A stretch of DNA of 64,000 nucleotides from Cellulophaga lytica DSM 7489 (GTDB lineage Bacteria > Bacteroidota > Bacteroidia > Flavobacteriales > Flavobacteriaceae): positions 2,221,501-2,285,500 of the forward strand of contig NC_015167.1 in NCBI RefSeq assembly GCF_000190595.1, written 5' to 3'. Of the stretch, positions 1-64,000 are shown piece by piece; position 1 is the first letter of the stretch; every line of letters begins with the position of its first letter. The position numbers and the translations under genes are program-made. The notes under the pieces are model-generated. The model was given only the letters and a program-made list of their open reading frames with translations, had not been told where the DNA came from and ran no database searches.

Positions 1-542
1 CAGCAGAAGTATCTTTAGTACACCGTAGAAACGAGTTTAGAGGTGCTTTAGATTCTGTAGAAAAAGCATCAGAACTTGCAAAAGCAGGTAAAATAAAATT
101 GTTTACAGAGGCACAAGTAACCAAACTATACGGAGATGATCATTTAGAGGCTGTAGTTGTAAAATACAACGACGAGGAAAAAGGAGAAAGCTATGTAGAA
201 GTAGATAATTTTATTCCGTTATTTGGACTATCGCCTAAATTAGGACCAATAGGAGATTGGGGATTAGAAATAGAGAAAAATGCTATAAAAGTAGACAACT
301 CTTATGATTACCAAACCAACATTCCTGGTGTATATGCCATTGGTGATGTTAACACCTATAAAGGAAAACTAAAACTAATTTTATCTGGTTTTCATGAAGC
401 AGCCGTAATGTGCCAAAGCGCATACCAACGCATAAACCCAGGCAAACGCTATGTAATGAAATACACAACCGTAGGTGGTGTAGAAGGTTTTGATGGTTCA
501 AAAAAAGAAGCCAAAAAAGAAGTTGTACAAAGCATTTCGTAA
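1..542 (+). CDS. Ferredoxin-NADP(+) reductase, thioredoxin-reductase-like (3' part)
   Basis: The frame is open from the window edge (codons from base 3), so the start lies outside. About 179 C-terminal residues are visible. They begin within the NADPH domain, where VHRRNEF is the usual basic loop for the 2'-phosphate, and run to the FAD motif YAIGDVNTY and the tail MKYTTVGGV. The order of motifs and the tail match the YumC/TrxR-like class of flavin ferredoxin-NADP reductases, which pass electrons between NADPH and ferredoxin or flavodoxin in the cytosol. True thioredoxin reductase is less likely because no redox CxxC is seen in the part available and the C-terminal extension is typical of the FNR class. 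A strong terminator hairpin follows the stop. Confidence 0.8.
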   Translation, partial: AEVSLVHRRNEFRGALDSVEKASELAKAGKIKLFTEAQVTKLYGDDHLEAVVVKYNDEEKGESYVEVDNFIPLFGLSPKLGPIGDWGLEIEKNAIKVDNSYDYQTNIPGVYAIGDVNTYKGKLKLILSGFHEAAVMCQSAYQRINPGKRYVMKYTTVGGVEGFDGSKKEAKKEVVQSIS

Positions 543-553
543 AAATATTACAA

Positions 554-594
554 TTTTAAGCCTATATGTGTAAAAAACACGTGTAGGCTTAAAA
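554..594 (+). terminator. Hairpin terminator after the ferredoxin reductase gene
   Basis: TTTTAAGCCTA (554-564) pairs perfectly with TAGGCTTAAAA (584-594), with further pairing in the loop region. The A-rich left flank and T-rich left arm allow it to work in either direction. It separates the reductase from the methionine block. Confidence 0.7.
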
Positions 595-608
595 ATTACC
601 AGCAATAT

Positions 609-639
609 TTGGTTATAAAAAAGTTGTGCTGTTACTTTG
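609..639 (+). promoter_or_regulatory. Promoter of the metH leader transcript
   Basis: TTG (609-611) and TTACTTTG (632-639) are separated by 20 bp, matching the Bacteroidota -33/-7 pattern with one deviation in the -7 element. The predicted start is near 645, about 27 nt before the first paired base of the riboswitch. Confidence 0.5.
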
Positions 640-671
640 TGGCATAATTAGTTCATTAATACACTGAAAAC

Positions 672-784
672 GTTATCAAGAAAGGTGGAGGGATTAGACC
701 CTATGAAACCTTAGCAACCCTTTATTCTTATTTAAAGAAGGTGCTACATTCTACTACGTTGTTACATACAACACGGCAGATAAC
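672..784 (+). ncRNA. SAM-I (S-box) riboswitch aptamer
   Basis: P1 is formed by GTTATC (672-677) and GATAAC (779-784). The conserved core follows P1 in the expected order: AAGAAAGGTGGAGGGA, then CCCTATGAAACC, then TTAGCAACCC (about 678-721), and a helix with an AAGAAGGTGCTA segment. These are the S-box signatures that bind S-adenosylmethionine. The position upstream of methionine synthase fits feedback by SAM. No terminator with a T-tract follows the aptamer, so control may act on translation or through the structured element at 848-963. Confidence 0.88.
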
Positions 785-847
785 TCACAAATTAGTAAAG
801 ACATTCACAGTCTTCTCTCATTTACCTTACTTGATATTTTATTTATA

Positions 848-963
848 GCGTTCCATTTGTTTGCAAGCACAAATGGCCAGGCTTTCTGCTGTATTTTTTG
901 GTTTTAGCAAACAGGTTTTACAAACCGTTGCAACCAAAAAGATGCCGCATCAATCCTTAACGC
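848..963 (-). repeat. Structured intergenic element, copy 2 (REP-like or Flavo-1-like)
   Basis: Read on the minus strand it begins GCGTTAAGGATT, holds a long central hairpin (TTTTTGGTT pairing with AACCAAAAA), then GAAAGCCTGGCC, then a small hairpin (CCATTTGT/ACAAATGG at 853-860 and 869-876 on plus) and ends GGAACGC. The same ordered blocks occur at 4696-4780 on the plus strand. Blocks and ends are conserved while the hairpin sequences differ and covary, which points to a selected structure. It lies between the riboswitch and metH. I believe this family is common between genes in flavobacteria; identity with the Rfam Flavo-1 motif is a guess. Confidence 0.7.
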
Positions 964-986
964 ACAACACAATATTATACGGTACA

Positions 987-1991
987 ATGAAAAGGATACA
1001 AGACATATTAAAAGAAAGAATTTTAGTGCTAGACGGTGCAATGGGTACAATGTTACAGCGCTACAAATTCACCGAAGAAGATTTTAGAGGCAAACGTTTT
1101 GCAGACTGGGAACATCCATTACAAGGCAATAACGATTTACTCTCTCTAACTCAGCCAGAAGCTATAGCAGAAGTACACCGTAAATATTTTGCAGCTGGGG
1201 CAGACATTGTAGAAACCAACACCTTTTCTGGTACAACTATAGCAATGGCAGACTATTTTATGGAAGATTTAGTGTACGAGCTAAATTATGAGTCGGCACG
1301 TATTGCAAAACAAGTTGCAGATGAGTTTACAGCAAAAGAACCACACAAACCAAGGTTTGTAGCAGGTAGTATTGGACCCACCAATAAAACCGCAAGTATG
1401 TCTCCAGACGTTAACGACCCAGGTTTTAGAGGTGTTACTTTTGATGAACTTAGAATAGCTTACAAACAACAAGTAGAAGCATTGTTAGATGGTGGCTCAG
1501 ATATCTTATTAGTAGAAACCATTTTTGATACCCTTAATGCAAAAGCAGCACTTTTTGCCATAGAAGAAGTAAAAGAAGAGCGTAATATAGATGTTCCTAT
1601 AATGGTAAGTGGTACAATTACAGATGCCTCTGGCAGAACCTTATCAGGGCAAACAGCAGAAGCTTTTTTAATATCTATAAGTCATATTCCTATTTTATCT
1701 GTTGGTTTTAATTGTGCTCTAGGAGCAAGTCAATTGGTACCGCATTTAGAGGTATTGGCAGCAAAAACAGATTTTGGAGTATCTGCACATCCAAATGCAG
1801 GTTTGCCAAATGCATTTGGTGAGTATGATGAGACTGCAGAGCAAATGGCAGCACAAATAAAAGAATACTTAGATAAAAGCTTGGTAAATATTGTTGGTGG
1901 TTGTTGTGGTACAACACCAGAACACATTAATGCAATTGCTAATTTGGTAAAAGATTACAAACCCAGAAATATTGCTTTAGAAACTGTCTAA
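987..1991 (+). CDS. metH: Methionine synthase, homocysteine-binding half (split MetH, part 1)
   Basis: Cobalamin-dependent methionine synthase is split into two genes here; this 334-residue protein carries the homocysteine S-methyltransferase barrel. [10 protein letters not shown] near the N-terminus and the zinc ligands Cys243 (in GFNCALG) and Cys306-Cys307 (in GGCCGTTP) bind and activate homocysteine. The frame stays open upstream to 861, but that stretch lies inside the structured element 848-963 and lacks homology. The ATG at 987 gives the usual family N-terminus [12 protein letters not shown]. The second half starts 1 bp after this stop. Both genes are downstream of a SAM-I riboswitch, so expression should fall when SAM is plentiful. 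Confidence 0.92.
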
Positions 1992-1992
1992 T

Positions 1993-4683
1993 ATGAAAAA
2001 TTTAAAACCTAAATATTTAAAACTTTCAGGATTAGAACCATTGGTTGTTACACCAGATACTAACTTTATTAATGTAGGTGAACGTACTAACGTAGCTGGT
2101 TCTAAAAAGTTTTTAAGGCTAATAAAAGAAGAAAAGTTTGATGAAGCTCTAGATATTGCACGCCACCAAGTAGAAGGTGGGGCGCAAATTATAGACATTA
2201 ATATGGATGACGGACTTATAGATGGCAAAGAAGCTATGGTTAAGTTCTTAAACCTAGTTATTGCAGAACCAGATATTGCTAGAGTTCCTATAATGATAGA
2301 CAGCTCTAAATGGGAAATTATAGAAGCTGGTTTACAAGTGGTTCAAGGTAAATGTGTGGTAAACTCTATAAGTCTTAAAGAAGGAGAAGAAGAATTTATA
2401 CACCACGCCAAACTTATTAAGCGTTACGGTGCAGCCGTAATTGTAATGGCTTTTGATGAGGTAGGACAGGCAGATAATTATGAACGTAGAATAGAAATAG
2501 CTAAACGTTCTTATGATGTTTTGGTAAACAAGGTAAACTTTGCACCAGAAGACATCATTTTTGATCTTAATATTTTTCCTGTTGCTACCGGTATGGATGA
2601 GCATAAACGCAACGCCATAGATTTTATAGAAGCTACAGCTTGGGTAAAGGAAAATTTACCACATTGTAGTGTAAGTGGAGGTGTTAGTAATGTGTCGTTT
2701 TCTTTTAGAGGTAACAACCCTGTGCGTGAGGCTATGCACTCAGTTTTTTTATACCACGCCATACAGGCAGGTATGAATATGGGAATTGTAAATCCTACTA
2801 TGCTAGAGGTTTATGATGATATTCCTAAGGATTTATTAGAGCGTGTAGAAGATGTAATGTTAGACCGTAGGGATGATGCTACAGAACGTTTGTTAGATTT
2901 TGCAGAAACGGTAGTTGGTAAGGCAAAAGAGAGCACGGTAGATTTATCATGGAGAGAAGAACCTATACAAAACCGTATTACTAGAGCATTGGTAAAAGGT
3001 ATAGACCAGTATATTGTAGAAGACGTAGAAGCAGCTAGGCAAAGTGTAGACAAACCTATTGAGGTTATAGAAGGTCATTTAATGACTGGGATGAATGTTG
3101 TTGGTGATTTGTTTGGTAGCGGAAAAATGTTTTTACCGCAGGTTGTAAAGTCAGCACGAGTAATGAAAAAAGCGGTTGCTTACTTATTGCCTTATATAGA
3201 AGAGGAAAAACTTAAGAATCCGCAAGAGGGAGAGTCTTCTTCTGCAGGTAAAATTTTAATGGCTACTGTTAAAGGAGATGTGCATGATATTGGTAAAAAT
3301 ATTGTGGGCGTGGTTTTAGCATGTAACAATTATGAGATTGTAGATTTAGGGGTAATGGTGCCACCAGAAAAAATTATACAAGCTGCTAAAGATGAAAATG
3401 TAGATGTTATTGGTTTAAGCGGATTAATAACACCGTCTTTAGATGAAATGGTTTTTTTAGCTAAGGAAATGGAGCGCCAAAACTTTACTGTGCCTTTGCT
3501 TATTGGTGGTGCAACTACTAGCAAAGCACATACTGCAGTAAAAATAGATCCGCAGTATAAAAATGCTGTAGTGTATGTAAACGATGCTTCTAGAGCGGTT
3601 ACTGTTGTTGGAGATTTATTGCAAAAAGAAACCAAAGATGCTTTTAAAAAGACAATTAAATTAGACTATGAAGAGTTTAGAAAACAATTTTTAAAACGTA
3701 CCAAACATAAGGAGTATTTACCTATTGCAGATGCGCGTAAAAATAAATATAAAATAGATTGGAAAACATCAGAAATTGTAAAACCAAATGCACTTGGAAT
3801 ACAAGTTATAGAGGAATATGATTTAAATAAGTTGGTTGAGTTTATAGACTGGACTCCTTTTTTTAGAAGCTGGGAGTTGCACGGTAAATTTCCAGATATT
3901 TTAACTGATGAAATTGTAGGTACACAGGCTACAGATTTGTTTGCAGAGGCGCAACAAATGCTTACAAAGCTTATTGATGAAAAACTACTAACCGCAAAAG
4001 CAGTTTTTGGTTTGTTTAAAGCCAATACAATTAATGATGATGATATTGAGCTAGAAACACCTAACGGAAAACATACCTTTAGAACCTTACGTCAGCAATT
4101 AAAGAAGTATGCAGGTAAGCCAAATTTTGCATTGTCTGACTTTATTGCGCCTAAAGAAACAGGTAAAGAAGATTATATAGGTTGTTTTTGCGTAAGTACT
4201 GGTTTTGGAGCAGAAGAAATAGCCGAAAATTACCGTAAAAACTTAGACGATTACAATTCTATTATGGTAAAAGCTTTAGCAGATAGGCTAGCAGAAGCTT
4301 TTGCAGAATGCTTGCATAAAGATATTAGAACTACACATTGGGGTTATGCTAGTAATGAATCTTTGGATAATGAAGCTTTAATTAAAGAGGAATACAAAGG
4401 TATAAGACCTGCACCAGGATATCCTGCTTGTCCAGACCACCTAGAGAAACCTACTATCTGGGATATTTTAAAAGTAAAAGAAACAATAGGTGTAGAACTT
4501 ACAGATAGTTTGGCAATGTGGCCAGCTGCATCTGTATCTGGTTATTATTTTGCAAATCCAGAGGCTCGCTATTTTGGAGTTGGAAAAATTAAAGAAGACC
4601 AAGTTGAAGATTTTGCAGCTCGTAAAAATATAGCATTAGAAACGGCTTTAAAATGGCTTGCACCAAATATAGCAGATGATTAA
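1993..4683 (+). CDS. metH: Methionine synthase, folate/cobalamin/activation part (split MetH, part 2)
   Basis: 896 residues holding the remaining MetH modules in order: the pterin-binding barrel for methyltetrahydrofolate (about 1-300), the cobalamin-binding cap and Rossmann domains (about 310-560), and the SAM-dependent reactivation domain (C-terminal third, with [12 protein letters not shown]). The lower cobalamin ligand motif DxHxxG is intact at Asp429-x-His431-x-x-Gly434, with [12 protein letters not shown] following as expected. It needs the product of the preceding gene for homocysteine activation. It is followed by an intergenic structured element and metF, which supplies methyltetrahydrofolate. 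Confidence 0.95.
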
Positions 4684-4695
4684 TAGTATGTTGTT

Positions 4696-4780
4696 GCGTT
4701 AGGGATTAAGGTATTGTTGAAGCTCTTTTATGGTTTTTCTCCATAAAAAGCGACTACCGAAAGCCCGACCGTAGGAACGC
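4696..4780 (+). repeat. Structured intergenic element, copy 1 (REP-like or Flavo-1-like)
   Basis: GCGTTAGGGATT opens the element. A composite hairpin follows: GGTA (4710-4713) with TACC (4755-4758), GTTG with CGAC, and CTTTTATGG (4725-4733) with CCATAAAAAG (4741-4750). Then come GAAAGCCCGACC and the end GGAACGC, whose AACGC (4776-4780) can pair with the opening GCGTT (4696-4700). It matches copy 2 at 848-963 in block order, and it fills almost all of the gap between metH and metF. Confidence 0.72.
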
Positions 4781-4794
4781 CAAAAAATATAAAA

Positions 4795-5748
4795 ATGAAA
4801 GTAACCGACCATATTAAAAACGCAAACGGAAAAACATTGTTTTCTTTTGAAATTATACCGCCTGTAAAGGGGAGAAATATTCAGGAATTATACGGAAACA
4901 TAGATCCGTTAATGGAGTTTAAACCGCCTTTTATTGATGTTACCACGTCTAGAGAAGAGTATATTTATATAGACCGTGATGGATTGTTAGATAAAAAACT
5001 TACGCGTATGCGCCCAGGAACGGTTGGTATTTGTGCGTCTATAAAACATAAATATGATGTAGATACTGTGCCGCATGTTTTGTGTGGTGGTTTTACTAGA
5101 GAAGAAACAGAATATTTATTGGTAGATTGTCATTACCTTGGTATAGATAATGTTATGGCACTGCGTGGTGATGCTATGCGAGAGCAAAAGTATTTTGAGC
5201 CTACAAAAGGAGGGCACAAATATGCAGTGAGCTTGGTAGAACAAATACAAAAACTTAATTGTGGTACTTATTTGCATGAGGTTATAGAAACGGATAATTG
5301 CTCTGATTTTTGCATTGGTGTTGCCGGTTACCCAGAAAAACATATGGAAGCACCATCTTTATTAACTGACTTAAAACGCTTAAAACAAAAAGTAGATGCT
5401 GGTGCAGATTATGTGGTTACACAAATGTTTTTTGATAATAGTAAGTATTTTGAGTTTGTAAAGGCTGCTAAAGATTTTGGAATTCATGTGCCAATTATTC
5501 CGGGAATAAAACCAATTGCTGTTAAAAAACACCTACAGTTACTACCACAAGTTTTTAAAATTGATGTACCACAAGACTTAGTAGATGCTGTTGAGGATTG
5601 TAAGGATAATAAAGCAGTGCGCCAAGTTGGGGTAGATTGGGCTATACAACAATCTAAGGAGTTAAAAGCTGCTGGTGTACCTGTGTTGCATTACTACTCT
5701 ATGGGTAAGTCTGACAATATTAAGGCTATAGCAAAAGAACTTTTTTAA
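4795..5748 (+). CDS. metF: Methylenetetrahydrofolate reductase
   Basis: 317 residues, the normal bacterial length, forming one TIM-barrel flavoprotein. It reduces 5,10-methylenetetrahydrofolate to 5-methyltetrahydrofolate, the methyl donor of methionine synthase. FSFEIIPPVKGR near the N-terminus includes the catalytic Glu, and MALRGDA, GGHKYA and TQMFFD are family motifs for FAD and folate binding. The ATG at 4795 follows an A-rich stretch directly after the structured element. Its position after the two metH genes completes the methyl-transfer part of the methionine cycle. Whether it shares the riboswitch-controlled transcript depends on read-through of the element at 4696-4780. Confidence 0.95.
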   Translation: MKVTDHIKNANGKTLFSFEIIPPVKGRNIQELYGNIDPLMEFKPPFIDVTTSREEYIYIDRDGLLDKKLTRMRPGTVGICASIKHKYDVDTVPHVLCGGFTREETEYLLVDCHYLGIDNVMALRGDAMREQKYFEPTKGGHKYAVSLVEQIQKLNCGTYLHEVIETDNCSDFCIGVAGYPEKHMEAPSLLTDLKRLKQKVDAGADYVVTQMFFDNSKYFEFVKAAKDFGIHVPIIPGIKPIAVKKHLQLLPQVFKIDVPQDLVDAVEDCKDNKAVRQVGVDWAIQQSKELKAAGVPVLHYYSMGKSDNIKAIAKELF

Positions 5749-5775
5749 TTTTTGTAAGTATTAGCCTATAAAGAT

Positions 5776-5804
5776 TTGCTGTAGGTGTAAAATTGCTATT
5801 TTTG
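5776..5804 (+). promoter_or_regulatory. Promoter of the PagL-like gene, predicting a leaderless mRNA
   Basis: TTG (5776-5778) and a perfect TAnnTTTG match TATTTTTG (5797-5804) are 18 bp apart. Transcription should start at about 5809-5811, and the ATG is at 5811, so the message would have essentially no leader. Confidence 0.7.
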
Positions 5805-5810
5805 CACGCA

Positions 5811-6899
5811 ATGAATATAAGAATCCTTTTTATTGCCTTGTTTTCTGTAGGGTGTTTTGCTCAGCAGAAAAGTAAAATAGTAATAGATGCAAATCAGTTT
5901 TACGGCTCTATTGCATTACATAATAATAGTATTGCGCATTTAATTAGTGCGCACCCAGCTGGTTTTATTTTAAGTTATAATAAAAAAACTTTTGGTGATG
6001 AGGCTTGGGAACAACTTTATAATTATCCAGATTTAGGATACTCGTTTATTTACCAAGATATGAATAATAGTACGCTTGGTAAAAACTATGGTGCGTATGC
6101 ACATTACAATTTTTATTTTTTTAAAAGAAATGTACAGCTTAGAGTAGGGCAAGGTATTGCATATACTACAAACCCTTATGATAAAGTAACTAACTTTAGA
6201 AACAATGCATATGGGTCTGATATTTTAAGTAGTACCTATGCAATGGTTAATTACCATAAAGAGAATATTTATAAGGGCTTGGGTTTTAAAGCCGGACTAA
6301 CATTAATTCATTATTCTAACGCAAACTTTAAAGCGCCAAATACATCTACAAACACCATTGCATTAAATGCAGGTTTAACGTATGACCTAGACGGAGGAAA
6401 AAAAATACCATACAAGACCATTACAGATACTACAAATTACAACCAACCTATACACTTAAATGTAGCTTTTAGAGGTGGTGTTAATGAAAGTGATGTTATT
6501 GGTTTGGGACAATCTCCTTTTTATATTTTATCTGCTTATGCAGATAAAAGAATTGGTAGAAAAAGTGGATTTCAGTTAGGTGCAGATGTTTTCTTTTCTA
6601 AATTTTTAAAGGAATTAATTACATACAATTCTATTGCTTTTCCTGAGAAGGAAGTAGATGCTAATGACGATTATAAACGTGTTGGTGTTTTTGTTGGACA
6701 CGAGTTGTACATAAACAAAATGTCTGTAGTAACACAACTAGGCTATTATGTATATTACCCGTTTGATTTTGAAGGTAGAATGTATAATAGAATGGGACTT
6801 AAGCGTTACTTTGGAGATAAAATGTTTGCTGCAGTTACTTTAAAATCTCACGCTGCTAAAGCAGAGGCCGTAGAGTTTGGAGTTGGAATCCGTTTTTAA
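5811..6899 (+). CDS. Acyloxyacyl hydrolase / lipid A 3-O-deacylase family (PagL-like)
   Basis: 362-residue secreted protein: signal peptide MNIRILFIALFSVGCFAQQ, then an outer-membrane beta-barrel of alternating aromatic and polar strands. The motif LIHYSNANF holds His167 and Ser169, the catalytic pair (H-x-S-N) of PagL enzymes that remove the 3-position acyl chain of lipid A. It is about twice the length of Proteobacterial PagL, as is usual for the Bacteroidota members I know. The start at 5811 is chosen because the promoter at 5776-5804 predicts transcription there; a TTG at 5793 would precede the transcript. A DUF2807 lipoprotein follows after 4 bp. Activity on lipid A is inferred from the family. 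Confidence 0.75.
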   Translation: MNIRILFIALFSVGCFAQQKSKIVIDANQFYGSIALHNNSIAHLISAHPAGFILSYNKKTFGDEAWEQLYNYPDLGYSFIYQDMNNSTLGKNYGAYAHYNFYFFKRNVQLRVGQGIAYTTNPYDKVTNFRNNAYGSDILSSTYAMVNYHKENIYKGLGFKAGLTLIHYSNANFKAPNTSTNTIALNAGLTYDLDGGKKIPYKTITDTTNYNQPIHLNVAFRGGVNESDVIGLGQSPFYILSAYADKRIGRKSGFQLGADVFFSKFLKELITYNSIAFPEKEVDANDDYKRVGVFVGHELYINKMSVVTQLGYYVYYPFDFEGRMYNRMGLKRYFGDKMFAAVTLKSHAAKAEAVEFGVGIRF

Positions 6900-6903
6900 A
6901 AAT

Positions 6904-7710
6904 ATGAAGATGATTACAAGAAAACAGATTAAAAATATAGGATTACAAATTACGGGTAAATCAATTTTGTTATACACTTTAACACTTGCTTTAGTGTATG
7001 GTTGTAATAGTGAAAATGTATCTGATTGTTTACAGAACGCAGGAGATATAATTACAGAAGAAATAGTAGTAGAACCGTTTACTACTATTACTATTTTTGA
7101 AAACTCTGCTTTAGTAATAAAAGAAGGTCCTGTGCAAAAAGTTGAGGTAGAAACAGGAGAATATTTGCGTAGTGATATAGATGCAAAAGTTGTAGATGGT
7201 AAGTTGCTCTTAACTAATACTAACGGTTGTAATTTTACTAGAGACTATGGTTTAACTACTTTTTATGTTACTGCACCAAATATAACATCTATACGTAGTA
7301 GTACAGGTTTTGATATTAGTAGTGATGGGATTTTAAGTTACCCAAATTTGAGCCTTTTATCTGAAGATTTTGGTGACTCAGAAGCAGATTTTACAACTGG
7401 GTCTTTTGATTTAGAATTATCTGGTACAAGAGTTTCTTTGGTTTCTAACGGAGCTGCTTATTTTAAATTAAAAGGAACAGCAGAAAGTTTAAATGTTGTT
7501 TTTGCAGCTGGAGACTCTAGATTAAATGCCGAAAATTTATTAGCTAAAAATGTAAGTGTAAACCACAGAAGTTCTAATGATATGCTGGTAAATCCGGAAG
7601 AGAGTATATCTGGTACAATTAGAGGTGTTGGTGATGTTATTAGTTTTAACAAACCAAATGTTGTAAATGTAGAGGAGCTTTATAAAGGAAAGCTTATATT
7701 TAAAGAGTAA
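6904..7710 (+). CDS. DUF2807 (putative auto-transporter adhesin, head GIN) lipoprotein
   Basis: 268 residues. The N-terminus has a positively charged stretch and a hydrophobic segment ending in a lipobox (LVYGC, Cys34), so it is probably a lipoprotein. The body from about residue 70 is a repetitive beta-strand pattern (TITIFENSALVIKEG, VDGKLLLTN, SADFTTGSFDLELSG) typical of the DUF2807 beta-helix fold widespread in Bacteroidota and often called head GIN. No enzyme function is known. The ATG at 6904 lies 4 bp after the PagL-like gene, which suggests co-transcription; an earlier in-frame start would overlap that gene's end. Confidence 0.75.
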   Translation: MKMITRKQIKNIGLQITGKSILLYTLTLALVYGCNSENVSDCLQNAGDIITEEIVVEPFTTITIFENSALVIKEGPVQKVEVETGEYLRSDIDAKVVDGKLLLTNTNGCNFTRDYGLTTFYVTAPNITSIRSSTGFDISSDGILSYPNLSLLSEDFGDSEADFTTGSFDLELSGTRVSLVSNGAAYFKLKGTAESLNVVFAAGDSRLNAENLLAKNVSVNHRSSNDMLVNPEESISGTIRGVGDVISFNKPNVVNVEELYKGKLIFKE

Positions 7711-7729
7711 TAATTAAAGTTGCTTAATA

Positions 7730-8818
7730 TTGAGTTTTAAAAGATTCTTCTCTTATTTTTCTAATAGAATTGGTAGAAATAAACCAAAAAAAACAACAAA
7801 TAGTATTAGCTATAGTAAGGCTGATAAACTACTGCAATCTTTAATAAGTAATGCAAAAGTTCCAGGTATTGCTATTAAAGTAACACAACACAATAAAACT
7901 ATTTTTGATAAAGGATATGGATTTTCTGATCTAGAAAAGAAAACGCAAATAAACACTGCAACATCTGTATTTAGAATAGCAAGCGTTTCTAAGCCCATTG
8001 CTGCAACTGCATTAGCTATAATGGTGCAAGATGGTGTAATAGATTTGGAAGAGTCTTTTTATACTTATGTTCCTTATTATCCTAAAAAAAAGTACGACTT
8101 TACAATTAAACAATTGGCTACTCATACCGCAGGTATACGTGGTTACAGAGGAAAAGAATATGGTTTAAATATACCATATACTATTAAAGATAGTATTGTT
8201 ATTTTTAAGGATGATGATTTGCTTTTTAAACCGGGAACAAATTACCATTACAATAGTTATGATTGGGTTTTATTGTCACTAGCAATGCAAGAGGCAAGTG
8301 GTGTACCTTTTGAAGATTATGTGCAAAAAAAAGTTTTAGATCCTTTACAAATGAAGCACACATTTGCTGAAGTAAAAGGGAGCTTTATAAAAGGTATTAC
8401 TCAGTTTTACTCTCAAAAAAAACTTGGTTTTAGAAAAGCATTGGAAGTAAACAATTATTACAAGCTTGCTGGTGGCGGGTTTTTATCTACAACTACAGAT
8501 ATTGTAAAACTAGGGAACGCTTATTTAAAAGGTGATTTTTTACAAGAAGCTATACAGCAACAATTTTTAACAGCGCAAGAAGTAAAAGGTGAGTCTACCT
8601 ACTATGGTTTAGGTTGGCAAGTAAGTACAGATAAAAAAGTCAATGCGTATTACGGCCATATTGGTAATGGCGTAGGCGGCTACTCAAACTTTTTTGTGTA
8701 TCCAAAGCAACAATTGGTACTTAGTATATTAACCAATTGTACCAACCCTAATATACAAGATGTGTTGGATGAGGTTGTGCTAGAGTTTGTAGAAAAAGCA
8801 AAAGAGTTTACCCTGTAA
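7730..8818 (+). CDS. Serine hydrolase, beta-lactamase class C family
   Basis: 362 residues with the three active-site elements of the class C/penicillin-binding-like family: SxxK in RIASVSKPIAA, a Tyr motif in YHYNSYDW, and HxG (YGHIGNG) in place of KTG. These enzymes are esterases, peptidases or transpeptidase-like hydrolases; the HxG variant argues against a true beta-lactamase. The only start that keeps the whole domain is TTG at 7730, because an in-frame stop lies 5 codons upstream and the first ATG is inside the catalytic domain. No clear signal peptide is seen. Its end overlaps the convergent gldA by 11 bp. Confidence 0.8.
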   Translation: MSFKRFFSYFSNRIGRNKPKKTTNSISYSKADKLLQSLISNAKVPGIAIKVTQHNKTIFDKGYGFSDLEKKTQINTATSVFRIASVSKPIAATALAIMVQDGVIDLEESFYTYVPYYPKKKYDFTIKQLATHTAGIRGYRGKEYGLNIPYTIKDSIVIFKDDDLLFKPGTNYHYNSYDWVLLSLAMQEASGVPFEDYVQKKVLDPLQMKHTFAEVKGSFIKGITQFYSQKKLGFRKALEVNNYYKLAGGGFLSTTTDIVKLGNAYLKGDFLQEAIQQQFLTAQEVKGESTYYGLGWQVSTDKKVNAYYGHIGNGVGGYSNFFVYPKQQLVLSILTNCTNPNIQDVLDEVVLEFVEKAKEFTL

Positions 8819-9698
8819 TCTCTGTAAATAAACTTTCTAAGTTTTTATTTTTACGGCTAAGTTGTAGTGTTTTTAGCTGGTTGTCGTGAGCAAAGTCAAA
8901 CACAGCAGGGCGCATATCTACATCAGTATCAAAAGTAATTTCATAAACAAAACCAGCAGTATTTTTAACAGCAACCACATTTGGTAGTCTGTTTAGTAGT
9001 TGCTCTTCAACTCTATAATCAAACTCTACTTCTATAATTTGTTCTTTAGCGTCTCTTAGGTCGGTTAACTTTTTATCTGCAACAACTACACCTTTATTAA
9101 TAATTACAACACGGTCACAAACGGCTTCTACTTCTTTCATAATATGTGTAGATAGTAAAATGGTTTTTTCTTTACCAATGTCTTTAATTAGTTTACGTAT
9201 TTCTAAAAGTTGGTTAGGATCTAAACCAGTTGTAGGTTCATCTAGTATTAAAACTTCAGGGTTATGTAATAATGCAGCAGCCAAGCCAACACGTTGTCTG
9301 TATCCTTTAGATAGTTGGTCTATTTTTTTATGAGCCTCAGGTGTTAAACCAGTTTGTTCTATAACTTCTTCAATTCTAGTTTTAGATACTTTGTAAACAT
9401 TAGCATTAAAAGCTAAGTATTCTTTTACATACATATCTAAGTACAAAGGGTTGTGTTCTGGTAAGTAGCCAATACTTTTTTGTACATTAATTTTATCAGC
9501 AACGCTAAACTCATTTACAGCAGCATCTCCACTATCAGCTAAAATATAAGTAGTAAGTATTTTCATAAGTGTAGACTTACCAGCTCCATTAGGACCTAAA
9601 AAGCCAACAATTTCACCTTTGTTTATAGTAAAGGAAACATTATCTAGAGCTTTTTGACTGCCAAAAGTTTTACTGATGTTTTGTACCGAAATAGACAT
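8808..9698 (-). CDS. gldA: Gliding motility ABC transporter ATP-binding protein GldA
   Basis: 296 residues with Walker A GPNGAGKST, ABC signature LSKGYRQRVGLA, Walker B ILDEPTTGLD and the H-loop STH, followed by the roughly 80-residue C-terminal extension typical of GldA-like ATPases. In Flavobacterium johnsoniae GldA works with the membrane proteins GldF and GldG and is required for gliding; those partners are not in this window. The frame is open to 9716, but a -7 element at 9714-9721 places transcription start near 9708, so the ATG at 9698 (MSISVQNISKTFG) is the start. It converges on the serine hydrolase gene. Confidence 0.88.
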   Translation of the reverse strand: MSISVQNISKTFGSQKALDNVSFTINKGEIVGFLGPNGAGKSTLMKILTTYILADSGDAAVNEFSVADKINVQKSIGYLPEHNPLYLDMYVKEYLAFNANVYKVSKTRIEEVIEQTGLTPEAHKKIDQLSKGYRQRVGLAAALLHNPEVLILDEPTTGLDPNQLLEIRKLIKDIGKEKTILLSTHIMKEVEAVCDRVVIINKGVVVADKKLTDLRDAKEQIIEVEFDYRVEEQLLNRLPNVVAVKNTAGFVYEITFDTDVDMRPAVFDFAHDNQLKTLQLSRKNKNLESLFTEITG

Positions 9699-9713
9699 AC
9701 TTATATTTTTTAT

Positions 9714-9721
9714 CAAAAATA
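9714..9721 (-). promoter_or_regulatory. Probable gldA -7 element
   Basis: TATTTTTG on the minus strand is a perfect TAnnTTTG match ending 15 nt before the ATG at 9698. I see no TTG at the usual upstream spacing, so the assignment rests on the -7 box and the short distance to the start. Confidence 0.45.
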
Positions 9722-9903
9722 ACGTAAATAAGTGAATTTTGTTTTTAAATCAGATAAGAAAAAAAGGCGATTTTTAACGTTTCAAAACAATATTCATTAA
9801 CATAACATTAACATTTTTAAAAACGCAACTCTTAATAAAATGTTAAAAAAATAACACAGGTATTAAATAATGTTAGATGAGTGAAAAAAAATAATAATAA
9901 AAT

Positions 9904-9932
9904 TTGTTTTTTAAATTTAATAATTACCTTAG
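9904..9932 (+). promoter_or_regulatory. Promoter of the Phe/Tyr biosynthesis operon
   Basis: TTG (9904-9906) and TACCTTAG (9925-9932, one mismatch to TAnnTTTG) are 18 bp apart. Transcription would start near 9938, 13 nt before the leader-peptide ATG at 9951. The stretch between gldA and this promoter (about 9722-9903) is very AT-rich; apart from a 10-bp inverted repeat (9808-9817 with 9837-9846) I see nothing in it. Confidence 0.6.
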
Positions 9933-9950
9933 CCACATATTACAAGAACA

Positions 9951-10022
9951 ATGAACACAAGATATTTCTGGAACGGTTTTTATTTTTACTTCTTTTTTAA
10001 GAGAGGTACGGGACTGTTGTAG
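9951..10022 (+). CDS. Phe/Tyr leader peptide of the aromatic operon attenuator
   Basis: A 23-residue open frame from ATG 9951 to TAG 10020-10022, too short for ordinary gene finding. Between residues 5 and 16 ten of twelve residues are aromatic: YFW, then FYFYFFF after a two-residue break. In total there are 6 Phe, 3 Tyr and 1 Trp in 23. It is followed by a terminator at 10050-10076, and segment ACGGGACT inside the frame can pair with the terminator's left arm. These are the parts of a ribosome-sensing attenuator: low charged tRNA-Phe or tRNA-Tyr stalls translation in the aromatic run and favours read-through into pheA. The peptide itself is probably without other function. Confidence 0.85.
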   Translation: MNTRYFWNGFYFYFFFKRGTGLL

Positions 10023-10076
10023 TATATTTAAAATATAGATATAAATTAAAGTCCCGTGTATAACGGGACTTTTTTT
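10008..10076 (+). terminator. Attenuator: alternative hairpins controlling pheA operon
   Basis: Segment A ACGGGACT (10008-10015) and segment C ACGGGACT (10063-10070) are identical, and both are complementary to segment B AGTCCCGT (10050-10057). B-C with the T-run 10070-10076 is an intrinsic terminator. A-B is the antiterminator. A lies 10 nt after the last Phe codon, so a ribosome stalled in the aromatic run leaves A free, while one that reaches the stop at 10020 covers it. No fourth segment is needed. Confidence 0.85.
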
Positions 10077-10111
10077 ATACAAAAAATTGACGTTTAAGTA
10101 GATAAAAAGAA

Positions 10112-10939
10112 ATGGCATTAAAAATTGCAATACAAGGTATAAAGGGTTCTAACCACCACCAAGTAGCTAATGAGTTTTTTGGTGAAGATGTAGAATTGGT
10201 AGAGTGTCTTTCTTTTGATGAGCTAATTCATCAACTAATGACGGGTTACGCAGATAAAGCAGTTATGGCTATAGAAAACTCAATTGCAGGTTCTATAATA
10301 CCAAATTATGCGCTTGTTTATAATAACGATTTACATATAATTGGAGAGCATTATCTAAATATTCATCATCATTTAATGGCTTTAGAAGGTCAAAAAATTG
10401 AAGATATACAAGAGGTACATTCTCACCCAATGGCACTATTACAATGTAAAGATTTTTTAAAAGCATACTCACATATAAAATTGGTAGAATCTGTAGATAC
10501 AGCAGAAACAGCACAGCGTATAGAAAAAGATAACTTAAAAGGTATTGCGGCTATTGCGCCAAAAGTAGCATCAGAATTATACAATTTAGAAGTTGTAGCA
10601 TCAGAAATACAAACCATTTCTAATAATGCAACCCGTTTTATTATTCTTAAAAAGGAAAATAAAGAGTTGCCAGAAGAAGAAATAAACAAGGCATCATTAC
10701 GCTTTGTTTTAGACCATAAACGTGGCAGTTTAGCGGCAGTTTTAAATGTAATGAGCGATTGTAACCTTAACTTAACAAAAATACAATCACTACCAGTAAT
10801 AGAACAACCTTGGAAATACTCTTTCTTTGTAGATGTAACTTTTTTAAAGTACAAAGATTATAAAAAAGCCAAAGCCTTATTGCAAATTATGGCAGAAGAA
10901 TTTAAAGTTTTAGGAGAATACAAAAATGCAAGAGGATGA
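10112..10939 (+). CDS. pheA: Prephenate dehydratase
   Basis: 275 residues. It converts prephenate to phenylpyruvate, the committed step to phenylalanine. The catalytic domain (about 1-180) has the family motifs IQGIKGSNHHQVA, VMAIENSIAGSI and the active-site NATRFIIL. A C-terminal ACT domain (about 195-275, with GSLAAVLNVM and QSLPVIEQPWKYSFFVD) is the usual Phe-binding regulatory module. This is a monofunctional enzyme; chorismate mutase is fused to DAHP synthase three genes on. It is the first gene after the Phe/Tyr attenuator, and its TGA overlaps the ATG of the next gene, suggesting translational coupling. Confidence 0.93.
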   Translation: MALKIAIQGIKGSNHHQVANEFFGEDVELVECLSFDELIHQLMTGYADKAVMAIENSIAGSIIPNYALVYNNDLHIIGEHYLNIHHHLMALEGQKIEDIQEVHSHPMALLQCKDFLKAYSHIKLVESVDTAETAQRIEKDNLKGIAAIAPKVASELYNLEVVASEIQTISNNATRFIILKKENKELPEEEINKASLRFVLDHKRGSLAAVLNVMSDCNLNLTKIQSLPVIEQPWKYSFFVDVTFLKYKDYKKAKALLQIMAEEFKVLGEYKNARG

Positions 10940-12078
10940 TAACTGCAGATAGATTAGAACATATACAGGAATACTATTTTTCTAAAAAACTTAGAGAAGT
11001 ACGTGGGTTAATGGCCAATGGTAAGCCTATTATTAATATGGGAATTGGTAGTCCAGATTTGGCACCATCTGAAATAGTCGTAGATGCTATAAAAAATGCA
11101 GTAGAAGATACAGGTGCACACCAATACCAAAGCTACCAAGGGTTACCAGAATTAAGAGAAAGCATAGCTGCTTTTTATAAAAATAATTTTAGTGTTACTG
11201 CAGATCCACTTAATGAAATTTTACCATTAATGGGATCCAAAGAAGGTATTTTACACATTAGCATGGCTTTTTTAAATGTTGGTGATGCGGCTTTAATTCC
11301 AAACCCAGGATACCCAACATATACATCTGTAACTAATTTAGTAGGAGCAGAACCTATGTATTATGACCTTGTATCAGATAATAATTGGTTTCCTGATTTA
11401 GATGCTTTAGAAAAGCAAGATTTATCTAAGGTAAAAATAATGTGGGTATGTTACCCGCATATGCCAACAGGAGCTGTGGCAACTAAAGAACAATTACAAA
11501 AGTTAGTTGCATTTGCCTTAAAAAACAATATTTTATTGGTGAATGATAACCCTTATAGTTTTGTTTTAAATACTGCGCCAACAAGCATTTTAAGTATAGA
11601 AGGAGCTAAAGATTGTGCCTTAGAATTAAACTCGCTTAGCAAAACTTTTAATATGGCCGGCTGGCGTGTAGGTATGGTTTTGGGAAGCGCAGAACATATA
11701 AATGCTGTATTAAAAGTAAAAAGTAATATGGACTCTGGTATGTTTTATGGTATACAAAAAGGAGCTATAGCAGCATTAAAAAGTAGTAAAGATTGGTTTA
11801 CAGAATTAAATAAGGTGTATGCTACACGTAGAGATTTAATTTTTCAATTAGCAGACAAGTTAAATTGTACTTATGATAAAAATGCTGTAGGAATGTTTGT
11901 TTGGGCAAAGCTGCCTATAGGTAGTATTTCATCAGAAGAATTTATAGATGAAGTATTGTACAGTAAAGATGTGTTTATAACACCAGGAACGATTTTTGGA
12001 AGTAACGGAGAAGGGTATATACGTTTTTCATTATGTGTAACCCAAGAGAAAATTAAAGAAGCAATAAGTAGATTTTAA
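10936..12078 (+). CDS. Class I/II aminotransferase, probably for phenylpyruvate and hydroxyphenylpyruvate
   Basis: 380-residue PLP-dependent fold-type I aminotransferase. NPGYPTYTS, the Asp-bearing VNDNPYSF and the PLP lysine in NSLSKTFNMAGWRVGM are all present. Sequence alone does not fix the substrate; family members include LL-diaminopimelate, aspartate and aromatic aminotransferases. Its place between prephenate dehydratase (ATGA overlap) and prephenate dehydrogenase, behind a Phe/Tyr attenuator, strongly suggests it performs the final transamination to Phe and Tyr. Confidence 0.85.
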   Translation: MITADRLEHIQEYYFSKKLREVRGLMANGKPIINMGIGSPDLAPSEIVVDAIKNAVEDTGAHQYQSYQGLPELRESIAAFYKNNFSVTADPLNEILPLMGSKEGILHISMAFLNVGDAALIPNPGYPTYTSVTNLVGAEPMYYDLVSDNNWFPDLDALEKQDLSKVKIMWVCYPHMPTGAVATKEQLQKLVAFALKNNILLVNDNPYSFVLNTAPTSILSIEGAKDCALELNSLSKTFNMAGWRVGMVLGSAEHINAVLKVKSNMDSGMFYGIQKGAIAALKSSKDWFTELNKVYATRRDLIFQLADKLNCTYDKNAVGMFVWAKLPIGSISSEEFIDEVLYSKDVFITPGTIFGSNGEGYIRFSLCVTQEKIKEAISRF

Positions 12079-12154
12079 AAAGGAGTAGCGGTATTAAAGT
12101 TTAGTAATAAGTAAGTTTTACGACCAACATCTTTACTATTATATAAAATAAGGA

Positions 12155-13015
12155 ATGAACGTATTTGTAATTGGCATAGGATTAATAGGTGGCTCAATGG
12201 CCAAGGATATTAAAAGAATAAATGCTAGTGCTAAAATTTATGGTGTAGATATTAATGATGCACATATAGAAGAGGCATTGTCTTTAGGCGTAATAGACCA
12301 AAAGGCAAGTTATCATGATTTGCAGTTGGCAGATGTAGTAATTGTTAGTATTCCTGTAGATGTAATGGTAGTAGAGTTGCCAAAAATATTAGATGCTATT
12401 AATGATGATGCTATTGTATTGGATGCAGGTTCTACAAAAGGCTTAATTTGTAAACAGGTAGAAAACCACCCTAAAAGGAGGAATTTTATAGCCTGTCATC
12501 CTATAGCTGGTACAGAGTTTAGTGGTCCGTCTGCAGCTATAGAAAATTTGTTTAAAGGCAAAACAAATATTATTTGCGAAGTAGAAAAAACAGCATTTAA
12601 GTTGCAGGAAAAAGCATTAGATCTTTTTAGAGATATGGGTATGCGTATACGTTATATGAATGTAGATGCTCATGACAAACACATAGCTTACGTGTCTCAT
12701 TTATCTCATATTAGTTCTTTTATGTTAGGAAAAACGGTTATTGAAAAAGAAAAGAATGAACGCGATATATTTGATATGGCAGGCAGTGGATTTGAGAGTA
12801 CTGTGCGTTTAGCAAAAAGTTCACCAGCAATGTGGACGCCAATTTTTAAGCAGAATAAAACAAATGTTTTAGAAACATTAGAAGAGTACATTCAGAATTT
12901 AAAAGCCTTTAAAGAAATGATTGAAGAAGACAATTATACAGGCATTTATAATGAAATGGAAAGTACAAACAAGATAAAAGAAATATTAAAAGGAATACCC
13001 CAGAATAAAAATTAA
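12155..13015 (+). CDS. tyrA: Prephenate dehydrogenase
   Basis: 286 residues. The N-terminal Rossmann fold carries GIGLIGGSMA for NAD(P) binding, and ACHPIAGTEFSGP and HDKHIAYVSHLSHI contain the catalytic His and substrate-binding residues of TyrA enzymes. It oxidises prephenate to 4-hydroxyphenylpyruvate. It is monofunctional, with no chorismate mutase domain; that activity is on the next gene. The 76-bp gap before it shows no terminator. It is third in the operon, so both branches from prephenate are controlled together by the attenuator. Confidence 0.92.
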   Translation: MNVFVIGIGLIGGSMAKDIKRINASAKIYGVDINDAHIEEALSLGVIDQKASYHDLQLADVVIVSIPVDVMVVELPKILDAINDDAIVLDAGSTKGLICKQVENHPKRRNFIACHPIAGTEFSGPSAAIENLFKGKTNIICEVEKTAFKLQEKALDLFRDMGMRIRYMNVDAHDKHIAYVSHLSHISSFMLGKTVIEKEKNERDIFDMAGSGFESTVRLAKSSPAMWTPIFKQNKTNVLETLEEYIQNLKAFKEMIEEDNYTGIYNEMESTNKIKEILKGIPQNKN

Positions 13016-13021
13016 GTAAAG

Positions 13022-14104
13022 ATGGAAAACTCAAAAGAAATGAGAACATGGTTGGATGACATGAAGCTAGATCATCCACTAGTAATAGCAGGGCCGTGTA
13101 GTGCTGAAACTGAAGAGCAAGTTTTAAAAATTGCTCATCAATTAAAAGATACAGATGTAAATTATTACAGAGCTGGTATCTGGAAGCCAAGAACCCGTCC
13201 TGGGAATTTTGAAGGCGTAGGTATTTTAGGTCTTAAGTGGCTGCAAAAAGTAAAAGCAGAAACAGGTTTAAAAACAGCTACAGAAGTTGCAAACAGAGCA
13301 CACGTAGAACTTGCGTTAGAACATGATATAGATTTATTATGGATTGGTGCGCGTACATCTGTAAGTCCGTTTATTATGCAAGAAATTGCAGATGCATTGG
13401 CGGGTACAGATAAAATTGTATTGGTAAAAAACCCAATTAACCCAGATTTATCTTTGTGGTTAGGTGGTATAGAGCGTTTACATACCGCTGGTATTAAAAA
13501 CTTAGGTGCAATACACAGAGGTTTTTCTACCTATGAAAAAACAAAGTACAGAAATATACCAGAGTGGCAATTGGCAATTGAGTTTCAAAACAGATTTCCA
13601 GATTTACCATTAATTAATGATCCGTCTCATATTACAGGTAAAAGAGATATGATTTTTGATGTATCGCAAACTGCACTAGATCTTAATTTTGATGGGTTAA
13701 TGATTGAAACTCATTTTGATCCGGATAATGCGTGGAGTGATGCTGCACAACAAGTAACACCAGACAAATTAGTGCAAATTATGCGCGATTTAAAAATTAG
13801 AAAAGAATCTGATCCAGAAGCAGAGTACAACAAAGACCTAAGTAATTTACGTGCACAAATAGATGTTATTGACGCACAGTTAATTGAAACATTAGGAAAA
13901 AGAATGAAAATTTCTGATCAAATTGGAGCTCTTAAAAAAGAGAAAAACGTAGCCGTTTTACAATCTACAAGATGGAATGAGATTTTAGGTGCAATGATTT
14001 TAGAAGGAGAATCTAAAGGCTTAAGTGAAGAGTTTGTTTTAAAAATGTTTAAAGCAATACACCAAGAGTCAATTAACCATCAGGAAAAAATTATTAAAGG
14101 ATAA
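13022..14104 (+). CDS. Bifunctional DAHP synthase / chorismate mutase (type II)
   Basis: 360-residue fusion. Residues about 1-265 form the KDO8P-synthase-like class of DAHP synthase (LVIAGPCSAE, YRAGIWKPRTRPG, NDPSHITGKRD), which condenses phosphoenolpyruvate with erythrose 4-phosphate. Residues about 270-360 are an AroQ-type chorismate mutase helix bundle (LRAQIDVIDAQLIETLGKRM, then ALKKEKNV and HQESINHQ). The fusion puts the first shikimate step and the chorismate-to-prephenate step in one polypeptide, a common arrangement in Bacteroidota that lets prephenate pathway flux feed back on DAHP synthesis. It starts 6 bp after tyrA and ends the operon before a terminator. Confidence 0.93.
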   Translation: MENSKEMRTWLDDMKLDHPLVIAGPCSAETEEQVLKIAHQLKDTDVNYYRAGIWKPRTRPGNFEGVGILGLKWLQKVKAETGLKTATEVANRAHVELALEHDIDLLWIGARTSVSPFIMQEIADALAGTDKIVLVKNPINPDLSLWLGGIERLHTAGIKNLGAIHRGFSTYEKTKYRNIPEWQLAIEFQNRFPDLPLINDPSHITGKRDMIFDVSQTALDLNFDGLMIETHFDPDNAWSDAAQQVTPDKLVQIMRDLKIRKESDPEAEYNKDLSNLRAQIDVIDAQLIETLGKRMKISDQIGALKKEKNVAVLQSTRWNEILGAMILEGESKGLSEEFVLKMFKAIHQESINHQEKIIKG

Positions 14105-14119
14105 TTTAGAGTATAAAAA

Positions 14120-14153
14120 AAATCCCGATGTAAAATTGCATCGGGATTTTTAT
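14120..14153. terminator. Bidirectional terminator after the aromatic operon
   Basis: AAATCCCGATG (14120-14130) pairs with CATCGGGATTT (14139-14149), with A-run on the left and T-run on the right. It serves the plus-strand aromatic operon and the convergent minus-strand gene that ends at 14171. Confidence 0.85.
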
Positions 14154-14170
14154 AAAAAAGGTTTAAGAAA

Positions 14171-14614
14171 TTATTTTTTCTTAAAAATGTATCTGGTAAT
14201 AAAAATACCTTTACCATCACCTTTACCAGCTTCACTTTCAACAGCACTAGTTACAAAGGCAAGTTCCCAGCCTTCTTTAACCATTGCATTAATTTTAGAA
14301 GTAATAATGGCATCATTGGCAGCTATGTTTTGAAATCTAATTCCGCCAATATTGTAAAAGTTAAGTAATTTAGTTTCATCAAAGCCTTTAACTCTAATGT
14401 CTCCTCTTTTAGATTTATTTCTTGTGTTATCTTCTTCAGTTTGTGTAGAAGTGTACTCTTTGTAATCTTTCTCCTCGTTAGCAGAAATTATTCTAGATCT
14501 ACCTAATCCGTTAGGAACAATAGACTCAACACTAGTAATAACTTTAAATTGTTGAGCAGATAAATCTACTGTAGATAAGCAAAGGATAAATGCAAAAAAT
14601 AATAATTTTTTCAT
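14171..14614 (-). CDS. Secreted protein of unknown function
   Basis: 147 residues with a signal peptide (MKKLLFFAFILCLSTVDLSAQQ) and no lipobox. The middle part is charged and low in hydrophobicity (NEEKDYKEYTSTQTEEDNTRNKSKRGD). The C-terminal half contains the phrase NAMVKEGWELAFVTSA, which resembles the pattern 'LN..G..GWEL..V' of DUF4177-like small proteins; this similarity is weak. I do not recognise a function. It stands alone between two plus-strand operons and shares the terminator at 14120-14153. Confidence 0.6.
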   Translation of the reverse strand: MKKLLFFAFILCLSTVDLSAQQFKVITSVESIVPNGLGRSRIISANEEKDYKEYTSTQTEEDNTRNKSKRGDIRVKGFDETKLLNFYNIGGIRFQNIAANDAIITSKINAMVKEGWELAFVTSAVESEAGKGDGKGIFITRYIFKKK

Positions 14615-14725
14615 AATTGTTAATTTGTTTGTTGTTTATATAATTTTTTAAACGAGAAAAAAAAAGCTGTAGTATAGCGCATATATTGTTTCTTTGTAAA
14701 AAGAAAGTAAAATAAAGAATACAAA

Positions 14726-15679
14726 ATGATAGGAACTGTTTATAAATCTACTGGAAGTTGGTACACTGTAAAAACAGATGATGGTGTATTTTATGACTGT
14801 AGAATAAAGGGTAAGTTCCGTTTAAAAGGCATAAAAAGCACTAATCCAATTGCAGTAGGCGATAGGGTGTCTTTTGATCTTGAAAAAAGTGGAGATGAGA
14901 CCAACGCTACCATTACAGAAATTAAAGACCGTAAAAATTACATTGTACGTAAATCTGTAAACTTATCTAAGCAAACACATATAATTGCAGCAAATTTAGA
15001 CCAGGTTTTTTTAATGATAACGTTAAATAATCCGCAAACATTTACCAGTTTTATAGATCGTTTTTTAGTGACAGCGGAAGCCTATGGTATACCTGCCGTT
15101 TTATTATTTAACAAAGTAGATTCTTACGATGAGGATGAGTTGGTAGATGTAAAATATTTGGCTGCTTTATACCGTAGTATTGGGTATACCTGCGTTGGTA
15201 TTTCTGCAAAAACAGGTAAAAACGTAGATAAGGTAAAAGAAATGATGACAGGTAAAATAAGTATGTTTTCTGGTCATTCTGGTGTAGGTAAATCTACCTT
15301 AGTAAATACCATAGATAAAGAGTTAAATATAAAAACTAAAGAAATATCTGAACAGCACATGCAAGGGCAACATACCACAACTTTTGCAGAAATGTACGAT
15401 TTAGATTTTGGAGCCCAAATTATAGACACACCAGGTATACGTGGCTTTGGAATTGTAGATATGGAAAAAGAAGAGATAGGTGACTATTTTCCTGAATTTT
15501 TTGCACTAAAAAGTGAGTGTAAATTTAATAATTGTTTGCATATTGATGAGCCTAAATGCGCTGTTAAAGATGCTTTAGAGAATGATGAGGTGGCTTGGAG
15601 TAGGTATAAAAGCTACGTGCAAATGATAACAGGAGAGGAAGAAAACTACAGACAAGATATTTACGGAGACAAAAAATGA
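14726..15679 (+). CDS. rsgA: Ribosome small-subunit-dependent GTPase A
   Basis: 317 residues: an N-terminal OB fold ([17 protein letters not shown]), a circularly permuted GTPase (NKVD before GHSGVGKST, then DTPGIRGFG), and a C-terminal zinc-binding motif [14 protein letters not shown]. RsgA/YjeQ binds the 30S subunit and checks its late maturation. All GTPase and metal motifs are intact. The ATG is preceded by an A-rich stretch. Its stop overlaps the start of dtd by 4 bp, so the two are translationally coupled. Confidence 0.95.
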
Positions 15680-16128
15680 GAGCAGTAATACAAAGGGTAA
15701 CAAAAGCTAGTGTTACCGTTGATGATAAACTTATTTCTAAAATAAATTTAGGCCTTTTAATTTTGTTGGGTGTTGAAACTAATGATACAAAGGAAGACAT
15801 AGATTGGTTGACTCGTAAAATTGCAAATCTTAGAATTTTTAATGATGATAAAGGAGTAATGAATAACTCCCTTTTAGATTGTAAAGGAGATGCAATTGTT
15901 GTAAGTCAATTTACGCTGTATGCTGCTACTAAAAAAGGAAATAGACCTTCTTACATAAAAGCAGCAAAACCAGATGTTGCAATACCATTGTATACTACTT
16001 TTGTTTCTCAATTAGAAAACACTTTAGGTAAACCTGTTGGTACTGGTGTTTTTGGTGCAGATATGAAAGTAGATTTACGTAATGATGGTCCGGTTACAAT
16101 AATAATAGATACAAAAAATAAGGAATAA
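15676..16128 (+). CDS. dtd: D-aminoacyl-tRNA deacylase
   Basis: 150 residues, full family length. [17 protein letters not shown] at the N-terminus, SQFTLYA in the middle and the cross-subunit NDGPVT (Gly-Pro) motif near the C-terminus are the DTD hallmarks. The enzyme hydrolyses D-amino acids, and glycine, mischarged onto tRNA. It overlaps rsgA by 4 bp (ATGA). Confidence 0.95.
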
Positions 16129-16192
16129 TCGTATATTTTTTTGTAGGTTTTTTAAGAGTTTTTATTAATTTAGGCTCAACCAAAACCAACCA

Positions 16193-18106
16193 ATGCGCTT
16201 ATTTTTCAGCTTTATATTGCTTCTTTTTTTTCAACTAACTGAAGCACAAGATTTTAATTATCAATCTTTATTAATTAATTCCAATTTAACCAAAAATGCA
16301 AATGCAGTTGTACGGTTAGATGAAATGAACATTCATATTAGTTCTAAGACTAAAATGAATATTAAGCATAAAAGAATTGTAACTGTTTTAAATAAATTCG
16401 GTGATGTTGCAACACATACCTATAGAGGATATGATTTAGACAGTAAATTAATATCTGTGCAAGCCTTAGTTTATAATCAACTAGGAAAACAAATAGGAAA
16501 GTTTAAAGAAAAGGACTTTAAAGATGTTAGTGCAGTAGATGGTAGTACATTATACTCAGACTCCAGAATAAAATATTTAGATTATACCCCAGTAACTTAC
16601 CCTTACACTATGGAGTTTACCTATGAGTATACCAACTCTAATACAGGTGAATTAATACCAGCTTGGTATTTTTTAGACTCTTTTTATTTAAGTACAGAAA
16701 AAAGTAGTATTTCAATTACCTATGATGACGAAAGTTTTAAACCAGAAATTAGGGAGGCAAACTTAGAAGGTTTAGATGTTGAAAAAATAATAAAAAGCGG
16801 TAGTACTTCATATACAGTAAAAAATATACCTGCATTAAAAAAAGAAAGTTTAAGTCCGGCTTTTTATAAAATATCACCAAAGCTGCAAATAAGGCCAATA
16901 AACTTTACTTATGGTGGTTATGATGCTTCAATAAAAACTTGGCAAGATTTGGGTAAGTGGATGTACACTAACTTACTTAATGGTAGGGGTGAGTTGCCAG
17001 AATCTACAATAAATACGGTGAAATCTTTAACAAAAGAAGCTAAGTCAGACATTGAAAAAGCAAAAATTATATACAAGTATGTACAAGATAATACAAGGTA
17101 TATAAGTGTACAAGTAGGTATTGGAGGTATGCAACCAATATCTGCTTTAGATGTAGATAGGGTAAAGTATGGAGATTGCAAAGGATTATCTAATTACACA
17201 ATGGCCTTGTTACATGCTGTTGGTGTAAAAGCATTTTATACACACGTAGAAGCGGGTAATTATAAAGAAAGTTTTAATAAAGGTTTTGCATCATTGGCAG
17301 CGGGTAACCACGTTATTTTAGCAATAGAGAGTAATGATAAGTACTACTGGATAGATTGTACGTCTCAAATACATCCATTTGGGTTTTTAGGAGATTTTAC
17401 AGACGGAAGAACAGTACATGTTATAAAACCAGATGGAGGTGAGTTGGTACAGACAGATAGTTATGTAAATGAGGATAATTATCAAAAGACAGAAGCTCAT
17501 ATTTCACTTTCAAACACCGGAGTAATTGCTGCAGATGTAGTAATTACAACTAAAGGTGTACAATATGATGATAGGTTTAGCATAGAAAGAAAAACATCTG
17601 ATGATATTAAAAAGCATTATACATCTTATTGGAGCTATATAAATAACCTTAAAATTAATAATTATACCCTTTTAAATAATAGAGATAGTATTGTTTTTAC
17701 AGAAAAAATTAGTTTAGAGGCAACAAATTATGCTTCTGTTAGTGGTAATAGGTTGCTATTTATGGTAAATGCACTAAACAGAAATAATGCAGTACCAGAT
17801 AGGTACAGAAATAGAAAATTACCATTAGAAATACAAAGAGGATATTTTGATGAAGATGAATTTGAAATTCTACTTCCTTTAGGTTTTGAAGTTGAAGCAA
17901 TGCCTAATAACACTTTAGTAGAAAATGAATTTGGATTGTATAGTGTGTCATATAAGTTATCAGAAGACTTAAAAAATGTAGTGTACAAAAGAAAATTACT
18001 TATTAAAGAAGGATATTACCCAAAGGAGAAATATAAAGACTATCGTGACTTTAGAAAAAAAGTATCGTTAACAGACAATGCAAAAATTGTTTTAGTAAAA
18101 AAATAA
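16193..18106 (+). CDS. Secreted DUF3857/transglutaminase-like protein with intact catalytic triad
   Basis: 637 residues. Signal peptide MRLFFSFILLLFFQLTEAQ, then a DUF3857 domain (about 50-230) and a transglutaminase-like cysteine protease fold. The catalytic triad is complete: Cys329 (YGDCKGLS), His373 (GNHVILAI) and Asp388 (WIDCTS). A C-terminal DUF2569/DUF3858-like beta region follows. The substrate is unknown; the secretion signal suggests the periplasm. The next gene is a paralogue that lacks the triad. Confidence 0.8.
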   Translation: MRLFFSFILLLFFQLTEAQDFNYQSLLINSNLTKNANAVVRLDEMNIHISSKTKMNIKHKRIVTVLNKFGDVATHTYRGYDLDSKLISVQALVYNQLGKQIGKFKEKDFKDVSAVDGSTLYSDSRIKYLDYTPVTYPYTMEFTYEYTNSNTGELIPAWYFLDSFYLSTEKSSISITYDDESFKPEIREANLEGLDVEKIIKSGSTSYTVKNIPALKKESLSPAFYKISPKLQIRPINFTYGGYDASIKTWQDLGKWMYTNLLNGRGELPESTINTVKSLTKEAKSDIEKAKIIYKYVQDNTRYISVQVGIGGMQPISALDVDRVKYGDCKGLSNYTMALLHAVGVKAFYTHVEAGNYKESFNKGFASLAAGNHVILAIESNDKYYWIDCTSQIHPFGFLGDFTDGRTVHVIKPDGGELVQTDSYVNEDNYQKTEAHISLSNTGVIAADVVITTKGVQYDDRFSIERKTSDDIKKHYTSYWSYINNLKINNYTLLNNRDSIVFTEKISLEATNYASVSGNRLLFMVNALNRNNAVPDRYRNRKLPLEIQRGYFDEDEFEILLPLGFEVEAMPNNTLVENEFGLYSVSYKLSEDLKNVVYKRKLLIKEGYYPKEKYKDYRDFRKKVSLTDNAKIVLVKK

Positions 18107-18151
18107 ACCAAAAGTTAACCAGAACCCCACAACCAAATAACCCAATTTATT

Positions 18152-20167
18152 ATGATTAAAAAATACAGTTTAGTAGTACTATTCAGTTTAGCTATTAACC
18201 TAATCTCTGCTCAAGATTTTGATTTTGGAAAAGTATCTACCAAGGAACTAAATGAAAAGGTACATCCTTTAGATTCATCTGCAAGTGCAGCTTACCTATA
18301 TAAACATAAGAAGTGTTATTTTAGATATTTAGATAATAGTGGCTTTGAATTAGTAACCGAAGTTTATGAGAGAATAAAAATTTACAACAAAGAAGGATAT
18401 GATTTTGCAACTAAAGCAATACCACTTTATAAAGCATCACAAGGAAATAGAGAAAAAATAATAGGGCTAAAGGCTGTTACTTATAACCTAGTTGGTAATA
18501 AAATTGAGGAAACAAAGTTGAAGAAGGATGGTATTTTTGAGTCTGAGATGTCTGAATTTTATGATCAAACAAAGTTTACAATGCCAAATATTAAAGATGG
18601 TAGCGTAATAGAATTTAAATACAAAATTAATTCTCCTTTTATTTTTAATGTAGATGAGTTTGTGTTTCAGCATAGTATACCTGTAAATAAATTAGAATCT
18701 AGTTTTTCTTCTCCTGAGTACTATAATTATAAATTAAACTCTAGAGGATATTTAAATATTTATCCAAAAATAACTAGAGTTAACTCTAGTTTAAATATTA
18801 AAAGCAAAACTAGGTCTAGTATGTCATCAAATGTAGTAAGTACTACTTTTAGTAATGACAAAATAAATTTTTTTGAAAACAAGCATATATATAGCGTAAC
18901 AAATATTCCTGCCTTAAAAGAAGAACCATATATAAATAATATAGATAATTATAGAGCAGCTGCAAAATATGAACTCTCTTATGTTCAATACCCTAATAGT
19001 GTTCCTAAATACTATTCATCAACTTGGAAAGATGTAGTAAAGACAATTTACGATAGCCCTAGCTTTGGAACCGAGTTAAATAAAACGGGTTATTATAATC
19101 AAGATATAGACCCTTTAGTAGCTTCATTATCAGATCCTATGCAAAAAGCAGCTGCAATTTATAATTATGTAAAAAGTAAGGTAAAATGGAATGGTATTTA
19201 TGGTAAGTACACCTATAATGGCGTACGTAAAGCTTATAAGGAAAATGTAGGTAATGTGGCAGATATTAATCTAATGCTAACATCTATGCTAAGGTACGCA
19301 GGTTTAAATGCAAATCCTGTTTTAGTGAGTACAAGAGGAAACGGGGTTCCTATTTTCCCTACAAGAGAAGGTTATAATTATGTGATTTCTGCAATAGATA
19401 CTGGTGAAGGTATTATACTTTTAGATGCTACAAGTATGTATAGTATGCCTAATGTGTTACCAACAAGAGTGCTTAATTGGGAGGGCAGGATTATTGCTAA
19501 AGACGGAGCGTCATCTACAATAGGTTTGTACCCTAATGAACAGTCTACAAAGACAATAATGATGACAACTAATTTAACTGCAAACGGAGATTTATCGGGC
19601 TCATATAGAAAGGTAGTAAAACTTCATAATGCCAGAATATACCGAAATAATTATAATGAGGCAGATGAAGATGGTTATATAGAAAAAATTGAAAAGTCCT
19701 TAGATTTAGAAATATCAGATTTTGAAGTAAAAAATAGCCTAGATATAGGTAAACCAATCTTGGAAAGTTATAAATTTGTAAAAGAGAGTCAGGCAGATGT
19801 AATTGGTGATAAAATATATTTTTCTCCAATGTTTTTTTACAAATCTAAAAGCAACCCTTTTAAATTAGAAAAAAGAAGTTACCCTATAGATTTTAGTTAT
19901 CCATCAGAAACAACCTATAGAATTATTGTAGATATTCCTGAAGGATACAAAGTAGAAACGTTGCCAGAAATTAAAAGTATAGCTCTTCCGGAGCAGTTAG
20001 GATCTTTTAAATATAATGTTACTCAAAAAAATAATCAGATTCATTTATTAGTCGTAGAATCAATAAACAAAGCAATTATAACACCAAAGTATTACGAGGC
20101 TGTTAAAACGTATTATAAAATTTTAATAGAGAAGGAAAACGAGAAGGTTGTTTTAACAAAAATATAA
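18152..20167 (+). CDS. Secreted DUF3857/transglutaminase-like protein, probably catalytically dead
   Basis: 671 residues, same layout as the preceding gene: signal peptide MIKKYSLVVLFSLAINLISAQ, DUF3857 domain, transglutaminase-like fold. At the position of the catalytic Cys it has Ala370 (GNVADINLML), and at the His position Tyr410 (YNYVISA); the Asp (ILLDAT) is kept. This points to a binding or scaffold role rather than hydrolysis. Tandem pairs of this kind are frequent in flavobacteria. The 45-bp gap to the gene before has no terminator. Its stop overlaps the next ATG by 1 bp (TAATG). Confidence 0.8.
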   Translation: MIKKYSLVVLFSLAINLISAQDFDFGKVSTKELNEKVHPLDSSASAAYLYKHKKCYFRYLDNSGFELVTEVYERIKIYNKEGYDFATKAIPLYKASQGNREKIIGLKAVTYNLVGNKIEETKLKKDGIFESEMSEFYDQTKFTMPNIKDGSVIEFKYKINSPFIFNVDEFVFQHSIPVNKLESSFSSPEYYNYKLNSRGYLNIYPKITRVNSSLNIKSKTRSSMSSNVVSTTFSNDKINFFENKHIYSVTNIPALKEEPYINNIDNYRAAAKYELSYVQYPNSVPKYYSSTWKDVVKTIYDSPSFGTELNKTGYYNQDIDPLVASLSDPMQKAAAIYNYVKSKVKWNGIYGKYTYNGVRKAYKENVGNVADINLMLTSMLRYAGLNANPVLVSTRGNGVPIFPTREGYNYVISAIDTGEGIILLDATSMYSMPNVLPTRVLNWEGRIIAKDGASSTIGLYPNEQSTKTIMMTTNLTANGDLSGSYRKVVKLHNARIYRNNYNEADEDGYIEKIEKSLDLEISDFEVKNSLDIGKPILESYKFVKESQADVIGDKIYFSPMFFYKSKSNPFKLEKRSYPIDFSYPSETTYRIIVDIPEGYKVETLPEIKSIALPEQLGSFKYNVTQKNNQIHLLVVESINKAIITPKYYEAVKTYYKILIEKENEKVVLTKI

Positions 20168-20493
20168 TGAACATACAAAACGCACAAGAAGCCGTAGATA
20201 ACTGGATAAAAGAACACGGAGTTCGCTATTTTAACGAGCTTACAAATATGGCACAGCTTACAGAAGAGGTAGGTGAGGTTGCACGTATTATTGCGCGTAG
20301 GTACGGAGAGCAAAGTGAAAAAGAATCTGATAAAAATAAAGATTTAGGTGAAGAACTAGCAGATGTTATGTTTGTTGTGCTTTGCCTTGCAAACCAAACA
20401 GGTATAAATTTGCAAGATGCCTTTGATAAAAAATTAGATCTTAAAACCAAAAGAGATCATAATCGTCATCACAACAATCAAAAATTAAAATAA
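20167..20493 (+). CDS. MazG-like nucleotide pyrophosphohydrolase
   Basis: 108-residue all-alpha NTP pyrophosphohydrolase. The metal-binding acidic pairs typical of the MazG/dUTPase-like fold are present: LTEEVGEVAR and LGEELADVMFVV. Short single-domain members hydrolyse noncanonical or excess NTPs to NMP and pyrophosphate; the exact substrate cannot be told from sequence. The C-terminus is unusually basic and His/Asn-rich (RDHNRHHNNQK). It overlaps the gene before by 1 bp and precedes aroA by 33 bp. Confidence 0.85.
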   Translation: MNIQNAQEAVDNWIKEHGVRYFNELTNMAQLTEEVGEVARIIARRYGEQSEKESDKNKDLGEELADVMFVVLCLANQTGINLQDAFDKKLDLKTKRDHNRHHNNQKLK

Positions 20494-20526
20494 GTTCTTA
20501 TTTTTAATCACTTAAAGTCTTTTACA

Positions 20527-21756
20527 TTGAAATTATATTTATCAGCCCCAGAAAATAAAACATTAAATTCTGCTATTAAAATAACAGGAAGCAAAAGCGA
20601 GTCTAACCGCCTATTGTTACTACAAGCATTATATCCGAATATAAAAATAGAAAATCTTTCTAATTCTGATGATGCAATTGTAATGCAAAAAGGAATTAAG
20701 GTATCTAAAGGAGAAGTAGATATACATCACGCAGGTACAGCAATGCGTTTTTTAACCACTTATTTTTCTTGCCAAGATGGTAAAGAAGTTGTGCTTACAG
20801 GGTCTAAACGTATGACAGAGCGCCCAATAGGAGTATTGGTAGATGCATTAAAATCTTTAGGAGCAGATATTACCTATTTAGAAAATAGTGGTTATCCTCC
20901 GCTACATATTAAAGGAAAAAAAATAACAACAAACAAAGTAAGTTTACCAGCTAATATTAGTAGTCAGTACATTTCTTCATTAGTATTAACTGCACCAAGT
21001 TTAGATAATGGTTTAGAGTTAGAGTTGGTAGGTAAAATTACCTCTGTGCCTTATATAAAAATGACGCTAGCTTTACTTACGCAAATAGGAGTAGAAAACT
21101 CTTTTGAAGGTAATACTATTAAGGTGGCGCCAAAAAAATCTGTTAGTAATACTACACTGGTTGTAGAGTCAGACTGGAGTTCTGCTTCTTATTTTTACAG
21201 TATTGTAGCAATGTCTGCTGTTGGTACAGAAATTACCTTATCAGCCTATAAAAAAGATAGCTTACAGGGAGATAGTGTTTTGGCTGATATTTATACAGAT
21301 TTTGGTGTAGAAACTACATTTTTAGATGCTAAAGTAGTTTTAAAAAAGATCACAGATAAAGAAACACAAGAAATTACAAAAGACCTTAGTAATGCGCCAG
21401 ATATAGCACAAACCATTGCAGTTACGGTTTTTGGTTTGGGACTAGGTTGCCATTTAACAGGTTTACACACGCTTAAAATTAAAGAAACAGATAGGTTAGA
21501 GGCTTTAAAAACAGAGCTTACAAAATTAGGAGCGTCTATTACGGTTACAGACAAGACACTTACTATAAAACCAACAACAAAAATTAACAAAGACATTGCT
21601 ATAGATACCTATAATGACCATAGAATGGGAATGGCTTTTGCTCCTTTGGCGCTAAAAACAAACTTGTTTATTAATGATGCAGGTGTGGTGTCTAAGTCTT
21701 ACCCAGATTTCTGGACCGACCTTAAACTGCTTAAATTTGGTGTAAAAGAAGCATAA
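20527..21756 (+). CDS. aroA: 3-phosphoshikimate 1-carboxyvinyltransferase (EPSP synthase)
   Basis: 409 residues with a TTG start. It transfers enolpyruvyl from phosphoenolpyruvate to shikimate 3-phosphate. GSKSESNRLLLLQAL, HHAGTAMRFLT, GSKRMTERPIG, ESDWSSASYFYSI and the C-terminal KETDRLEAL and YNDHRMGMA are the substrate-binding motifs of the EPSPS fold. The protein is somewhat shorter than the roughly 430 residues usual in Proteobacteria. It is the only shikimate-trunk gene here and is separate from the Phe/Tyr operon. TTG at 20527 is the first start that gives the normal N-terminus. Confidence 0.93.
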   Translation: MKLYLSAPENKTLNSAIKITGSKSESNRLLLLQALYPNIKIENLSNSDDAIVMQKGIKVSKGEVDIHHAGTAMRFLTTYFSCQDGKEVVLTGSKRMTERPIGVLVDALKSLGADITYLENSGYPPLHIKGKKITTNKVSLPANISSQYISSLVLTAPSLDNGLELELVGKITSVPYIKMTLALLTQIGVENSFEGNTIKVAPKKSVSNTTLVVESDWSSASYFYSIVAMSAVGTEITLSAYKKDSLQGDSVLADIYTDFGVETTFLDAKVVLKKITDKETQEITKDLSNAPDIAQTIAVTVFGLGLGCHLTGLHTLKIKETDRLEALKTELTKLGASITVTDKTLTIKPTTKINKDIAIDTYNDHRMGMAFAPLALKTNLFINDAGVVSKSYPDFWTDLKLLKFGVKEA

Positions 21757-21790
21757 TTGTGGTTAAATTGTTATTTAATTGGTGTTTTAC

Positions 21791-21822
21791 TTGACAACGC
21801 CTATTGTAGCATAGTATATTTG
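21791..21822 (+). promoter_or_regulatory. Promoter upstream of queA
   Basis: TTG (21791-21793) and a perfect TATATTTG (21815-21822) are 21 bp apart. A start near 21828 would give a 130-nt leader to queA, interrupted by the terminator-like hairpin at 21854-21886. Confidence 0.6.
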
Positions 21823-21853
21823 CAATCGCATAAAAAGAAAATTAAAAAAATAT

Positions 21854-21886
21854 GCACTAAACCGTAAAACGTTGAGTGCTTTTTTA
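21854..21886 (+). terminator. Terminator hairpin between aroA and queA, possibly in the queA leader
   Basis: GCACTAAAC pairs with GTTGAGTGC (one A-G mismatch) and is followed by a run of seven T. It lies downstream of a good promoter and 72 bp before the queA ATG. It may simply stop transcripts from aroA, or it may attenuate the queA leader. Confidence 0.65.
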
Positions 21887-21957
21887 TTGGCATAAAATAA
21901 TATCGTTTTTAATTTTCAGAGGTTATGTATAACCGTTAACATCATAAAAAATATTAA

Positions 21958-23007
21958 ATGAAATTATCTAGCTTTAATTTTGAACTTCCAGACAATTTGT
22001 TAGCCGAGTATCCTTCTGAACACAGGGATGAAGCTAAATTGATGGTAATACATAGAGAAACCGGAAAAATTGAACACAAAATGTTTAAAGACCTTATTAA
22101 TTATTTTGATGAGGGAGATGTAATGGTTTTAAACAACACTAAAGTTTTTCCTGCTCGTTTATATGGTAATAAAGAAAAAACAGGGGCAAGAATTGAAGTG
22201 TTTTTATTACGTGAATTAAATGCAGAACAGCGTTTATGGGATGTTTTAGTAGATCCTGCACGTAAAATAAGAATAGGAAATAAATTGTATTTTGGTGACG
22301 ATGAAACTTTAGTTGCAGAAGTTATAGATAATACAACATCTAGAGGTAGAACTTTACGTTTTTTATATGATGGTTCTTATACAGACTTTAGACAAAAATT
22401 AAAAGATTTAGGAGAAACACCATTACCTAAATACATAAAAAGAGAAGTAGAGGAATCTGATGAAGACAGGTACCAAACAATATACGCTAAGCACGAAGGT
22501 GCTGTAGCTGCACCAACAGCAGGTTTACACTTTTCTAAACACTTATTAAAAAGATTAGAAATTAAAGGAGTAGATTTTGCAGAATTAACTTTACACGTTG
22601 GTTTAGGAACTTTTAACCCAGTAGAGGTAGAAGATTTATCTAAACATAAAATGGATAGTGAAGAGTTAGTTATTGATGAAAAAGCTACAGAGGTTGTAAA
22701 CGCTGCTATAGATAATAAACGTAGAATTTGTGCTATTGGTACAACGGCTATGCGTGGTTTAGAAAGTGCAGTTTCTAGTAACGGACACTTAAATACGTAT
22801 GAAGGATGGACAAATAAATTTATTTTTCCTCCTTATGATTTTAGTATTGCTAACTCTATGGTTACAAACTTTCACTTACCAAAGTCTACTTTGTTAATGA
22901 TGGTTTCTGCTTTTATTGGCCATGACCTTATGAAAAAAGCATACAAAGAGGCTATCTTAGAAAGCTATAAATTTTACTCTTACGGAGATGCAATGCTAAT
23001 TATATAA
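21958..23007 (+). CDS. queA: tRNA preQ1(34) S-adenosylmethionine ribosyltransferase-isomerase
   Basis: 349 residues, the normal length. QueA adds the ribosyl part of SAM to preQ1 in tRNA, giving epoxyqueuosine. Family motifs include [18 protein letters not shown] at the N-terminus, [44 protein letters not shown] and [15 protein letters not shown]. Other queuosine genes are not in the window. The leader contains a promoter and a terminator-like hairpin but no sequence matching the preQ1 riboswitch classes. Confidence 0.95.
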
Positions 23008-23032
23008 TTGGCATTTTAATACATAAAATATA

Positions 23033-23074
23033 AATCCCGTCAGTTTTCTATTTTTAATAGAAATTGGCGGGATT
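23033..23074. terminator. Terminator hairpin after queA
   Basis: AATCCCGTCA with a TTCTATT extension (from 23033) folds onto AATAGAAA and TGGCGGGATT (to 23074). A T-rich stretch follows. The TTG of the rlmN promoter lies within its right arm. Confidence 0.65.
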
Positions 23075-23095
23075 AACTTTTATCTACTACCTTTA
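23064..23095 (+). promoter_or_regulatory. rlmN promoter, predicting a leaderless GTG-start mRNA
   Basis: TTG (23064-23066) and TACCTTTA (23088-23095, one mismatch) are 21 bp apart. The predicted transcription start falls on or just before the GTG start codon at 23101. Confidence 0.5.
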
Positions 23096-23100
23096 GTACT

Positions 23101-24144
23101 GTGGAAAAAAATAAGAAAAAAGACATAAGAGCCTTAACTAAGGAACAAATTAGAGCGTTTTTTGTAGCTCAAGGAGATAAAGCCTTTAGAGGTAACCAGG
23201 TATACGAGTGGTTATGGCAAAAAGGGGCACACTCTTTTGAGGCAATGACAAATGTATCTAAAGAAACAAGGCAATTGTTGGATGATAACTTTGTTATAAA
23301 CCACATAAAAGTAGATCAAATGCAGCGTAGTAGTGATGGTACTATTAAAAACGCTGTGCAATTACATGATGGTTTAATTGTAGAGTCGGTTCTAATACCA
23401 ACAAAAACAAGAACCACAGCCTGTGTCTCTAGTCAAGTTGGTTGTAGTTTAGATTGTAGGTTTTGCGCAACATCTAGGTTAAAGCGTATGCGTAACTTAA
23501 ATCCAGATGAGATTTATGATCAAGTAGTTGCTATAGATAATGAAAGTAGATTGTATTTTGACCGTAAACTAAGTAACATTGTGTTTATGGGTATGGGCGA
23601 ACCTTTAATGAACTATAATAATGTTTTAAAAGCTATAGATAAAATAACCTCTACAGAGGGCTTAGCTATGTCTCCAAAAAGAATTACGGTTTCTACATCT
23701 GGTGTTCCAAAGATGATAAAGAAAATGGCAGATGATGAGGTAAAGTTTAAATTGGCAGTGTCCTTGCATTCTGCTGTGGATGAAATTAGAACCTCTATAA
23801 TGCCTTTTAATGCTACTTTTCCTTTAAAAGATTTAAGAGAGGCGTTACAGTATTGGTACGCTAAAACAAAAAGCAGAATTACATATGAATATGTAGTTTG
23901 GGATGGTATTAATGATACACAGAATGATGCAAATGCACTTGTAGATTTCTGTAGGTTTGCGCCATCAAAAGTAAACTTAATAGAGTATAATCCTATAGAT
24001 GATGGTGAGTTTCAGCAGGCTAGTAATAAAGCTATAGATATGTATGTGACAACATTAGAGCGTAACGGTATAACAGTTACGGTAAGGCGCTCTAGAGGTA
24101 AAGATATAGATGCAGCTTGTGGGCAGCTAGCAAATAAAAGCTAA
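23101..24144 (+). CDS. rlmN: Dual-specificity 23S rRNA/tRNA (adenine-C2)-methyltransferase RlmN
   Basis: 347-residue radical-SAM enzyme that methylates C2 of A2503 in 23S rRNA and A37 in some tRNAs. The [4Fe-4S] motif CxxxCxxC is CSLDCRFC. GMGEPLMNY for SAM binding and the C-terminal Cys in DIDAACGQL, which forms the methyl-protein intermediate, are present, as is the other catalytic Cys in the N-terminal half (TACVSSQVGC). The GTG start at 23101 agrees with the promoter position. A terminator follows at 24146. Confidence 0.95.
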   Translation: MEKNKKKDIRALTKEQIRAFFVAQGDKAFRGNQVYEWLWQKGAHSFEAMTNVSKETRQLLDDNFVINHIKVDQMQRSSDGTIKNAVQLHDGLIVESVLIPTKTRTTACVSSQVGCSLDCRFCATSRLKRMRNLNPDEIYDQVVAIDNESRLYFDRKLSNIVFMGMGEPLMNYNNVLKAIDKITSTEGLAMSPKRITVSTSGVPKMIKKMADDEVKFKLAVSLHSAVDEIRTSIMPFNATFPLKDLREALQYWYAKTKSRITYEYVVWDGINDTQNDANALVDFCRFAPSKVNLIEYNPIDDGEFQQASNKAIDMYVTTLERNGITVTVRRSRGKDIDAACGQLANKS

Positions 24145-24145
24145 A

Positions 24146-24178
24146 AAAGGCAGGCGAAAACCAATCACCTGCCTTTAA
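24146..24178. terminator. Bidirectional terminator between rlmN and the LipL32-family gene
   Basis: AAAGGCAGG (24146-24154) pairs with CCTGCCTTT (24168-24176), with A-run to the left. It lies between the convergent ends of rlmN (24144) and the minus-strand gene (24210). Confidence 0.75.
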
Positions 24179-24209
24179 CTAAAAAAACACATTAACCACA
24201 ATGTTCTTT

Positions 24210-24893
24210 TTATTTCATTTGAGCTTTTAACTCATCAATAGTTTTAGCCATTACAACTCCAGGTATTTTTATTGGAGCAGCAACTTCTGCTAAAAATGTA
24301 CCTTTTACTTCTCCTCTTTTGTATGTAGTAAAACCTACTCTGTACAAGCCAGCAGTTAATGCTTTTGTAGGGTTGCTTACCTCACTCTTGTAACGTAATA
24401 AAGAATTGTAGCTACTTCCGCTAGGTTGCTTAGGTAACTCAGATGTATCATCATTTGAAGCTAAAGTAACCCAATTAGCACTTTTAGCTCCTTCTGTAGT
24501 AACTTTATCAGCAGAAACAATATCAGATCTTTCTAAGGTAATGTAAGTGTCAAAAAAGTCTTTTGTAGAAGCGTGCTCATCAAAATCTGCAGATTTTACC
24601 GCATTTTTAATTTTATCACCATTTGCAGGCGAAACCATTCTTACTCCTAATTCAGGAGCAGCCAATGGTACCCAAACGTATATGTAATAAAACTTTTTAT
24701 TGTCTTTTACTTCATCTTCATTACCAGGGCTAGCGTAACCTAAGTAGCTAATGTTATCTGTGTAAGGAACCTTAATAGTTTTTGGTCCTATTTTTTTTTC
24801 AACAGAACTTCCAAATTTTTTCAATTTTTGAGCGTTTACAATTGCGCTACAGCTAAAAAGTAACATTGCTGCTACAAATAGATTTTTTTTCAT
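24210..24893 (-). CDS. LipL32-family surface protein
   Basis: 227 residues with an N-terminal signal (MKKNLFVAAMLLFSCSAIVNAQ). Either signal peptidase I cleavage after VNA or lipidation at Cys15 is possible; the former fits better. The rest aligns by eye along its length with leptospiral LipL32: NKKFYYIYVWVP, ELGVRMVSP, FFDTYITLER, SYNSLLRYK and GLYRVGFTTYKRGEVKGTF. The residues I recall as calcium ligands in LipL32 have counterparts: Asp115-Thr116, an acidic pair Asp148-Asp149, and Tyr162. The Asp-rich loop is much shorter. In Leptospira the protein is an abundant lipoprotein. Function here is unknown. Transcription is probably from the module at 24937-25008. Confidence 0.82.
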   Translation of the reverse strand: MKKNLFVAAMLLFSCSAIVNAQKLKKFGSSVEKKIGPKTIKVPYTDNISYLGYASPGNEDEVKDNKKFYYIYVWVPLAAPELGVRMVSPANGDKIKNAVKSADFDEHASTKDFFDTYITLERSDIVSADKVTTEGAKSANWVTLASNDDTSELPKQPSGSSYNSLLRYKSEVSNPTKALTAGLYRVGFTTYKRGEVKGTFLAEVAAPIKIPGVVMAKTIDELKAQMK

Positions 24894-24936
24894 CTTAAGT
24901 GTGATTTATTAATTGTTTTTGTTTTTAATAACACAG

Positions 24937-25008
24937 CAAAGATGACGCTATTAAACAAAACAAATAGACCTATTTGTAGGGAAAATTTTACCCCTGTTTT
25001 CAGGGGTA
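24937..25008 (-). promoter_or_regulatory. CCCTG-N4-CAGGG promoter module, site 1 (LipL32-family gene)
   Basis: A perfect 20-bp palindrome (24989-25008; core CCCCTG, four T, CAGGGG on the plus strand) is centred 54.5 bp from the -7 element CATCTTTG (24937-24944 on minus). A second conserved block lies at 24966-24985 (plus: AGACCTATTTGTAGGGAAAA). TAATAGC precedes the -7 box. The predicted leader of the gene starting at 24893 is about 38 nt. The same spacing is found at three other sites in the window. Confidence 0.75.
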
Positions 25009-25041
25009 GGCTATAATATTACTAAAACGTAAATCATTGCC

Positions 25042-25075
25042 TTGAAATCTAATAATTTAATTACTTTTACCTTTC
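25042..25075 (+). promoter_or_regulatory. Promoter of the polyprenyl diphosphate synthase gene
   Basis: TTG (25042-25044) is followed by two overlapping near-matches to TAnnTTTG: TACTTTTA (25062-25069, 17-bp spacing) and TACCTTTC (25068-25075). Either would start transcription shortly before the TTG start codon at 25097. Confidence 0.4.
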
Positions 25076-25096
25076 CAAATTTAACGAATTGCTTTT

Positions 25097-26074
25097 TTGA
25101 AAATTGTAGCACAAATTAAGGACCCTGTAAATAAAGAAATGGAGCTTTTTGAAAAAAAGTTTCACGCCTCTATGTCTTCTAAGGTGGCCTTATTAAACAG
25201 AATTACTTACTATATAGTAAATAGAAAAGGAAAACAAATGCGACCAATGTTTGTTTTTTTAACAGCAAAATTGGTGTCTGGTGGCAAGGTTAATGAGCGT
25301 ACTTATAGAGGTGCATCTGTTATAGAATTAATACATACTGCCACTTTAGTTCATGACGATGTTGTAGATGATAGTAACAAGCGTCGTGGCTTTTTCTCAG
25401 TAAATGCACTTTGGAAAAATAAAATAGCTGTACTTGTAGGTGATTTTTTATTATCTAAAGGGTTGTTGTTGTCTATTGATAATGGTGATTTTGATCTTCT
25501 AAAAATTATTTCGGTTGCAGTACGTGAAATGAGTGAAGGTGAGCTGTTACAAATTGAAAAAGCACGTAAATTAGATATTACAGAAGATGTCTATTATGAA
25601 ATAATAAGACAAAAAACAGCCACGCTAATAGCAGCTTGCTGTAGTTTAGGGGCTTGTTCTGTAAATCCAGATTCTGATGATGTAGAAACTTTTAGAAAAT
25701 TTGGAGAACTCATAGGTATGGCTTTTCAAATAAAAGATGATTTGTTTGACTATGGGGATGAGGCAATTGGTAAGCCAACAGGTATAGATATTAAAGAACA
25801 AAAAATGACGCTTCCTTTAATATATACACTTAATAACTGCACAAAAAAAGAAAAGAGTTGGTTAATAAACTCTGTTAAAAAGCACAATAAAGACAAAAAG
25901 CGAGTTAAAGAGGTAATTAACTTTGTTAAAGACAGTGGTGGTTTGGCGTATGCCGAAGAGAAAATGATGTCTTTTAAAAAGGAAGCTCTTGCTTTATTAA
26001 GTAAATATCCAGAGTCCGATTATAAAAGTTCGCTAGAACTAATGGTAAATTACGTGGTAGATAGAAAAAAATAA
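25097..26074 (+). CDS. Polyprenyl diphosphate synthase
   Basis: 325 residues. It is a trans-isoprenyl diphosphate synthase with both Asp-rich motifs: LVHDDVVDDSNKRRG (first) and FQIKDDLFDY (second). Arg and Lys for diphosphate binding are in KGKQMRP. The family makes long chains such as octaprenyl or heptaprenyl diphosphate for quinone side chains; chain length cannot be set from sequence by eye, and the residues before the first motif are not bulky enough to suggest a short product. The start is TTG at 25097, with a promoter just upstream. It is divergent from the LipL32-family gene. Confidence 0.88.
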   Translation: MKIVAQIKDPVNKEMELFEKKFHASMSSKVALLNRITYYIVNRKGKQMRPMFVFLTAKLVSGGKVNERTYRGASVIELIHTATLVHDDVVDDSNKRRGFFSVNALWKNKIAVLVGDFLLSKGLLLSIDNGDFDLLKIISVAVREMSEGELLQIEKARKLDITEDVYYEIIRQKTATLIAACCSLGACSVNPDSDDVETFRKFGELIGMAFQIKDDLFDYGDEAIGKPTGIDIKEQKMTLPLIYTLNNCTKKEKSWLINSVKKHNKDKKRVKEVINFVKDSGGLAYAEEKMMSFKKEALALLSKYPESDYKSSLELMVNYVVDRKK

Positions 26075-26136
26075 TAACTTTATCACTTTAAAAATCAGAG
26101 CGTTGTAATTTATTTTAAAATAAATTTATTTTCTGG

Positions 26137-26164
26137 GCAACGTTACAGTAATGTTTGTTGTCTA
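26137..26164 (+). promoter_or_regulatory. Candidate ECF-type promoter of the sigma-factor operon
   Basis: GCAACGTT (26137-26144) and GTCTA (26160-26164) are separated by 15 bp, the spacing of an ECF -35/-10 pair and similar to sequences I associate with ECF operons in Bacteroidota. It is 22 bp before the GTG start, so the operon may be autoregulated. CGTTG at 26101-26105 and CAACG at 26138-26142 flank a 20-bp AT palindrome (26107-26126). Confidence 0.4.
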
Positions 26165-26185
26165 TACTTATAGAACACCATTACT

Positions 26186-26755
26186 GTGAAAATTATTAAA
26201 CTTTACAAAAACGAGAATACCCTTATAAAAAAAGCCGCTGCTGCAGACAGGGATGCTCAAGAGCGCTTGTATAATAAATATGCTCCAAAAATGTTAAGCG
26301 TTTGCAGGCAATATATAAAAGACCTGCAATTTGCAGAGGATGTTATGGTATGTGCTTTTTTAAAAGTATTTAAGTATTTAGACACTTTTAAGTTTGAGGG
26401 TAGTTTTGAAGGATGGGTTCGTAAAATTATGGTTAGGGAGTGTATAACTTACTTGCGTAAAAAACAGCATATTGTTTTTGATGATGAAGTATATGAGCGT
26501 TCTGCACCTAAACATATAACTAGTACGCCAGATTTAGATGTAGAGCAAGTACAGTTATTAATAGATGCTTTACCAGAAGGTTATAAAATAGTATTTGTAA
26601 TGTATGCTATTGAGGGATACAAACATTTTGAAATTGCAGAGCAATTGGGTATTTCAGAAAATACATCAAGATCTCAGTTGTTTAAAGCTAGAAAAATGTT
26701 GCAAGAAAAATTAGAAAAAATAAAGACAACAGATTCAGTTACAATAGAATCTTAA
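26186..26755 (+). CDS. ECF-type RNA polymerase sigma factor
   Basis: 189 residues with regions 2 (DAQERLYNKYAPKMLSVCRQY, FAEDVMVCAFLKVF, FEGWVRKIMVRECI) and 4 (LPEGYKIVFVMYAIEGYKHFEIAEQLGIS, then SRSQLFKARKML) but none of regions 1 or 3, as in ECF factors. The start is GTG at 26186. It leads a three-gene set with a single-pass membrane protein, likely the anti-sigma factor, and an outer-membrane protein, a common flavobacterial envelope-stress arrangement. The inducing signal is not evident. Confidence 0.9.
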   Translation: MKIIKLYKNENTLIKKAAAADRDAQERLYNKYAPKMLSVCRQYIKDLQFAEDVMVCAFLKVFKYLDTFKFEGSFEGWVRKIMVRECITYLRKKQHIVFDDEVYERSAPKHITSTPDLDVEQVQLLIDALPEGYKIVFVMYAIEGYKHFEIAEQLGISENTSRSQLFKARKMLQEKLEKIKTTDSVTIES

Positions 26756-26768
26756 AAAAAATAGTACA

Positions 26769-27524
26769 ATGGCACCTTTAAAATTTGAAGAACATTTAAA
26801 AGATAAGCTAAAAGATAGGGAAATTACCCCATCTAGCAATGCGTGGTCCAAAGTTGCTGCGGGTTTGGAGAGTCAACCAATTAATAAAAAAAATAAAAAG
26901 CCAGCATATTTTGCTATTGCTGCTTGTTTAGTTGGTTTGTTAATAGCATCGGTTTGGTTTTTTAACACTGCAGAACCAATTAATAATTCTCCTCAAGTTG
27001 TAGACACAGATAAAGTAGATGATAGTAAAAAATCAATTTTAAAAACAAATACAATTTTTAAAGAAGAAAATACTACTGTTGTGGCATCTAAAGAAGTAAC
27101 TATAAAAGAAGAGAAAAACACTGTAATTAAACAGGAAGCAAAAATTAATACTCCAGAAAATCAATTTAAAAGACCAGAGCAGACAAAAATTGCTGCATAT
27201 GAAAAAACGAATAAACAATTAAAAATTAACCAGCCAGAGAAAACAATTATAGATACCAAACTAAATGTTGTAATGGAGAAACTAGCCTTGCTAGAGGAAA
27301 ATAATATTGCAGTTACAGATGCAGAAGTAGACTCTTTACTACGTAATGCACAACAAGAAATTTTAGCAGAAAAAGCAATTAAAGCAGGTATGTCTGTAGA
27401 CGCTATGGCCTTGTTAATAGAAGCAGAAAGTGAATTAGATGTAAGTTTTAGAGATAAAATTTTTGACAATCTAAAAAGGCGTTACCTCAAATTAAAAACT
27501 GCAGTAGCTGCACGTACTAACTAA
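26769..27524 (+). CDS. Single-pass membrane protein, probable anti-sigma factor
   Basis: 251 residues. A short cytoplasmic N-terminus (about 1-44, with LKDREITPSSNAWSKVAAGLES) precedes one transmembrane helix (about 45-65, YFAIAACLVGLLIASVWFF), then a Lys/Glu/Asn-rich periplasmic region of about 185 residues with predicted helices. There is no zinc motif of the ZAS type. Position 13 bp after the ECF sigma gene and topology suggest it holds the sigma factor at the membrane. The N-terminal 'P-x-x-x-x-W-x-K' pattern is frequent in such proteins of Bacteroidota. Direct evidence of binding is lacking. Confidence 0.65.
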   Translation: MAPLKFEEHLKDKLKDREITPSSNAWSKVAAGLESQPINKKNKKPAYFAIAACLVGLLIASVWFFNTAEPINNSPQVVDTDKVDDSKKSILKTNTIFKEENTTVVASKEVTIKEEKNTVIKQEAKINTPENQFKRPEQTKIAAYEKTNKQLKINQPEKTIIDTKLNVVMEKLALLEENNIAVTDAEVDSLLRNAQQEILAEKAIKAGMSVDAMALLIEAESELDVSFRDKIFDNLKRRYLKLKTAVAARTN

Positions 27525-27624
27525 CAAATAAACATTCATCAATCAGAGTTTTATATTTTCTTCTGGTGTATTGTATCTGCAATATGCTAGGGGAATAATA
27601 AAACACATCTAAAATTTAATTATT

Positions 27625-28689
27625 ATGAAAAAAACTACACACTACATTTTATTAATTATAACGGTTTTTTGTGTGCAACTAACATTTGCTCAAGAACAAA
27701 TTAAATCTAAAATTGATCTTTTATTAAAAGAAAAAGAACAAATTAGATTGTATGAAAAAGAGGCGCTAAAAACAGAAATAGAGGCTATAACTAAGCGTTT
27801 AGAGAAGAATGAAATAACAGCACAACAAGCGCAAAATTTAAAAACTGAGGCAGCAAAAAATAGAGCTTTAAACATAGAGAATAGGGTTGCTATTATTGAT
27901 AATAAAATATCATTATTAGAGCGTAATGGTACAGATAAGCTTGCTAGGTTAGATTCTTTACCAGGTAAAGTAGAGGTAGATGTTTTTGACATAAAATTTA
28001 ACGACAAATCTATTTTTTATAGTGAAACAAAAAAACAAGAAGTTAAATACGATATTAGAACCGTGTCTGAACTTGTTTTGGCTGTTGGGTTAAATAATGC
28101 AATTATAGACGGACAATCTTTAGATGATTCTCCATATAAAATAGGAGGTAGTCGTTTTTTTGAAATGGGAATTAATTGGAGAACTAGATTGTTTAAAAAC
28201 TCTAATGCAGTGCGTCTAAATTATGGTTTTTCGTTTCAATTTAATGGTCTTAAAGTAGATGATAACTTATACTTTGTAGAAAACGGAAACCAAACGGAGT
28301 TACAGGACTTTGAGTATGATTTAGACAAAGCAAAACTTAGAATGGATAACCTAGTATTTCCTGTGCATTTTGAGTTTGGACCATCTAGAAAAGAAGAAAC
28401 GGAAGAAAAAATGCGTTATTATATAGATAACAAGTTTAGAATAGGTATAGGTGCCTATGGAGGATTTAATATTGGTACTCGTCAAAAGCTAAAATACAAA
28501 GAGAATGGTAAAAAAGTTAAAGATAAGTTTAAAAGAGACTACAATACATCAGACCTTATATACGGTTTAAGTGCATATGCAGGTTTTGGAGATACAACAT
28601 TATATGTTAAGTATGATCTTAGTCCTATTTTTAAAGATGCCTTAGTAGATCAGCATAATATTTCAGTAGGCTTACGTTTTGATTTATAA
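27625..28689 (+). CDS. Outer-membrane beta-barrel protein with N-terminal coiled coil
   Basis: 354 residues. Signal peptide MKKTTHYILLIITVFCVQLTFAQ, then a Lys/Glu-rich helical stretch (about 24-105) likely to form a coiled coil, then alternating strands with Tyr/Phe girdles and the C-terminal ending VGLRFDL, typical of a beta-barrel of the porin-like outer-membrane beta-barrel families. It follows the sigma and anti-sigma genes, so it may be a target or a sensor of that system. The 100-bp gap before it holds no clear promoter of the housekeeping type. A strong terminator follows. Confidence 0.7.
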   Translation: MKKTTHYILLIITVFCVQLTFAQEQIKSKIDLLLKEKEQIRLYEKEALKTEIEAITKRLEKNEITAQQAQNLKTEAAKNRALNIENRVAIIDNKISLLERNGTDKLARLDSLPGKVEVDVFDIKFNDKSIFYSETKKQEVKYDIRTVSELVLAVGLNNAIIDGQSLDDSPYKIGGSRFFEMGINWRTRLFKNSNAVRLNYGFSFQFNGLKVDDNLYFVENGNQTELQDFEYDLDKAKLRMDNLVFPVHFEFGPSRKEETEEKMRYYIDNKFRIGIGAYGGFNIGTRQKLKYKENGKKVKDKFKRDYNTSDLIYGLSAYAGFGDTTLYVKYDLSPIFKDALVDQHNISVGLRFDL

Positions 28690-28710
28690 TAGCGTATTAG
28701 AAAAATATAA

Positions 28711-28743
28711 AAATCCTAAGCAATTTAGCTTAGGATTTTTTTT
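28711..28743 (+). terminator. Terminator of the ECF operon
   Basis: AAATCCTAAGC (28711-28721) pairs perfectly with GCTTAGGATTT (28728-28738), loop of 6, then a T-run to 28743. Confidence 0.88.
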
Positions 28744-28762
28744 GTTCTTGGATTTTTAAATG

Positions 28763-28817
28763 AAGAATCCTGAGCTAGTAAAAACTACGGAGACAATTTA
28801 AACTAGTCAAGATTCTT
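28763..28817 (-). other. Nested inverted repeat in the 3' region of the membrane-protein gene
   Basis: AAGAATC (28763-28769) pairs with GATTCTT (28811-28817), and inside it CTAGT (28775-28779) with ACTAG (28802-28806). The loop is A-rich and there is no T-run. It could be a structured 3' UTR of the gene ending at 28854 or a remnant of a repeat. Confidence 0.4.
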
Positions 28818-28853
28818 GCCCTTATCAACCAAATAAGTATTGTGTGTTTTTTA

Positions 28854-29279
28854 TTAGGATACTACAAATAAAAATGAAGATACAATCATCCAAGCGCCAA
28901 GTATAAGGCCAATTAAACCTAATTTCCCTTGCTTAGGAGCAATTTTAGCTCTCATCTCTTCGGCTTTAGCCTTTGCTGCTTCATTTTTAGATAATACATA
29001 CTTGTTAATTAGTCCGTACCCTAACATAAAGCCCAAAGCAGCAGTAACAATGTTACCTACTAAATATGTTATCCATAAGATAGGCCAAGTGCTTAACCAT
29101 CCAATAGTTAAAATAGCACTAACAATTCCCCAAATCCCCCAAAAACAAAATACCATTCCTATCCAACCTTGGTAAGGTTCAATTTTTTCTAGTAGCTCTT
29201 TGGCATTTGGTTTTTTAGATAATAATAAAGACGGTACAGCTAAAATGCTTAATAATATTAAAGAAATTCCCCAGCTCAT
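28854..29279 (-). CDS. Small multi-pass membrane protein of unknown function
   Basis: 141 residues with about four transmembrane helices: residues about 3-20, 38-60 ([18 protein letters not shown]), 64-92 and 120-140. A charged cytoplasmic or periplasmic loop ([21 protein letters not shown]) separates helices 3 and 4. The first helix is followed by [19 protein letters not shown] do not recognise the family. It is a single gene with its own regulatory module (29331-29402), shared with the LipL32-family gene, a lipoprotein and the histidine kinase, so it is probably part of an envelope response. Confidence 0.65.
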
Positions 29280-29330
29280 AATTTTTAATTTTTTTTTAGA
29301 TTAATATTGGTTTATTTAATTTTGATGTTA

Positions 29331-29402
29331 CAAAGGTGCGGCCATTATAGAGTTTAAATTACCCTTAGACTAGCTAAAATGCTTACCCTGAAAACAGGGG
29401 TA
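29331..29402 (-). promoter_or_regulatory. CCCTG-N4-CAGGG promoter module, site 2 (membrane protein)
   Basis: CCCTG, AAAA, CAGGGG (29386-29400 on plus) is centred 54.5 bp from the -7 element CACCTTTG (minus; 29331-29338). The second block is at 29360-29379 (plus: TACCCTTAGACTAGCTAAAA), and TAATGGC precedes the -7 box. The gene starts at 29279, giving a leader of about 46 nt. Confidence 0.72.
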
Positions 29403-29488
29403 GTTGTTATAGCACTTATTTTAGATTAGTTTATTTTTTTGATATTTAGTTCATTATATTTACCCTCTTATTTAAAAATTACTAAAAT

Positions 29489-31462
29489 TTGATTTCTAAA
29501 TCTACTATAGACCAAGTTTATGAAACTGCTCGTTTAGAGGAGGTTATTGGCGATTTTGTTCAGTTAAAAAAATCTGGAACCAACTTTAAAGGTTTAAGTC
29601 CGTTTACAGATGAGCGTTCACCAAGTTTTATGGTGTCTCCTGTTAAACAAATCTGGAAAGATTTTAGTAGTGGTAAAGGAGGTAATGTAGTTGCTTTTTT
29701 AATGGAGCATGAACACTTTACTTATCCAGAGGCTATAAAATACTTGGCTAAAAAGTATAATATAGAAATAGAAGAAACCGAACGTACAGACGAACAAAAA
29801 GAGCAAGCTAATGAAAAAGAGAGTATGTACTTGGTGTCTGAGTATGCTCAAAAATATTTTTCTGAAGTATTGTGGGAACGTGAGTTGGGTAAGGCTATTG
29901 GTTTAAGTTACTTTAAAGAACGGGGCTTTACAGATGAAACAATTAAAAAATTTAGCCTTGGTTATTGTTTAGATCAATGGGACTCTTTTACAAACACTGC
30001 CTTAGATAAAGGGTATAAGTTAGAGTATCTAGAAAAAACAGGTTTAACAATAGTTAAGAAACAAGAAGGACAAGAGGTTAGAAAATTTGATAGATTTAAA
30101 GGTCGTGTAATGTTTCCTATACAGTCTATGAGTGGTAGAGTGTTAGGTTTTGGTGGTCGTATTTTAACTAATGATAAAAAAGCAGCTAAATACTTAAATT
30201 CTCCAGAGAGTGATATTTACCATAAAAGTAAAGTGCTTTATGGTATTTACCACGCTAAACAGGCTATAGCTAAAGAAGATAACTGTTATTTGGTAGAAGG
30301 GTATACAGATGTTATACAGTTTCATCAAAGAGGTATACACAATGTTGTTGCTTCTAGTGGTACCGCACTTACACCAGACCAAATTAGACTTGTAAATAGG
30401 TTAACTAAAAACATAACTGTTTTGTTTGATGGTGATGCAGCTGGTTTGCGTGCCTCATTACGTGGTATAGATTTAATTTTAGAACAAGGTATGAATGTTA
30501 GGGTTTGTACTTTTCCTGAAGGTGAAGACCCAGACAGTTTTTCTAAAAACAATTCTTTAGAAGAAGTTCATCAATATTTAGAAAGTAATTCTAAAGATTT
30601 TATACAGTTTAAAGCTTCTTTATTAATAAAAGAAACTGCCAATGACCCAATAAAAAAAGCAGAAACAGTACGCGATATTGTAAATAGTATTTCTAAGATA
30701 CCAGACCGTATTAAAAAGGAAATTTACATACAAGAGTGTGCGCAGTTAATGAATATTTCAGAATCTGTACTTTTTAACACGCTTGCGCAGATAGGTAAAA
30801 AGGAGATTGCAGACGAGGTTAAAAAACAAAAAGAAGAGCAAAAACCTTTTCAGGTTGTAAAAAATAAAGTTGTACAAGAGAAGTTAGATGTTCAATATGT
30901 TTTAGAAAAAAAGATAATAGAATTGCTTTTGCTTTACGGAGACACTACTCAGCAGTTTGATGATTTGTTGCTTAAAGAAGATGATAAGGGAGACCTTATT
31001 TTAGAAAAAGAAACTGTAGAGGCGCGTGTTTTTGAAAAAATTTACCTGGATTTACAAGAGGATGAAATAGAACTTACCAATGCAAAGTTTAGAGATATAT
31101 ATTACAAACTTATAGAAGACTTAAATGAAAAAGAGCATTTTGAGGCAAATAAGTTTATTGGTGGTTTAGATCAAGATTTAGTCTCCGAAATTTCTTCAAT
31201 TTTAATGGAAGAAGAAAAATACATTTTACATGAATGGGAACGTAAAGAAATATATCCAAAAGAAAAGTCTGTAAGTATAGGTCAGTTGGTAAGTGAAACC
31301 ATACTAACGTTACGTTGCTATTTAATAAAAAAGAGAATAGGGGAGTTACAAGAAAAAACTCAGGATCCAAGTCTAGATAATTCAGAAATTTTGCAAGAAA
31401 TAATGAATTATCTAAACTTAAACTCTTTATTGGGTAAAAAATTAGCTAGGGTGCTCTCTTAA
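29489..31462 (+). CDS. dnaG: DNA primase
   Basis: 657 residues. It has the N-terminal region, the catalytic core with TOPRIM motifs (YLVEGYTDVIQFHQ and LFDGDAAGLRASL) and a C-terminal helicase-interacting part. The zinc-ribbon framework is kept (NFKGLSPFTDERSPSFMVSP and KQIWKDFSSGKGGN), but all four metal ligands are replaced: Ser37, Thr40, Asp58 and Ser61 stand where C, H, C and C are expected. As I recall this is usual in flavobacterial primases, so it is not a sequencing artefact. The TTG at 29489 gives the normal N-terminus MISKSTIDQV. Confidence 0.93.
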   Translation: MISKSTIDQVYETARLEEVIGDFVQLKKSGTNFKGLSPFTDERSPSFMVSPVKQIWKDFSSGKGGNVVAFLMEHEHFTYPEAIKYLAKKYNIEIEETERTDEQKEQANEKESMYLVSEYAQKYFSEVLWERELGKAIGLSYFKERGFTDETIKKFSLGYCLDQWDSFTNTALDKGYKLEYLEKTGLTIVKKQEGQEVRKFDRFKGRVMFPIQSMSGRVLGFGGRILTNDKKAAKYLNSPESDIYHKSKVLYGIYHAKQAIAKEDNCYLVEGYTDVIQFHQRGIHNVVASSGTALTPDQIRLVNRLTKNITVLFDGDAAGLRASLRGIDLILEQGMNVRVCTFPEGEDPDSFSKNNSLEEVHQYLESNSKDFIQFKASLLIKETANDPIKKAETVRDIVNSISKIPDRIKKEIYIQECAQLMNISESVLFNTLAQIGKKEIADEVKKQKEEQKPFQVVKNKVVQEKLDVQYVLEKKIIELLLLYGDTTQQFDDLLLKEDDKGDLILEKETVEARVFEKIYLDLQEDEIELTNAKFRDIYYKLIEDLNEKEHFEANKFIGGLDQDLVSEISSILMEEEKYILHEWERKEIYPKEKSVSIGQLVSETILTLRCYLIKKRIGELQEKTQDPSLDNSEILQEIMNYLNLNSLLGKKLARVLS

Positions 31463-31487
31463 ATAATGAGTTAGCTCTTAGTTGTAT

Positions 31488-32621
31488 TTAATAGTTCTCC
31501 CACCAATTTGTGGTATTATTGGTCGTGTCTTTTACAATAATTTCATCTCCAATTTCGGGTGTAATTACATCTAGGTTTAGTTCTTTTGCCCTTGCTTTTA
31601 CACGTACAATTGGATCTGTCCAGCTATGTAAAGCTAATTTAAAGCCAGCCCAGTGTATCGGAACAATTTTTTTGGCTTGCACATCTAAGCCAGCTTGTGC
31701 GGTTTCTTCGGGCATCATATGTATATCTGCCCACATTTGGTTATATTGTCCGCATTCCATTAAGGCAATATCAAAAGGGCCGTATTTATCTCCTATTTCT
31801 TTAAAGTGCGGGGAGTAGCCACTATCTCCACTAAAGTAAATGTTATCTTGTTTAGATTGTATTACCCAAGAGCTCCAAAGTGTGCTTTGGCTGTTGTTAA
31901 GTTTACGTCCAGAGAAATGTTGTGCTGGGGTACAAACAAAAGTTAAGTTGTCTAGTTTTGTATTTTGCCACCAATCTAATTCTGTAATTTTATCTTTTGC
32001 TACGCCCCAAGCTTCTAAATGTACACCTACACCTAACGGTACATAAAAGCGTTTGGCTTTGTCTTTAATTTTTAAAATGGTTTCATAATCTAAATGATCA
32101 TAATGATCATGTGAAAACAATACAGCATCAATTTTATTAAGCTGTTCTAATGCTATAGGGAATTTAGTATTAAATCTATTTGCACCCATTAATGGATGTG
32201 GAGCAGCAACTTTACCTAACATTGGGTCTAAAAGAATGTTTTTACCTTCAATTTGTAATAGAAAAGAAGAGTGGCCATACCAAAAAAGTCGAGATTCTTT
32301 GTTGTAATTTGCAACATCAGCAGAGTCTACTGTTTTTACATTTAAGTCTTTTTTAGGTCTAGCATTAGGTACTTTAGTTGTAAAAAACTTGTAGGCTAAT
32401 GATAGTGTTTCTGTAAAACTTAAATCTTTGGGTACAGGTAAAGTGTTGTTAAACTTGTTGTTTTTGTATTGAGGAGATTCTTTATAAATTTCTTTACGCT
32501 CTTTGGTAATATCACCACCAAATGTTGGGTAAAAATTAGTAAATAAAAAATAAGATATTACTAATGTTATAAGTATAGTTACTATTGCAATCATTATTCT
32601 TTTAAATAATCTTTTTAGCAT
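31488..32621 (-). CDS. Metallo-beta-lactamase-fold hydrolase, NAPE-PLD-like
   Basis: 377 residues with an N-terminal membrane anchor (about 7-30, MIAIVTILITLVISYFLF). The metal site HxHxDH is SHDHYDHLD. GHSSFLLQIEGKNILLDP, FSGDSGY with the bridging Asp, and PIHWAGFKLALHSW are typical of the branch that includes N-acylphosphatidylethanolamine phospholipase D and UlaG-like proteins. A role in lipid or N-acyl compound hydrolysis at the periplasmic side is inferred. It is convergent with dnaG and separated from the regulator upstream by a bidirectional terminator. Confidence 0.82.
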   Translation of the reverse strand: MLKRLFKRIMIAIVTILITLVISYFLFTNFYPTFGGDITKERKEIYKESPQYKNNKFNNTLPVPKDLSFTETLSLAYKFFTTKVPNARPKKDLNVKTVDSADVANYNKESRLFWYGHSSFLLQIEGKNILLDPMLGKVAAPHPLMGANRFNTKFPIALEQLNKIDAVLFSHDHYDHLDYETILKIKDKAKRFYVPLGVGVHLEAWGVAKDKITELDWWQNTKLDNLTFVCTPAQHFSGRKLNNSQSTLWSSWVIQSKQDNIYFSGDSGYSPHFKEIGDKYGPFDIALMECGQYNQMWADIHMMPEETAQAGLDVQAKKIVPIHWAGFKLALHSWTDPIVRVKARAKELNLDVITPEIGDEIIVKDTTNNTTNWWENY

Positions 32622-32720
32622 ATTGCTAGATGTAAATTTAGTAAGCTGTAAAATTAAACAACTAATTGTATTATAGTCTGTTTGCTTTATTTTTTAGCTT
32701 AATATTAATAGTTTTAAACA

Positions 32721-32752
32721 AAAAAAAGTCAGCAATGAGCTGACTTTTTTTT
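32721..32752. terminator. Bidirectional terminator
   Basis: AGTCAGC (32727-32733) pairs with GCTGACT (32739-32745) between seven A on the left and eight T on the right. It ends the minus-strand response regulator gene. Confidence 0.88.
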
Positions 32753-32772
32753 GATAAAACATATGTTATTTC

Positions 32773-33402
32773 TTAGAAAATATCTAATGCTTTAGCTTGT
32801 TGTAATAAGTCTACCATATTATCTACGTTTAATTTTTTCATTAAACGAGCCTTGTAAGTACTAATGGTTTTTTCGTTTAAACCAAGACCTAATGCAACAT
32901 CTTTGTTTCTTTTACCGCTAGCAAGCATTTTTAAAACTTCTATTTCTCTTGTAGATAGTTTTCTAAATAATCTTCTAGGTTTTTGTGTGCCTTCATCAAA
33001 AGCTAGTCTTTGCGCTAGTTCATTAGTGATAAACATTTTACCATCACTAATTTTTTCTAGAGCCGCTACTATGTAATCTAAATCTGCGTTTTTAGATAAA
33101 TAACCTTGCGCACCAGCTCTAATAGAGCTAATAGCGTAAACATCTTCAGACTGTCCGCTGTACATAAGTACTTTAACATCTGGATGATTCTTCTTCATTT
33201 TTCTTAAACAAGCAATCCCGTTAATCTCAGGAAAATCCATCTCTAACATTAAAATATCTGGAGTTTCATTTTCCAGTTTTTCAAAAAGTTCTGATGAAGT
33301 TCTAGCAGTGCCAATAACTTTAAAGCCCGTCTCAATACTCAACATCTGCGTAATGCCCACTTGCACAACAGGGTGACTATCTGCAATAAATACTGTTTTC
33401 AT
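32773..33402 (-). CDS. LuxR/NarL-type response regulator with atypical receiver
   Basis: 209 residues: receiver domain (1-120) and a C-terminal LuxR helix-turn-helix (LSTREIEVLKMLASGKRNKDVALGLGLNEKTISTYK is the recognition region, about 147-185). The receiver has only one of the two acidic pocket residues (Asp8 followed by Ser9), and the phosphoacceptor position holds Glu54 (LMLEMDFPEING) instead of Asp. Ser82 and Lys104 are kept. Glu can mimic a phosphorylated Asp, so the protein may be constitutively active or regulated without phosphorylation. No kinase gene is adjacent. Target genes are unknown. Confidence 0.88.
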   Translation of the reverse strand: MKTVFIADSHPVVQVGITQMLSIETGFKVIGTARTSSELFEKLENETPDILMLEMDFPEINGIACLRKMKKNHPDVKVLMYSGQSEDVYAISSIRAGAQGYLSKNADLDYIVAALEKISDGKMFITNELAQRLAFDEGTQKPRRLFRKLSTREIEVLKMLASGKRNKDVALGLGLNEKTISTYKARLMKKLNVDNMVDLLQQAKALDIF

Positions 33403-33573
33403 TTTTTTTGGTTTTAATTAATTTTAAGCATAATCTGTCTTCCACAACATTAATTCTGACAGAGAATGTAAGGTTAAATTGTATGTTTGTTCAACAAAAA
33501 TGATACTTTTTTGTTAGAATTCACTATTATTTAACTTTTTTTCGTTTTACAATACGTTATCTGCGATGACTGG

Positions 33574-34362
33574 CTATTTTAAGCCATTTGGAATGTCGCA
33601 TACAGGTATTGGTTTCATTTTGTGCTGGTTAGCATTGTTTAGTTTTTTATATAATATAAAGACCTCTTGTTGTCTTCCTTTAAAATCATTTTTTGTTTTA
33701 CCCTTGTCGTCTTCTAGCATTGCCCACTCTAGCTCTGGGTATGATGCTCCTATTTGGTCTTCATCTGTTCTGTCATCTCCCCACAAACCATCTGTAGGTG
33801 CAGCATTAATAATGTCAGAATTAATACCTGTAAATTTAGCAATTTCGTATACTTCACTTTTCATTAAATCTGCAATAGGGCTAAGGTCTACTCCGCCATC
33901 TCCATACTTAGTGTAAAATCCTACGCCAAAATCTTCAACCTTGTTGCCAGTACCAGCTACCAAATAACCGTGTAATCCTGCAAAATAATACAAAGTTGTC
34001 ATTCTTAGTCTTGCTCTTGCGTTAGCTAAAGATAAAAACCTCTCTTCTTCATTAGTTACACTTGGTAGTGTGTCTATAAAGCTATCAAAAACAGGAGTTA
34101 AGTTTACTTGTTGTCTTTTTACGTTTTTAAAATTGCTTTGCAACCAATCTATATGCTTGCTGGCTCTTGTTACCTGACTCTCTGCTTGGTGTATTGGCAT
34201 TTCTAAACAAAGTAACTCTAAACCTGTTTTTGCACACAGGGTAGATGTTACAGCAGAATCAATTCCGCCAGATATACCTATTACAAATCCTTTTATGTTT
34301 GCTTTTGTAGCATAATCCTTTAGCCAATTAACAATATGGTTTGTTACTTTTTCTGTTTGCAT
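33574..34362 (-). CDS. nadE: NAD+ synthase (ammonia-dependent)
   Basis: 262 residues: a single synthetase domain without a glutaminase part. The ATP PP-loop SGGIDSAVTS, AGTGNKVEDFGVGFYTKYGDGGVDLSP and PTDGLWGDDRTDEDQIG are all standard NadE motifs. It makes NAD+ from nicotinic acid adenine dinucleotide. It is divergent from gldB, an order also known from other flavobacteria. The 96-bp gap contains a 22-bp perfect AT palindrome. Confidence 0.95.
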   Translation of the reverse strand: MQTEKVTNHIVNWLKDYATKANIKGFVIGISGGIDSAVTSTLCAKTGLELLCLEMPIHQAESQVTRASKHIDWLQSNFKNVKRQQVNLTPVFDSFIDTLPSVTNEEERFLSLANARARLRMTTLYYFAGLHGYLVAGTGNKVEDFGVGFYTKYGDGGVDLSPIADLMKSEVYEIAKFTGINSDIINAAPTDGLWGDDRTDEDQIGASYPELEWAMLEDDKGKTKNDFKGRQQEVFILYKKLNNANQHKMKPIPVCDIPNGLK

Positions 34363-34390
34363 AGAATTCCTTTATTACGTTGAAAACTGT

Positions 34391-34441
34391 TAACTTTGTA
34401 TCCTGTAAAAATAAACGCTAACATTTTAATATTAAAATGTT
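34391..34441 (+). promoter_or_regulatory. nadE-gldB divergent region: -7 element and 22-bp palindrome
   Basis: TAACTTTG (34391-34398) is a perfect -7 element for gldB; no TTG stands at ideal spacing. Downstream, AACATTTTAAT and its reverse complement form a 22-bp perfect palindrome (34420-34441), which would lie in the gldB leader. It may be an operator or an RNA hairpin. Confidence 0.45.
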
Positions 34442-34458
34442 ACTGTAATTACTTTTAA

Positions 34459-35424
34459 ATGAAACAACCATTTTATATCATTTTACTTGTTTTTATCCTT
34501 TTTTTGGGTTGTAAACAAGAGTCTAAAGAGGCAAAACAGATAGCCAAAGTAAATGTATCATTAGATGTTGCTAGGTTTGATAGGGAAATTGCTGATGCTA
34601 AACCAACAGATATTCCTGTGTTAAAAGAAAAGTATCCTTACTTATTTCCTGTACAATATCCAGATAGCTTATGGGTCGCAAAATTAAGAGATACATTACA
34701 AATATCTTTGTTAAAAGAAGTTAATATAGCCTTTGGAGACTTTAAAAAGCAAAAAAATGAGCTTGAGTTATTTTACAAACACGTAAAATATTACTTTCCT
34801 AAAGAGACAGAGCCTAAAGTGGTTACTGTTATTTCTGATGTAAATTATAATAATCCTGTTATACTTACAGAAGAACTTTTATTAATTGGATTAGATAACT
34901 ACTTGGGAAAGGATCACAAATTTTACAAAGGATTACAAAATTATATTGCAGAGGGATTAGATAAAAAATACCTTTTAACAGATGTAGCTAATACATTTGC
35001 AAAAAAAGTTGTGCCTTATCCTGCAAACGACAGAACTTTTTTAGCGCAGTTGGTATATTATGGAAAAGAGTTATATGTAAAAGATAAGCTAATACCTTTT
35101 GTAGATGATGCAGTAAAAATAAAGTATACTCAGCAAGATTTGGATTGGGCTTTTGCTAATGAAGAACCAATTTGGCGTAATTTTATTGAAAACCAATATT
35201 TATATAGTACAGATAAAAATTTAAATAAGCGTTTTTTAGATCCTGCACCATTTTCTAAGTTTCAGTTGGAGTTAGATAGTGAGTCGCCAGGACGATTAGG
35301 ACGTTTTTTAGGATGGCAAATTGTGCGTTCTTTTATGGATAATAATAACGTAACTTTGCAACAAATGCTACAGCTGCCTGCTGAGGAAATATTTAAAAAA
35401 TCTAATTATAAACCAAAAAGATAA
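34459..35424 (+). CDS. gldB: Gliding motility lipoprotein GldB
   Basis: 321 residues. Lipobox LFLGC with Cys18 marks it as a lipoprotein. The body has the GldB features VARFDREI near the N-terminus, EELLLIGLDNYLGKDHKFYKG in the middle and SPGRLGRFLGWQIVRSFM near the C-terminus. In F. johnsoniae GldB is an essential gliding protein and part of the machinery linked to the type IX secretion system. gldC follows directly with no gap between stop and start (TAA-ATG), and nadE is divergent upstream. Confidence 0.92.
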   Translation: MKQPFYIILLVFILFLGCKQESKEAKQIAKVNVSLDVARFDREIADAKPTDIPVLKEKYPYLFPVQYPDSLWVAKLRDTLQISLLKEVNIAFGDFKKQKNELELFYKHVKYYFPKETEPKVVTVISDVNYNNPVILTEELLLIGLDNYLGKDHKFYKGLQNYIAEGLDKKYLLTDVANTFAKKVVPYPANDRTFLAQLVYYGKELYVKDKLIPFVDDAVKIKYTQQDLDWAFANEEPIWRNFIENQYLYSTDKNLNKRFLDPAPFSKFQLELDSESPGRLGRFLGWQIVRSFMDNNNVTLQQMLQLPAEEIFKKSNYKPKR

Positions 35425-35763
35425 ATGTCAAAATTACATACATCAGAAATTAAGTTAACTGTTGGTCTGGATGAAAACAGAGTGCCAGAGGCTTTAAATT
35501 GGTCTGCAGAAGACGGAGGGATAGAGAATGAAGAGGCAAAAGCAATGCTTTTATCTGTATGGGATAGTAAAAACCAAGAGTCTTTAAAAATAGATTTATG
35601 GACTAAAGATATGCCTGTAGATGAAATGAAAGTATTTTTTCATCAAACATTAGTGTCTTTGTCTGATACTTTTTATAAAGCTACACAAGATGAAAAAATG
35701 ACAGCAACAATGAAAGATTTTTGCGAGTATTTTGCAGATAAGCTAGAGCTTAAAAAAGGCTAG
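35425..35763 (+). CDS. gldC: Gliding motility protein GldC
   Basis: 112 residues without signal peptide. SEIKLTVGLDENRVPEALNWSAEDGG at the start and KDFCEYFADKLEL at the end match GldC, a small soluble protein that improves gliding in F. johnsoniae but is not essential. It begins on the base after the gldB stop, so the two are co-translated. A strong terminator follows. Confidence 0.92.
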   Translation: MSKLHTSEIKLTVGLDENRVPEALNWSAEDGGIENEEAKAMLLSVWDSKNQESLKIDLWTKDMPVDEMKVFFHQTLVSLSDTFYKATQDEKMTATMKDFCEYFADKLELKKG

Positions 35764-35790
35764 CATTATTTAAATTATTACAATTAAAAA

Positions 35791-35817
35791 ACTCCCAAAG
35801 AAATTTGGGAGTTTTTA
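35791..35817. terminator. Terminator after gldC
   Basis: ACTCCCAAA (35791-35799) pairs with TTTGGGAGT (35804-35812), loop GAAA, A-run left and T-run right. It separates gldBC from the convergent TonB-receptor locus. Confidence 0.88.
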
Positions 35818-35838
35818 GTTTTAAATCTTTAGAGTAAA

Positions 35839-36414
35839 TTATTCTACGTCAAAAGAAAAAGTTTGCTCAACATCTGTTGCTCCGCCGGCATCTGCAGTAG
35901 TACCATCGTTTGGTTTTTTAGGCTCGTGTCTTAACGTTACGCCTAATGTTGCTGCACCAGCATCTCCTGTAGAAAGGGTAAATGTAATACCTACAGGGTT
36001 GCCATCTTCATCTATATCTGTGTATTCTGTACCGCTAATAGCGCCAGAGACAGTATAAAAGAATTGGTGCTCATCATCTTCTTCTTCAACTTCTAAAGTA
36101 ATATCTTCAGCAGGGCTTTCAGTTTCATTAAGTAATGTAATGGTACCGTTGTAGGTTGTGTTAGCTGCTAAGTTTTCAACTGTAACTACTGGAGCGTTTG
36201 GACCATTAGTGCCATCATCATCTTTAGACATTAGAGTAACTGCTGTTCCTCCTGCTTGTGGTGTAAGTTCTATTATTACTGTAGTTATTACTTCTTCATC
36301 GTTAATTGCTTCTGGAGCATCGTCATCATCAGAACATGAAATTAAAGCAATACTAGACAATGCAATTAAACTTGCTTTTTTAATGTTTTTCAAAATTGTG
36401 TTTTCTGTTTTCAT
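35839..36414 (-). CDS. Acidic lipoprotein linked to TonB-dependent receptor
   Basis: 191 residues. The lipobox LISC (Cys27) is followed by four Asp. The mature protein is very acidic and rich in Thr, Gly and Ala, with beta-strand patterns (VIIELTPQAGGTAVTLMSK, TYNGTITLLNETESPAEDITLEVEEED). I do not recognise an enzyme motif; it looks like a surface or periplasmic binding partner. It starts 17 bp after the stop of the receptor gene, so the two are one operon. The acidic clusters would suit cation binding; this is inference. Confidence 0.7.
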   Translation of the reverse strand: MKTENTILKNIKKASLIALSSIALISCSDDDDAPEAINDEEVITTVIIELTPQAGGTAVTLMSKDDDGTNGPNAPVVTVENLAANTTYNGTITLLNETESPAEDITLEVEEEDDEHQFFYTVSGAISGTEYTDIDEDGNPVGITFTLSTGDAGAATLGVTLRHEPKKPNDGTTADAGGATDVEQTFSFDVE

Positions 36415-36431
36415 TTTAATAGGAATTTGTA

Positions 36432-38828
36432 TTAGTAATTATATTTTAATCTAAGTGTAAAAGACCTTCCTAAATCGTCTGTAAAATAACGTTGTCTGTT
36501 AAGGTAGTCTCTATATTCTGTGTTCAATAAATTAGTTATGCCTAAACCAACAGTTAATGCTTTGCTATTTTTTAAGTTAAATTTCATTTCTGAATCTAAT
36601 TTTAATAAATGGTAAGCACTTGGAGGTGTGTTTATATCTAGTTCTACTTCCTGGTCTTGTTGTGGTGAGTATACCATAATATTATCTATGTATTCATTTT
36701 GTTTAAATACATATTCACTTTGTAGGCTAATATTAAAGTTGTTCCATTCTTGTTTAGTAAACGTTATTTGGTTTTGTAAACGAGCAGAAGGAATATTAAT
36801 TAAAGCTTCGTTTTTAGTTCTGTCTTTTCCTTTAACTATAGAAAATTTATGATCTGTTCTCCAGTTGTTTGTCCAGTTATTATAGATAGATGCGTCTACA
36901 CCAAGTAAACGAGCATCTGTTTGTCTGTATTCCCAAACAGGAAATGCACCTCGTAAAGAGAATTCTACACCAGTTGGTTCTAAAAGAATAAAGTCTGATA
37001 TAAGGTTATAATAAGGTGAAACCTCGTAGCCCCAAGTGTAAGTGTTTTTTCCTAAGCTTAATGATATTCTGTGTGACGTTTCGCTCTTTATGCGTAAATC
37101 GCCTAATTCTATACGGGCAGCAGAATGATGCAGTCCATCACTAAATAATTCAGACGGATTTGGAGCACGTTGCGCTAAAGTGTAATTAAATCTAAATAAA
37201 TTTTCAGAATTAAATCGGTGTTTTAGTCCTGCAGACGCTGAAAAATTATGATAGCTTAGCTCAGGATTTGTTAAAAGTTGTGTGCCTAGGTCATCAATAA
37301 TTATATCATTAAAATCTTCGTTGTACCCGCGTTCTTCCCATCTAGATGTTATGTAAAACTTTTGGGCATCAATTTTACTATAATCAAATCTAATACCAGC
37401 ATCTAAAGTAGTGGCATCAGAAAGTTTATATTCTGTAGTTGCAAAAACTCCAAAATCTACTTTATCATAATCAGGAATTAAACGTCTTACACCTGTATCT
37501 GGATTGGCAAAATTATCTTGATATCGGCCTAGAATTCCAAAAGAAAATTTTTGCTTTTCAAAAGCATCAATAGTAATATCTGCAGCAAGTGTTTGTGTTG
37601 TAAGCTTAAGGTCTAAAGAAGCTTTTTCTTTGTCGTCACCAACACGTATATCATACTCAAACCTATGGTTTTGTTGTATGTCATATTGAAGATTTAATTT
37701 CCCTAAGCCTTCAAAACGCTTATAGTATCTAAGTTTTCCTAAATGATGTTTAACATGTTGTCTAGGCTTATTAATGTCATAAGTAAAACTTGTTGTTTCA
37801 CTTGGTTCATCACTATTAATAGCGGTAATTAAATCGTCTACATTACCTATATGAGACGCACTTAAAATACCAATATTTGTGTCAAAGTATGAGTAGTAGG
37901 CATTCCAGCCACTCTCAAAACCAAGTTTTCCAAAATCTATACTAGCGCCAAATTGAGAAACTCCTGTATTTGATAATACATAATTTGGAGCTTCTGCATC
38001 TCCTAATTTCTTGTAAGATGCTTGTCCTTTTACATAAAAACCATTTTCATATGCTTTGGTAAGTTCTGTGGTTATGTTTCCGCCTCTGCCATTAGACACT
38101 CCGTTTACAAGTGTTTTGCCGTAAATAGTATCTTTTTTGGGTATTCTATTTTGATCTAGTAAAATAATACCTCCAATAGCATCACCACCATATTTTAATG
38201 CAGCAGCACCTTTTACAATTGTAACTTTGTTGGCAGAATTAATATCTATGTTTGGTGCGTGTTCTGCACCCCATTCCATATCTTGCATACGAGTACCATT
38301 ATTAAGTATAAGTACTCTACTGCCTCCTAAACCTTGTATTATAGGTTTTACAATATTTGAACCTGTGTTTAAGCTAGATACTCCGTTTATTTGTTTAAGC
38401 GCATCACCCAAATTGTTGCTGCCAAAGCGTTCTAGCTGCTCTGTTTTTATCGTTTTTTCTTGTGCAGAATTGGTTTCTTTAATGGTAGAGCCCGTAACCT
38501 TAACTTCATTTAACTCTTCTAAATGATGTTCTAGGGTTATTTTTTTATGGGTGTTGCCATAAATTTCTACTGTTACAAATCTTGTACTGCATTCTGGGTG
38601 AGATATTTCTAACTCTATAATGCCGTTGCATAAATTTTTTAGAGTAAACTTTCCAAACTCATCAGAATATACTTGCTTCTTGTTTCCTCTTACTTGTATA
38701 ATAGCGTCTGCTAATGGTTGTTTGTCATGAAAGTCTATTACTTCTCCTAAAAGAATATTAGAACAATCTTGGCTAAATACAAAAGACTGACACACTATAA
38801 TACATAGTATTGTTAGCGTATAGCGCAT
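36432..38828 (-). CDS. TonB-dependent outer-membrane receptor
   Basis: 798 residues. Signal peptide (MRYTLTILCIIVCQSFVFS), a carboxypeptidase-like regulatory domain (about 25-105, GEVIDFHDKQPLADAIIQV), the plug (about 110-235, with GDALKQINGVSSLNTGSNIVKP and AAALKYGGDAIGGIILLD) and a 22-strand-type barrel ending LGRSFTLRLKYNY. It is not of the SusC type: it lacks SusC length and a SusD partner. The neighbours, an Asp-rich lipoprotein and a small His/Cys protein, suggest a metal (zinc or copper) substrate; this rests on context only. Confidence 0.85.
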   Translation of the reverse strand: MRYTLTILCIIVCQSFVFSQDCSNILLGEVIDFHDKQPLADAIIQVRGNKKQVYSDEFGKFTLKNLCNGIIELEISHPECSTRFVTVEIYGNTHKKITLEHHLEELNEVKVTGSTIKETNSAQEKTIKTEQLERFGSNNLGDALKQINGVSSLNTGSNIVKPIIQGLGGSRVLILNNGTRMQDMEWGAEHAPNIDINSANKVTIVKGAAALKYGGDAIGGIILLDQNRIPKKDTIYGKTLVNGVSNGRGGNITTELTKAYENGFYVKGQASYKKLGDAEAPNYVLSNTGVSQFGASIDFGKLGFESGWNAYYSYFDTNIGILSASHIGNVDDLITAINSDEPSETTSFTYDINKPRQHVKHHLGKLRYYKRFEGLGKLNLQYDIQQNHRFEYDIRVGDDKEKASLDLKLTTQTLAADITIDAFEKQKFSFGILGRYQDNFANPDTGVRRLIPDYDKVDFGVFATTEYKLSDATTLDAGIRFDYSKIDAQKFYITSRWEERGYNEDFNDIIIDDLGTQLLTNPELSYHNFSASAGLKHRFNSENLFRFNYTLAQRAPNPSELFSDGLHHSAARIELGDLRIKSETSHRISLSLGKNTYTWGYEVSPYYNLISDFILLEPTGVEFSLRGAFPVWEYRQTDARLLGVDASIYNNWTNNWRTDHKFSIVKGKDRTKNEALINIPSARLQNQITFTKQEWNNFNISLQSEYVFKQNEYIDNIMVYSPQQDQEVELDINTPPSAYHLLKLDSEMKFNLKNSKALTVGLGITNLLNTEYRDYLNRQRYFTDDLGRSFTLRLKYNY

Positions 38829-38897
38829 AATAATATTTTTGTGTAAATAATTAGGTGCTTTTTTGTTGTATAAAAAAAAGCAGTGTTTAGTGTAGGG

Positions 38898-39209
38898 TTA
38901 AACAGCTGGTGGAGGCTTGTTTAAATGCTTAGATGTAACTGTATTTTTAACCTTAGGCTTTTTGTAATTAGTTACGGTTTTAGCTTTAGTTTCGGTAAAA
39001 ATATATGGTGTTACAATAGTTGTAAAACTATAGTTTGTAAAAGAAGTATGGTTGTTGGTAAAAATAAAATCACACTGCTCACAATGTACAATGGCAGTGC
39101 CATCGTCATCAGAGTGGTAGCTTAGCGTGTGTATGTTTTGAGATCCAAGTAAAAGAAACCCAATCATTACTACGCTAAAAACCGATAATGTAATTTCTTT
39201 CAGCTTCAT
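38898..39209 (-). CDS. Small membrane-anchored His/Cys protein near the receptor
   Basis: 103 residues from the ATG at 39209 (an ATG at 39242 would lie upstream of the likely transcription start). One hydrophobic segment (about 5-22) is followed by a possible metal site: His27, His32, Asp34-36, His42, Cys43, Cys46 and His54 (YHSDDDG and VHCEQCDF). The C-terminus is Lys/Pro-rich. It resembles in outline small metal-linked proteins found next to TonB receptors in Proteobacteria (DUF2946), but I cannot claim homology. The receptor gene begins 69 bp downstream, so it probably leads the operon. Confidence 0.6.
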   Translation of the reverse strand: MKLKEITLSVFSVVMIGFLLLGSQNIHTLSYHSDDDGTAIVHCEQCDFIFTNNHTSFTNYSFTTIVTPYIFTETKAKTVTNYKKPKVKNTVTSKHLNKPPPAV

Positions 39210-39217
39210 ACGTTCTG

Positions 39218-39225
39218 CGAAAATA
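39218..39225 (-). promoter_or_regulatory. -7 element before the small His/Cys protein
   Basis: TATTTTCG on the minus strand (one mismatch to TAnnTTTG) ends 8 nt before the ATG at 39209, predicting a very short leader. No -33 TTG at good spacing. Confidence 0.35.
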
Positions 39226-39335
39226 CTTTTTTTAAAATGCAATAAAAATTGTATTTGATAAAATTAACAAAATATTAATTGTTTTAATGATAAGTAATGC
39301 ATTTAAGTTTAGACTAACCTTTAAAAAAAATAGCA

Positions 39336-39704
39336 ATGATTCAAAAAATTATATTTGTTTATAATGCTAATTCTGGTGTAGGTAATGCAATGTTAGATAG
39401 TGTACATAAAATATTTAGCCCGTCTACCTATAATTGTAATTTGTGTAGTATAACTTTTGGTGTTTTTACAGAGGATAAAGCTTGGAAAAAATTTAGAAGT
39501 ACTACTAATTTAGAACTTCAGTTTTTACATAAAGATGAATTTGAAAAGAAATTTGTTGGTAGTAAATTTGTAAACACTACGTTACCAGTTATATTTAAAG
39601 AGAGTGGAGGTGAGCTTAAGGAATTTATAACTACTAATGAGTTGAATGAGTTAAAAAGCTCAGACCAACTAATAGCCGCTATAAAAACTAAGAATCTAAA
39701 GTAA
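39336..39704 (+). CDS. Conserved protein of unknown function
   Basis: 122 residues, no signal peptide. The N-terminus KIIFVYNANSGVGNAMLD followed by CNLCSITFGVF is a pattern I have seen in uncharacterised flavobacterial proteins, some labelled GTPase without support; there is no P-loop. The NLCSITFG Cys (CxxC) could bind metal or be redox-active. It is a single gene between the receptor locus and the convergent engB gene, which ends 3 bp away. Confidence 0.6.
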   Translation: MIQKIIFVYNANSGVGNAMLDSVHKIFSPSTYNCNLCSITFGVFTEDKAWKKFRSTTNLELQFLHKDEFEKKFVGSKFVNTTLPVIFKESGGELKEFITTNELNELKSSDQLIAAIKTKNLK

Positions 39705-39706
39705 AA

Positions 39707-40327
39707 TTATTTAGATGCGGTAGCTTTATAAAAGTCATCATTAATGCCATCTATAAATTCTAAAACATCTTCTCTGCCTAAATTGTTTGCAGATGATGTT
39801 ATAAAATATTGCGGGGCGTCTTCCCAAATACCTTCTAGTAATGCGTTAATGTAGTTGTCTGCTTGTTTTTGTATTACTTGGGGTTTTAATTTATCGGCCT
39901 TTGTAAAGATTAGGGCAAACGGAATTTGATTTTCTCCCATCCACTCTAAAAATTCTAAATCTACTTTTTGTGGTTCATGGCGTATATCAACTAAAACAAA
40001 AGCGCATACAAGCTGTATTCTTTCTTTAAAATAATCTGTAATGTATTTCTGAAATGTTTTTTTCTCTTTTTTAGAAACACGAGCATAACCATAACCTGGT
40101 AAATCTACTAAAAACCAATTTTCATTTACTTTAAAATGATTTATAAGTTGAGTTTTACCTGGTCTTCCAGATGTTTTTGCTAAGCTTTTGCGCTGCATTA
40201 GCATATTTATTAAAGAAGATTTACCTACGTTAGATCTGCCAATAAAGGCATACTCAGGCAAAGGCTCGCTAGGGCAAGACTTTACGTTAGAGTTACTTAT
40301 TACAAAGCTGGCAGATTTTATTTTCAA
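39707..40327 (-). CDS. engB: Ribosome biogenesis GTP-binding protein EngB (YihA/YsxC)
   Basis: 206 residues. The P-loop GRSNVGKSSL, switch region SGRPGKTQLIN, DLPGYGYA (G3), TKAD (G4) and TSS (G5) are complete, so this is an active TRAFAC GTPase of the EngB family, needed for late 50S assembly. It is transcribed with the hydrolase gene 23 bp upstream. Confidence 0.95.
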   Translation of the reverse strand: MKIKSASFVISNSNVKSCPSEPLPEYAFIGRSNVGKSSLINMLMQRKSLAKTSGRPGKTQLINHFKVNENWFLVDLPGYGYARVSKKEKKTFQKYITDYFKERIQLVCAFVLVDIRHEPQKVDLEFLEWMGENQIPFALIFTKADKLKPQVIQKQADNYINALLEGIWEDAPQYFITSSANNLGREDVLEFIDGINDDFYKATASK

Positions 40328-40350
40328 GATAAATAATTTTTAAATTAAGC

Positions 40351-41115
40351 TTACAAATTACGTTTTTGTAGCCAGTTTTCTAGTATTGTATTAAACTCAT
40401 CAGGGTGTTCCATCATAGGAGCGTGGCCACATTTTTTAATCCAATACAAATTAGAATCCGGTAATAACTTGTTAAAGTCATTAGCAACTTCTGGTGGTGT
40501 TACTGTGTCTTCTTCTCCCCAAATTATACAAGTTGGCGTTTGCATATTAGGTAAGTCATTTGCCATATTGTGTCTAATAGCGCTTTTAGCAATAGCAAGT
40601 GTTTTAACTAGTTTAATACGGTCGTTAACTGTAGCAAAAACTTCATCTACAATTTCCTTAGTTGCTACTTCAGGATCATAAAAAACATCTTGTGCTTTTT
40701 TCTTTATAAACTCGTAATCACCTCTTCTTGGGTAGCCATCTCCCATTGCGCTTTCATATAAACCAGAGCTGCCTGTAATAACTAATGCTTTTACAGTCTC
40801 TGGGTATAATTTTGTGTGTAATAAGCCAATATGTCCACCTAAAGAGTTTCCTAACAAAATAACGTCTGTTAGCCCTTTGTGGGTAATAAATTCTTGTACA
40901 AATTTTGCAAAACTTTTTACAGTAGTTTTTAGTAGAGGTTTGTCATATATAGGTAATTCTGGTACTAAAACTTTGTATCCTTTTGCGGGAAAATGTTCCA
41001 TAACACCTTGAAAATTACTCAATCCACCCATTAATCCGTGTAAAATAATTAGTGGTGTTCCTTCCCCAATCTCTATATATCTGTATTTGCCTTCTGTAAT
41101 AATCTTTTCTTCCAT
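40351..41115 (-). CDS. Alpha/beta hydrolase
   Basis: 254 residues from the ATG at 41115. The oxyanion region LHGLMGG, the nucleophile elbow GNSLGG (Ser), and the C-terminal Asp (WGEEDTVTPPE) and His (KKCGHAPMMEHP) make a complete triad. A frame extension to 41148 has no similarity to the family and begins in the sequence upstream of the mraZ region. The substrate is unknown. Location just before engB and next to the dcw cluster is conserved in flavobacteria, as I recall. Confidence 0.85.
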   Translation of the reverse strand: MEEKIITEGKYRYIEIGEGTPLIILHGLMGGLSNFQGVMEHFPAKGYKVLVPELPIYDKPLLKTTVKSFAKFVQEFITHKGLTDVILLGNSLGGHIGLLHTKLYPETVKALVITGSSGLYESAMGDGYPRRGDYEFIKKKAQDVFYDPEVATKEIVDEVFATVNDRIKLVKTLAIAKSAIRHNMANDLPNMQTPTCIIWGEEDTVTPPEVANDFNKLLPDSNLYWIKKCGHAPMMEHPDEFNTILENWLQKRNL

Positions 41116-41261
41116 TAATAGGATAGCTCTTATGCTATTAAGTAGCAAATATAGGCATTTCCGTAAAAAGAATCATCATTCTTTTAAGCGGATAAAAATA
41201 GATTTCTACCACCACATTACATCCTGTTTTTTAGGTTGTTAGTCTAAAAGTGATCTCTAAA

Positions 41262-41308
41262 GTGGGGAAACTTATTAACAATGTGGTATTTAGTGGTAAA
41301 TTGTGGTA
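41262..41308 (+). promoter_or_regulatory. MraZ-binding repeats of the dcw promoter
   Basis: GTGGTA occurs at 41283-41288, 41293-41298 and 41303-41308, exactly 10 bp apart, and a related GTGGGG at 41262-41267, 21 bp before the first. This matches the known MraZ box pattern of three phased TGGGN-type repeats. They cover the -33 region of the promoter at 41317-41324, so MraZ would repress its own operon. Confidence 0.85.
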
Positions 41309-41316
41309 TTATTTTT

Positions 41317-41324
41317 TATCTTTG
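41317..41324 (+). promoter_or_regulatory. -7 element of the dcw operon promoter
   Basis: TATCTTTG is a perfect match; transcription would start near 41330, 25 nt before the mraZ ATG. The region upstream of it is occupied by MraZ boxes instead of a clear TTG. Confidence 0.65.
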
Positions 41325-41354
41325 ATATCAGTTTTAAAATTCAGCTGATTTTAA

Positions 41355-41819
41355 ATGGTAAACTTCATAGGAACATACGAGTGCAAGGCAGACGTTAAGG
41401 GCAGGGTAATGGTACCCTCAGCTCTTAAGAGTCAGATGGCCAGTGTTCTAAACAAAGGTTTTGTTATAAAACGTTCTGTTTTTCAACCTTGTTTAGAGTT
41501 GTATCCTATGGAAGAATGGAATCTTCTAATGGAGAAGATGAACAAGAAAAACCGCTTTAAAAAGAAGAACAACGACTTTATTAGACGTTTTTCTGCAGGG
41601 GTTAAAATTGTAGAGTTAGATGCTACAGGGCGTCTGTTAATTCCAAAAAATTTAGTAGAAATAGCAAATATTACCAAAGATGTGGTTTTAAGTTCTGCTA
41701 TAAATATTATTGAAATTTGGGATAAAGATAGTTATGAAAAAGTAATAGAGGAAGACGCAGAGAATTTTGCGGATTTGGCAGAAGAAGTAATGGGAGGTGA
41801 AGAAGATGAGTTATCATAA
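41355..41819 (+). CDS. mraZ: Transcriptional regulator MraZ
   Basis: 154 residues with the two AbrB-like half-domains of MraZ: GTYECKADVKGRVMVPSALK (about 5-25) and IVELDATGRLLIPKNLVE (about 83-100), each with the DxxGR motif. MraZ forms a ring that binds the phased GTGGTA repeats seen 47-72 bp upstream of its start and represses the dcw operon. The C-terminus is acidic. It overlaps rsmH by 14 bp. Confidence 0.95.
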   Translation: MVNFIGTYECKADVKGRVMVPSALKSQMASVLNKGFVIKRSVFQPCLELYPMEEWNLLMEKMNKKNRFKKKNNDFIRRFSAGVKIVELDATGRLLIPKNLVEIANITKDVVLSSAINIIEIWDKDSYEKVIEEDAENFADLAEEVMGGEEDELS

Positions 41820-42702
41820 TCCAGTTTTGTTAAAGGAGTCTGTAGATGGACTAAGTATTAAGGAAGATGGAGTGTATGTTGATGTTACTTTTGGTGGCGG
41901 AGGACACTCTAGAGAAATTTTGAGTAGGCTTGGAGAAAAAGGTAGGCTTATTGGTTTTGATCAAGATGAAGATGCGCTTGCTAATGCTTTAGATGATGAT
42001 AGGTTTTTATTAATTAATGAAAATTTTAGGTATATAAAGCAGTTTTTAAAATTTCATGGTATACGTAAGGTAGACGGAATTTTAGGTGATTTTGGAGTTT
42101 CTTCACATCAGTTTGATAAGGCAGAAAGAGGTTTTTCTACTCGTTTTGATGCTGACTTAGATATGAGGATGAGTCAAAAAAATACAGTCTCTGCTTTTGA
42201 TGTGGTTAATAATTATGAGTACAATGATTTAAGAAGGGTATTGTTTCAGTATGGCGATTTAAGAAGTGCTAATGCTATGGCAAATACAATTATAGATTAT
42301 AGGCAAGAGGGTGAAATTAAAACTACAGATCAGTTAAAACAGGTGTTGAAAAAGTTTTTGCCTGCTTTTAAAGAGCATAAAATTTTAGCTCAAATTTATC
42401 AGGCTATACGTATAGAGGTAAATCAAGAAATACAGGTTATTAAAGAGTTTTTAGAGCAAACTAATGATTTGTTGGTTGAGGGCGGAAGATTAAGCTTAAT
42501 AAGTTACCATTCATTAGAAGATAGATTGGTAAAAAGGTATATAAGAGCTGGTAAGTTTGAGGGCGAGCCAGAAAAAGATTTTTACGGAAATATAGATGTT
42601 CCGTTTAAAAAAGTAGGTGGGTTAATAGTGCCATCTAAAGAAGAAATTGCTGTAAATAACAGAGCAAGAAGTGCAAAATTAAGAATTGCAGAGCGTAAAT
42701 AA
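41806..42702 (+). CDS. rsmH: 16S rRNA (cytosine(1402)-N(4))-methyltransferase
   Basis: 298 residues. YHNPVLLKESVDGL, the SAM-binding DVTFGGGGHSREIL, GILGDFGVSSHQFDKAERGFS and SYHSLEDRLVK are RsmH motifs. The ATG at 41806 has a strong Shine-Dalgarno GGAGG (41793-41797), unusual for this phylum and inside mraZ; a GTG at 41797 overlaps that motif and is less likely. It overlaps mraZ by 14 bp and ftsL by 1 bp (TAATG). Confidence 0.95.
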   Translation: MSYHNPVLLKESVDGLSIKEDGVYVDVTFGGGGHSREILSRLGEKGRLIGFDQDEDALANALDDDRFLLINENFRYIKQFLKFHGIRKVDGILGDFGVSSHQFDKAERGFSTRFDADLDMRMSQKNTVSAFDVVNNYEYNDLRRVLFQYGDLRSANAMANTIIDYRQEGEIKTTDQLKQVLKKFLPAFKEHKILAQIYQAIRIEVNQEIQVIKEFLEQTNDLLVEGGRLSLISYHSLEDRLVKRYIRAGKFEGEPEKDFYGNIDVPFKKVGGLIVPSKEEIAVNNRARSAKLRIAERK

Positions 42703-43019
42703 TGAGAAAAGGATTGTTAGACATATTAAAAGGTAAGTTTTTGGTGAGTGGTGATGCTCCTAAAAATTGGATGTTTATCCTTTTTGCATCTTTTTTGGCT
42801 GCATTAATGATTGCTAGCGCGCATAGTGCAGATGCTAAAGTGCATAAAATTGCAGCCTTAAGTGAAGAGGTAAAAGAGTTGCGTAGTCAGTTTTTAGACG
42901 GGCGCTCTAATTTACAAGAGCTTAAGCTAGAGTCTTCAATAGTAGAAGAAGTTAAAAAAAGGGATTTGTATCCGTCAGAGACACCACCAAAAAAAATAAG
43001 AGTAATACCAGTTAAGTAG
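42702..43019 (+). CDS. ftsL: Cell division protein FtsL-like
   Basis: 105 residues: short cytoplasmic N-terminus, one transmembrane helix (about 23-40, WMFILFASFLAALMIASA), and a periplasmic coiled coil (ALSEEVKELRSQFLDGRSNLQELKLE region, about 50-80). Sequence similarity between FtsL proteins is low; identification rests on topology, size and position between rsmH and the transpeptidase gene. It overlaps both neighbours by 1 bp. Confidence 0.85.
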   Translation: MRKGLLDILKGKFLVSGDAPKNWMFILFASFLAALMIASAHSADAKVHKIAALSEEVKELRSQFLDGRSNLQELKLESSIVEEVKKRDLYPSETPPKKIRVIPVK

Positions 43020-45025
43020 TGGCTACATCAGAAAAAAACATATTAACTCGTTTGTATATAGTTGCAGGCTTTCTGTTTCTGTTTGCTATTGCTGTGGCTG
43101 TAAAGCTAATAAGTATTCAGGTAGTAGATGGTGATAAGTACCGCAAACTGGCTATGGATCGTACAGAGCGTGTTTTTGTTATAGAGCCTAACAGAGGAAA
43201 CTTAATTTCTGATGATGGTAGCTTGTTGGCTACATCTGTAAATAAGTATACAATAAGGTTTGATGCTGTAACGGTTCGTAACTCAGATTTTAATGAAAAT
43301 ATAAAACCTTTGTCAGATGCATTGGGTAAAATGTTTCAGAAACCATCATCTTATTACCAACAACTATTAAGAAAAGCAAGGTCTAATAAAAATAGGTATA
43401 AGCTTATTGCTCGTAATTTAGATTATTCGGACTATATAAAAATTAAAAAATTTCCTCTTTTTGAAAAAGGGCCAAATAGAGGCGGACTTATAGTTGAGCA
43501 AAAAACGGTTCGTGAGCATCCTTTAGGGAAAATAGCAGAACGTAGTGTTGGTTATGAGCGTGTAGATGAAGAAGGTCATTACACTAGAGTTGGGCTAGAA
43601 GGTGCTTTTGGACAGTATTTGCGTGGTGAAGAGGGTAGGCGTTTAAAGCAGAAAATAGCAAAAGGACAGTGGAAACCAATTGGTCCAGATAATGATGTGG
43701 AGCCAAAAGATGGTTATGATGTTGTTTCTACAATAGATATTAATATACAAGATATAGCACACCACGCTTTGTTGGGTCAATTAGAAAAATATAATGCAGA
43801 TCATGGTTGTGTAATTGTTATGGAGGTGGCTACAGGTGAGGTAAAGGCAATATCTAACTTGGGGCGTACTAAAAACAATACGTATTATGAGCGTCTTAAC
43901 TATGCTGTAGGAGAATCTTCTGAGCCTGGGTCAACGTTTAAGTTAGTGTCTATGGTAGCGGCATTAGAAGATAAAATTATAGATACAAGTACTGTTGTTG
44001 ATACAGAAAACGGACGTTGGAAAATTTATGATAGAACTGTACGTGATTCTAAATGGGGAGGTTACGGTAAAATTTCTTTTGGTAAGGCGTTTGAGTATTC
44101 TTCTAACACAGCTTTTGCTAAAGTAATACATAATGGCTATAAAAATAATCCAGAAAAATTTGTAGACCGTTTAATGGAAATGAACTTAAACCGAGATTTA
44201 GGTTTGCCTATTAAGGGAGAAGGGAAACCAGTTATTAGGTATCCTGGAGATAAAGGTTGGTCTGGTATTTCATTAGCTTGGATGTCTCACGGGTATGAGG
44301 TGTCTTTAACGCCGTTACAAACATTAACTTTTTATAATGCTATTGCTAACGGCGGGGAAATGGTAAGACCAAGGCTAATAAAAGAGGTGAAAGAGTGGAA
44401 TAAAACTATTTATAAGTTTGATAAAGAGGTTATAAATCCGTCTATATGCTCTAAGGAAACAGTAAAAAAAGTACAAGCCTTATTAAAAAATGTGGTAGAA
44501 AGTAAAAAGGGTACAGGACATAAATTGTATTCTCCAAATTTTTCAATGGCTGGTAAAACAGGTACTGCGCAAAAAAACTATGTGGCTAAAGACCCAAATA
44601 AGTTGCAATACATATCATCTTTTGCAGGATATTTTCCGGCAGATGAACCAAAGTACTCTTGTATTGTAGTTGTGCATGACCCAGATAAAAAAGCAGGTTT
44701 TTATGGAGCAGATGTTGCTGGGCCTGTGTTTAAATCTGTAGCGCATAAAATATATGCTACATCACCAAAAACAGATATTGTAAAAGGTTTAGCTGTTAGT
44801 AGTAAAAAGTTAAATGGAGATTATGAAGCTTACTATAAAAGTGTTCAAAAAAAATACAGAACCGTTCCTAATGTAAAAGGAATGAGTGGTATGGATGCTG
44901 TATCTCTTTTAGAGAATATGGGGATAAAGGTAGTAGTTAAAGGAAACGGAAAAGTAAAAGCACAATCTGTGGCTCAGGGAACAGCTGTAAACGGAGTGTC
45001 TAAAATAACGTTAGAATTATCGTGA
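43019..45025 (+). CDS. ftsI: Septal peptidoglycan transpeptidase (PBP with PASTA domain)
   Basis: 668 residues with an N-terminal membrane anchor (about 14-35), dimerisation domain and transpeptidase domain. Active-site motifs are SxxK in EPGSTFKLVS, SxN in YSSNTAFAK and KTG in AGKTGTAQK. A PASTA domain at the C-terminus (about 615-668, VPNVKGMSGMDAVSLLENMGIKV region) is a feature of this protein in Bacteroidota. It starts at GTG 43019 overlapping the ftsL stop and ends over the murE start. It forms septal cross-links with FtsW. Confidence 0.93.
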   Translation: MATSEKNILTRLYIVAGFLFLFAIAVAVKLISIQVVDGDKYRKLAMDRTERVFVIEPNRGNLISDDGSLLATSVNKYTIRFDAVTVRNSDFNENIKPLSDALGKMFQKPSSYYQQLLRKARSNKNRYKLIARNLDYSDYIKIKKFPLFEKGPNRGGLIVEQKTVREHPLGKIAERSVGYERVDEEGHYTRVGLEGAFGQYLRGEEGRRLKQKIAKGQWKPIGPDNDVEPKDGYDVVSTIDINIQDIAHHALLGQLEKYNADHGCVIVMEVATGEVKAISNLGRTKNNTYYERLNYAVGESSEPGSTFKLVSMVAALEDKIIDTSTVVDTENGRWKIYDRTVRDSKWGGYGKISFGKAFEYSSNTAFAKVIHNGYKNNPEKFVDRLMEMNLNRDLGLPIKGEGKPVIRYPGDKGWSGISLAWMSHGYEVSLTPLQTLTFYNAIANGGEMVRPRLIKEVKEWNKTIYKFDKEVINPSICSKETVKKVQALLKNVVESKKGTGHKLYSPNFSMAGKTGTAQKNYVAKDPNKLQYISSFAGYFPADEPKYSCIVVVHDPDKKAGFYGADVAGPVFKSVAHKIYATSPKTDIVKGLAVSSKKLNGDYEAYYKSVQKKYRTVPNVKGMSGMDAVSLLENMGIKVVVKGNGKVKAQSVAQGTAVNGVSKITLELS

Positions 45026-46485
45026 AATTATTAAAAGACATATTATACGGTGTAGGTATTGTTGCTGTAAATGGCACTACAGATACTATGGTTAATGCCA
45101 TATGTTTTGACTCTAGAAAAGTAGGGTTAGATGATGTATTTGTAGCTGTAAAAGGCACACTTGTAGATGGTCATAGTTATATAGATACCGCTTTAAATGC
45201 TGGTGCAAATGCTATAATATGTGAAACTATGCCAGTTAACCTGGTTAATGGTATTACATATGTACAAGTAAAAAATGGTAATGCTGCCTTGGCTATAATG
45301 GCTTCTAATTTTTACGGTACGCCATCTAAAAATTTAAAACTAGTTGGTGTAACAGGTACTAATGGTAAAACCACTATTAGCAGCTTGTTGTATCAATTAT
45401 TTAAAAAAGCAGGTTATAAGGTGGGTTTACTATCAACTATTAAAATAATGATAGATGATAAAGAGATTAAGGCAACACATACAACACCAGATGCTATTAC
45501 AATAAACAAATCTTTGGCAGAGATGAATAATGCAGGAGTAGAGTTTTGTTTTATGGAGGTGAGCTCTCACGGTATTCATCAAAAAAGAATAGAAGGTTTG
45601 GTTTTTGAAGGCGCCATTTTTACCAATTTATCTCATGATCATTTAGACTATCATAAAACTTTTGCAGAATATAGGGATACTAAAAAGTTGTTGTTTGATG
45701 GTCTGCCAAAAACAGCATGGGCACTTACCAATATAGATGATAAAAATGGTGCTGTTATGCTGCAAAATACCAAGGCAAAAAAGCAGACATACGCATTAAA
45801 AACATACGCAGACTTTAGAGCTCAAATATTAGAAAATCAGTTTAGCGGACAATTGCTAAAGATTGATGATAATGAGCTTTGGTCTAAATTAATAGGAGAT
45901 TTTAATGCTTACAATATGCTTGCTATATATGCAACTGCGCAATTGTTAGGATTAGAAAAAATGGAAATTCTACGTCTTTTAAGTGAATTAGAAAACGTAG
46001 ACGGAAGATTTCAATATTACATATCTGGTAAAAATATTACAGCTATAGTAGATTATGCTCATACTCCGGATGCTTTAAAAAATGTACTGAACACTATCAA
46101 TGCATTGAGGACAGGAAATGAAGACGTCATCACCGTTGTGGGGTGTGGTGGCGACAGAGACAAGTCAAAACGTCCGGTTATGGGTCATATTGCTTCAGAA
46201 ATGAGTACAAAAGTGGTTTTTACATCAGATAATCCAAGGACAGAATCTCCTTCAGAAATTTTAAAAGAGGTAGAGGCTGGTGTAGAAGCGCAAAATACGC
46301 GCAAGGTGTTAACAATAGAAAATAGAGAGCAAGCAATAAAAACTGCTTGTCAGTTAGCACAACCTAAAGATATTATTTTAATAGCAGGTAAAGGTCATGA
46401 AACATACCAAGAAACTAATGGTGTGCGCATAGATTTTGACGATTATAAAATTGTAAAACAATTACTAACAAGTTTAGAAAAGTAA
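45022..46485 (+). CDS. murE: UDP-N-acetylmuramoyl-tripeptide synthetase
   Basis: 487 residues with the three Mur ligase domains. The ATP loop GVTGTNGKTT, HTTPDA, the carbamylated-Lys region and DYAHTPDAL are present. In the C-terminal domain the motif DNPRTESP, which in the family accepts meso-diaminopimelate (DNPR), is intact. So it adds meso-DAP to UDP-MurNAc-Ala-Glu. The start is GTG 45022, overlapping the ftsI stop by 4 bp. Confidence 0.95.
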   Translation: MKLLKDILYGVGIVAVNGTTDTMVNAICFDSRKVGLDDVFVAVKGTLVDGHSYIDTALNAGANAIICETMPVNLVNGITYVQVKNGNAALAIMASNFYGTPSKNLKLVGVTGTNGKTTISSLLYQLFKKAGYKVGLLSTIKIMIDDKEIKATHTTPDAITINKSLAEMNNAGVEFCFMEVSSHGIHQKRIEGLVFEGAIFTNLSHDHLDYHKTFAEYRDTKKLLFDGLPKTAWALTNIDDKNGAVMLQNTKAKKQTYALKTYADFRAQILENQFSGQLLKIDDNELWSKLIGDFNAYNMLAIYATAQLLGLEKMEILRLLSELENVDGRFQYYISGKNITAIVDYAHTPDALKNVLNTINALRTGNEDVITVVGCGGDRDKSKRPVMGHIASEMSTKVVFTSDNPRTESPSEILKEVEAGVEAQNTRKVLTIENREQAIKTACQLAQPKDIILIAGKGHETYQETNGVRIDFDDYKIVKQLLTSLEK

Positions 46486-46510
46486 GCACTAGTTATACAA
46501 CACACAATAT

Positions 46511-47734
46511 ATGTTATACTATTTATTTGAGTTTTTAGAAAATGAGTATCAATTGCCTGGAGCAAGTCTGTTTCAGTTTATCACGTTTAGAGCTGCTATG
46601 GCAATAATTGTGTCTTTGTTGATAGCTACTGTTTATGGTAAAAAAATTATTCTTTTTCTTCAAAAAAAGCAGATAGGAGAAACTGTTAGAGATTTAGGAT
46701 TAGATGGGCAAACGCAAAAGGCTGGTACACCTACAATGGGTGGTTTAATTATTATTATGGCCACTTTAATTCCTGTTTTATTATTTGCAAAATTAGACAA
46801 TGTGTACATTTTACTTTTAATAGTAACAATGCTTTGGATGGGGGTTATTGGTTTTATTGATGACTATATAAAAATATTTAAAAAGGACAAAGAAGGATTA
46901 AAAGGAAAATTTAAAATTCTTGGTCAAGTTGTACTTGGTTTAATTGTGGGTTGTACACTTTATTTTCATCCAGGAGTAACAATTAAAGAAAATGCAATTG
47001 CCGGTATAGCAACAAAAGGTTCTGTTGTTACACCTATTTCTGTGCCAGAAATTAAATCTATGGCTACTACTGTGCCATTGGTAAAAAACAATGAGTTAGA
47101 CTATACAAGTCTTATTTCTTGGATGGGTGATGGCGCAGAAGATTACGCTTGGTTAATATTTATTCCTATTGTAATATTTATAGTAACAGCAGTATCTAAC
47201 GGAGCTAATTTAACAGACGGTATAGATGGTTTGGCAGCTGGTACATCTGCAATTATAGTTTTTACGCTTGGTATTTTTGCTTGGGTATCTGGTAATATTA
47301 TTTTTTCAGATTATTTAGACATTATGTTTATTCCTAGATCAGGAGAATTGGTAGTTTTTATAGCAGCATTTGTAGGTGCGCTTATTGGTTTTTTATGGTA
47401 CAATGCTTACCCAGCAAGTGTTTTTATGGGAGATACAGGTAGCTTAACTATTGGTGGTGTAATTGCTGTAATTGCTATAATTGTTCGTAAAGAATTAATA
47501 ATACCTGTTTTATGCGGAATCTTTTTTGCAGAGTCTATTTCTGTAATGTTGCAAGTGGGCTATTTTAAATACACTAAAAAAATATCTGGTGTGGGTAAGC
47601 GTATATTTTTAATGGCGCCTTTACATCATCATTACCAGAAAAAAGGATATCATGAGAGTAAAATAGTAACCCGTTTTTGGGTGGTAAGCATCATTTTAGC
47701 AATTGTAACTTTTGTAACCTTAAAAGTAAGATAG
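46511..47734 (+). CDS. mraY: Phospho-N-acetylmuramoyl-pentapeptide-transferase
   Basis: 407 residues, polytopic. GTPTMGG, the catalytic Asp pair in [18 protein letters not shown], and [14 protein letters not shown] are the signatures. It transfers phospho-MurNAc-pentapeptide to undecaprenyl phosphate to make lipid I. It is about 45 residues longer than Proteobacterial MraY owing to an insertion in a periplasmic loop (about 160-210), which I know as usual in Bacteroidota. Confidence 0.95.
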
Positions 47735-49069
47735 GTGAAGAGGTTAGTGATTCTTGGTGGTGGAGAAAGTGGTGTTGGTACAGCACTTTTAGGAATAAAA
47801 AAAGGATACAATGTGTTTGTGTCTGATAAAGGAAAAATAAAAGAAGAATATAAAAAAGTTCTTAAACATTTTGAGATAGACTGGGAGGAGGAACAGCATA
47901 CAGAATCTAAAATTTTAAATGCAGATTTGGTAATGAAAAGCCCTGGTATACCAGACAAAGTAGCCTTAGTGCAAAAATTGGCAGCTAAAAACATACCTGT
48001 AATTTCTGAAATAGAATTTGCAAGTAAGTATACAGACGCTACAATAATTGGTATTACTGGCAGTAACGGTAAAACAACCACAACAATGATGGTAAACCAT
48101 ATTTTAAAAGAAGAAGGTTTACACGTTGGTATGGCTGGTAATATTGGTGATAGTTACGCTAAAATGGTATCTGAAAATAACTTTGATTATTACGTATTAG
48201 AGATTAGTAGTTTTCAATTAGATGGTATTGTAGATTTTAAGCCTCATATCGCAATTATAACCAACATTACACCAGATCATTTGGATAGGTATAATTATGA
48301 GTTTGATAACTATATAACATCAAAATTTAGAATAGCAGAAAACCAAACAGAAGATGACTATTTAATTTATGATGCTGATGATGAAGTGCTTGTAAGTTGG
48401 CTAGAGAAACACCCAGTAAAATCAAAATTAATACCCTTTTCACTAACAAAACAGTTTAAAGAAGGTGTTTGTTTAAAGAATAATAAAATACATATAACGA
48501 CCCAAAATAATACAATAGAGATGGCAACAGATAACTTAGCTTTAGAAGGTAAACACAATTTAAAAAATACAATGGCAGCTTCAGCAGCTTCTAAATTAGT
48601 AAATATTAGAAAAGCTACTATTAGGGCTAGTATTGAAAATTTTCAGGGTGCAGCGCATCGTTTAGAGAGTGTTTTAAAAATTGCTCACGTACATTATGTA
48701 AATGACTCTAAAGCTACTAATGTTAATGCTACATATTACGCATTAGAAAGTATGAAATCTGCTACGGTTTGGATTGTTGGTGGAGTAGACAAAGGAAACG
48801 ATTACAAGTCGTTAATGCCATTGGTAAGAGAAAAAGTAAAAGCTATTATTTGTTTAGGAGTAGACAACTCTAAAATTATTGAAGAGTTTGGTAATGTTGT
48901 AGATCTGTTAGTTGAAACAAAAAGTATGAATGAAGCTGTAAAAATGGCTTATAAAATAGGTCAACGTGGTGATACTGTATTGTTATCTCCTGCTTGTGCT
49001 AGTTTTGATTTGTTTGAGAATTATGAAGATAGAGGTAATCAATTTAAAGCAGCTGTAAAAAGCTTATAA
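47735..49069 (+). CDS. murD: UDP-N-acetylmuramoylalanine-D-glutamate ligase
   Basis: 444 residues. LGGGESGVGTALLG (UDP-MurNAc-binding Rossmann), ITGSNGKTTTTMM (P-loop), ITNITPDHLDRY and NDSKATNVNAT are MurD motifs, and SPACASFDLFENYEDRG the C-terminal signature. It adds D-Glu to UDP-MurNAc-L-Ala. The GTG at 47735 directly follows the mraY stop. Confidence 0.95.
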   Translation: MKRLVILGGGESGVGTALLGIKKGYNVFVSDKGKIKEEYKKVLKHFEIDWEEEQHTESKILNADLVMKSPGIPDKVALVQKLAAKNIPVISEIEFASKYTDATIIGITGSNGKTTTTMMVNHILKEEGLHVGMAGNIGDSYAKMVSENNFDYYVLEISSFQLDGIVDFKPHIAIITNITPDHLDRYNYEFDNYITSKFRIAENQTEDDYLIYDADDEVLVSWLEKHPVKSKLIPFSLTKQFKEGVCLKNNKIHITTQNNTIEMATDNLALEGKHNLKNTMAASAASKLVNIRKATIRASIENFQGAAHRLESVLKIAHVHYVNDSKATNVNATYYALESMKSATVWIVGGVDKGNDYKSLMPLVREKVKAIICLGVDNSKIIEEFGNVVDLLVETKSMNEAVKMAYKIGQRGDTVLLSPACASFDLFENYEDRGNQFKAAVKSL

Positions 49070-49087
49070 TTAGTATAATAAAGTATA

Positions 49088-50281
49088 GTGTTAAGTTATT
49101 TTAAAAATATAAAAGGAGATAAGGCTATTTGGGGCATAGTTGCGCTATTGGCATTATTTTCGTTTTTGCCAGTCTACAGTGCTAGTAGTAATTTAGTGTA
49201 TGTGGTTGGTAATGGTACTGCTGTAAGTCACCTAATAAAGCACGCTTTTTTGTTATTGCTTGGTTTTGGTATTATTTACGGTGTACATAAAATACCAATG
49301 CACTTTTTTAAAGGTTTGTCTATTATTGCTATGCCAATTGTGCTGTTGCTTTTGGGGTATACGTTAGCACAAGGTAAAACTATTGGTGGCGCAAATGCAA
49401 GTAGGTGGATAAACATTCCGTTTGTTGGTTTTTCTTTCCAGACATCAACTTTAGCGGCTGTTGTTTTAATGATTTATGTTGCTAGATATTTAGCAAAAAT
49501 TAAAAATAAAGTGGTTACTTTTAAAGAGAGTATTCTTCCATTATGGCTGCCTGTTTTTTTAGTAGTTGTATTAATTTTACCAGCCAATTTTTCAACTGCT
49601 GCAATTATATTTTTTATGGTACTTACGCTAACTTTTTTAGGTGGCTACCCTTTTAAATATTTGTTAGGTATTGTTGGTACAGGTATTGCTTGTTTGGCAT
49701 TATTTATTCTTATAGCTAAAGCTGTACCAGATTTGTTTGATAATAGAATTGATACTTGGGAAAATAGAATAGCTAACTTTTTTAATGGTGAAGATACTAG
49801 TGAAGATTACCAAATAGAACGTGCTAAAATTGCAATTGCATCTGGCGGTGTTTTAGGTAAAGGTTCTGGTAAAAGTGTGCAAAAAAACTTTTTACCACAG
49901 AGTTCTTCAGATTTTATTTATGCAATTATTGTAGAGGAATACGGATTAGTTGGTGGTTTGGTAGTAATGTTTTTTTATTTATTACTGCTGTTTAGAATTG
50001 TGGTGGTGGCAAATGCAAATCCTAGTGTGTTTGGTAAATTGTTAGTAGTAGGCGTAGGCTTACCTATAGTTTTTCAGGCGTTTATAAATATGGCTGTAGC
50101 GGTAGAATTATTTCCTGTTACGGGACAAACATTACCATTAATAAGTAGTGGTGGTACGTCTATCTGGATGACGTGTTTGGCAATTGGTATTGTACTTAGT
50201 GCAAGTAATAAAAATCCAGTTAAAGAGAAAAAAGTAGTAGATGAGTCTAACCCTTTAGATGTGTTAAGTGAACAATTATAA
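49088..50281 (+). CDS. ftsW: Lipid II polymerase FtsW (SEDS family)
   Basis: 397 residues, about ten transmembrane helices. The SEDS motifs [10 protein letters not shown], the loop with the catalytic Asp before YAIIVEEYG ([18 protein letters not shown]), and the C-terminal [16 protein letters not shown] are clear. It polymerises glycan strands at the septum with the transpeptidase encoded upstream. Start GTG 49088. It overlaps murG by 14 bp. Confidence 0.94.
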
Positions 50282-51359
50282 ATTTATATTATCTGGAGGA
50301 GGCACTGGCGGACATATATATCCGGCTATAGCAATAGCAAATGAGCTAAAGGAAATGTATCCTGATGCAGAATTTTTGTTTGTGGGTGCTAAAGACCGTA
50401 TGGAGATGGAAAAAGTGCCACAGGCTGGTTATAAAATAGAAGGGCTTTGGATTTCTGGTTTACAGCGCAAGTTAACGTTTAAAAATATGTTATTTCCGTT
50501 AAAGGTTATTAGCAGTTTGTACAGATCTAAACAAATTATAAAAAAATTTAAACCTAATGCTGTAATAGGCACAGGAGGATTTGCAAGCGGGCCATTATTG
50601 CGTATGGCAGCGGGTAAAAATATTCCGTGTGTGTTACAAGAGCAAAATTCCTATGCAGGTATAACCAATAAATTATTAGCCGGTAAAGTGCAAAAAATTT
50701 GTGTTGCTTATGATGGTATGGATCGCTTTTTTGAGGCCAATAAAATTGTAAAAACAGGTAATCCTGTTCGTAAAGATTTGGTAGAGATGAAAGCTACTAA
50801 GCAACAGGCATTAGAGTTTTTTGGGTTAAAGAGTAATAAATCAGTATTGCTTGTTTTAGGTGGAAGTTTAGGAGCTAAAAGAGTAAATACACTTATAAAA
50901 GAGCAATTACCATTGTTTGCATCTTTAGGTGTACAAGTAATTTGGCAATGTGGTAAGTTGTATTATCAAGACTATAAAAACTGCCAAAATGAAAATGTTT
51001 TGGTGTTCGATTTTTTAAATAAAATGGATTTTGCATACGCAGCGGCAGATCTAATTATTTCTAGATCAGGTGCTGGTTCTGTATCAGAATTAAGTATTGT
51101 GGGTAAGCCGGTTATTTTTATACCGTCTCCTAATGTTGCAGAAGACCATCAAACAAAAAATGCTTTGGCTTATGCAGATAAAAATGCAGCTATTTTAATT
51201 AAAGAAAAAGAACTAGACGTTAAATTTAAAACTGTTTTTACAGATTTATTTCAGAATAAAGAAAGGCAAGTAGAGTTGGGTGAAAATATAAAAAAGCAGG
51301 CACTCCCTAATGCCACAAAAAATATTGCTTTAGAAGTGCAAAAGTTATTAAATAAATGA
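50268..51359 (+). CDS. murG: Lipid II synthase MurG
   Basis: 363-residue GT-B glycosyltransferase. The N-terminal [25 protein letters not shown], and [13 protein letters not shown] (acceptor side) and [10 protein letters not shown] and [11 protein letters not shown] (donor side) are standard. It transfers GlcNAc from UDP-GlcNAc to lipid I. It starts at GTG 50268 within the end of ftsW and its TGA overlaps the murC ATG (ATGA). Confidence 0.95.
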
Positions 51360-52702
51360 ATTTAAAAAATATACATAGCGTCTACTTTTTGGGTATAGGT
51401 GGCATTGGAATGTCTGCCTTGGCTCGCTATTTTAAATTTATTGGTAAAGAAGTTGCTGGTTATGATAAAACAGAAACTACTTTAACTAAAGAGCTTGCTG
51501 CATCTGGTATAGAAATTCATTATGAAGATAATGTAAGTCTTATACCAGAATATTATAAAAATATAAATAATACGCTGGTTGTGTATACGCCTGCATTGCC
51601 TAAAAATAACCTAGAGTTAAATTATTATTTGACTAATGGTTTTGGAGTTAAAAAACGCTCTGAAGTTTTAGGAATTATAACCAATAATACATTCTGTTTT
51701 GGTGTTGCCGGTACACACGGTAAAACTACTACGTCTAGTATTTTGGCACATTTGCTGCACGAAACAGGTACTCCAATCACAGCGTTTTTAGGTGGTATAT
51801 CTGAAGATTTTAATAGTAATTTTTTATTAGAAGGAACGGACTATTCTGTTGTGGAAGCAGATGAGTTTGATAGATCATTTTTACAGCTATCTCCAAATGT
51901 AGCTTGTATTACGTCTATGGATGCAGATCACCTAGATATTTACGGTACAGGAGACGATTTAAAAGATGCTTTTGTTGCTTATGTAAATAGATTAGAGCCA
52001 AATGGTAAATTGTTTGTGCGTAACGGTTTGCCATTAAGTGGTATTACCTATGGTATAGAAGACGATTCTGATTTTTGTATTACAGATGTAGAAATAAAAA
52101 ATGGTTCTTATATTTTTAGTATAAAAACACCAAATGCAGTTGTAAATGGGGTTAAGTTTAATAAGCCTGGTAGGCATAATTTACTTAACGGATTGGTTGC
52201 TTTTGCAATGGCATTAGAAGCTGGTAAATCTCCAGAAATAGTTGCTGCTGCACTAGGTACTTTTAAAGGAGTGCAACGTAGATTTTCATACCGTATAAAA
52301 GAAGAAGATTTTGTTTTTATTGATGATTATGCGCATCATCCTACAGAGATAAATGCTGTGTATGAAGCAGTTTCAGAAATGCATCCAAATAAAAAAACTG
52401 TAGCAGTATTTCAGCCGCATTTATACTCTAGAACTAAAGATTTCATAGACGATTTTGCAGTTAGTTTATCGCAATTTCAAAGCGTTATATTGCTAGATAT
52501 TTACCCAGCCAGAGAAGAGCCAGTAGAAGGTGTTACGTCGGAATGGCTGTTGGGAAAAATAAAAAATCCGAATAAAAAAATATGTTCTAAAAAAGAATTA
52601 ATTAGTGAATTAAAAAAACAAAACCCAGAAGTGTTAGTAGCTATGGGAGCAGGAGATATAGGGCAGGAGATTGATAAAATAAAAAACGCTTTTACAAAAT
52701 GA
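51356..52702 (+). CDS. murC: UDP-N-acetylmuramate-L-alanine ligase
   Basis: 448 residues. [15 protein letters not shown], the P-loop [33 protein letters not shown] and [11 protein letters not shown] identify MurC, first of the Mur ligases, adding L-Ala to UDP-MurNAc. No murB or ddl gene follows, unlike in E. coli; ftsQ comes next, overlapping by 4 bp. Confidence 0.95.
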
Positions 52703-53418
52703 AAGTAAATTGGAACTACATAAAATTGATGTTTCTATTGCTCTTATTATTAGGAGTGTACGCTTTTTCGGGTGTTAGGCATCAATCTAAAAAAATAGTA
52801 AAAACTAAAGTTGAGTTTCTAGGCGAAGACAATTTGTTTATAACTCAGCAGATGGTTAATAAATTGTTAATACAAAATTTAGGAAGTCTTACAAACGTGC
52901 CAAAAGATGCGCTAGTTTTGAATAAAGTAGAAAAGGTTTTAGAAGCCAATAAAATGGTTAAAAGTGCTCAGGTTTATCTTACTGTAAATGGGGAACTTAT
53001 ATCTAAAATTGTACAACGTAAACCTTTAGGGCGTATTCAAGGAAATTCAAATTTTTATTTGGATGACGAGGGTAAGCGTATGCCTTTATCTAGTAACCAC
53101 TCTGCAAGAGTGCCAATTATTACTGGAAAAATTACAGATAGTAGCCTTCAAAATTGCTTTGCTTTTTTGAATTTTATCAATTCTGATGATTTTTTAAAGA
53201 AAAATATTATTGGTATTCACATTGCAGATGAAAACGATTTTCAGCTTAAGCTTAGGTTAGAGGATTATGTGGTAAATATAGGTGGCGTAGAAAATTTAAA
53301 AGCTAAGTTTAATAATTACAAGGCTTTTTATAGTAAAGCAATAAAAGATAAAGCTTTAGGTAGTTATAAAGCTGTTAGTTTAGAGTACAATAATCAAGTA
53401 GTGTGTACCAAAATTTAA
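52699..53418 (+). CDS. ftsQ: Cell division protein FtsQ
   Basis: 239 residues: short cytoplasmic N-terminus, one transmembrane helix (about 8-25, LMFLLLLLLGVYAFSG), then a periplasmic POTRA/FtsQ-type region (with KMVKSAQVYLTVNGELISKIVQRKPLGRI region, about 75-115). FtsQ sequences diverge strongly; topology and place between murC and ftsA support the call. It probably links FtsL and the septal synthases. Confidence 0.88.
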   Translation: MKVNWNYIKLMFLLLLLLGVYAFSGVRHQSKKIVKTKVEFLGEDNLFITQQMVNKLLIQNLGSLTNVPKDALVLNKVEKVLEANKMVKSAQVYLTVNGELISKIVQRKPLGRIQGNSNFYLDDEGKRMPLSSNHSARVPIITGKITDSSLQNCFAFLNFINSDDFLKKNIIGIHIADENDFQLKLRLEDYVVNIGGVENLKAKFNNYKAFYSKAIKDKALGSYKAVSLEYNNQVVCTKI

Positions 53419-53421
53419 GTT

Positions 53422-54780
53422 ATGGAGCCAGGTAAATATTCAGTAGGATTAGACATAGGAACAACAAAAATTGTTGCCATAATTGGTAAGGAAAACGAGT
53501 ACGGTAAAATTGAAGTTTTAGGTATTGGTAAATCTAAAAGCCTTGGTGTACATAGAGGTGTGGTAAATAATATTACGCAAACTATAAAATCTATACAACA
53601 GGCTGTAGAAGAAGCAGAGGCTACCTCTGGCTTAAAAATTAGTTCTGTTGTAGTTGGTATTGCTGGGCAGCACATACGTAGCTTACAGCATAGTGACTAT
53701 ATTACAAGACCAGACTCTGAGCAGGTTATTAATGAAGATGATGTAGATATACTTGTAAATCAGGTTTATAAGCTAATTATGCTTCCTGGAGAAGAAATTA
53801 TTCATGTGTTACCACAAGAATATAAGGTAGATGGGCAGGCAGAAATTAAAGAGCCAATTGGTATGTATGGTGGTAGGTTAGAAGCTAATTTCCATGTAGT
53901 AGTTGGGCAAGTATCATCTATTAAAAATGTTGGTAGATGTATTAAAAGTGCAGGTTTAGATTTAGGTAGCATAACGTTAGAGCCTTTGGCATCTGCAAAT
54001 GCTGTACTAAGCCAAGAAGAAAAAGAAGCAGGTATTGCATTAATAGATATAGGAGGTGGTACAACAGATGTTGCTATTTTTAAAGATGGTATCATTAGGC
54101 ACACTGCAGTAATTCCTTTTGGAGGTAATGTAATTACAGAAGATATAAAAGAAGGCTGTTCTATTATTGAAAAACAAGCCGAACTATTAAAAATTAAATT
54201 TGGTTCTGCTTGGCCAGGAGAAAATAAGGATAATGAAATAGTTTCTATACCAGGATTACGAGGTAGAGAGCCTAAAGAAATTACACTTAAAAATCTTTCT
54301 AAAATTATACATGCTCGTGTTGTAGAAATAATTGAGCAGGTATATATGGAGATTAAAAATTACGGACACGAAGATCAAAAAAAGAAGCTAATTGGAGGAA
54401 TTGTATTAACAGGTGGTGGTAGCCAGTTAAAACATTTAAAGCAATTAGTAGAGTATATCACCGGTATGGATACCAGAATAGGGTATCCTAATGAACATTT
54501 GGCAGGAGATTCTACTCAAGATATAGCAAGTCCGCTTTATGCAACAGGCGTAGGTTTGTTAATGAATGCAATAGAGACAAATGCTAAAAATAAAGAAATA
54601 GCATTAGAGGAAGCCCAAGCAGAAAAAGAAGCAATAGTAGAAAATAATCAAACAGAAGAAGGTTTCCAAACAGAAGAACCAAATACCACATCAACCAAAA
54701 AAGAAGTGAAACCAGAACGTAAATCCATTTTTGAAAAATGGTCTGATAAGTTGAAAGACTTTTTAGATAATGCAGAGTAA
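53422..54780 (+). CDS. ftsA: Cell division protein FtsA
   Basis: 452-residue actin-fold ATPase. SVGLDIGTTKIVAIIG (phosphate 1), IDIGGGTTDVAIF (phosphate 2) and VLTGGGSQLKHL (adenosine) are intact, and the 1C domain sits between. After about residue 390 there is a Glu-rich, likely disordered linker ending in IFEKWSDKLKDFLDNAE, an amphipathic helix that should tether it to the membrane. It anchors FtsZ, encoded 46 bp downstream. Confidence 0.95.
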   Translation: MEPGKYSVGLDIGTTKIVAIIGKENEYGKIEVLGIGKSKSLGVHRGVVNNITQTIKSIQQAVEEAEATSGLKISSVVVGIAGQHIRSLQHSDYITRPDSEQVINEDDVDILVNQVYKLIMLPGEEIIHVLPQEYKVDGQAEIKEPIGMYGGRLEANFHVVVGQVSSIKNVGRCIKSAGLDLGSITLEPLASANAVLSQEEKEAGIALIDIGGGTTDVAIFKDGIIRHTAVIPFGGNVITEDIKEGCSIIEKQAELLKIKFGSAWPGENKDNEIVSIPGLRGREPKEITLKNLSKIIHARVVEIIEQVYMEIKNYGHEDQKKKLIGGIVLTGGGSQLKHLKQLVEYITGMDTRIGYPNEHLAGDSTQDIASPLYATGVGLLMNAIETNAKNKEIALEEAQAEKEAIVENNQTEEGFQTEEPNTTSTKKEVKPERKSIFEKWSDKLKDFLDNAE

Positions 54781-54826
54781 CGCATAAATAGAAAAATTGA
54801 AAAAAATAACTCAGTAAAATAACAGT

Positions 54827-56800
54827 ATGAGCAAGAACACTGAATTAGAAAGTAATATCTCTTTTGATTTGCCTAAAAATCAAAGTAACGTAATAAAAGT
54901 CATTGGTGTTGGTGGCGGTGGTAGTAACGCAATAAATCACATGTTCCAAGCCGGAATAAATGGTGTAGATTTTATTGTTTGTAATACAGACTCACAAGCA
55001 TTAGAAAACAGTACAGTGCCTAATAAAATAAGATTAGGTGTTACCTTAACAGAAGGTTTAGGTGCGGGTGCCAACCCAGAAGTTGGTGAGCAAGCTGCCA
55101 TTGAAAGTATGGAAGACATAAAAAGTATGTTAGATTCTAATACTAAAATGGTATTTATTACTGCTGGTATGGGTGGTGGTACAGGTACAGGTGCTGCCCC
55201 AATAATAGCTAAGCAAGCAAAAGGTATGGATATCCTTACAGTGGGTATTGTTACAATGCCTTTTCAGTTCGAAGGAAAAATGAGATGCCAGCAAGCTCAG
55301 ACTGGTATAGAAAAACTTCGTGCTAATGTAGACTCATTAATTGTTATTAATAATAATAAACTTAGAGAAGTATACGGTAATTTAGGCTTTAAAGCCGGTT
55401 TCTCTAAAGCAGATGAAGTATTAGCAACTGCTGCTCGTGGTATAGCAGAGGTTATAACTCATCACTATACACAAAACATAGATTTACGTGACGCTAAAAC
55501 AGTATTATCAAACAGTGGTACTGCAATAATGGGTTCAGCAAATGCATCTGGCTCTTCTAGAGCGCAAGAGGCTATTATGAAAGCTTTAGACTCGCCATTA
55601 TTAAATGATAATAAAATAGCTGGTGCTAAAAACGTATTGTTATTGATAGTTTCTGGTGCTCAGGAAATTACTATTGATGAAATAGGTGAAATTAACGATC
55701 ATATACAAACTGAGGCAGGACACGGAGCTAACATTATTATGGGTGTTGGTGAAGATGAAAATTTAGGTGATGCAATAGCAGTTACTGTTATAGCTACGGG
55801 TTTTAATGTAGATCAGCAAGATGATATTGTAAATACAGAATCTAAAAAAATAATTCATACTCTAGAAGACGAGCAGAAGGCTACTCATAACTTAACACCA
55901 AATAATGCAAATGTTGTTTATGAAGTTGTAGAGCCAGAAACTACTCCTGTTAAAAAAGAGGTTGCTCCAGAAGAACCAGAAGTAATTAAACACACGCTTT
56001 TTGAGGATGAAAAACCAGAAATGGATTTAATACCTACAACAAATTTTATAAAGAATTTTAATGTTTTTTATGATGAAGTAGTTGCAGAAACTCCTAAAGA
56101 AGATGATTTTGTTATTGTAGACGTTAGAAATTTTGACGTTGTAGATGCAGAGGAAGTTAAAGTTGTTCAAGAAGAAGATCAGTTTGCATTTAGTTTTGAT
56201 ATTCCTCGTAAAGAACAGAAAGTAGAAGAGGAAGAGCAAGAACATACTATTACATTTAGTTTAGATGATGAAGATGTAAATAATATGGATGTAAAAGATC
56301 ATGTAGAGGTTGTTCCTGTTTTAGAGTATAATAAAGAAGGAGAAAAAAGATATAGTTTAGATGACTATATGGAGTTAGAAAAAGAGCTTACAGGAGCTAA
56401 ATCTAAAGCAGAAAAGGCAGAGCCTAAAATTATTGATGAAGAGTTAGCTTTTGAGAAAAAAACAGTTGCGCCAAAAGCAACTCAGGCACCAACACCGGCT
56501 CCAGCACCTGCTCCAGAAGAAAAAGAAATAGAGGTAGATCCAATGAATACCCCTATTGAAGATTTGTTAAGAAACAGAGCAGATGAGCGTAGAAGGAAAT
56601 TAAAAGACTTTAACCATAAGTTTAAAAACAATATTAATACCGTAAATGATATGGAGAAAAAACCAGCTTATTTACGTCAGGGTGTAGATTTAAATCAGAA
56701 CAACCCTGAAAACAGAATTTCTAGAACAACGTTAAGTGAAGACGGAGACGATATTCAATTACGTTCTAATAATTCTTTTTTACATGATAATGTAGATTAA
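54827..56800 (+). CDS. ftsZ: Cell division GTPase FtsZ with long C-terminal extension
   Basis: 657 residues against about 380 in most bacteria. The GTPase and T7-loop domains (about 18-335) carry GGGGSNAINHM, the tubulin signature GGGTGTGAAP and NNNKLREVYG. From about 340 on the protein is acidic and low in complexity (many Glu, Val, Pro). PAYLRQGVDLN, which resembles the conserved FtsA-binding peptide, lies about 40 residues before the end rather than at it. Such extensions are typical in flavobacteria. A strong terminator closes the dcw operon. Confidence 0.95.
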   Translation: MSKNTELESNISFDLPKNQSNVIKVIGVGGGGSNAINHMFQAGINGVDFIVCNTDSQALENSTVPNKIRLGVTLTEGLGAGANPEVGEQAAIESMEDIKSMLDSNTKMVFITAGMGGGTGTGAAPIIAKQAKGMDILTVGIVTMPFQFEGKMRCQQAQTGIEKLRANVDSLIVINNNKLREVYGNLGFKAGFSKADEVLATAARGIAEVITHHYTQNIDLRDAKTVLSNSGTAIMGSANASGSSRAQEAIMKALDSPLLNDNKIAGAKNVLLLIVSGAQEITIDEIGEINDHIQTEAGHGANIIMGVGEDENLGDAIAVTVIATGFNVDQQDDIVNTESKKIIHTLEDEQKATHNLTPNNANVVYEVVEPETTPVKKEVAPEEPEVIKHTLFEDEKPEMDLIPTTNFIKNFNVFYDEVVAETPKEDDFVIVDVRNFDVVDAEEVKVVQEEDQFAFSFDIPRKEQKVEEEEQEHTITFSLDDEDVNNMDVKDHVEVVPVLEYNKEGEKRYSLDDYMELEKELTGAKSKAEKAEPKIIDEELAFEKKTVAPKATQAPTPAPAPAPEEKEIEVDPMNTPIEDLLRNRADERRRKLKDFNHKFKNNINTVNDMEKKPAYLRQGVDLNQNNPENRISRTTLSEDGDDIQLRSNNSFLHDNVD

Positions 56801-56831
56801 TGTAGTTTTTAAACTATATAATTTAGTGTAT

Positions 56832-56868
56832 AAACCCGAAAGCAATAATTGTTTTCGGGTTTATTTTT
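56832..56868 (+). terminator. Terminator of the dcw operon
   Basis: AAACCCGAAA (56832-56841) pairs with TTTTCGGGTTT (56852-56862), followed by a T-run. The TTG of the next promoter (56849-56851) is in its loop. Confidence 0.85.
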
Positions 56869-56877
56869 TTATCTTCG
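56849..56877 (+). promoter_or_regulatory. Promoter of the yqeY-like gene, inside the ftsZ terminator
   Basis: TTG (56849-56851) and TATCTTCG (56870-56877, one mismatch) are 18 bp apart. Start near 56883, giving a 16-nt leader. Confidence 0.5.
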
Positions 56878-56898
56878 TGTTCCTAAAAATTATAAATT

Positions 56899-57348
56899 AT
56901 GAGCTTACAACAAGATGTAATGACGGCAATGAAAACAGCTATGAAAGCTAAAGATAGCGTTGCTTTAGAGTCATTAAGGGCTATGAAATCTGTTTTGTTA
57001 ATGGCGCAAACAGAGTCAGGAGCAAAAACAGAATTAACTGAAGAAGAAGAAATAAAAATTGTACAAAAATTAGTTAAGCAACGTAAAGACAGTGCAGCTA
57101 TTTATAAAGAACAAGGAAGAGAGGATTTGGCAGCTCCAGAGTTAGCACAGGCAGAAGTAATTGCACAATTTTTACCAGAGCAAATGTCAGAAGATGATAT
57201 AGCTAAGGTTGTAGAAAGTGTAATAGCAAAAACAGGAGCAGAAGGTATGAAAGATATGGGTAAAGTTATGGGTATGGTATCTTCTCAGTTGGCAGGTAAA
57301 GCAGATGGTAAAACAATTTCTACTATAGTAAAAAGTAAATTAGCTTAA
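56899..57348 (+). CDS. GatB/YqeY domain-containing protein
   Basis: 149 residues, all helical, with the YqeY pattern throughout: RKDSAAIYKEQGREDLAAPELAQAEVIAQFLPEQM and a C-terminal GKVMGMVSSQLAGKADGKT (the tRNA-binding tail domain shared with GatB and aminoacyl-tRNA amidotransferases). Its own function is not established; it may bind tRNA. It is commonly next to ftsZ in Bacteroidota. A promoter within the ftsZ terminator serves it. Confidence 0.9.
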   Translation: MSLQQDVMTAMKTAMKAKDSVALESLRAMKSVLLMAQTESGAKTELTEEEEIKIVQKLVKQRKDSAAIYKEQGREDLAAPELAQAEVIAQFLPEQMSEDDIAKVVESVIAKTGAEGMKDMGKVMGMVSSQLAGKADGKTISTIVKSKLA

Positions 57349-57369
57349 TTTTTTTATAGGCTAATAAAA

Positions 57370-57443
57370 GGCCCCGTGGCGCAACTGAATAGCGCATCAG
57401 ATTTCGGCTCTGAGGGTTGGGGGTTTGAGTCCCTCCGGGGTCA
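57370..57443 (+). tRNA. tRNA-Arg (anticodon UCG)
   Basis: All four arms fold: acceptor GGCCCCG (57370-57376) with CGGGGTC (57436-57442); D-stem GCGC/GCGC; anticodon stem TCAGA/TCTGA around loop TTTCGGC, anticodon TCG at 57404-57406; T-stem GGGGG/CCCTC with loop TTTGAGT. Discriminator base A at 57443; CCA is not encoded. In the D-loop (AACTGAATA) position 19 is A instead of G, and in the T-loop position 56 is T instead of C, so the tertiary 19-56 pair is A-U. Confidence 0.95.
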
Positions 57444-57451
57444 CGAATAAA

Positions 57452-57508
57452 CAAAGAATCCAAAATTGAAAATTAAGTTTACTTGTGTTTTCAATTTTGG
57501 ATTCTTTG
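57452..57508 (+). other. Long perfect inverted repeat 3' of tRNA-Arg
   Basis: Two 21-nt arms (57452-57472 and 57488-57508) are perfectly complementary around a 15-nt loop. The hairpin starts 8 nt after the tRNA discriminator base. There is no T-run after it, so it is not a normal terminator; it may protect or mark the tRNA precursor 3' end, or be a small mobile remnant. Confidence 0.65.
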
Positions 57509-57557
57509 CTTTAAAAGCGGAGCTTTTAGTTAAAATTTGTAAAGCATATATAATGTA

Positions 57558-57582
57558 AAAACCACGCAACTTGCGTGGTTTT
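57558..57582. terminator. Bidirectional terminator between tRNA-Arg and the lipoprotein gene
   Basis: AAAACCACGC (57558-57567) pairs with GCGTGGTTTT (57573-57582), loop AACTT. It can end the tRNA transcript and the convergent gene finishing at 57607. Confidence 0.8.
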
Positions 57583-57606
57583 CTGGTTGGTGTCTAGTAT
57601 ATTTTT

Positions 57607-57999
57607 TTATGATTTAGCCAAGTCTCTACTATGGTTAACTTCAAAATAGTTTTGTACATTTTCCATAATATGAGATTCTTTTAATGTAGAGTTGGCTGTT
57701 TTGTATTCTTGGTCTATTAATTTTTTCGCAGGAAACGTTTCGCAGTGTATTTCTTCACCTTTAATATTGGTAGTTTTTACAGTTGCAGTACCTTCTAATA
57801 AAGATTTTCCTGTTACTATTATAAAAGAACGTTCTTCGTCTACAGCAGAAATACCTGTTCTTATTTTTGTGTTTTCAATAATAATGTCCGACTTAATATC
57901 TGCATTTGTTTTTGCTTGGTTTGCAGATTTTTTATCGTTACTGCAAGATAAAAATAATGATGCTGTTGCTAATACTGATACAAATAATTTAGTTTTCAT
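57607..57999 (-). CDS. Small lipoprotein of unknown function
   Basis: 130 residues. The signal MKTKLFVSVLATASLFLSC ends in a lipobox-like Cys19 followed by SNDKKS. The mature part is a short Lys/Thr-rich linker and a beta-strand domain (IIENTKIRTGISAVDEERSFIIVTGKSLLEG). I recognise no family. The gene has promoter module site 3 (58025-58097) and lies directly downstream, on the same strand, of the two-component system whose kinase gene has site 4, so it is a likely target of that system. Confidence 0.65.
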   Translation of the reverse strand: MKTKLFVSVLATASLFLSCSNDKKSANQAKTNADIKSDIIIENTKIRTGISAVDEERSFIIVTGKSLLEGTATVKTTNIKGEEIHCETFPAKKLIDQEYKTANSTLKESHIMENVQNYFEVNHSRDLAKS

Positions 58000-58024
58000 A
58001 ATTGAGTGCTTTTTAAATACACTA

Positions 58025-58097
58025 CAAAGATGAAGCTATTACAGGCCTAAGAATACGCCTAAATAAGTGAAAATACACACCCTGAAAACAGGGGTGT
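58025..58097 (-). promoter_or_regulatory. CCCTG-N4-CAGGG promoter module, site 3 (lipoprotein)
   Basis: CACCCTG, AAAA, CAGGGGTG (58078-58096 on plus) is centred 54.5 bp from the -7 element CATCTTTG on minus (58025-58032). The second block is 58054-58073 (plus: TACGCCTAAATAAGTGAAAA) and TAATAGC stands before the -7 box. The gene starts at 57999, about 20 nt after the predicted transcription start. Confidence 0.75.
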
Positions 58098-58104
58098 AGA
58101 TTTG

Positions 58105-58752
58105 TTAATCGTCTAGAAGGCCTATTTTTATTGCGTGTTTGGTTAGTCCGGCTAAGTTTTTTACGTTTAGCTTAGAAATTAAATTTTTACGGTAGCTCTC
58201 TATAGTGTGTTTGCTTAAAAATAACTCGTCTGCAATTTCTTGTGTGGTATATTCTTCTGCAATTAGTTTCAAAACTTCTTTTTCCCTATTGGTTAAAGAA
58301 ATTTCTTTTTCCTTTTTACTAGCAAACATAGCATCTGTGTATGCTTTTTTAATTTCTGAAGAGAAATATTTTTCACCCTTTACAATGCTTCTAATAGCTT
58401 CTAGTAATTCTTCTTTTTCAGCATTTTTAGGTACATATCCATCTACATTATTTCTTATCAACGTGTCAATCATAGTTCCATCAATATGCATACTTACAAC
58501 TAAAGTTTTTAGGCTAGTAAAACGTTCCTTAACTATGTTGTTAAGTTCAATGCCATCAACTTCTGGCATAGTTAAGTCTGTAATTAGTAAATGTATGTCT
58601 GCTGCGCCATTAATGTCTAAGTACTTTACAACTTGTGCTCCGTTTTTGGCTGTTAAAATTACATTAAACTCAGGTGCATCATTTAAAATACTCATTAGAC
58701 CATCAATAAACATTTTGTGGTCATCTGCAATAATAAGGTTATATGTTGTCAT
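58105..58752 (-). CDS. LuxR/NarL-type response regulator
   Basis: 215 residues. The receiver is canonical: Asp10-Asp11, phosphoacceptor Asp59 (LLITDLTMPEVDG), Ser87 and Lys109. The C-terminal LuxR helix-turn-helix (LTNREKEVLKLIAEEYTTQEIADELF region, about 153-205) binds DNA. Its start lies inside the 3' end of the histidine kinase gene (14-bp overlap), so the two are co-translated partners. It is the best candidate to bind the CCCTG-N4-CAGGG palindromes, because one lies before its operon and another directly after it. Confidence 0.92.
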   Translation of the reverse strand: MTTYNLIIADDHKMFIDGLMSILNDAPEFNVILTAKNGAQVVKYLDINGAADIHLLITDLTMPEVDGIELNNIVKERFTSLKTLVVSMHIDGTMIDTLIRNNVDGYVPKNAEKEELLEAIRSIVKGEKYFSSEIKKAYTDAMFASKKEKEISLTNREKEVLKLIAEEYTTQEIADELFLSKHTIESYRKNLISKLNVKNLAGLTKHAIKIGLLDD

Positions 58753-60730
58753 TGGTTGTGTTTTTAATTGGTATTTCTATAGATACTACAGTACCTCTGT
58801 TAATTGCTGAGTCTACGTGTAGCGTACCGTTTAGTTTTTCTATTCTGCTTTTAATGTTTTTAAATCCAATACCTTCTCCGTTTTTACTAGTGTCAAAACC
58901 TTTTCCGTTATCTTCAAAAAGTAAAGTAATGCTATCTTCAAAATAATTTAAATGAATATCAGTAGTAGATGCTTTTGCATGTTTTAAGGTGTTGGTCATT
59001 AACTCTTGGATAATTTTAAACAACTCCATTTTAACAATTTCATTAAGAGTGTTTATTTTATCCTCTGGATGAGGGTGAAATTCTACATTTAATTTGCCAG
59101 TGCTTGTGATAGATTTAGTATATTCTTTTATAAGCTGCGTAAAATCATCTTGTCTAAACTTTTTAGGAATTAGGGTGTGAGAAATGTCTCTAACTAATTG
59201 ATAGGTTTCATCTAACTGACCTGAAATTGTGTTTAGTGTTTGGGTTTTTTCTTTTACACTTGCTAATTGCAATTTTATGCCGGCTAAGTTGCCACCAATA
59301 CTGTCATGTAATTCTTGAGCAATACGTTTGCGCTCTTCATCCTGACCTTCAATAGCGGCCTTTATTAATTTTAATTCTTGTTCTTGTTTAAGTGCGGCTA
59401 CTTTTTGACTATTAATTTCTTCATTTTTTTTAGCCAGCTCGCTCTGTGCTTGCATTTTTTGGTAGTAAGTATATAGCAAAGCAATGACAGGGATAAGAAT
59501 CACTAAAAATCCAATTAAAAAAGCAGCTTTAATGGTTTTTTGCCTATCTAATTCGGCTTGCTGTTTAATTTGATCTTCTTTTAAATCAGATATAGCTTGT
59601 TCTTTTTTTATAGTTTCATACTGTATTTCAAGTTCCTTTATTATTTCTCTTTGTTGTTTGTCTTTTATTTCATTTAAAACTCCAAAGAGTTGTGTCATTG
59701 TGGCGTATGCATTTTTGTAATCTTCTTGTTTGTAAAAACTTCTTGCTTGTATGATGAGTGATTCTCTTTGAAACTGTAAATTTTCATGGTCTACAGCATT
59801 GATGTATGCCATAGTTAGACCTACATTTGCAATGTTGTATTCTTCTAATTTATAATATAACTTGGCAACAAGTAGCGCTCCTTCATAATATATGGCGTTA
59901 AAATTTTTAGCTTTGGCTTGGTTGCTTATTTGCGCATACATTTGTATTGCTTTGTTATATTCTTTGTTGACTTCTAAAAGCTTGGCATTGTGTAGTTTAA
60001 TTTCTAATTCGGCTTCTAAGTCTTTAAATTGCTTTGCTAACTCTAAAGATGAGTTGTAATAATTTTTAGCTATGTCATATTCTTTTTTTTGTGAATATGC
60101 GTTACCTAATTGCAGTAGTGCTCTATAGGTAATTGTTGGTTGTTGTTTGCCATAAATACTTATACTCTCTTTAAGTAAATTAATGGCTTTGTCAATGCTG
60201 TTTTGGGCTATGTAATTTTTTGCAAGACTTACCTTGTGTAAATACATATATTCAGAGTCGTTAATTGCTTCAGCTTCTTGTAGTCCCTTTATATTCCACT
60301 CAATAGATTTATCTACAAGTCCGTTTAAAGAACTGCCCAAAGACATTAAATAATATGCCTTTGCATATAAATATTTCTTTTCTTTTTCGGGTTTATCCCA
60401 GTTGCCTAATTCCTGTACATATAAGTTACCATAATGTAAAACAGAGTCTGTGTTGGCTTTTTTTGCATGATGATCTATAAGTTGATCAAAAATAGAGAAT
60501 CTTTGAGCCCCAAAGTCAGCATCTTTTAAGGCATCATATAATGGTTGTAAAGTCTTATCTTTTTGAATTTTAGACCATGAAAAAGAGAAAAAAGACGGGT
60601 CCTCTTCTTTTTTGATGCTATCTGCTTCTTGAGCATTTGCAAACTGAAAAACTCCAATTAAAAGAAAAACTAAAATGTGTTTAAATTTAATGTGCTGTTG
60701 TAGGTGGTATGTAGATTTGGTGGTAGTCAA
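58739..60730 (-). CDS. TPR sensor histidine kinase (HisKA_3 type)
   Basis: 663 residues with a TTG start. A signal-like segment (about 17-34) leads to a periplasmic region of TPR-like helical repeats (about 115-355, e.g. YRALLQLGNAYSQKKEYDIAKNYY), a coiled coil, one transmembrane helix (402-423), then HisKA_3 with phosphoacceptor His475 (AQELHDSIGG) and an HATPase_c domain (N-box near 575, DNGKGFD). This TPR type is frequent in flavobacteria with unknown signals. It pairs with the overlapping response regulator gene. Promoter module site 4 is 91-160 bp upstream, suggesting autoregulation. Confidence 0.9.
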   Translation of the reverse strand: MTTTKSTYHLQQHIKFKHILVFLLIGVFQFANAQEADSIKKEEDPSFFSFSWSKIQKDKTLQPLYDALKDADFGAQRFSIFDQLIDHHAKKANTDSVLHYGNLYVQELGNWDKPEKEKKYLYAKAYYLMSLGSSLNGLVDKSIEWNIKGLQEAEAINDSEYMYLHKVSLAKNYIAQNSIDKAINLLKESISIYGKQQPTITYRALLQLGNAYSQKKEYDIAKNYYNSSLELAKQFKDLEAELEIKLHNAKLLEVNKEYNKAIQMYAQISNQAKAKNFNAIYYEGALLVAKLYYKLEEYNIANVGLTMAYINAVDHENLQFQRESLIIQARSFYKQEDYKNAYATMTQLFGVLNEIKDKQQREIIKELEIQYETIKKEQAISDLKEDQIKQQAELDRQKTIKAAFLIGFLVILIPVIALLYTYYQKMQAQSELAKKNEEINSQKVAALKQEQELKLIKAAIEGQDEERKRIAQELHDSIGGNLAGIKLQLASVKEKTQTLNTISGQLDETYQLVRDISHTLIPKKFRQDDFTQLIKEYTKSITSTGKLNVEFHPHPEDKINTLNEIVKMELFKIIQELMTNTLKHAKASTTDIHLNYFEDSITLLFEDNGKGFDTSKNGEGIGFKNIKSRIEKLNGTLHVDSAINRGTVVSIEIPIKNTTNDNI

Positions 60731-60820
60731 AAAAATAATAATTTATGTAATTGCATATTGTGTTTTAAACCATTTTAAGATTTAAAAAAATGCGTTAACT
60801 GTTTGTTTTGGTGTTGTTAG

Positions 60821-60890
60821 CAAAGTTTGTGATAATTGTTTGTTTAAAAAACCCGTAAGTTAGCGAAACGCATATCCCTGAAAACAGTGT
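60821..60890 (-). promoter_or_regulatory. CCCTG-N4-CAGGG promoter module, site 4 (histidine kinase operon)
   Basis: CCCTG, AAAA, CAGTG (60876-60889 on plus) has one mismatch in the right arm. Its centre is 54.5 bp from the -7-like element AAACTTTG on minus (60821-60828). The second block is at 60850-60869 (plus: AACCCGTAAGTTAGCGAAAC). The -7 element and the palindrome are the weakest of the four, as might be expected of a regulator promoter. The leader would be about 85 nt. Confidence 0.65.
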
Positions 60891-60900
60891 AATATAATTA

Positions 60901-61866
60901 TTATTTCTTTTTTAAGATAGTACTTATTATTTTTTTAGCGTGAATTCTAGAATTTTCTATAAACCATTTATGTGTTTCCATACCTCCGCAAATTACGCCT
61001 GCCAAAAAAACATTGTTTAAGTTGGTTTCCATTGTGTGTGTATTGTGAGTCGGAATTTTTTTATCATCATTAGATAAAGTAATTCCCATTTTGGTTAAAA
61101 ATTCAAAATTAGGTCTGTAGCCTGTTAAAGCTAAAACATAATCGTTTTCTAATACTATAGTTTCGTTAGCTGTTTTTATAACAAGCTCTCTTTCTTTAAT
61201 TTCTGTAATATTAGCACTGTATATAACTTTTATACTACCTTCCTCTATACGGTTAATAATGTCTGGACGTACCCAATATTTTACACGCTTACCAACTTCA
61301 GATCCTCTAATTATTAAAGTAACTTCTGCGCCTTTACGCCAACATTCTAATGCAGCATCTATAGATGAGTTACTTGCTCCTACAACCGCTAATTTTTGTT
61401 TAGAAAAAAAATGAGGATTATTGTAGTAATGACTTACTTTTGGTAAGTTCTCTCCGGGTATATTTAATTTGTTTGGTATATCATAAAAACCAGTAGCAAT
61501 TATAACGTTTGTAGTGTTGTAAGTTTGCTTACTGGTTTCTAAGGTATATGTTGTGGTATTTTTAGTAACATTAATTACCTTTTCAAACAAATTAATGTTT
61601 AGGTCGTTACTACTCACAATTCTTCTGTAATATTCTAAAGCTTCCTCCTTTTTGGGTTTGGCTTCATTACTTATAAAAGGAATGTTGTCTATTTCTAGTT
61701 TTTCTGATGATGAAAAAAATTGCATTTTAGCAGGATAATTGTAAAGTGAATTTACAATACATCCCTTTTCTATAATAAGATAAGAAAGCCCATTTTTTTT
61801 AGCTTCTAACCCACAGGCAATACCAATTGGACCGCCACCAATAATTACAACATCTAATAAATTCAC
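60901..61866 (-). CDS. ypdA: YpdA-family bacillithiol disulfide reductase (putative)
   Basis: 321 residues, two-dinucleotide-binding flavoprotein. IIGGGPIGIACGLEAKKNG binds FAD, VVGASNSSIDAALE binds NAD(P)H, and FLAGVICGG is the second FAD motif. It lacks the CxxC redox pair of thioredoxin reductases, as YpdA does. YpdA reduces bacillithiol disulfide in Firmicutes; several flavobacteria contain bacillithiol genes. The start is GTG, overlapping the rpe TAG by 1 bp, so it is coupled to rpe. Confidence 0.85.
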   Translation of the reverse strand: MNLLDVVIIGGGPIGIACGLEAKKNGLSYLIIEKGCIVNSLYNYPAKMQFFSSSEKLEIDNIPFISNEAKPKKEEALEYYRRIVSSNDLNINLFEKVINVTKNTTTYTLETSKQTYNTTNVIIATGFYDIPNKLNIPGENLPKVSHYYNNPHFFSKQKLAVVGASNSSIDAALECWRKGAEVTLIIRGSEVGKRVKYWVRPDIINRIEEGSIKVIYSANITEIKERELVIKTANETIVLENDYVLALTGYRPNFEFLTKMGITLSNDDKKIPTHNTHTMETNLNNVFLAGVICGGMETHKWFIENSRIHAKKIISTILKKK

Positions 61867-62525
61867 TAGCCTATAATTTCTTTTAAGTTTTTAATTGTAT
61901 CAGTTGGGTTGTCACTTTTAAAAACAAAACTACCCGCAACAAGCACATCTGCACCTGCATCTACTAATGCTTTTGCATTTTTAGAGGTAACTCCGCCGTC
62001 GATCTCTATAAGTGTAGTTGCATTATTTTTGGTAATTAGTTCTTTTAAAGCTTTTACTTTATTGTATGTGTTTTCAATAAAAGATTGCCCGCCAAAACCT
62101 GGATTAACGCTCATTAGACATACAACATCAATATCGTTAATAATGTCTTCTAAAAGGTTTACGTTAGTATGCGGATTTAAAGCAACGCCAGCCATCATTC
62201 CTTCTGCTTTAATAGCTTGTAAAGTTCTGTGTAAATGTGTGCAAGCTTCATAGTGTACAGATAATACGTTTGCGCCTAACTCAGCAAAGGTTTTTATATA
62301 CCTGTCTGGGTCTACAATCATTAAATGCACATCTAATGTTTTTGTTGCGTGCTGTGCAATACTTTTTAACACAGGCATACCGTAAGATATGTTAGGAACA
62401 AAAACGCCGTCCATAATATCTATATGGTGCCAATCTGCCTCGCTGTTGTTTACCATTTCTACATCTCTCTGTAGGTTTCCAAAGTCTGCTGCTAATAAAG
62501 AGGGTGCAATTTTATTGTTGCTCAT
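61866..62525 (-). CDS. rpe: Ribulose-phosphate 3-epimerase
   Basis: 219 residues, TIM barrel. APSLLAADFGNL, HHIDIMDGVFVPNIS and HLMIVDP supply His/Asp metal ligands, MSVNPGFGGQSF the phosphate loop, and EIDGGV the last Asp. It interconverts ribulose 5-phosphate and xylulose 5-phosphate. A -7 element lies 24-31 bp upstream of its start. Confidence 0.95.
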   Translation of the reverse strand: MSNNKIAPSLLAADFGNLQRDVEMVNNSEADWHHIDIMDGVFVPNISYGMPVLKSIAQHATKTLDVHLMIVDPDRYIKTFAELGANVLSVHYEACTHLHRTLQAIKAEGMMAGVALNPHTNVNLLEDIINDIDVVCLMSVNPGFGGQSFIENTYNKVKALKELITKNNATTLIEIDGGVTSKNAKALVDAGADVLVAGSFVFKSDNPTDTIKNLKEIIG

Positions 62526-62548
62526 TTTATTTTAGATTGATATTTGTA

Positions 62549-62556
62549 CAAAAGTA
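62549..62556 (-). promoter_or_regulatory. -7 element before rpe
   Basis: TACTTTTG on the minus strand is a perfect TAnnTTTG match 24 nt before the rpe ATG. No upstream TTG is seen at 17-23 bp. Confidence 0.5.
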
Positions 62557-62626
62557 CGCATTTGATATAAATTGAAATAGTGGAAATTAACCTTTATAAT
62601 TTGTTTAAGATTGATACTTGTAAAAA

Positions 62627-62659
62627 CAAAAAAGCCTGTTGTTTTTAACAACAGGCTTT
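62627..62659. terminator. Terminator after the cold-shock gene
   Basis: AAAGCCTGTTG (62631-62641) pairs with CAACAGGCTTT (62649-62659). On the minus strand it is followed by a T-run and ends the cold-shock transcript. Confidence 0.85.
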
Positions 62660-62687
62660 GCATGTAATAAGTTAAATTCTTTATATA

Positions 62688-62879
62688 TTAAAGGACTTCA
62701 ACGTTTACTGCATTAGGTCCTTTTTTTCCTTCTTCAACGTCATAACTAACTTTGTCTCCTTCAGCTATTTCGTGTGTTAATCCACTAATGTGAACAAAAA
62801 CGTCTTTACCACCATCATCTGGAGTGATAAAACCGAAACCTTTAGAGTCGTTAAAAAATTTTACTGTACCGTTACTCAT
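62688..62879 (-). CDS. Cold-shock domain protein (CspA family)
   Basis: 63 residues, a single OB-fold. The RNA-binding motifs are KGFGFITPD (RNP1) and DVFVHIS (RNP2). These proteins bind single-stranded RNA and DNA, act as RNA chaperones and are usually highly expressed. A perfect -7 element (TATCTTTG on minus, 62903-62910) predicts a leader of about 20 nt; no long cold-shock leader is present. Confidence 0.95.
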
Positions 62880-62902
62880 AATTTTATTTTTAATTTAAAG
62901 TG

Positions 62903-62910
62903 CAAAGATA
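62903..62910 (-). promoter_or_regulatory. -7 element before the cold-shock gene
   Basis: TATCTTTG on minus, perfect match, 24 nt from the ATG. A TTG (CAA on plus at 62925-62927) is 14 bp upstream, closer than usual. Confidence 0.55.
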
Positions 62911-62947
62911 GTATAATATCAATACAAAGCGTTTTTTATTTTTTTTT

Positions 62948-64000
62948 CTAAACTCTAGGTAAATCTCCTTCTCCTTTTAGTGGTAAAGTAGAGCTTCCTG
63001 TTAAGTAAACATCTACGTGATGCGCTGCCTGTCTGCCTTCAGAGATGGCCCATACAATTAATGACTGACCTCTTCTTTGGTCTCCTGCAACAAAAACACC
63101 GGGTACATTGGTCATATAGTTTTTTGCAGATGCTTTAATATTTGTTCTAGAGTCGGCTTCTAAGCCTAATTGCTGAGCTACAGTCATTTCTGACCCTGTA
63201 AAACCCATTGCAAGTAATACTAACTCACATTTCCATTCTTTTTCTGTTCCAGGAACTTCTTTTAATGTAGGTCTTTGTCCAGGTGTTTTTATCCACTCTA
63301 CTTCTGCGGTTATAAGCCCTTTTAAGTTTCCTTTTTCATCTCCAATAAATTCTTTGGTAGATATGCTAAAAAAGCGTTCTGCCCCTTCCTTATGAGAAGA
63401 ACTTGTGCGCAAACGCATTGGCCAAAACGGCCAAGGTTGGTCTGCTGGTCTTTCTGGAGTTGCTTTACTCATAATTTCAAAATTAGATACAGAGTTTGCT
63501 CCGTGGCGTATAGATGTTCCTATACAGTCAGACCCAGTATCACCACCACCAATAACAATAACATCTTTGTTGGTAGCCTTTATTTCTTCTCCTAGATCTG
63601 TAATACCATCTACACGTTTGTTGTTTTGCTTTAAAAAGTCCATTGCTTGTACAACCCCTTTTAAATCTGCTCCTTTAATAGGTAAATTTCTGCGTACTGT
63701 TGCCCCACCAGAAAGTACTACGGCGTCAAAATCTTCTTTTAGTGTGTTAGCATCTATATCTACTCCTATATGTGTGTTAGTCTTAAAAATTATTCCTTCC
63801 TCTTTAAGAACTTCTAATCTTCGGTCTATTACGTTTTTTTCCATTTTAAAATCTGGAATACCATAACGTAATAATCCTCCAACTTTTGCATCACGCTCAA
63901 AAACAGTAACTAGATGTCCGGCTCTGTTTAATTGTTGTGCAGTAGCTAAACCAGCTGGCCCAGAACCTATAACAGCAACTGTTTTACCAGTTCTTGTTTT
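62948..64000 (-). CDS. gltD: Glutamate synthase small subunit (5' part outside window)
   Basis: The frame is open to the window edge, so the start is beyond 64000; about 350 C-terminal residues are seen. GKTVAVIGSGPAGLATAQQL is the FAD-binding motif, GGLLRYGIPDFK follows, VIGGGDTGSDCIGTS binds NADPH, and VFVAGDQRRGQSLIVWAISEGRQAA is the second FAD motif. The N-terminal iron-sulfur part is not in the window. It passes electrons from NADPH to GltB in ammonia assimilation. Confidence 0.93.
   Translation of the reverse strand, partial: KTRTGKTVAVIGSGPAGLATAQQLNRAGHLVTVFERDAKVGGLLRYGIPDFKMEKNVIDRRLEVLKEEGIIFKTNTHIGVDIDANTLKEDFDAVVLSGGATVRRNLPIKGADLKGVVQAMDFLKQNNKRVDGITDLGEEIKATNKDVIVIGGGDTGSDCIGTSIRHGANSVSNFEIMSKATPERPADQPWPFWPMRLRTSSSHKEGAERFFSISTKEFIGDEKGNLKGLITAEVEWIKTPGQRPTLKEVPGTEKEWKCELVLLAMGFTGSEMTVAQQLGLEADSRTNIKASAKNYMTNVPGVFVAGDQRRGQSLIVWAISEGRQAAHHVDVYLTGSSTLPLKGEGDLPRV

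Follow-up and report, generated by a model that had tools for sequence, protein, structure and literature searches.

Four sites in the window (the whole stretch of 64,000 nucleotides analysed here) carry the same promoter module, in which a palindrome, CCCTG-N4-CAGGG, and a weaker palindromic block stand upstream of a -7 box. Judged from sequence, the module very probably serves as operator and promoter for a small regulon controlled by the TPR histidine kinase and the NarL-type response regulator whose genes lie at 58105-60730. The mechanism that we infer covers the binder and its signal, binding by two dimers, activation over repression, and the start sites. The phosphorylated regulator would bind the strong palindrome as a dimer, centred at about -66.5, and a second dimer would occupy the weaker 5-4-5 copy 24 bp downstream, centred at about -42.5. 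From there, the second dimer would help RNA polymerase, carrying the primary sigma factor, at a -7 box that seldom begins with the consensus T. The predicted targets are M141, Lp130, the LipL32-family protein, and, in some species, the kinase-regulator operon itself; in this genome, an operon encoding an NlpE-like lipoprotein and a DUF1287 protein is probably also a target. These target genes point to a role in cell-envelope upkeep or stress.

The sequence of the module, its spacing, its conservation, its co-occurrence with the kinase, and its linkage to the target genes were all read by computation. The 3.77 Mb genome, scanned as one contig of 3,765,936 bases, contains three exact copies of the palindrome, all of them in the window and within 33 kb (Table 1). 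Approximately 0.21 exact copies per genome are expected from base composition, and the reversed pattern occurs 0 times in the same genome. The preliminary description had counted four copies of CCCTG-N4-CAGGG; three are exact, and the fourth, CCCTGAAAACAGTG, has one mismatch. When up to two mismatches were allowed, 8 palindromes were found in the window versus 4.9 expected, which is not unusual, and the case therefore rests on exactness and spacing.

Table 1 Features of the proposed regulon in the window.
Feature	Position	Strand	Evidence
LipL32-family secreted protein, 227 aa	24210..24893	-	Pfam PF12103, 292.3 bits (cut-off 25)
-7 box CATCTTTG, LipL32 promoter	24937..24944	-	
Proximal degenerate palindrome, LipL32 promoter	24968..24981	-	dyad scan
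Distal palindrome, LipL32 promoter	24992..25005	-	exact; model R1 E=9.0e-14
M141, 141-aa membrane protein, four hydrophobic segments	28854..29279	-	
-7 box CACCTTTG, M141 promoter	29331..29338	-	
Proximal degenerate palindrome, M141 promoter	29362..29375	-	dyad scan
Distal palindrome, M141 promoter	29386..29399	-	exact; R1 E=4.9e-17
Lp130, 130-aa predicted lipoprotein	57607..57999	-	no family found
-7 box CATCTTTG, Lp130 promoter	58025..58032	-	
Proximal degenerate palindrome, Lp130 promoter	58056..58069	-	dyad scan
Distal palindrome, Lp130 promoter	58080..58093	-	exact; R1 E=9.8e-18
NarL-type response regulator, 215 aa, proposed module binder	58105..58752	-	Response_reg, GerE
TPR histidine kinase, 663 aa	58739..60730	-	HisKA_3, HATPase_c
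-7 box AAACTTTG, kinase operon promoter	60821..60828	-	
Proximal degenerate palindrome, kinase operon promoter	60852..60865	-	dyad scan
Distal palindrome, kinase operon promoter	60876..60889	-	one mismatch; R1 E=6.3e-12

Read along the minus strand, all four sites show the same order, namely the palindrome, a 10-bp stretch with TTT or TTTT at its end, the second block of 14 bp, a further 31 bp that close with nAnnTTTG, and the gene, which starts 21-86 bp past the predicted transcription start. The last G of the -7 box lies 55 bp past the end of the palindrome at each of them. Measured from the palindrome centre, the distance is 61.5 bp to this G and, exactly as first reported, 54.5 bp to the upstream edge of the -7 box (4/4 sites). 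For a wider view of 73 modules, 38 of the 63 listed module matches were taken (36 from other genera and 2 from this genome), with partial, reverse-strand, and weaker ones omitted. The spacing, earlier called rigid, is 55 bases from palindrome end to last G inclusive in 62 of the 73, 56 in nine, and 54 in two, and the changes between 54 and 56 could not be assigned consistently to one side of the second block. The -7 boxes of the window all read AnnTTTG, none with a leading T. Across the 73 modules, C is the commonest first base (48), followed by G (13), T (10), and A (2); the rarity of the consensus T fits promoters needing an activator. The TAATAGC reported before the -7 box proved not to be general, as none of the ten preceding columns exceeds 0.23 bit over 53 modules.

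The TAnnTTTG element of F. psychrophilum is placed at -12 to -5 (PMC9723704). By analogy, carrying this numbering over would set the palindrome at -73 to -60 and the second block at -49 to -36; the two centres given above rest on numbering the last G as -5. A promoter architecture under selection, with a regulator bound near -65 and -45, had been proposed from the window, and this proposal is strongly supported, since the geometry and key bases recur in other genera while the intervening DNA is nearly devoid of information. The protein would act as an activator, and transcription is predicted to start near 24932, 29326, 58020, and 60816.

The second block had been written as ACCC-N-TA-N4-TAG-N2-AAAA. 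Taken from the four sites, this pattern has N3, and the block, which covers a 14-mer, is better described as a 5-4-5 dyad centred 24 bp downstream of the palindrome centre. The 14-mers of the window on the coding strand are CCCTACAAATAGGT, AGCTAGTCTAAGGG, CACTTATTTAGGCG, and CGCTAACTTACGGG. Dyad and information profiles were computed for 53 non-redundant modules (< 75% identity) out of the 73, drawn from this and other genera. A scan of these for 5-4-5 symmetry peaked at the palindrome (0.83), with the second peak at the second block (0.52) and a median of 0.29. The majority bases of the block are CACTA-N4-AAGGG, compared with CCCTG-N4-CAGGG for the palindrome, and at one locus (L029) the block is a perfect dyad, CACTT-TTTT-AAGTG. 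Its symmetry lies in the column consensus rather than in compensating changes, because the observed value of 0.52 compares with 0.49 expected from the columns alone. We read the second block as a weaker second site for what would be the same dimer. The DNA helix makes one turn in approximately 10.5 bp; 24 bp correspond to approximately 2.3 helical turns, so the two predicted dimers would be somewhat rotated against each other around the helix.

The genes following the four modules are those named in the preliminary description, which did not mention the response-regulator gene that follows the kinase gene. The domains of this regulator exceed the Pfam cut-offs (Response_reg, 64.6 bits versus 30.2; GerE, 66.8 bits versus 23.5), and close relatives of the kinase locus are found in C. 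omnivescoria (90%) and C. fucicola (82%), both Cellulophaga of the Flavobacteriaceae. The LipL32-family protein matches LipL32 chains in the PDB with E about 1e-29 and does not reach the narrower NCBIfam equivalog model for LipL32 (108.7 versus a cut-off of 300). A LipL32 orthologue is described as helping a marine bacterium to colonise surfaces (PMC4080168). For M141, family searches found no family and a PDB search gave no match. This genome also holds a second M141 copy (3140544-3140963, 62% identity), and second copies exist in four other genomes of the genus. The module is absent from the promoters of all five second-copy loci in the genus, and the second gene of this genome was rejected as a further target, with no module nearby.

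Two models were used to search for modules. The training set of R1 comprised 35 genus sites, the four window sites among them, so that the E-values of this model at the window sites are inflated. For R2, 20 M141 promoters from other genera were used, with training stretches cut at R1 matches, and this model avoids circularity for three of the four targets, whose genes were absent from the training set. The top four R2 matches in the genome are the four window sites (E 2.4e-14, 9.8e-14, 5.0e-9, and 1.4e-7). The fifth is a site at 3496004 (2.2e-6), and the next match has E 0.0035. Degraded palindromes that keep the module geometry were seen at genome positions 3496004 and 3494792 (L187 5505-5561 and 4293-4347). 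The former precedes genes for a 163-aa lipoprotein, whose NlpE_C match falls short of the threshold (20.5 bits versus a cut-off of 22), and a DUF1287 protein (232.8 bits). The latter, 1.2 kb away (R1 E=0.033, R2 E=0.26), precedes the gene for a 100-aa membrane-like protein.

The scan of the genome and its relatives that the preliminary description had proposed had a favourable outcome, beginning with the genus. Among 18 genus genomes, 15 encode the kinase. The 18 contain 52 exact palindromes. For 36 of these, an A..TTTG on one strand ends at a distance of 54-56 bases (55 in 27 cases, 56 in seven, and 54 in two); five others have it at 31, and other distances occur once each. The combined geometry of palindrome and -7 box is present in 15/15 genomes with the kinase and 0/3 without it. 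One of the latter (G015) keeps LipL32 and M141-type genes, with the module at neither. Furthermore, 35 of the 36 genus modules precede one of the same four genes. The exception (L007 position 1501, minus strand, in genome G004) shows the module geometry before the gene for a 223-aa protein, an extra candidate target.

When promoters were picked by orthology in the kinase genomes, R1 matched at M141 in 15/15 and at LipL32 in 12/12; ten of these 27 promoters were outside the R1 training set, and all ten match with 24.9-52.9 bits. A module precedes Lp130 in 15/15 genomes, 14 times on the kinase locus and once elsewhere in the genome (G009, L054). Two of the 14 run off the end of the kinase locus and were checked in L039 and L063. 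The kinase operon itself is preceded by the module in six clear and two weak cases among the 15. In five genus genomes (L005, L013, L036, L053, and L056, position 1501), the end of an exact palindrome and the last G of a -7 box are 31 bases apart, and the gene that follows encodes a Zn-ribbon-like protein of about 227 aa with a CPGC motif. This spacing is exactly 24 less than 55, that is, the position of the proximal site; these sites are a lead only, because their flanks are also terminator-like. In two genus genomes (L045 and L062, position 1501), an exact palindrome a short way upstream of the gene for a 484-aa predicted lipoprotein lacks the standard -7 spacing.

We then compared occurrence over one set of 299 genomes of the family (module E<=0.001, kinase E<=1e-70, M141 E<=1e-15). 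The filters of this module scan were stricter, and a missing module means one that was not found. The module was found in 32 genomes, the kinase in 26, and M141 in 30. The module is present in 22 of the 26 kinase genomes and in 10 of the 273 others (Fisher p=7e-22, a test that overstates independence because the genomes share descent). The 22 genomes with both fall in 20 genera, and all of them have M141. In 12 of the 22, no more than 600 bp separate M141 from the kinase or regulator gene; in two others the distance is about 5 kb. LipL32 is on the same stretch in four loci (L152, L153, L155, and L159; the module match in L155 is partial), and a SIMPL-domain neighbour was seen at L154, the one neighbour tested; like the target genes, it would fit an envelope role.

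Of 23 regulators encoded at loci with the module, 17 carry the helix-turn-helix (HTH) segment SKHTIESYRKNLI unchanged, and the other six differ from it at one or two positions, whereas all four regulators from module-less kinase loci with response-regulator identity below 58% differ at three positions or more. Three kinase genomes without the module (G028, G144, and G155) have regulator identities of 51, 45, and 58%, respectively, and at least three differences in the HTH segment; a second kinase match is present in G155. Another genome (G307) speaks against the proposed binder, as its regulator has the same HTH segment and the module was not found. Its system looks to be decaying, as the kinase reads as two ORFs (L172 1232-3807), the M141 match stops at residue 88, and the module is missing. 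G194 and G275, two genomes with the module and no kinase match, each encode a regulator orthologue (60 and 56% identity, respectively) on the contig of the module. The module matches of seven other genomes without the kinase are weak (E 1.8e-5 to 8.6e-4).

These distributions also bear on whether a different transcription factor binds the palindrome and merely shares its phylogenetic distribution with the kinase and regulator. The genomes are related by shared descent, and one of them (G243) has a strong module before M141 (L169 2899-2970) without a regulator orthologue (best 31%), both of which would suit such a factor. We nevertheless consider it unlikely, given the coupled presence and absence within the genus, the module before the kinase operon itself in six of 15 genus genomes, the targets adjoining the kinase and regulator genes in 12 of 22 genomes, and the regulator orthologues on the module's contig in G194 and G275. 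If the NarL-type regulator is the binder, it might instead repress: the regulatory sign is not readable from sequence, and the proximal site nears the -33 region. Repression seems quite improbable to us, as both sites keep a constant distance upstream of the -7 box, a layout like that of activated promoters, and a first base other than the consensus T, seen in all but 10 of the 73 modules, is expected of promoters needing help.

Readings that involve no regulator fare worse. A reading of the palindromes as RNA hairpins that belong to upstream genes, such as intrinsic terminators, finds some support in the A-tract/T-tract, terminator-like flanks of other genus palindromes (L005, L014, L041, and L051) and in the position of the 58080 site after the regulator gene. 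Terminators would not be expected to keep a constant distance from a -7 box, and no transcript ends at the LipL32 and M141 sites of the window because the gene on the other side is divergent; on both grounds we rejected this reading of the four sites as very unlikely. There is next to no chance that the sites are copies of one duplicated segment or alike by accident. An AAAA/TTTT palindrome spacer is common to three of the four, but the DNA between the elements is almost free of information over the 53 modules, and the expected number of exact palindromes and the cross-genus R2 E-values speak against accident. Local duplication, already discounted in the preliminary description, was rejected on the same lack of information between elements and is refuted by conservation across genera.

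An operator for the NarL-type regulator would give this protein a testable binding site together with predicted start sites, tie the uncharacterised M141 and the LipL32-family protein to one signalling pathway, and suggest how a regulator may sit relative to the unusual TAnnTTTG promoter of the phylum. A literature search, by titles and the starts of abstracts among the matches listed and with few subscription journals, did not find the motif or the regulon, which we regard as a new regulon of an already known kind. Its pairing of a HisKA_3 kinase with a NarL-type regulator is like that of VraSR/LiaSR, the cell-envelope stress systems of Firmicutes. In the S. aureus vraSR promoter, the distal site reported at -50 to -75 is conserved; the proximal one, at -46 to -26, is less so and needs phosphorylated VraR (PMC6612188). 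The same arrangement of a conserved distal and a degenerate proximal site is seen here, with centres at about -66.5 and -42.5 compared with about -62 and -36 there. Further, among solved chains the one closest to the regulator bears the label VraR (E 5.6e-25). On the other hand, the kinase here has TPR repeats, and motif, targets, and phylum differ. The best NCBIfam matches of the kinase are MctS, UhpB, and LiaS, all far below their cut-offs (LiaS, 96.2 bits versus 450), and we therefore describe the system as working like VraSR from its layout without filing it as a member. Tentatively, it may be an envelope-stress counterpart of VraSR/LiaSR, built from a TPR kinase, a NarL-type regulator, the membrane protein M141 as near-constant partner and possible feedback element, and a two-dimer operator fixed to an atypical Bacteroidota promoter.

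FimS/FimR is likewise a two-component system of Bacteroidota, and FimR is reported to bind the mfa1 promoter of Porphyromonas gingivalis directly and to activate it (PMC1974823). The kinase described here scores only 24.0 bits against the FimS cut-off of 600, and the FimS/FimR targets, as described there, are fimbrial. The -7 box of the module fits nAnnTTTG and may be a form of the TAnnTTTG box reported for the primary sigma factor of Flavobacteriaceae; the module differs from ordinary promoters of that type in the first base of the box, mostly C (48/73), and in the two dyads upstream.
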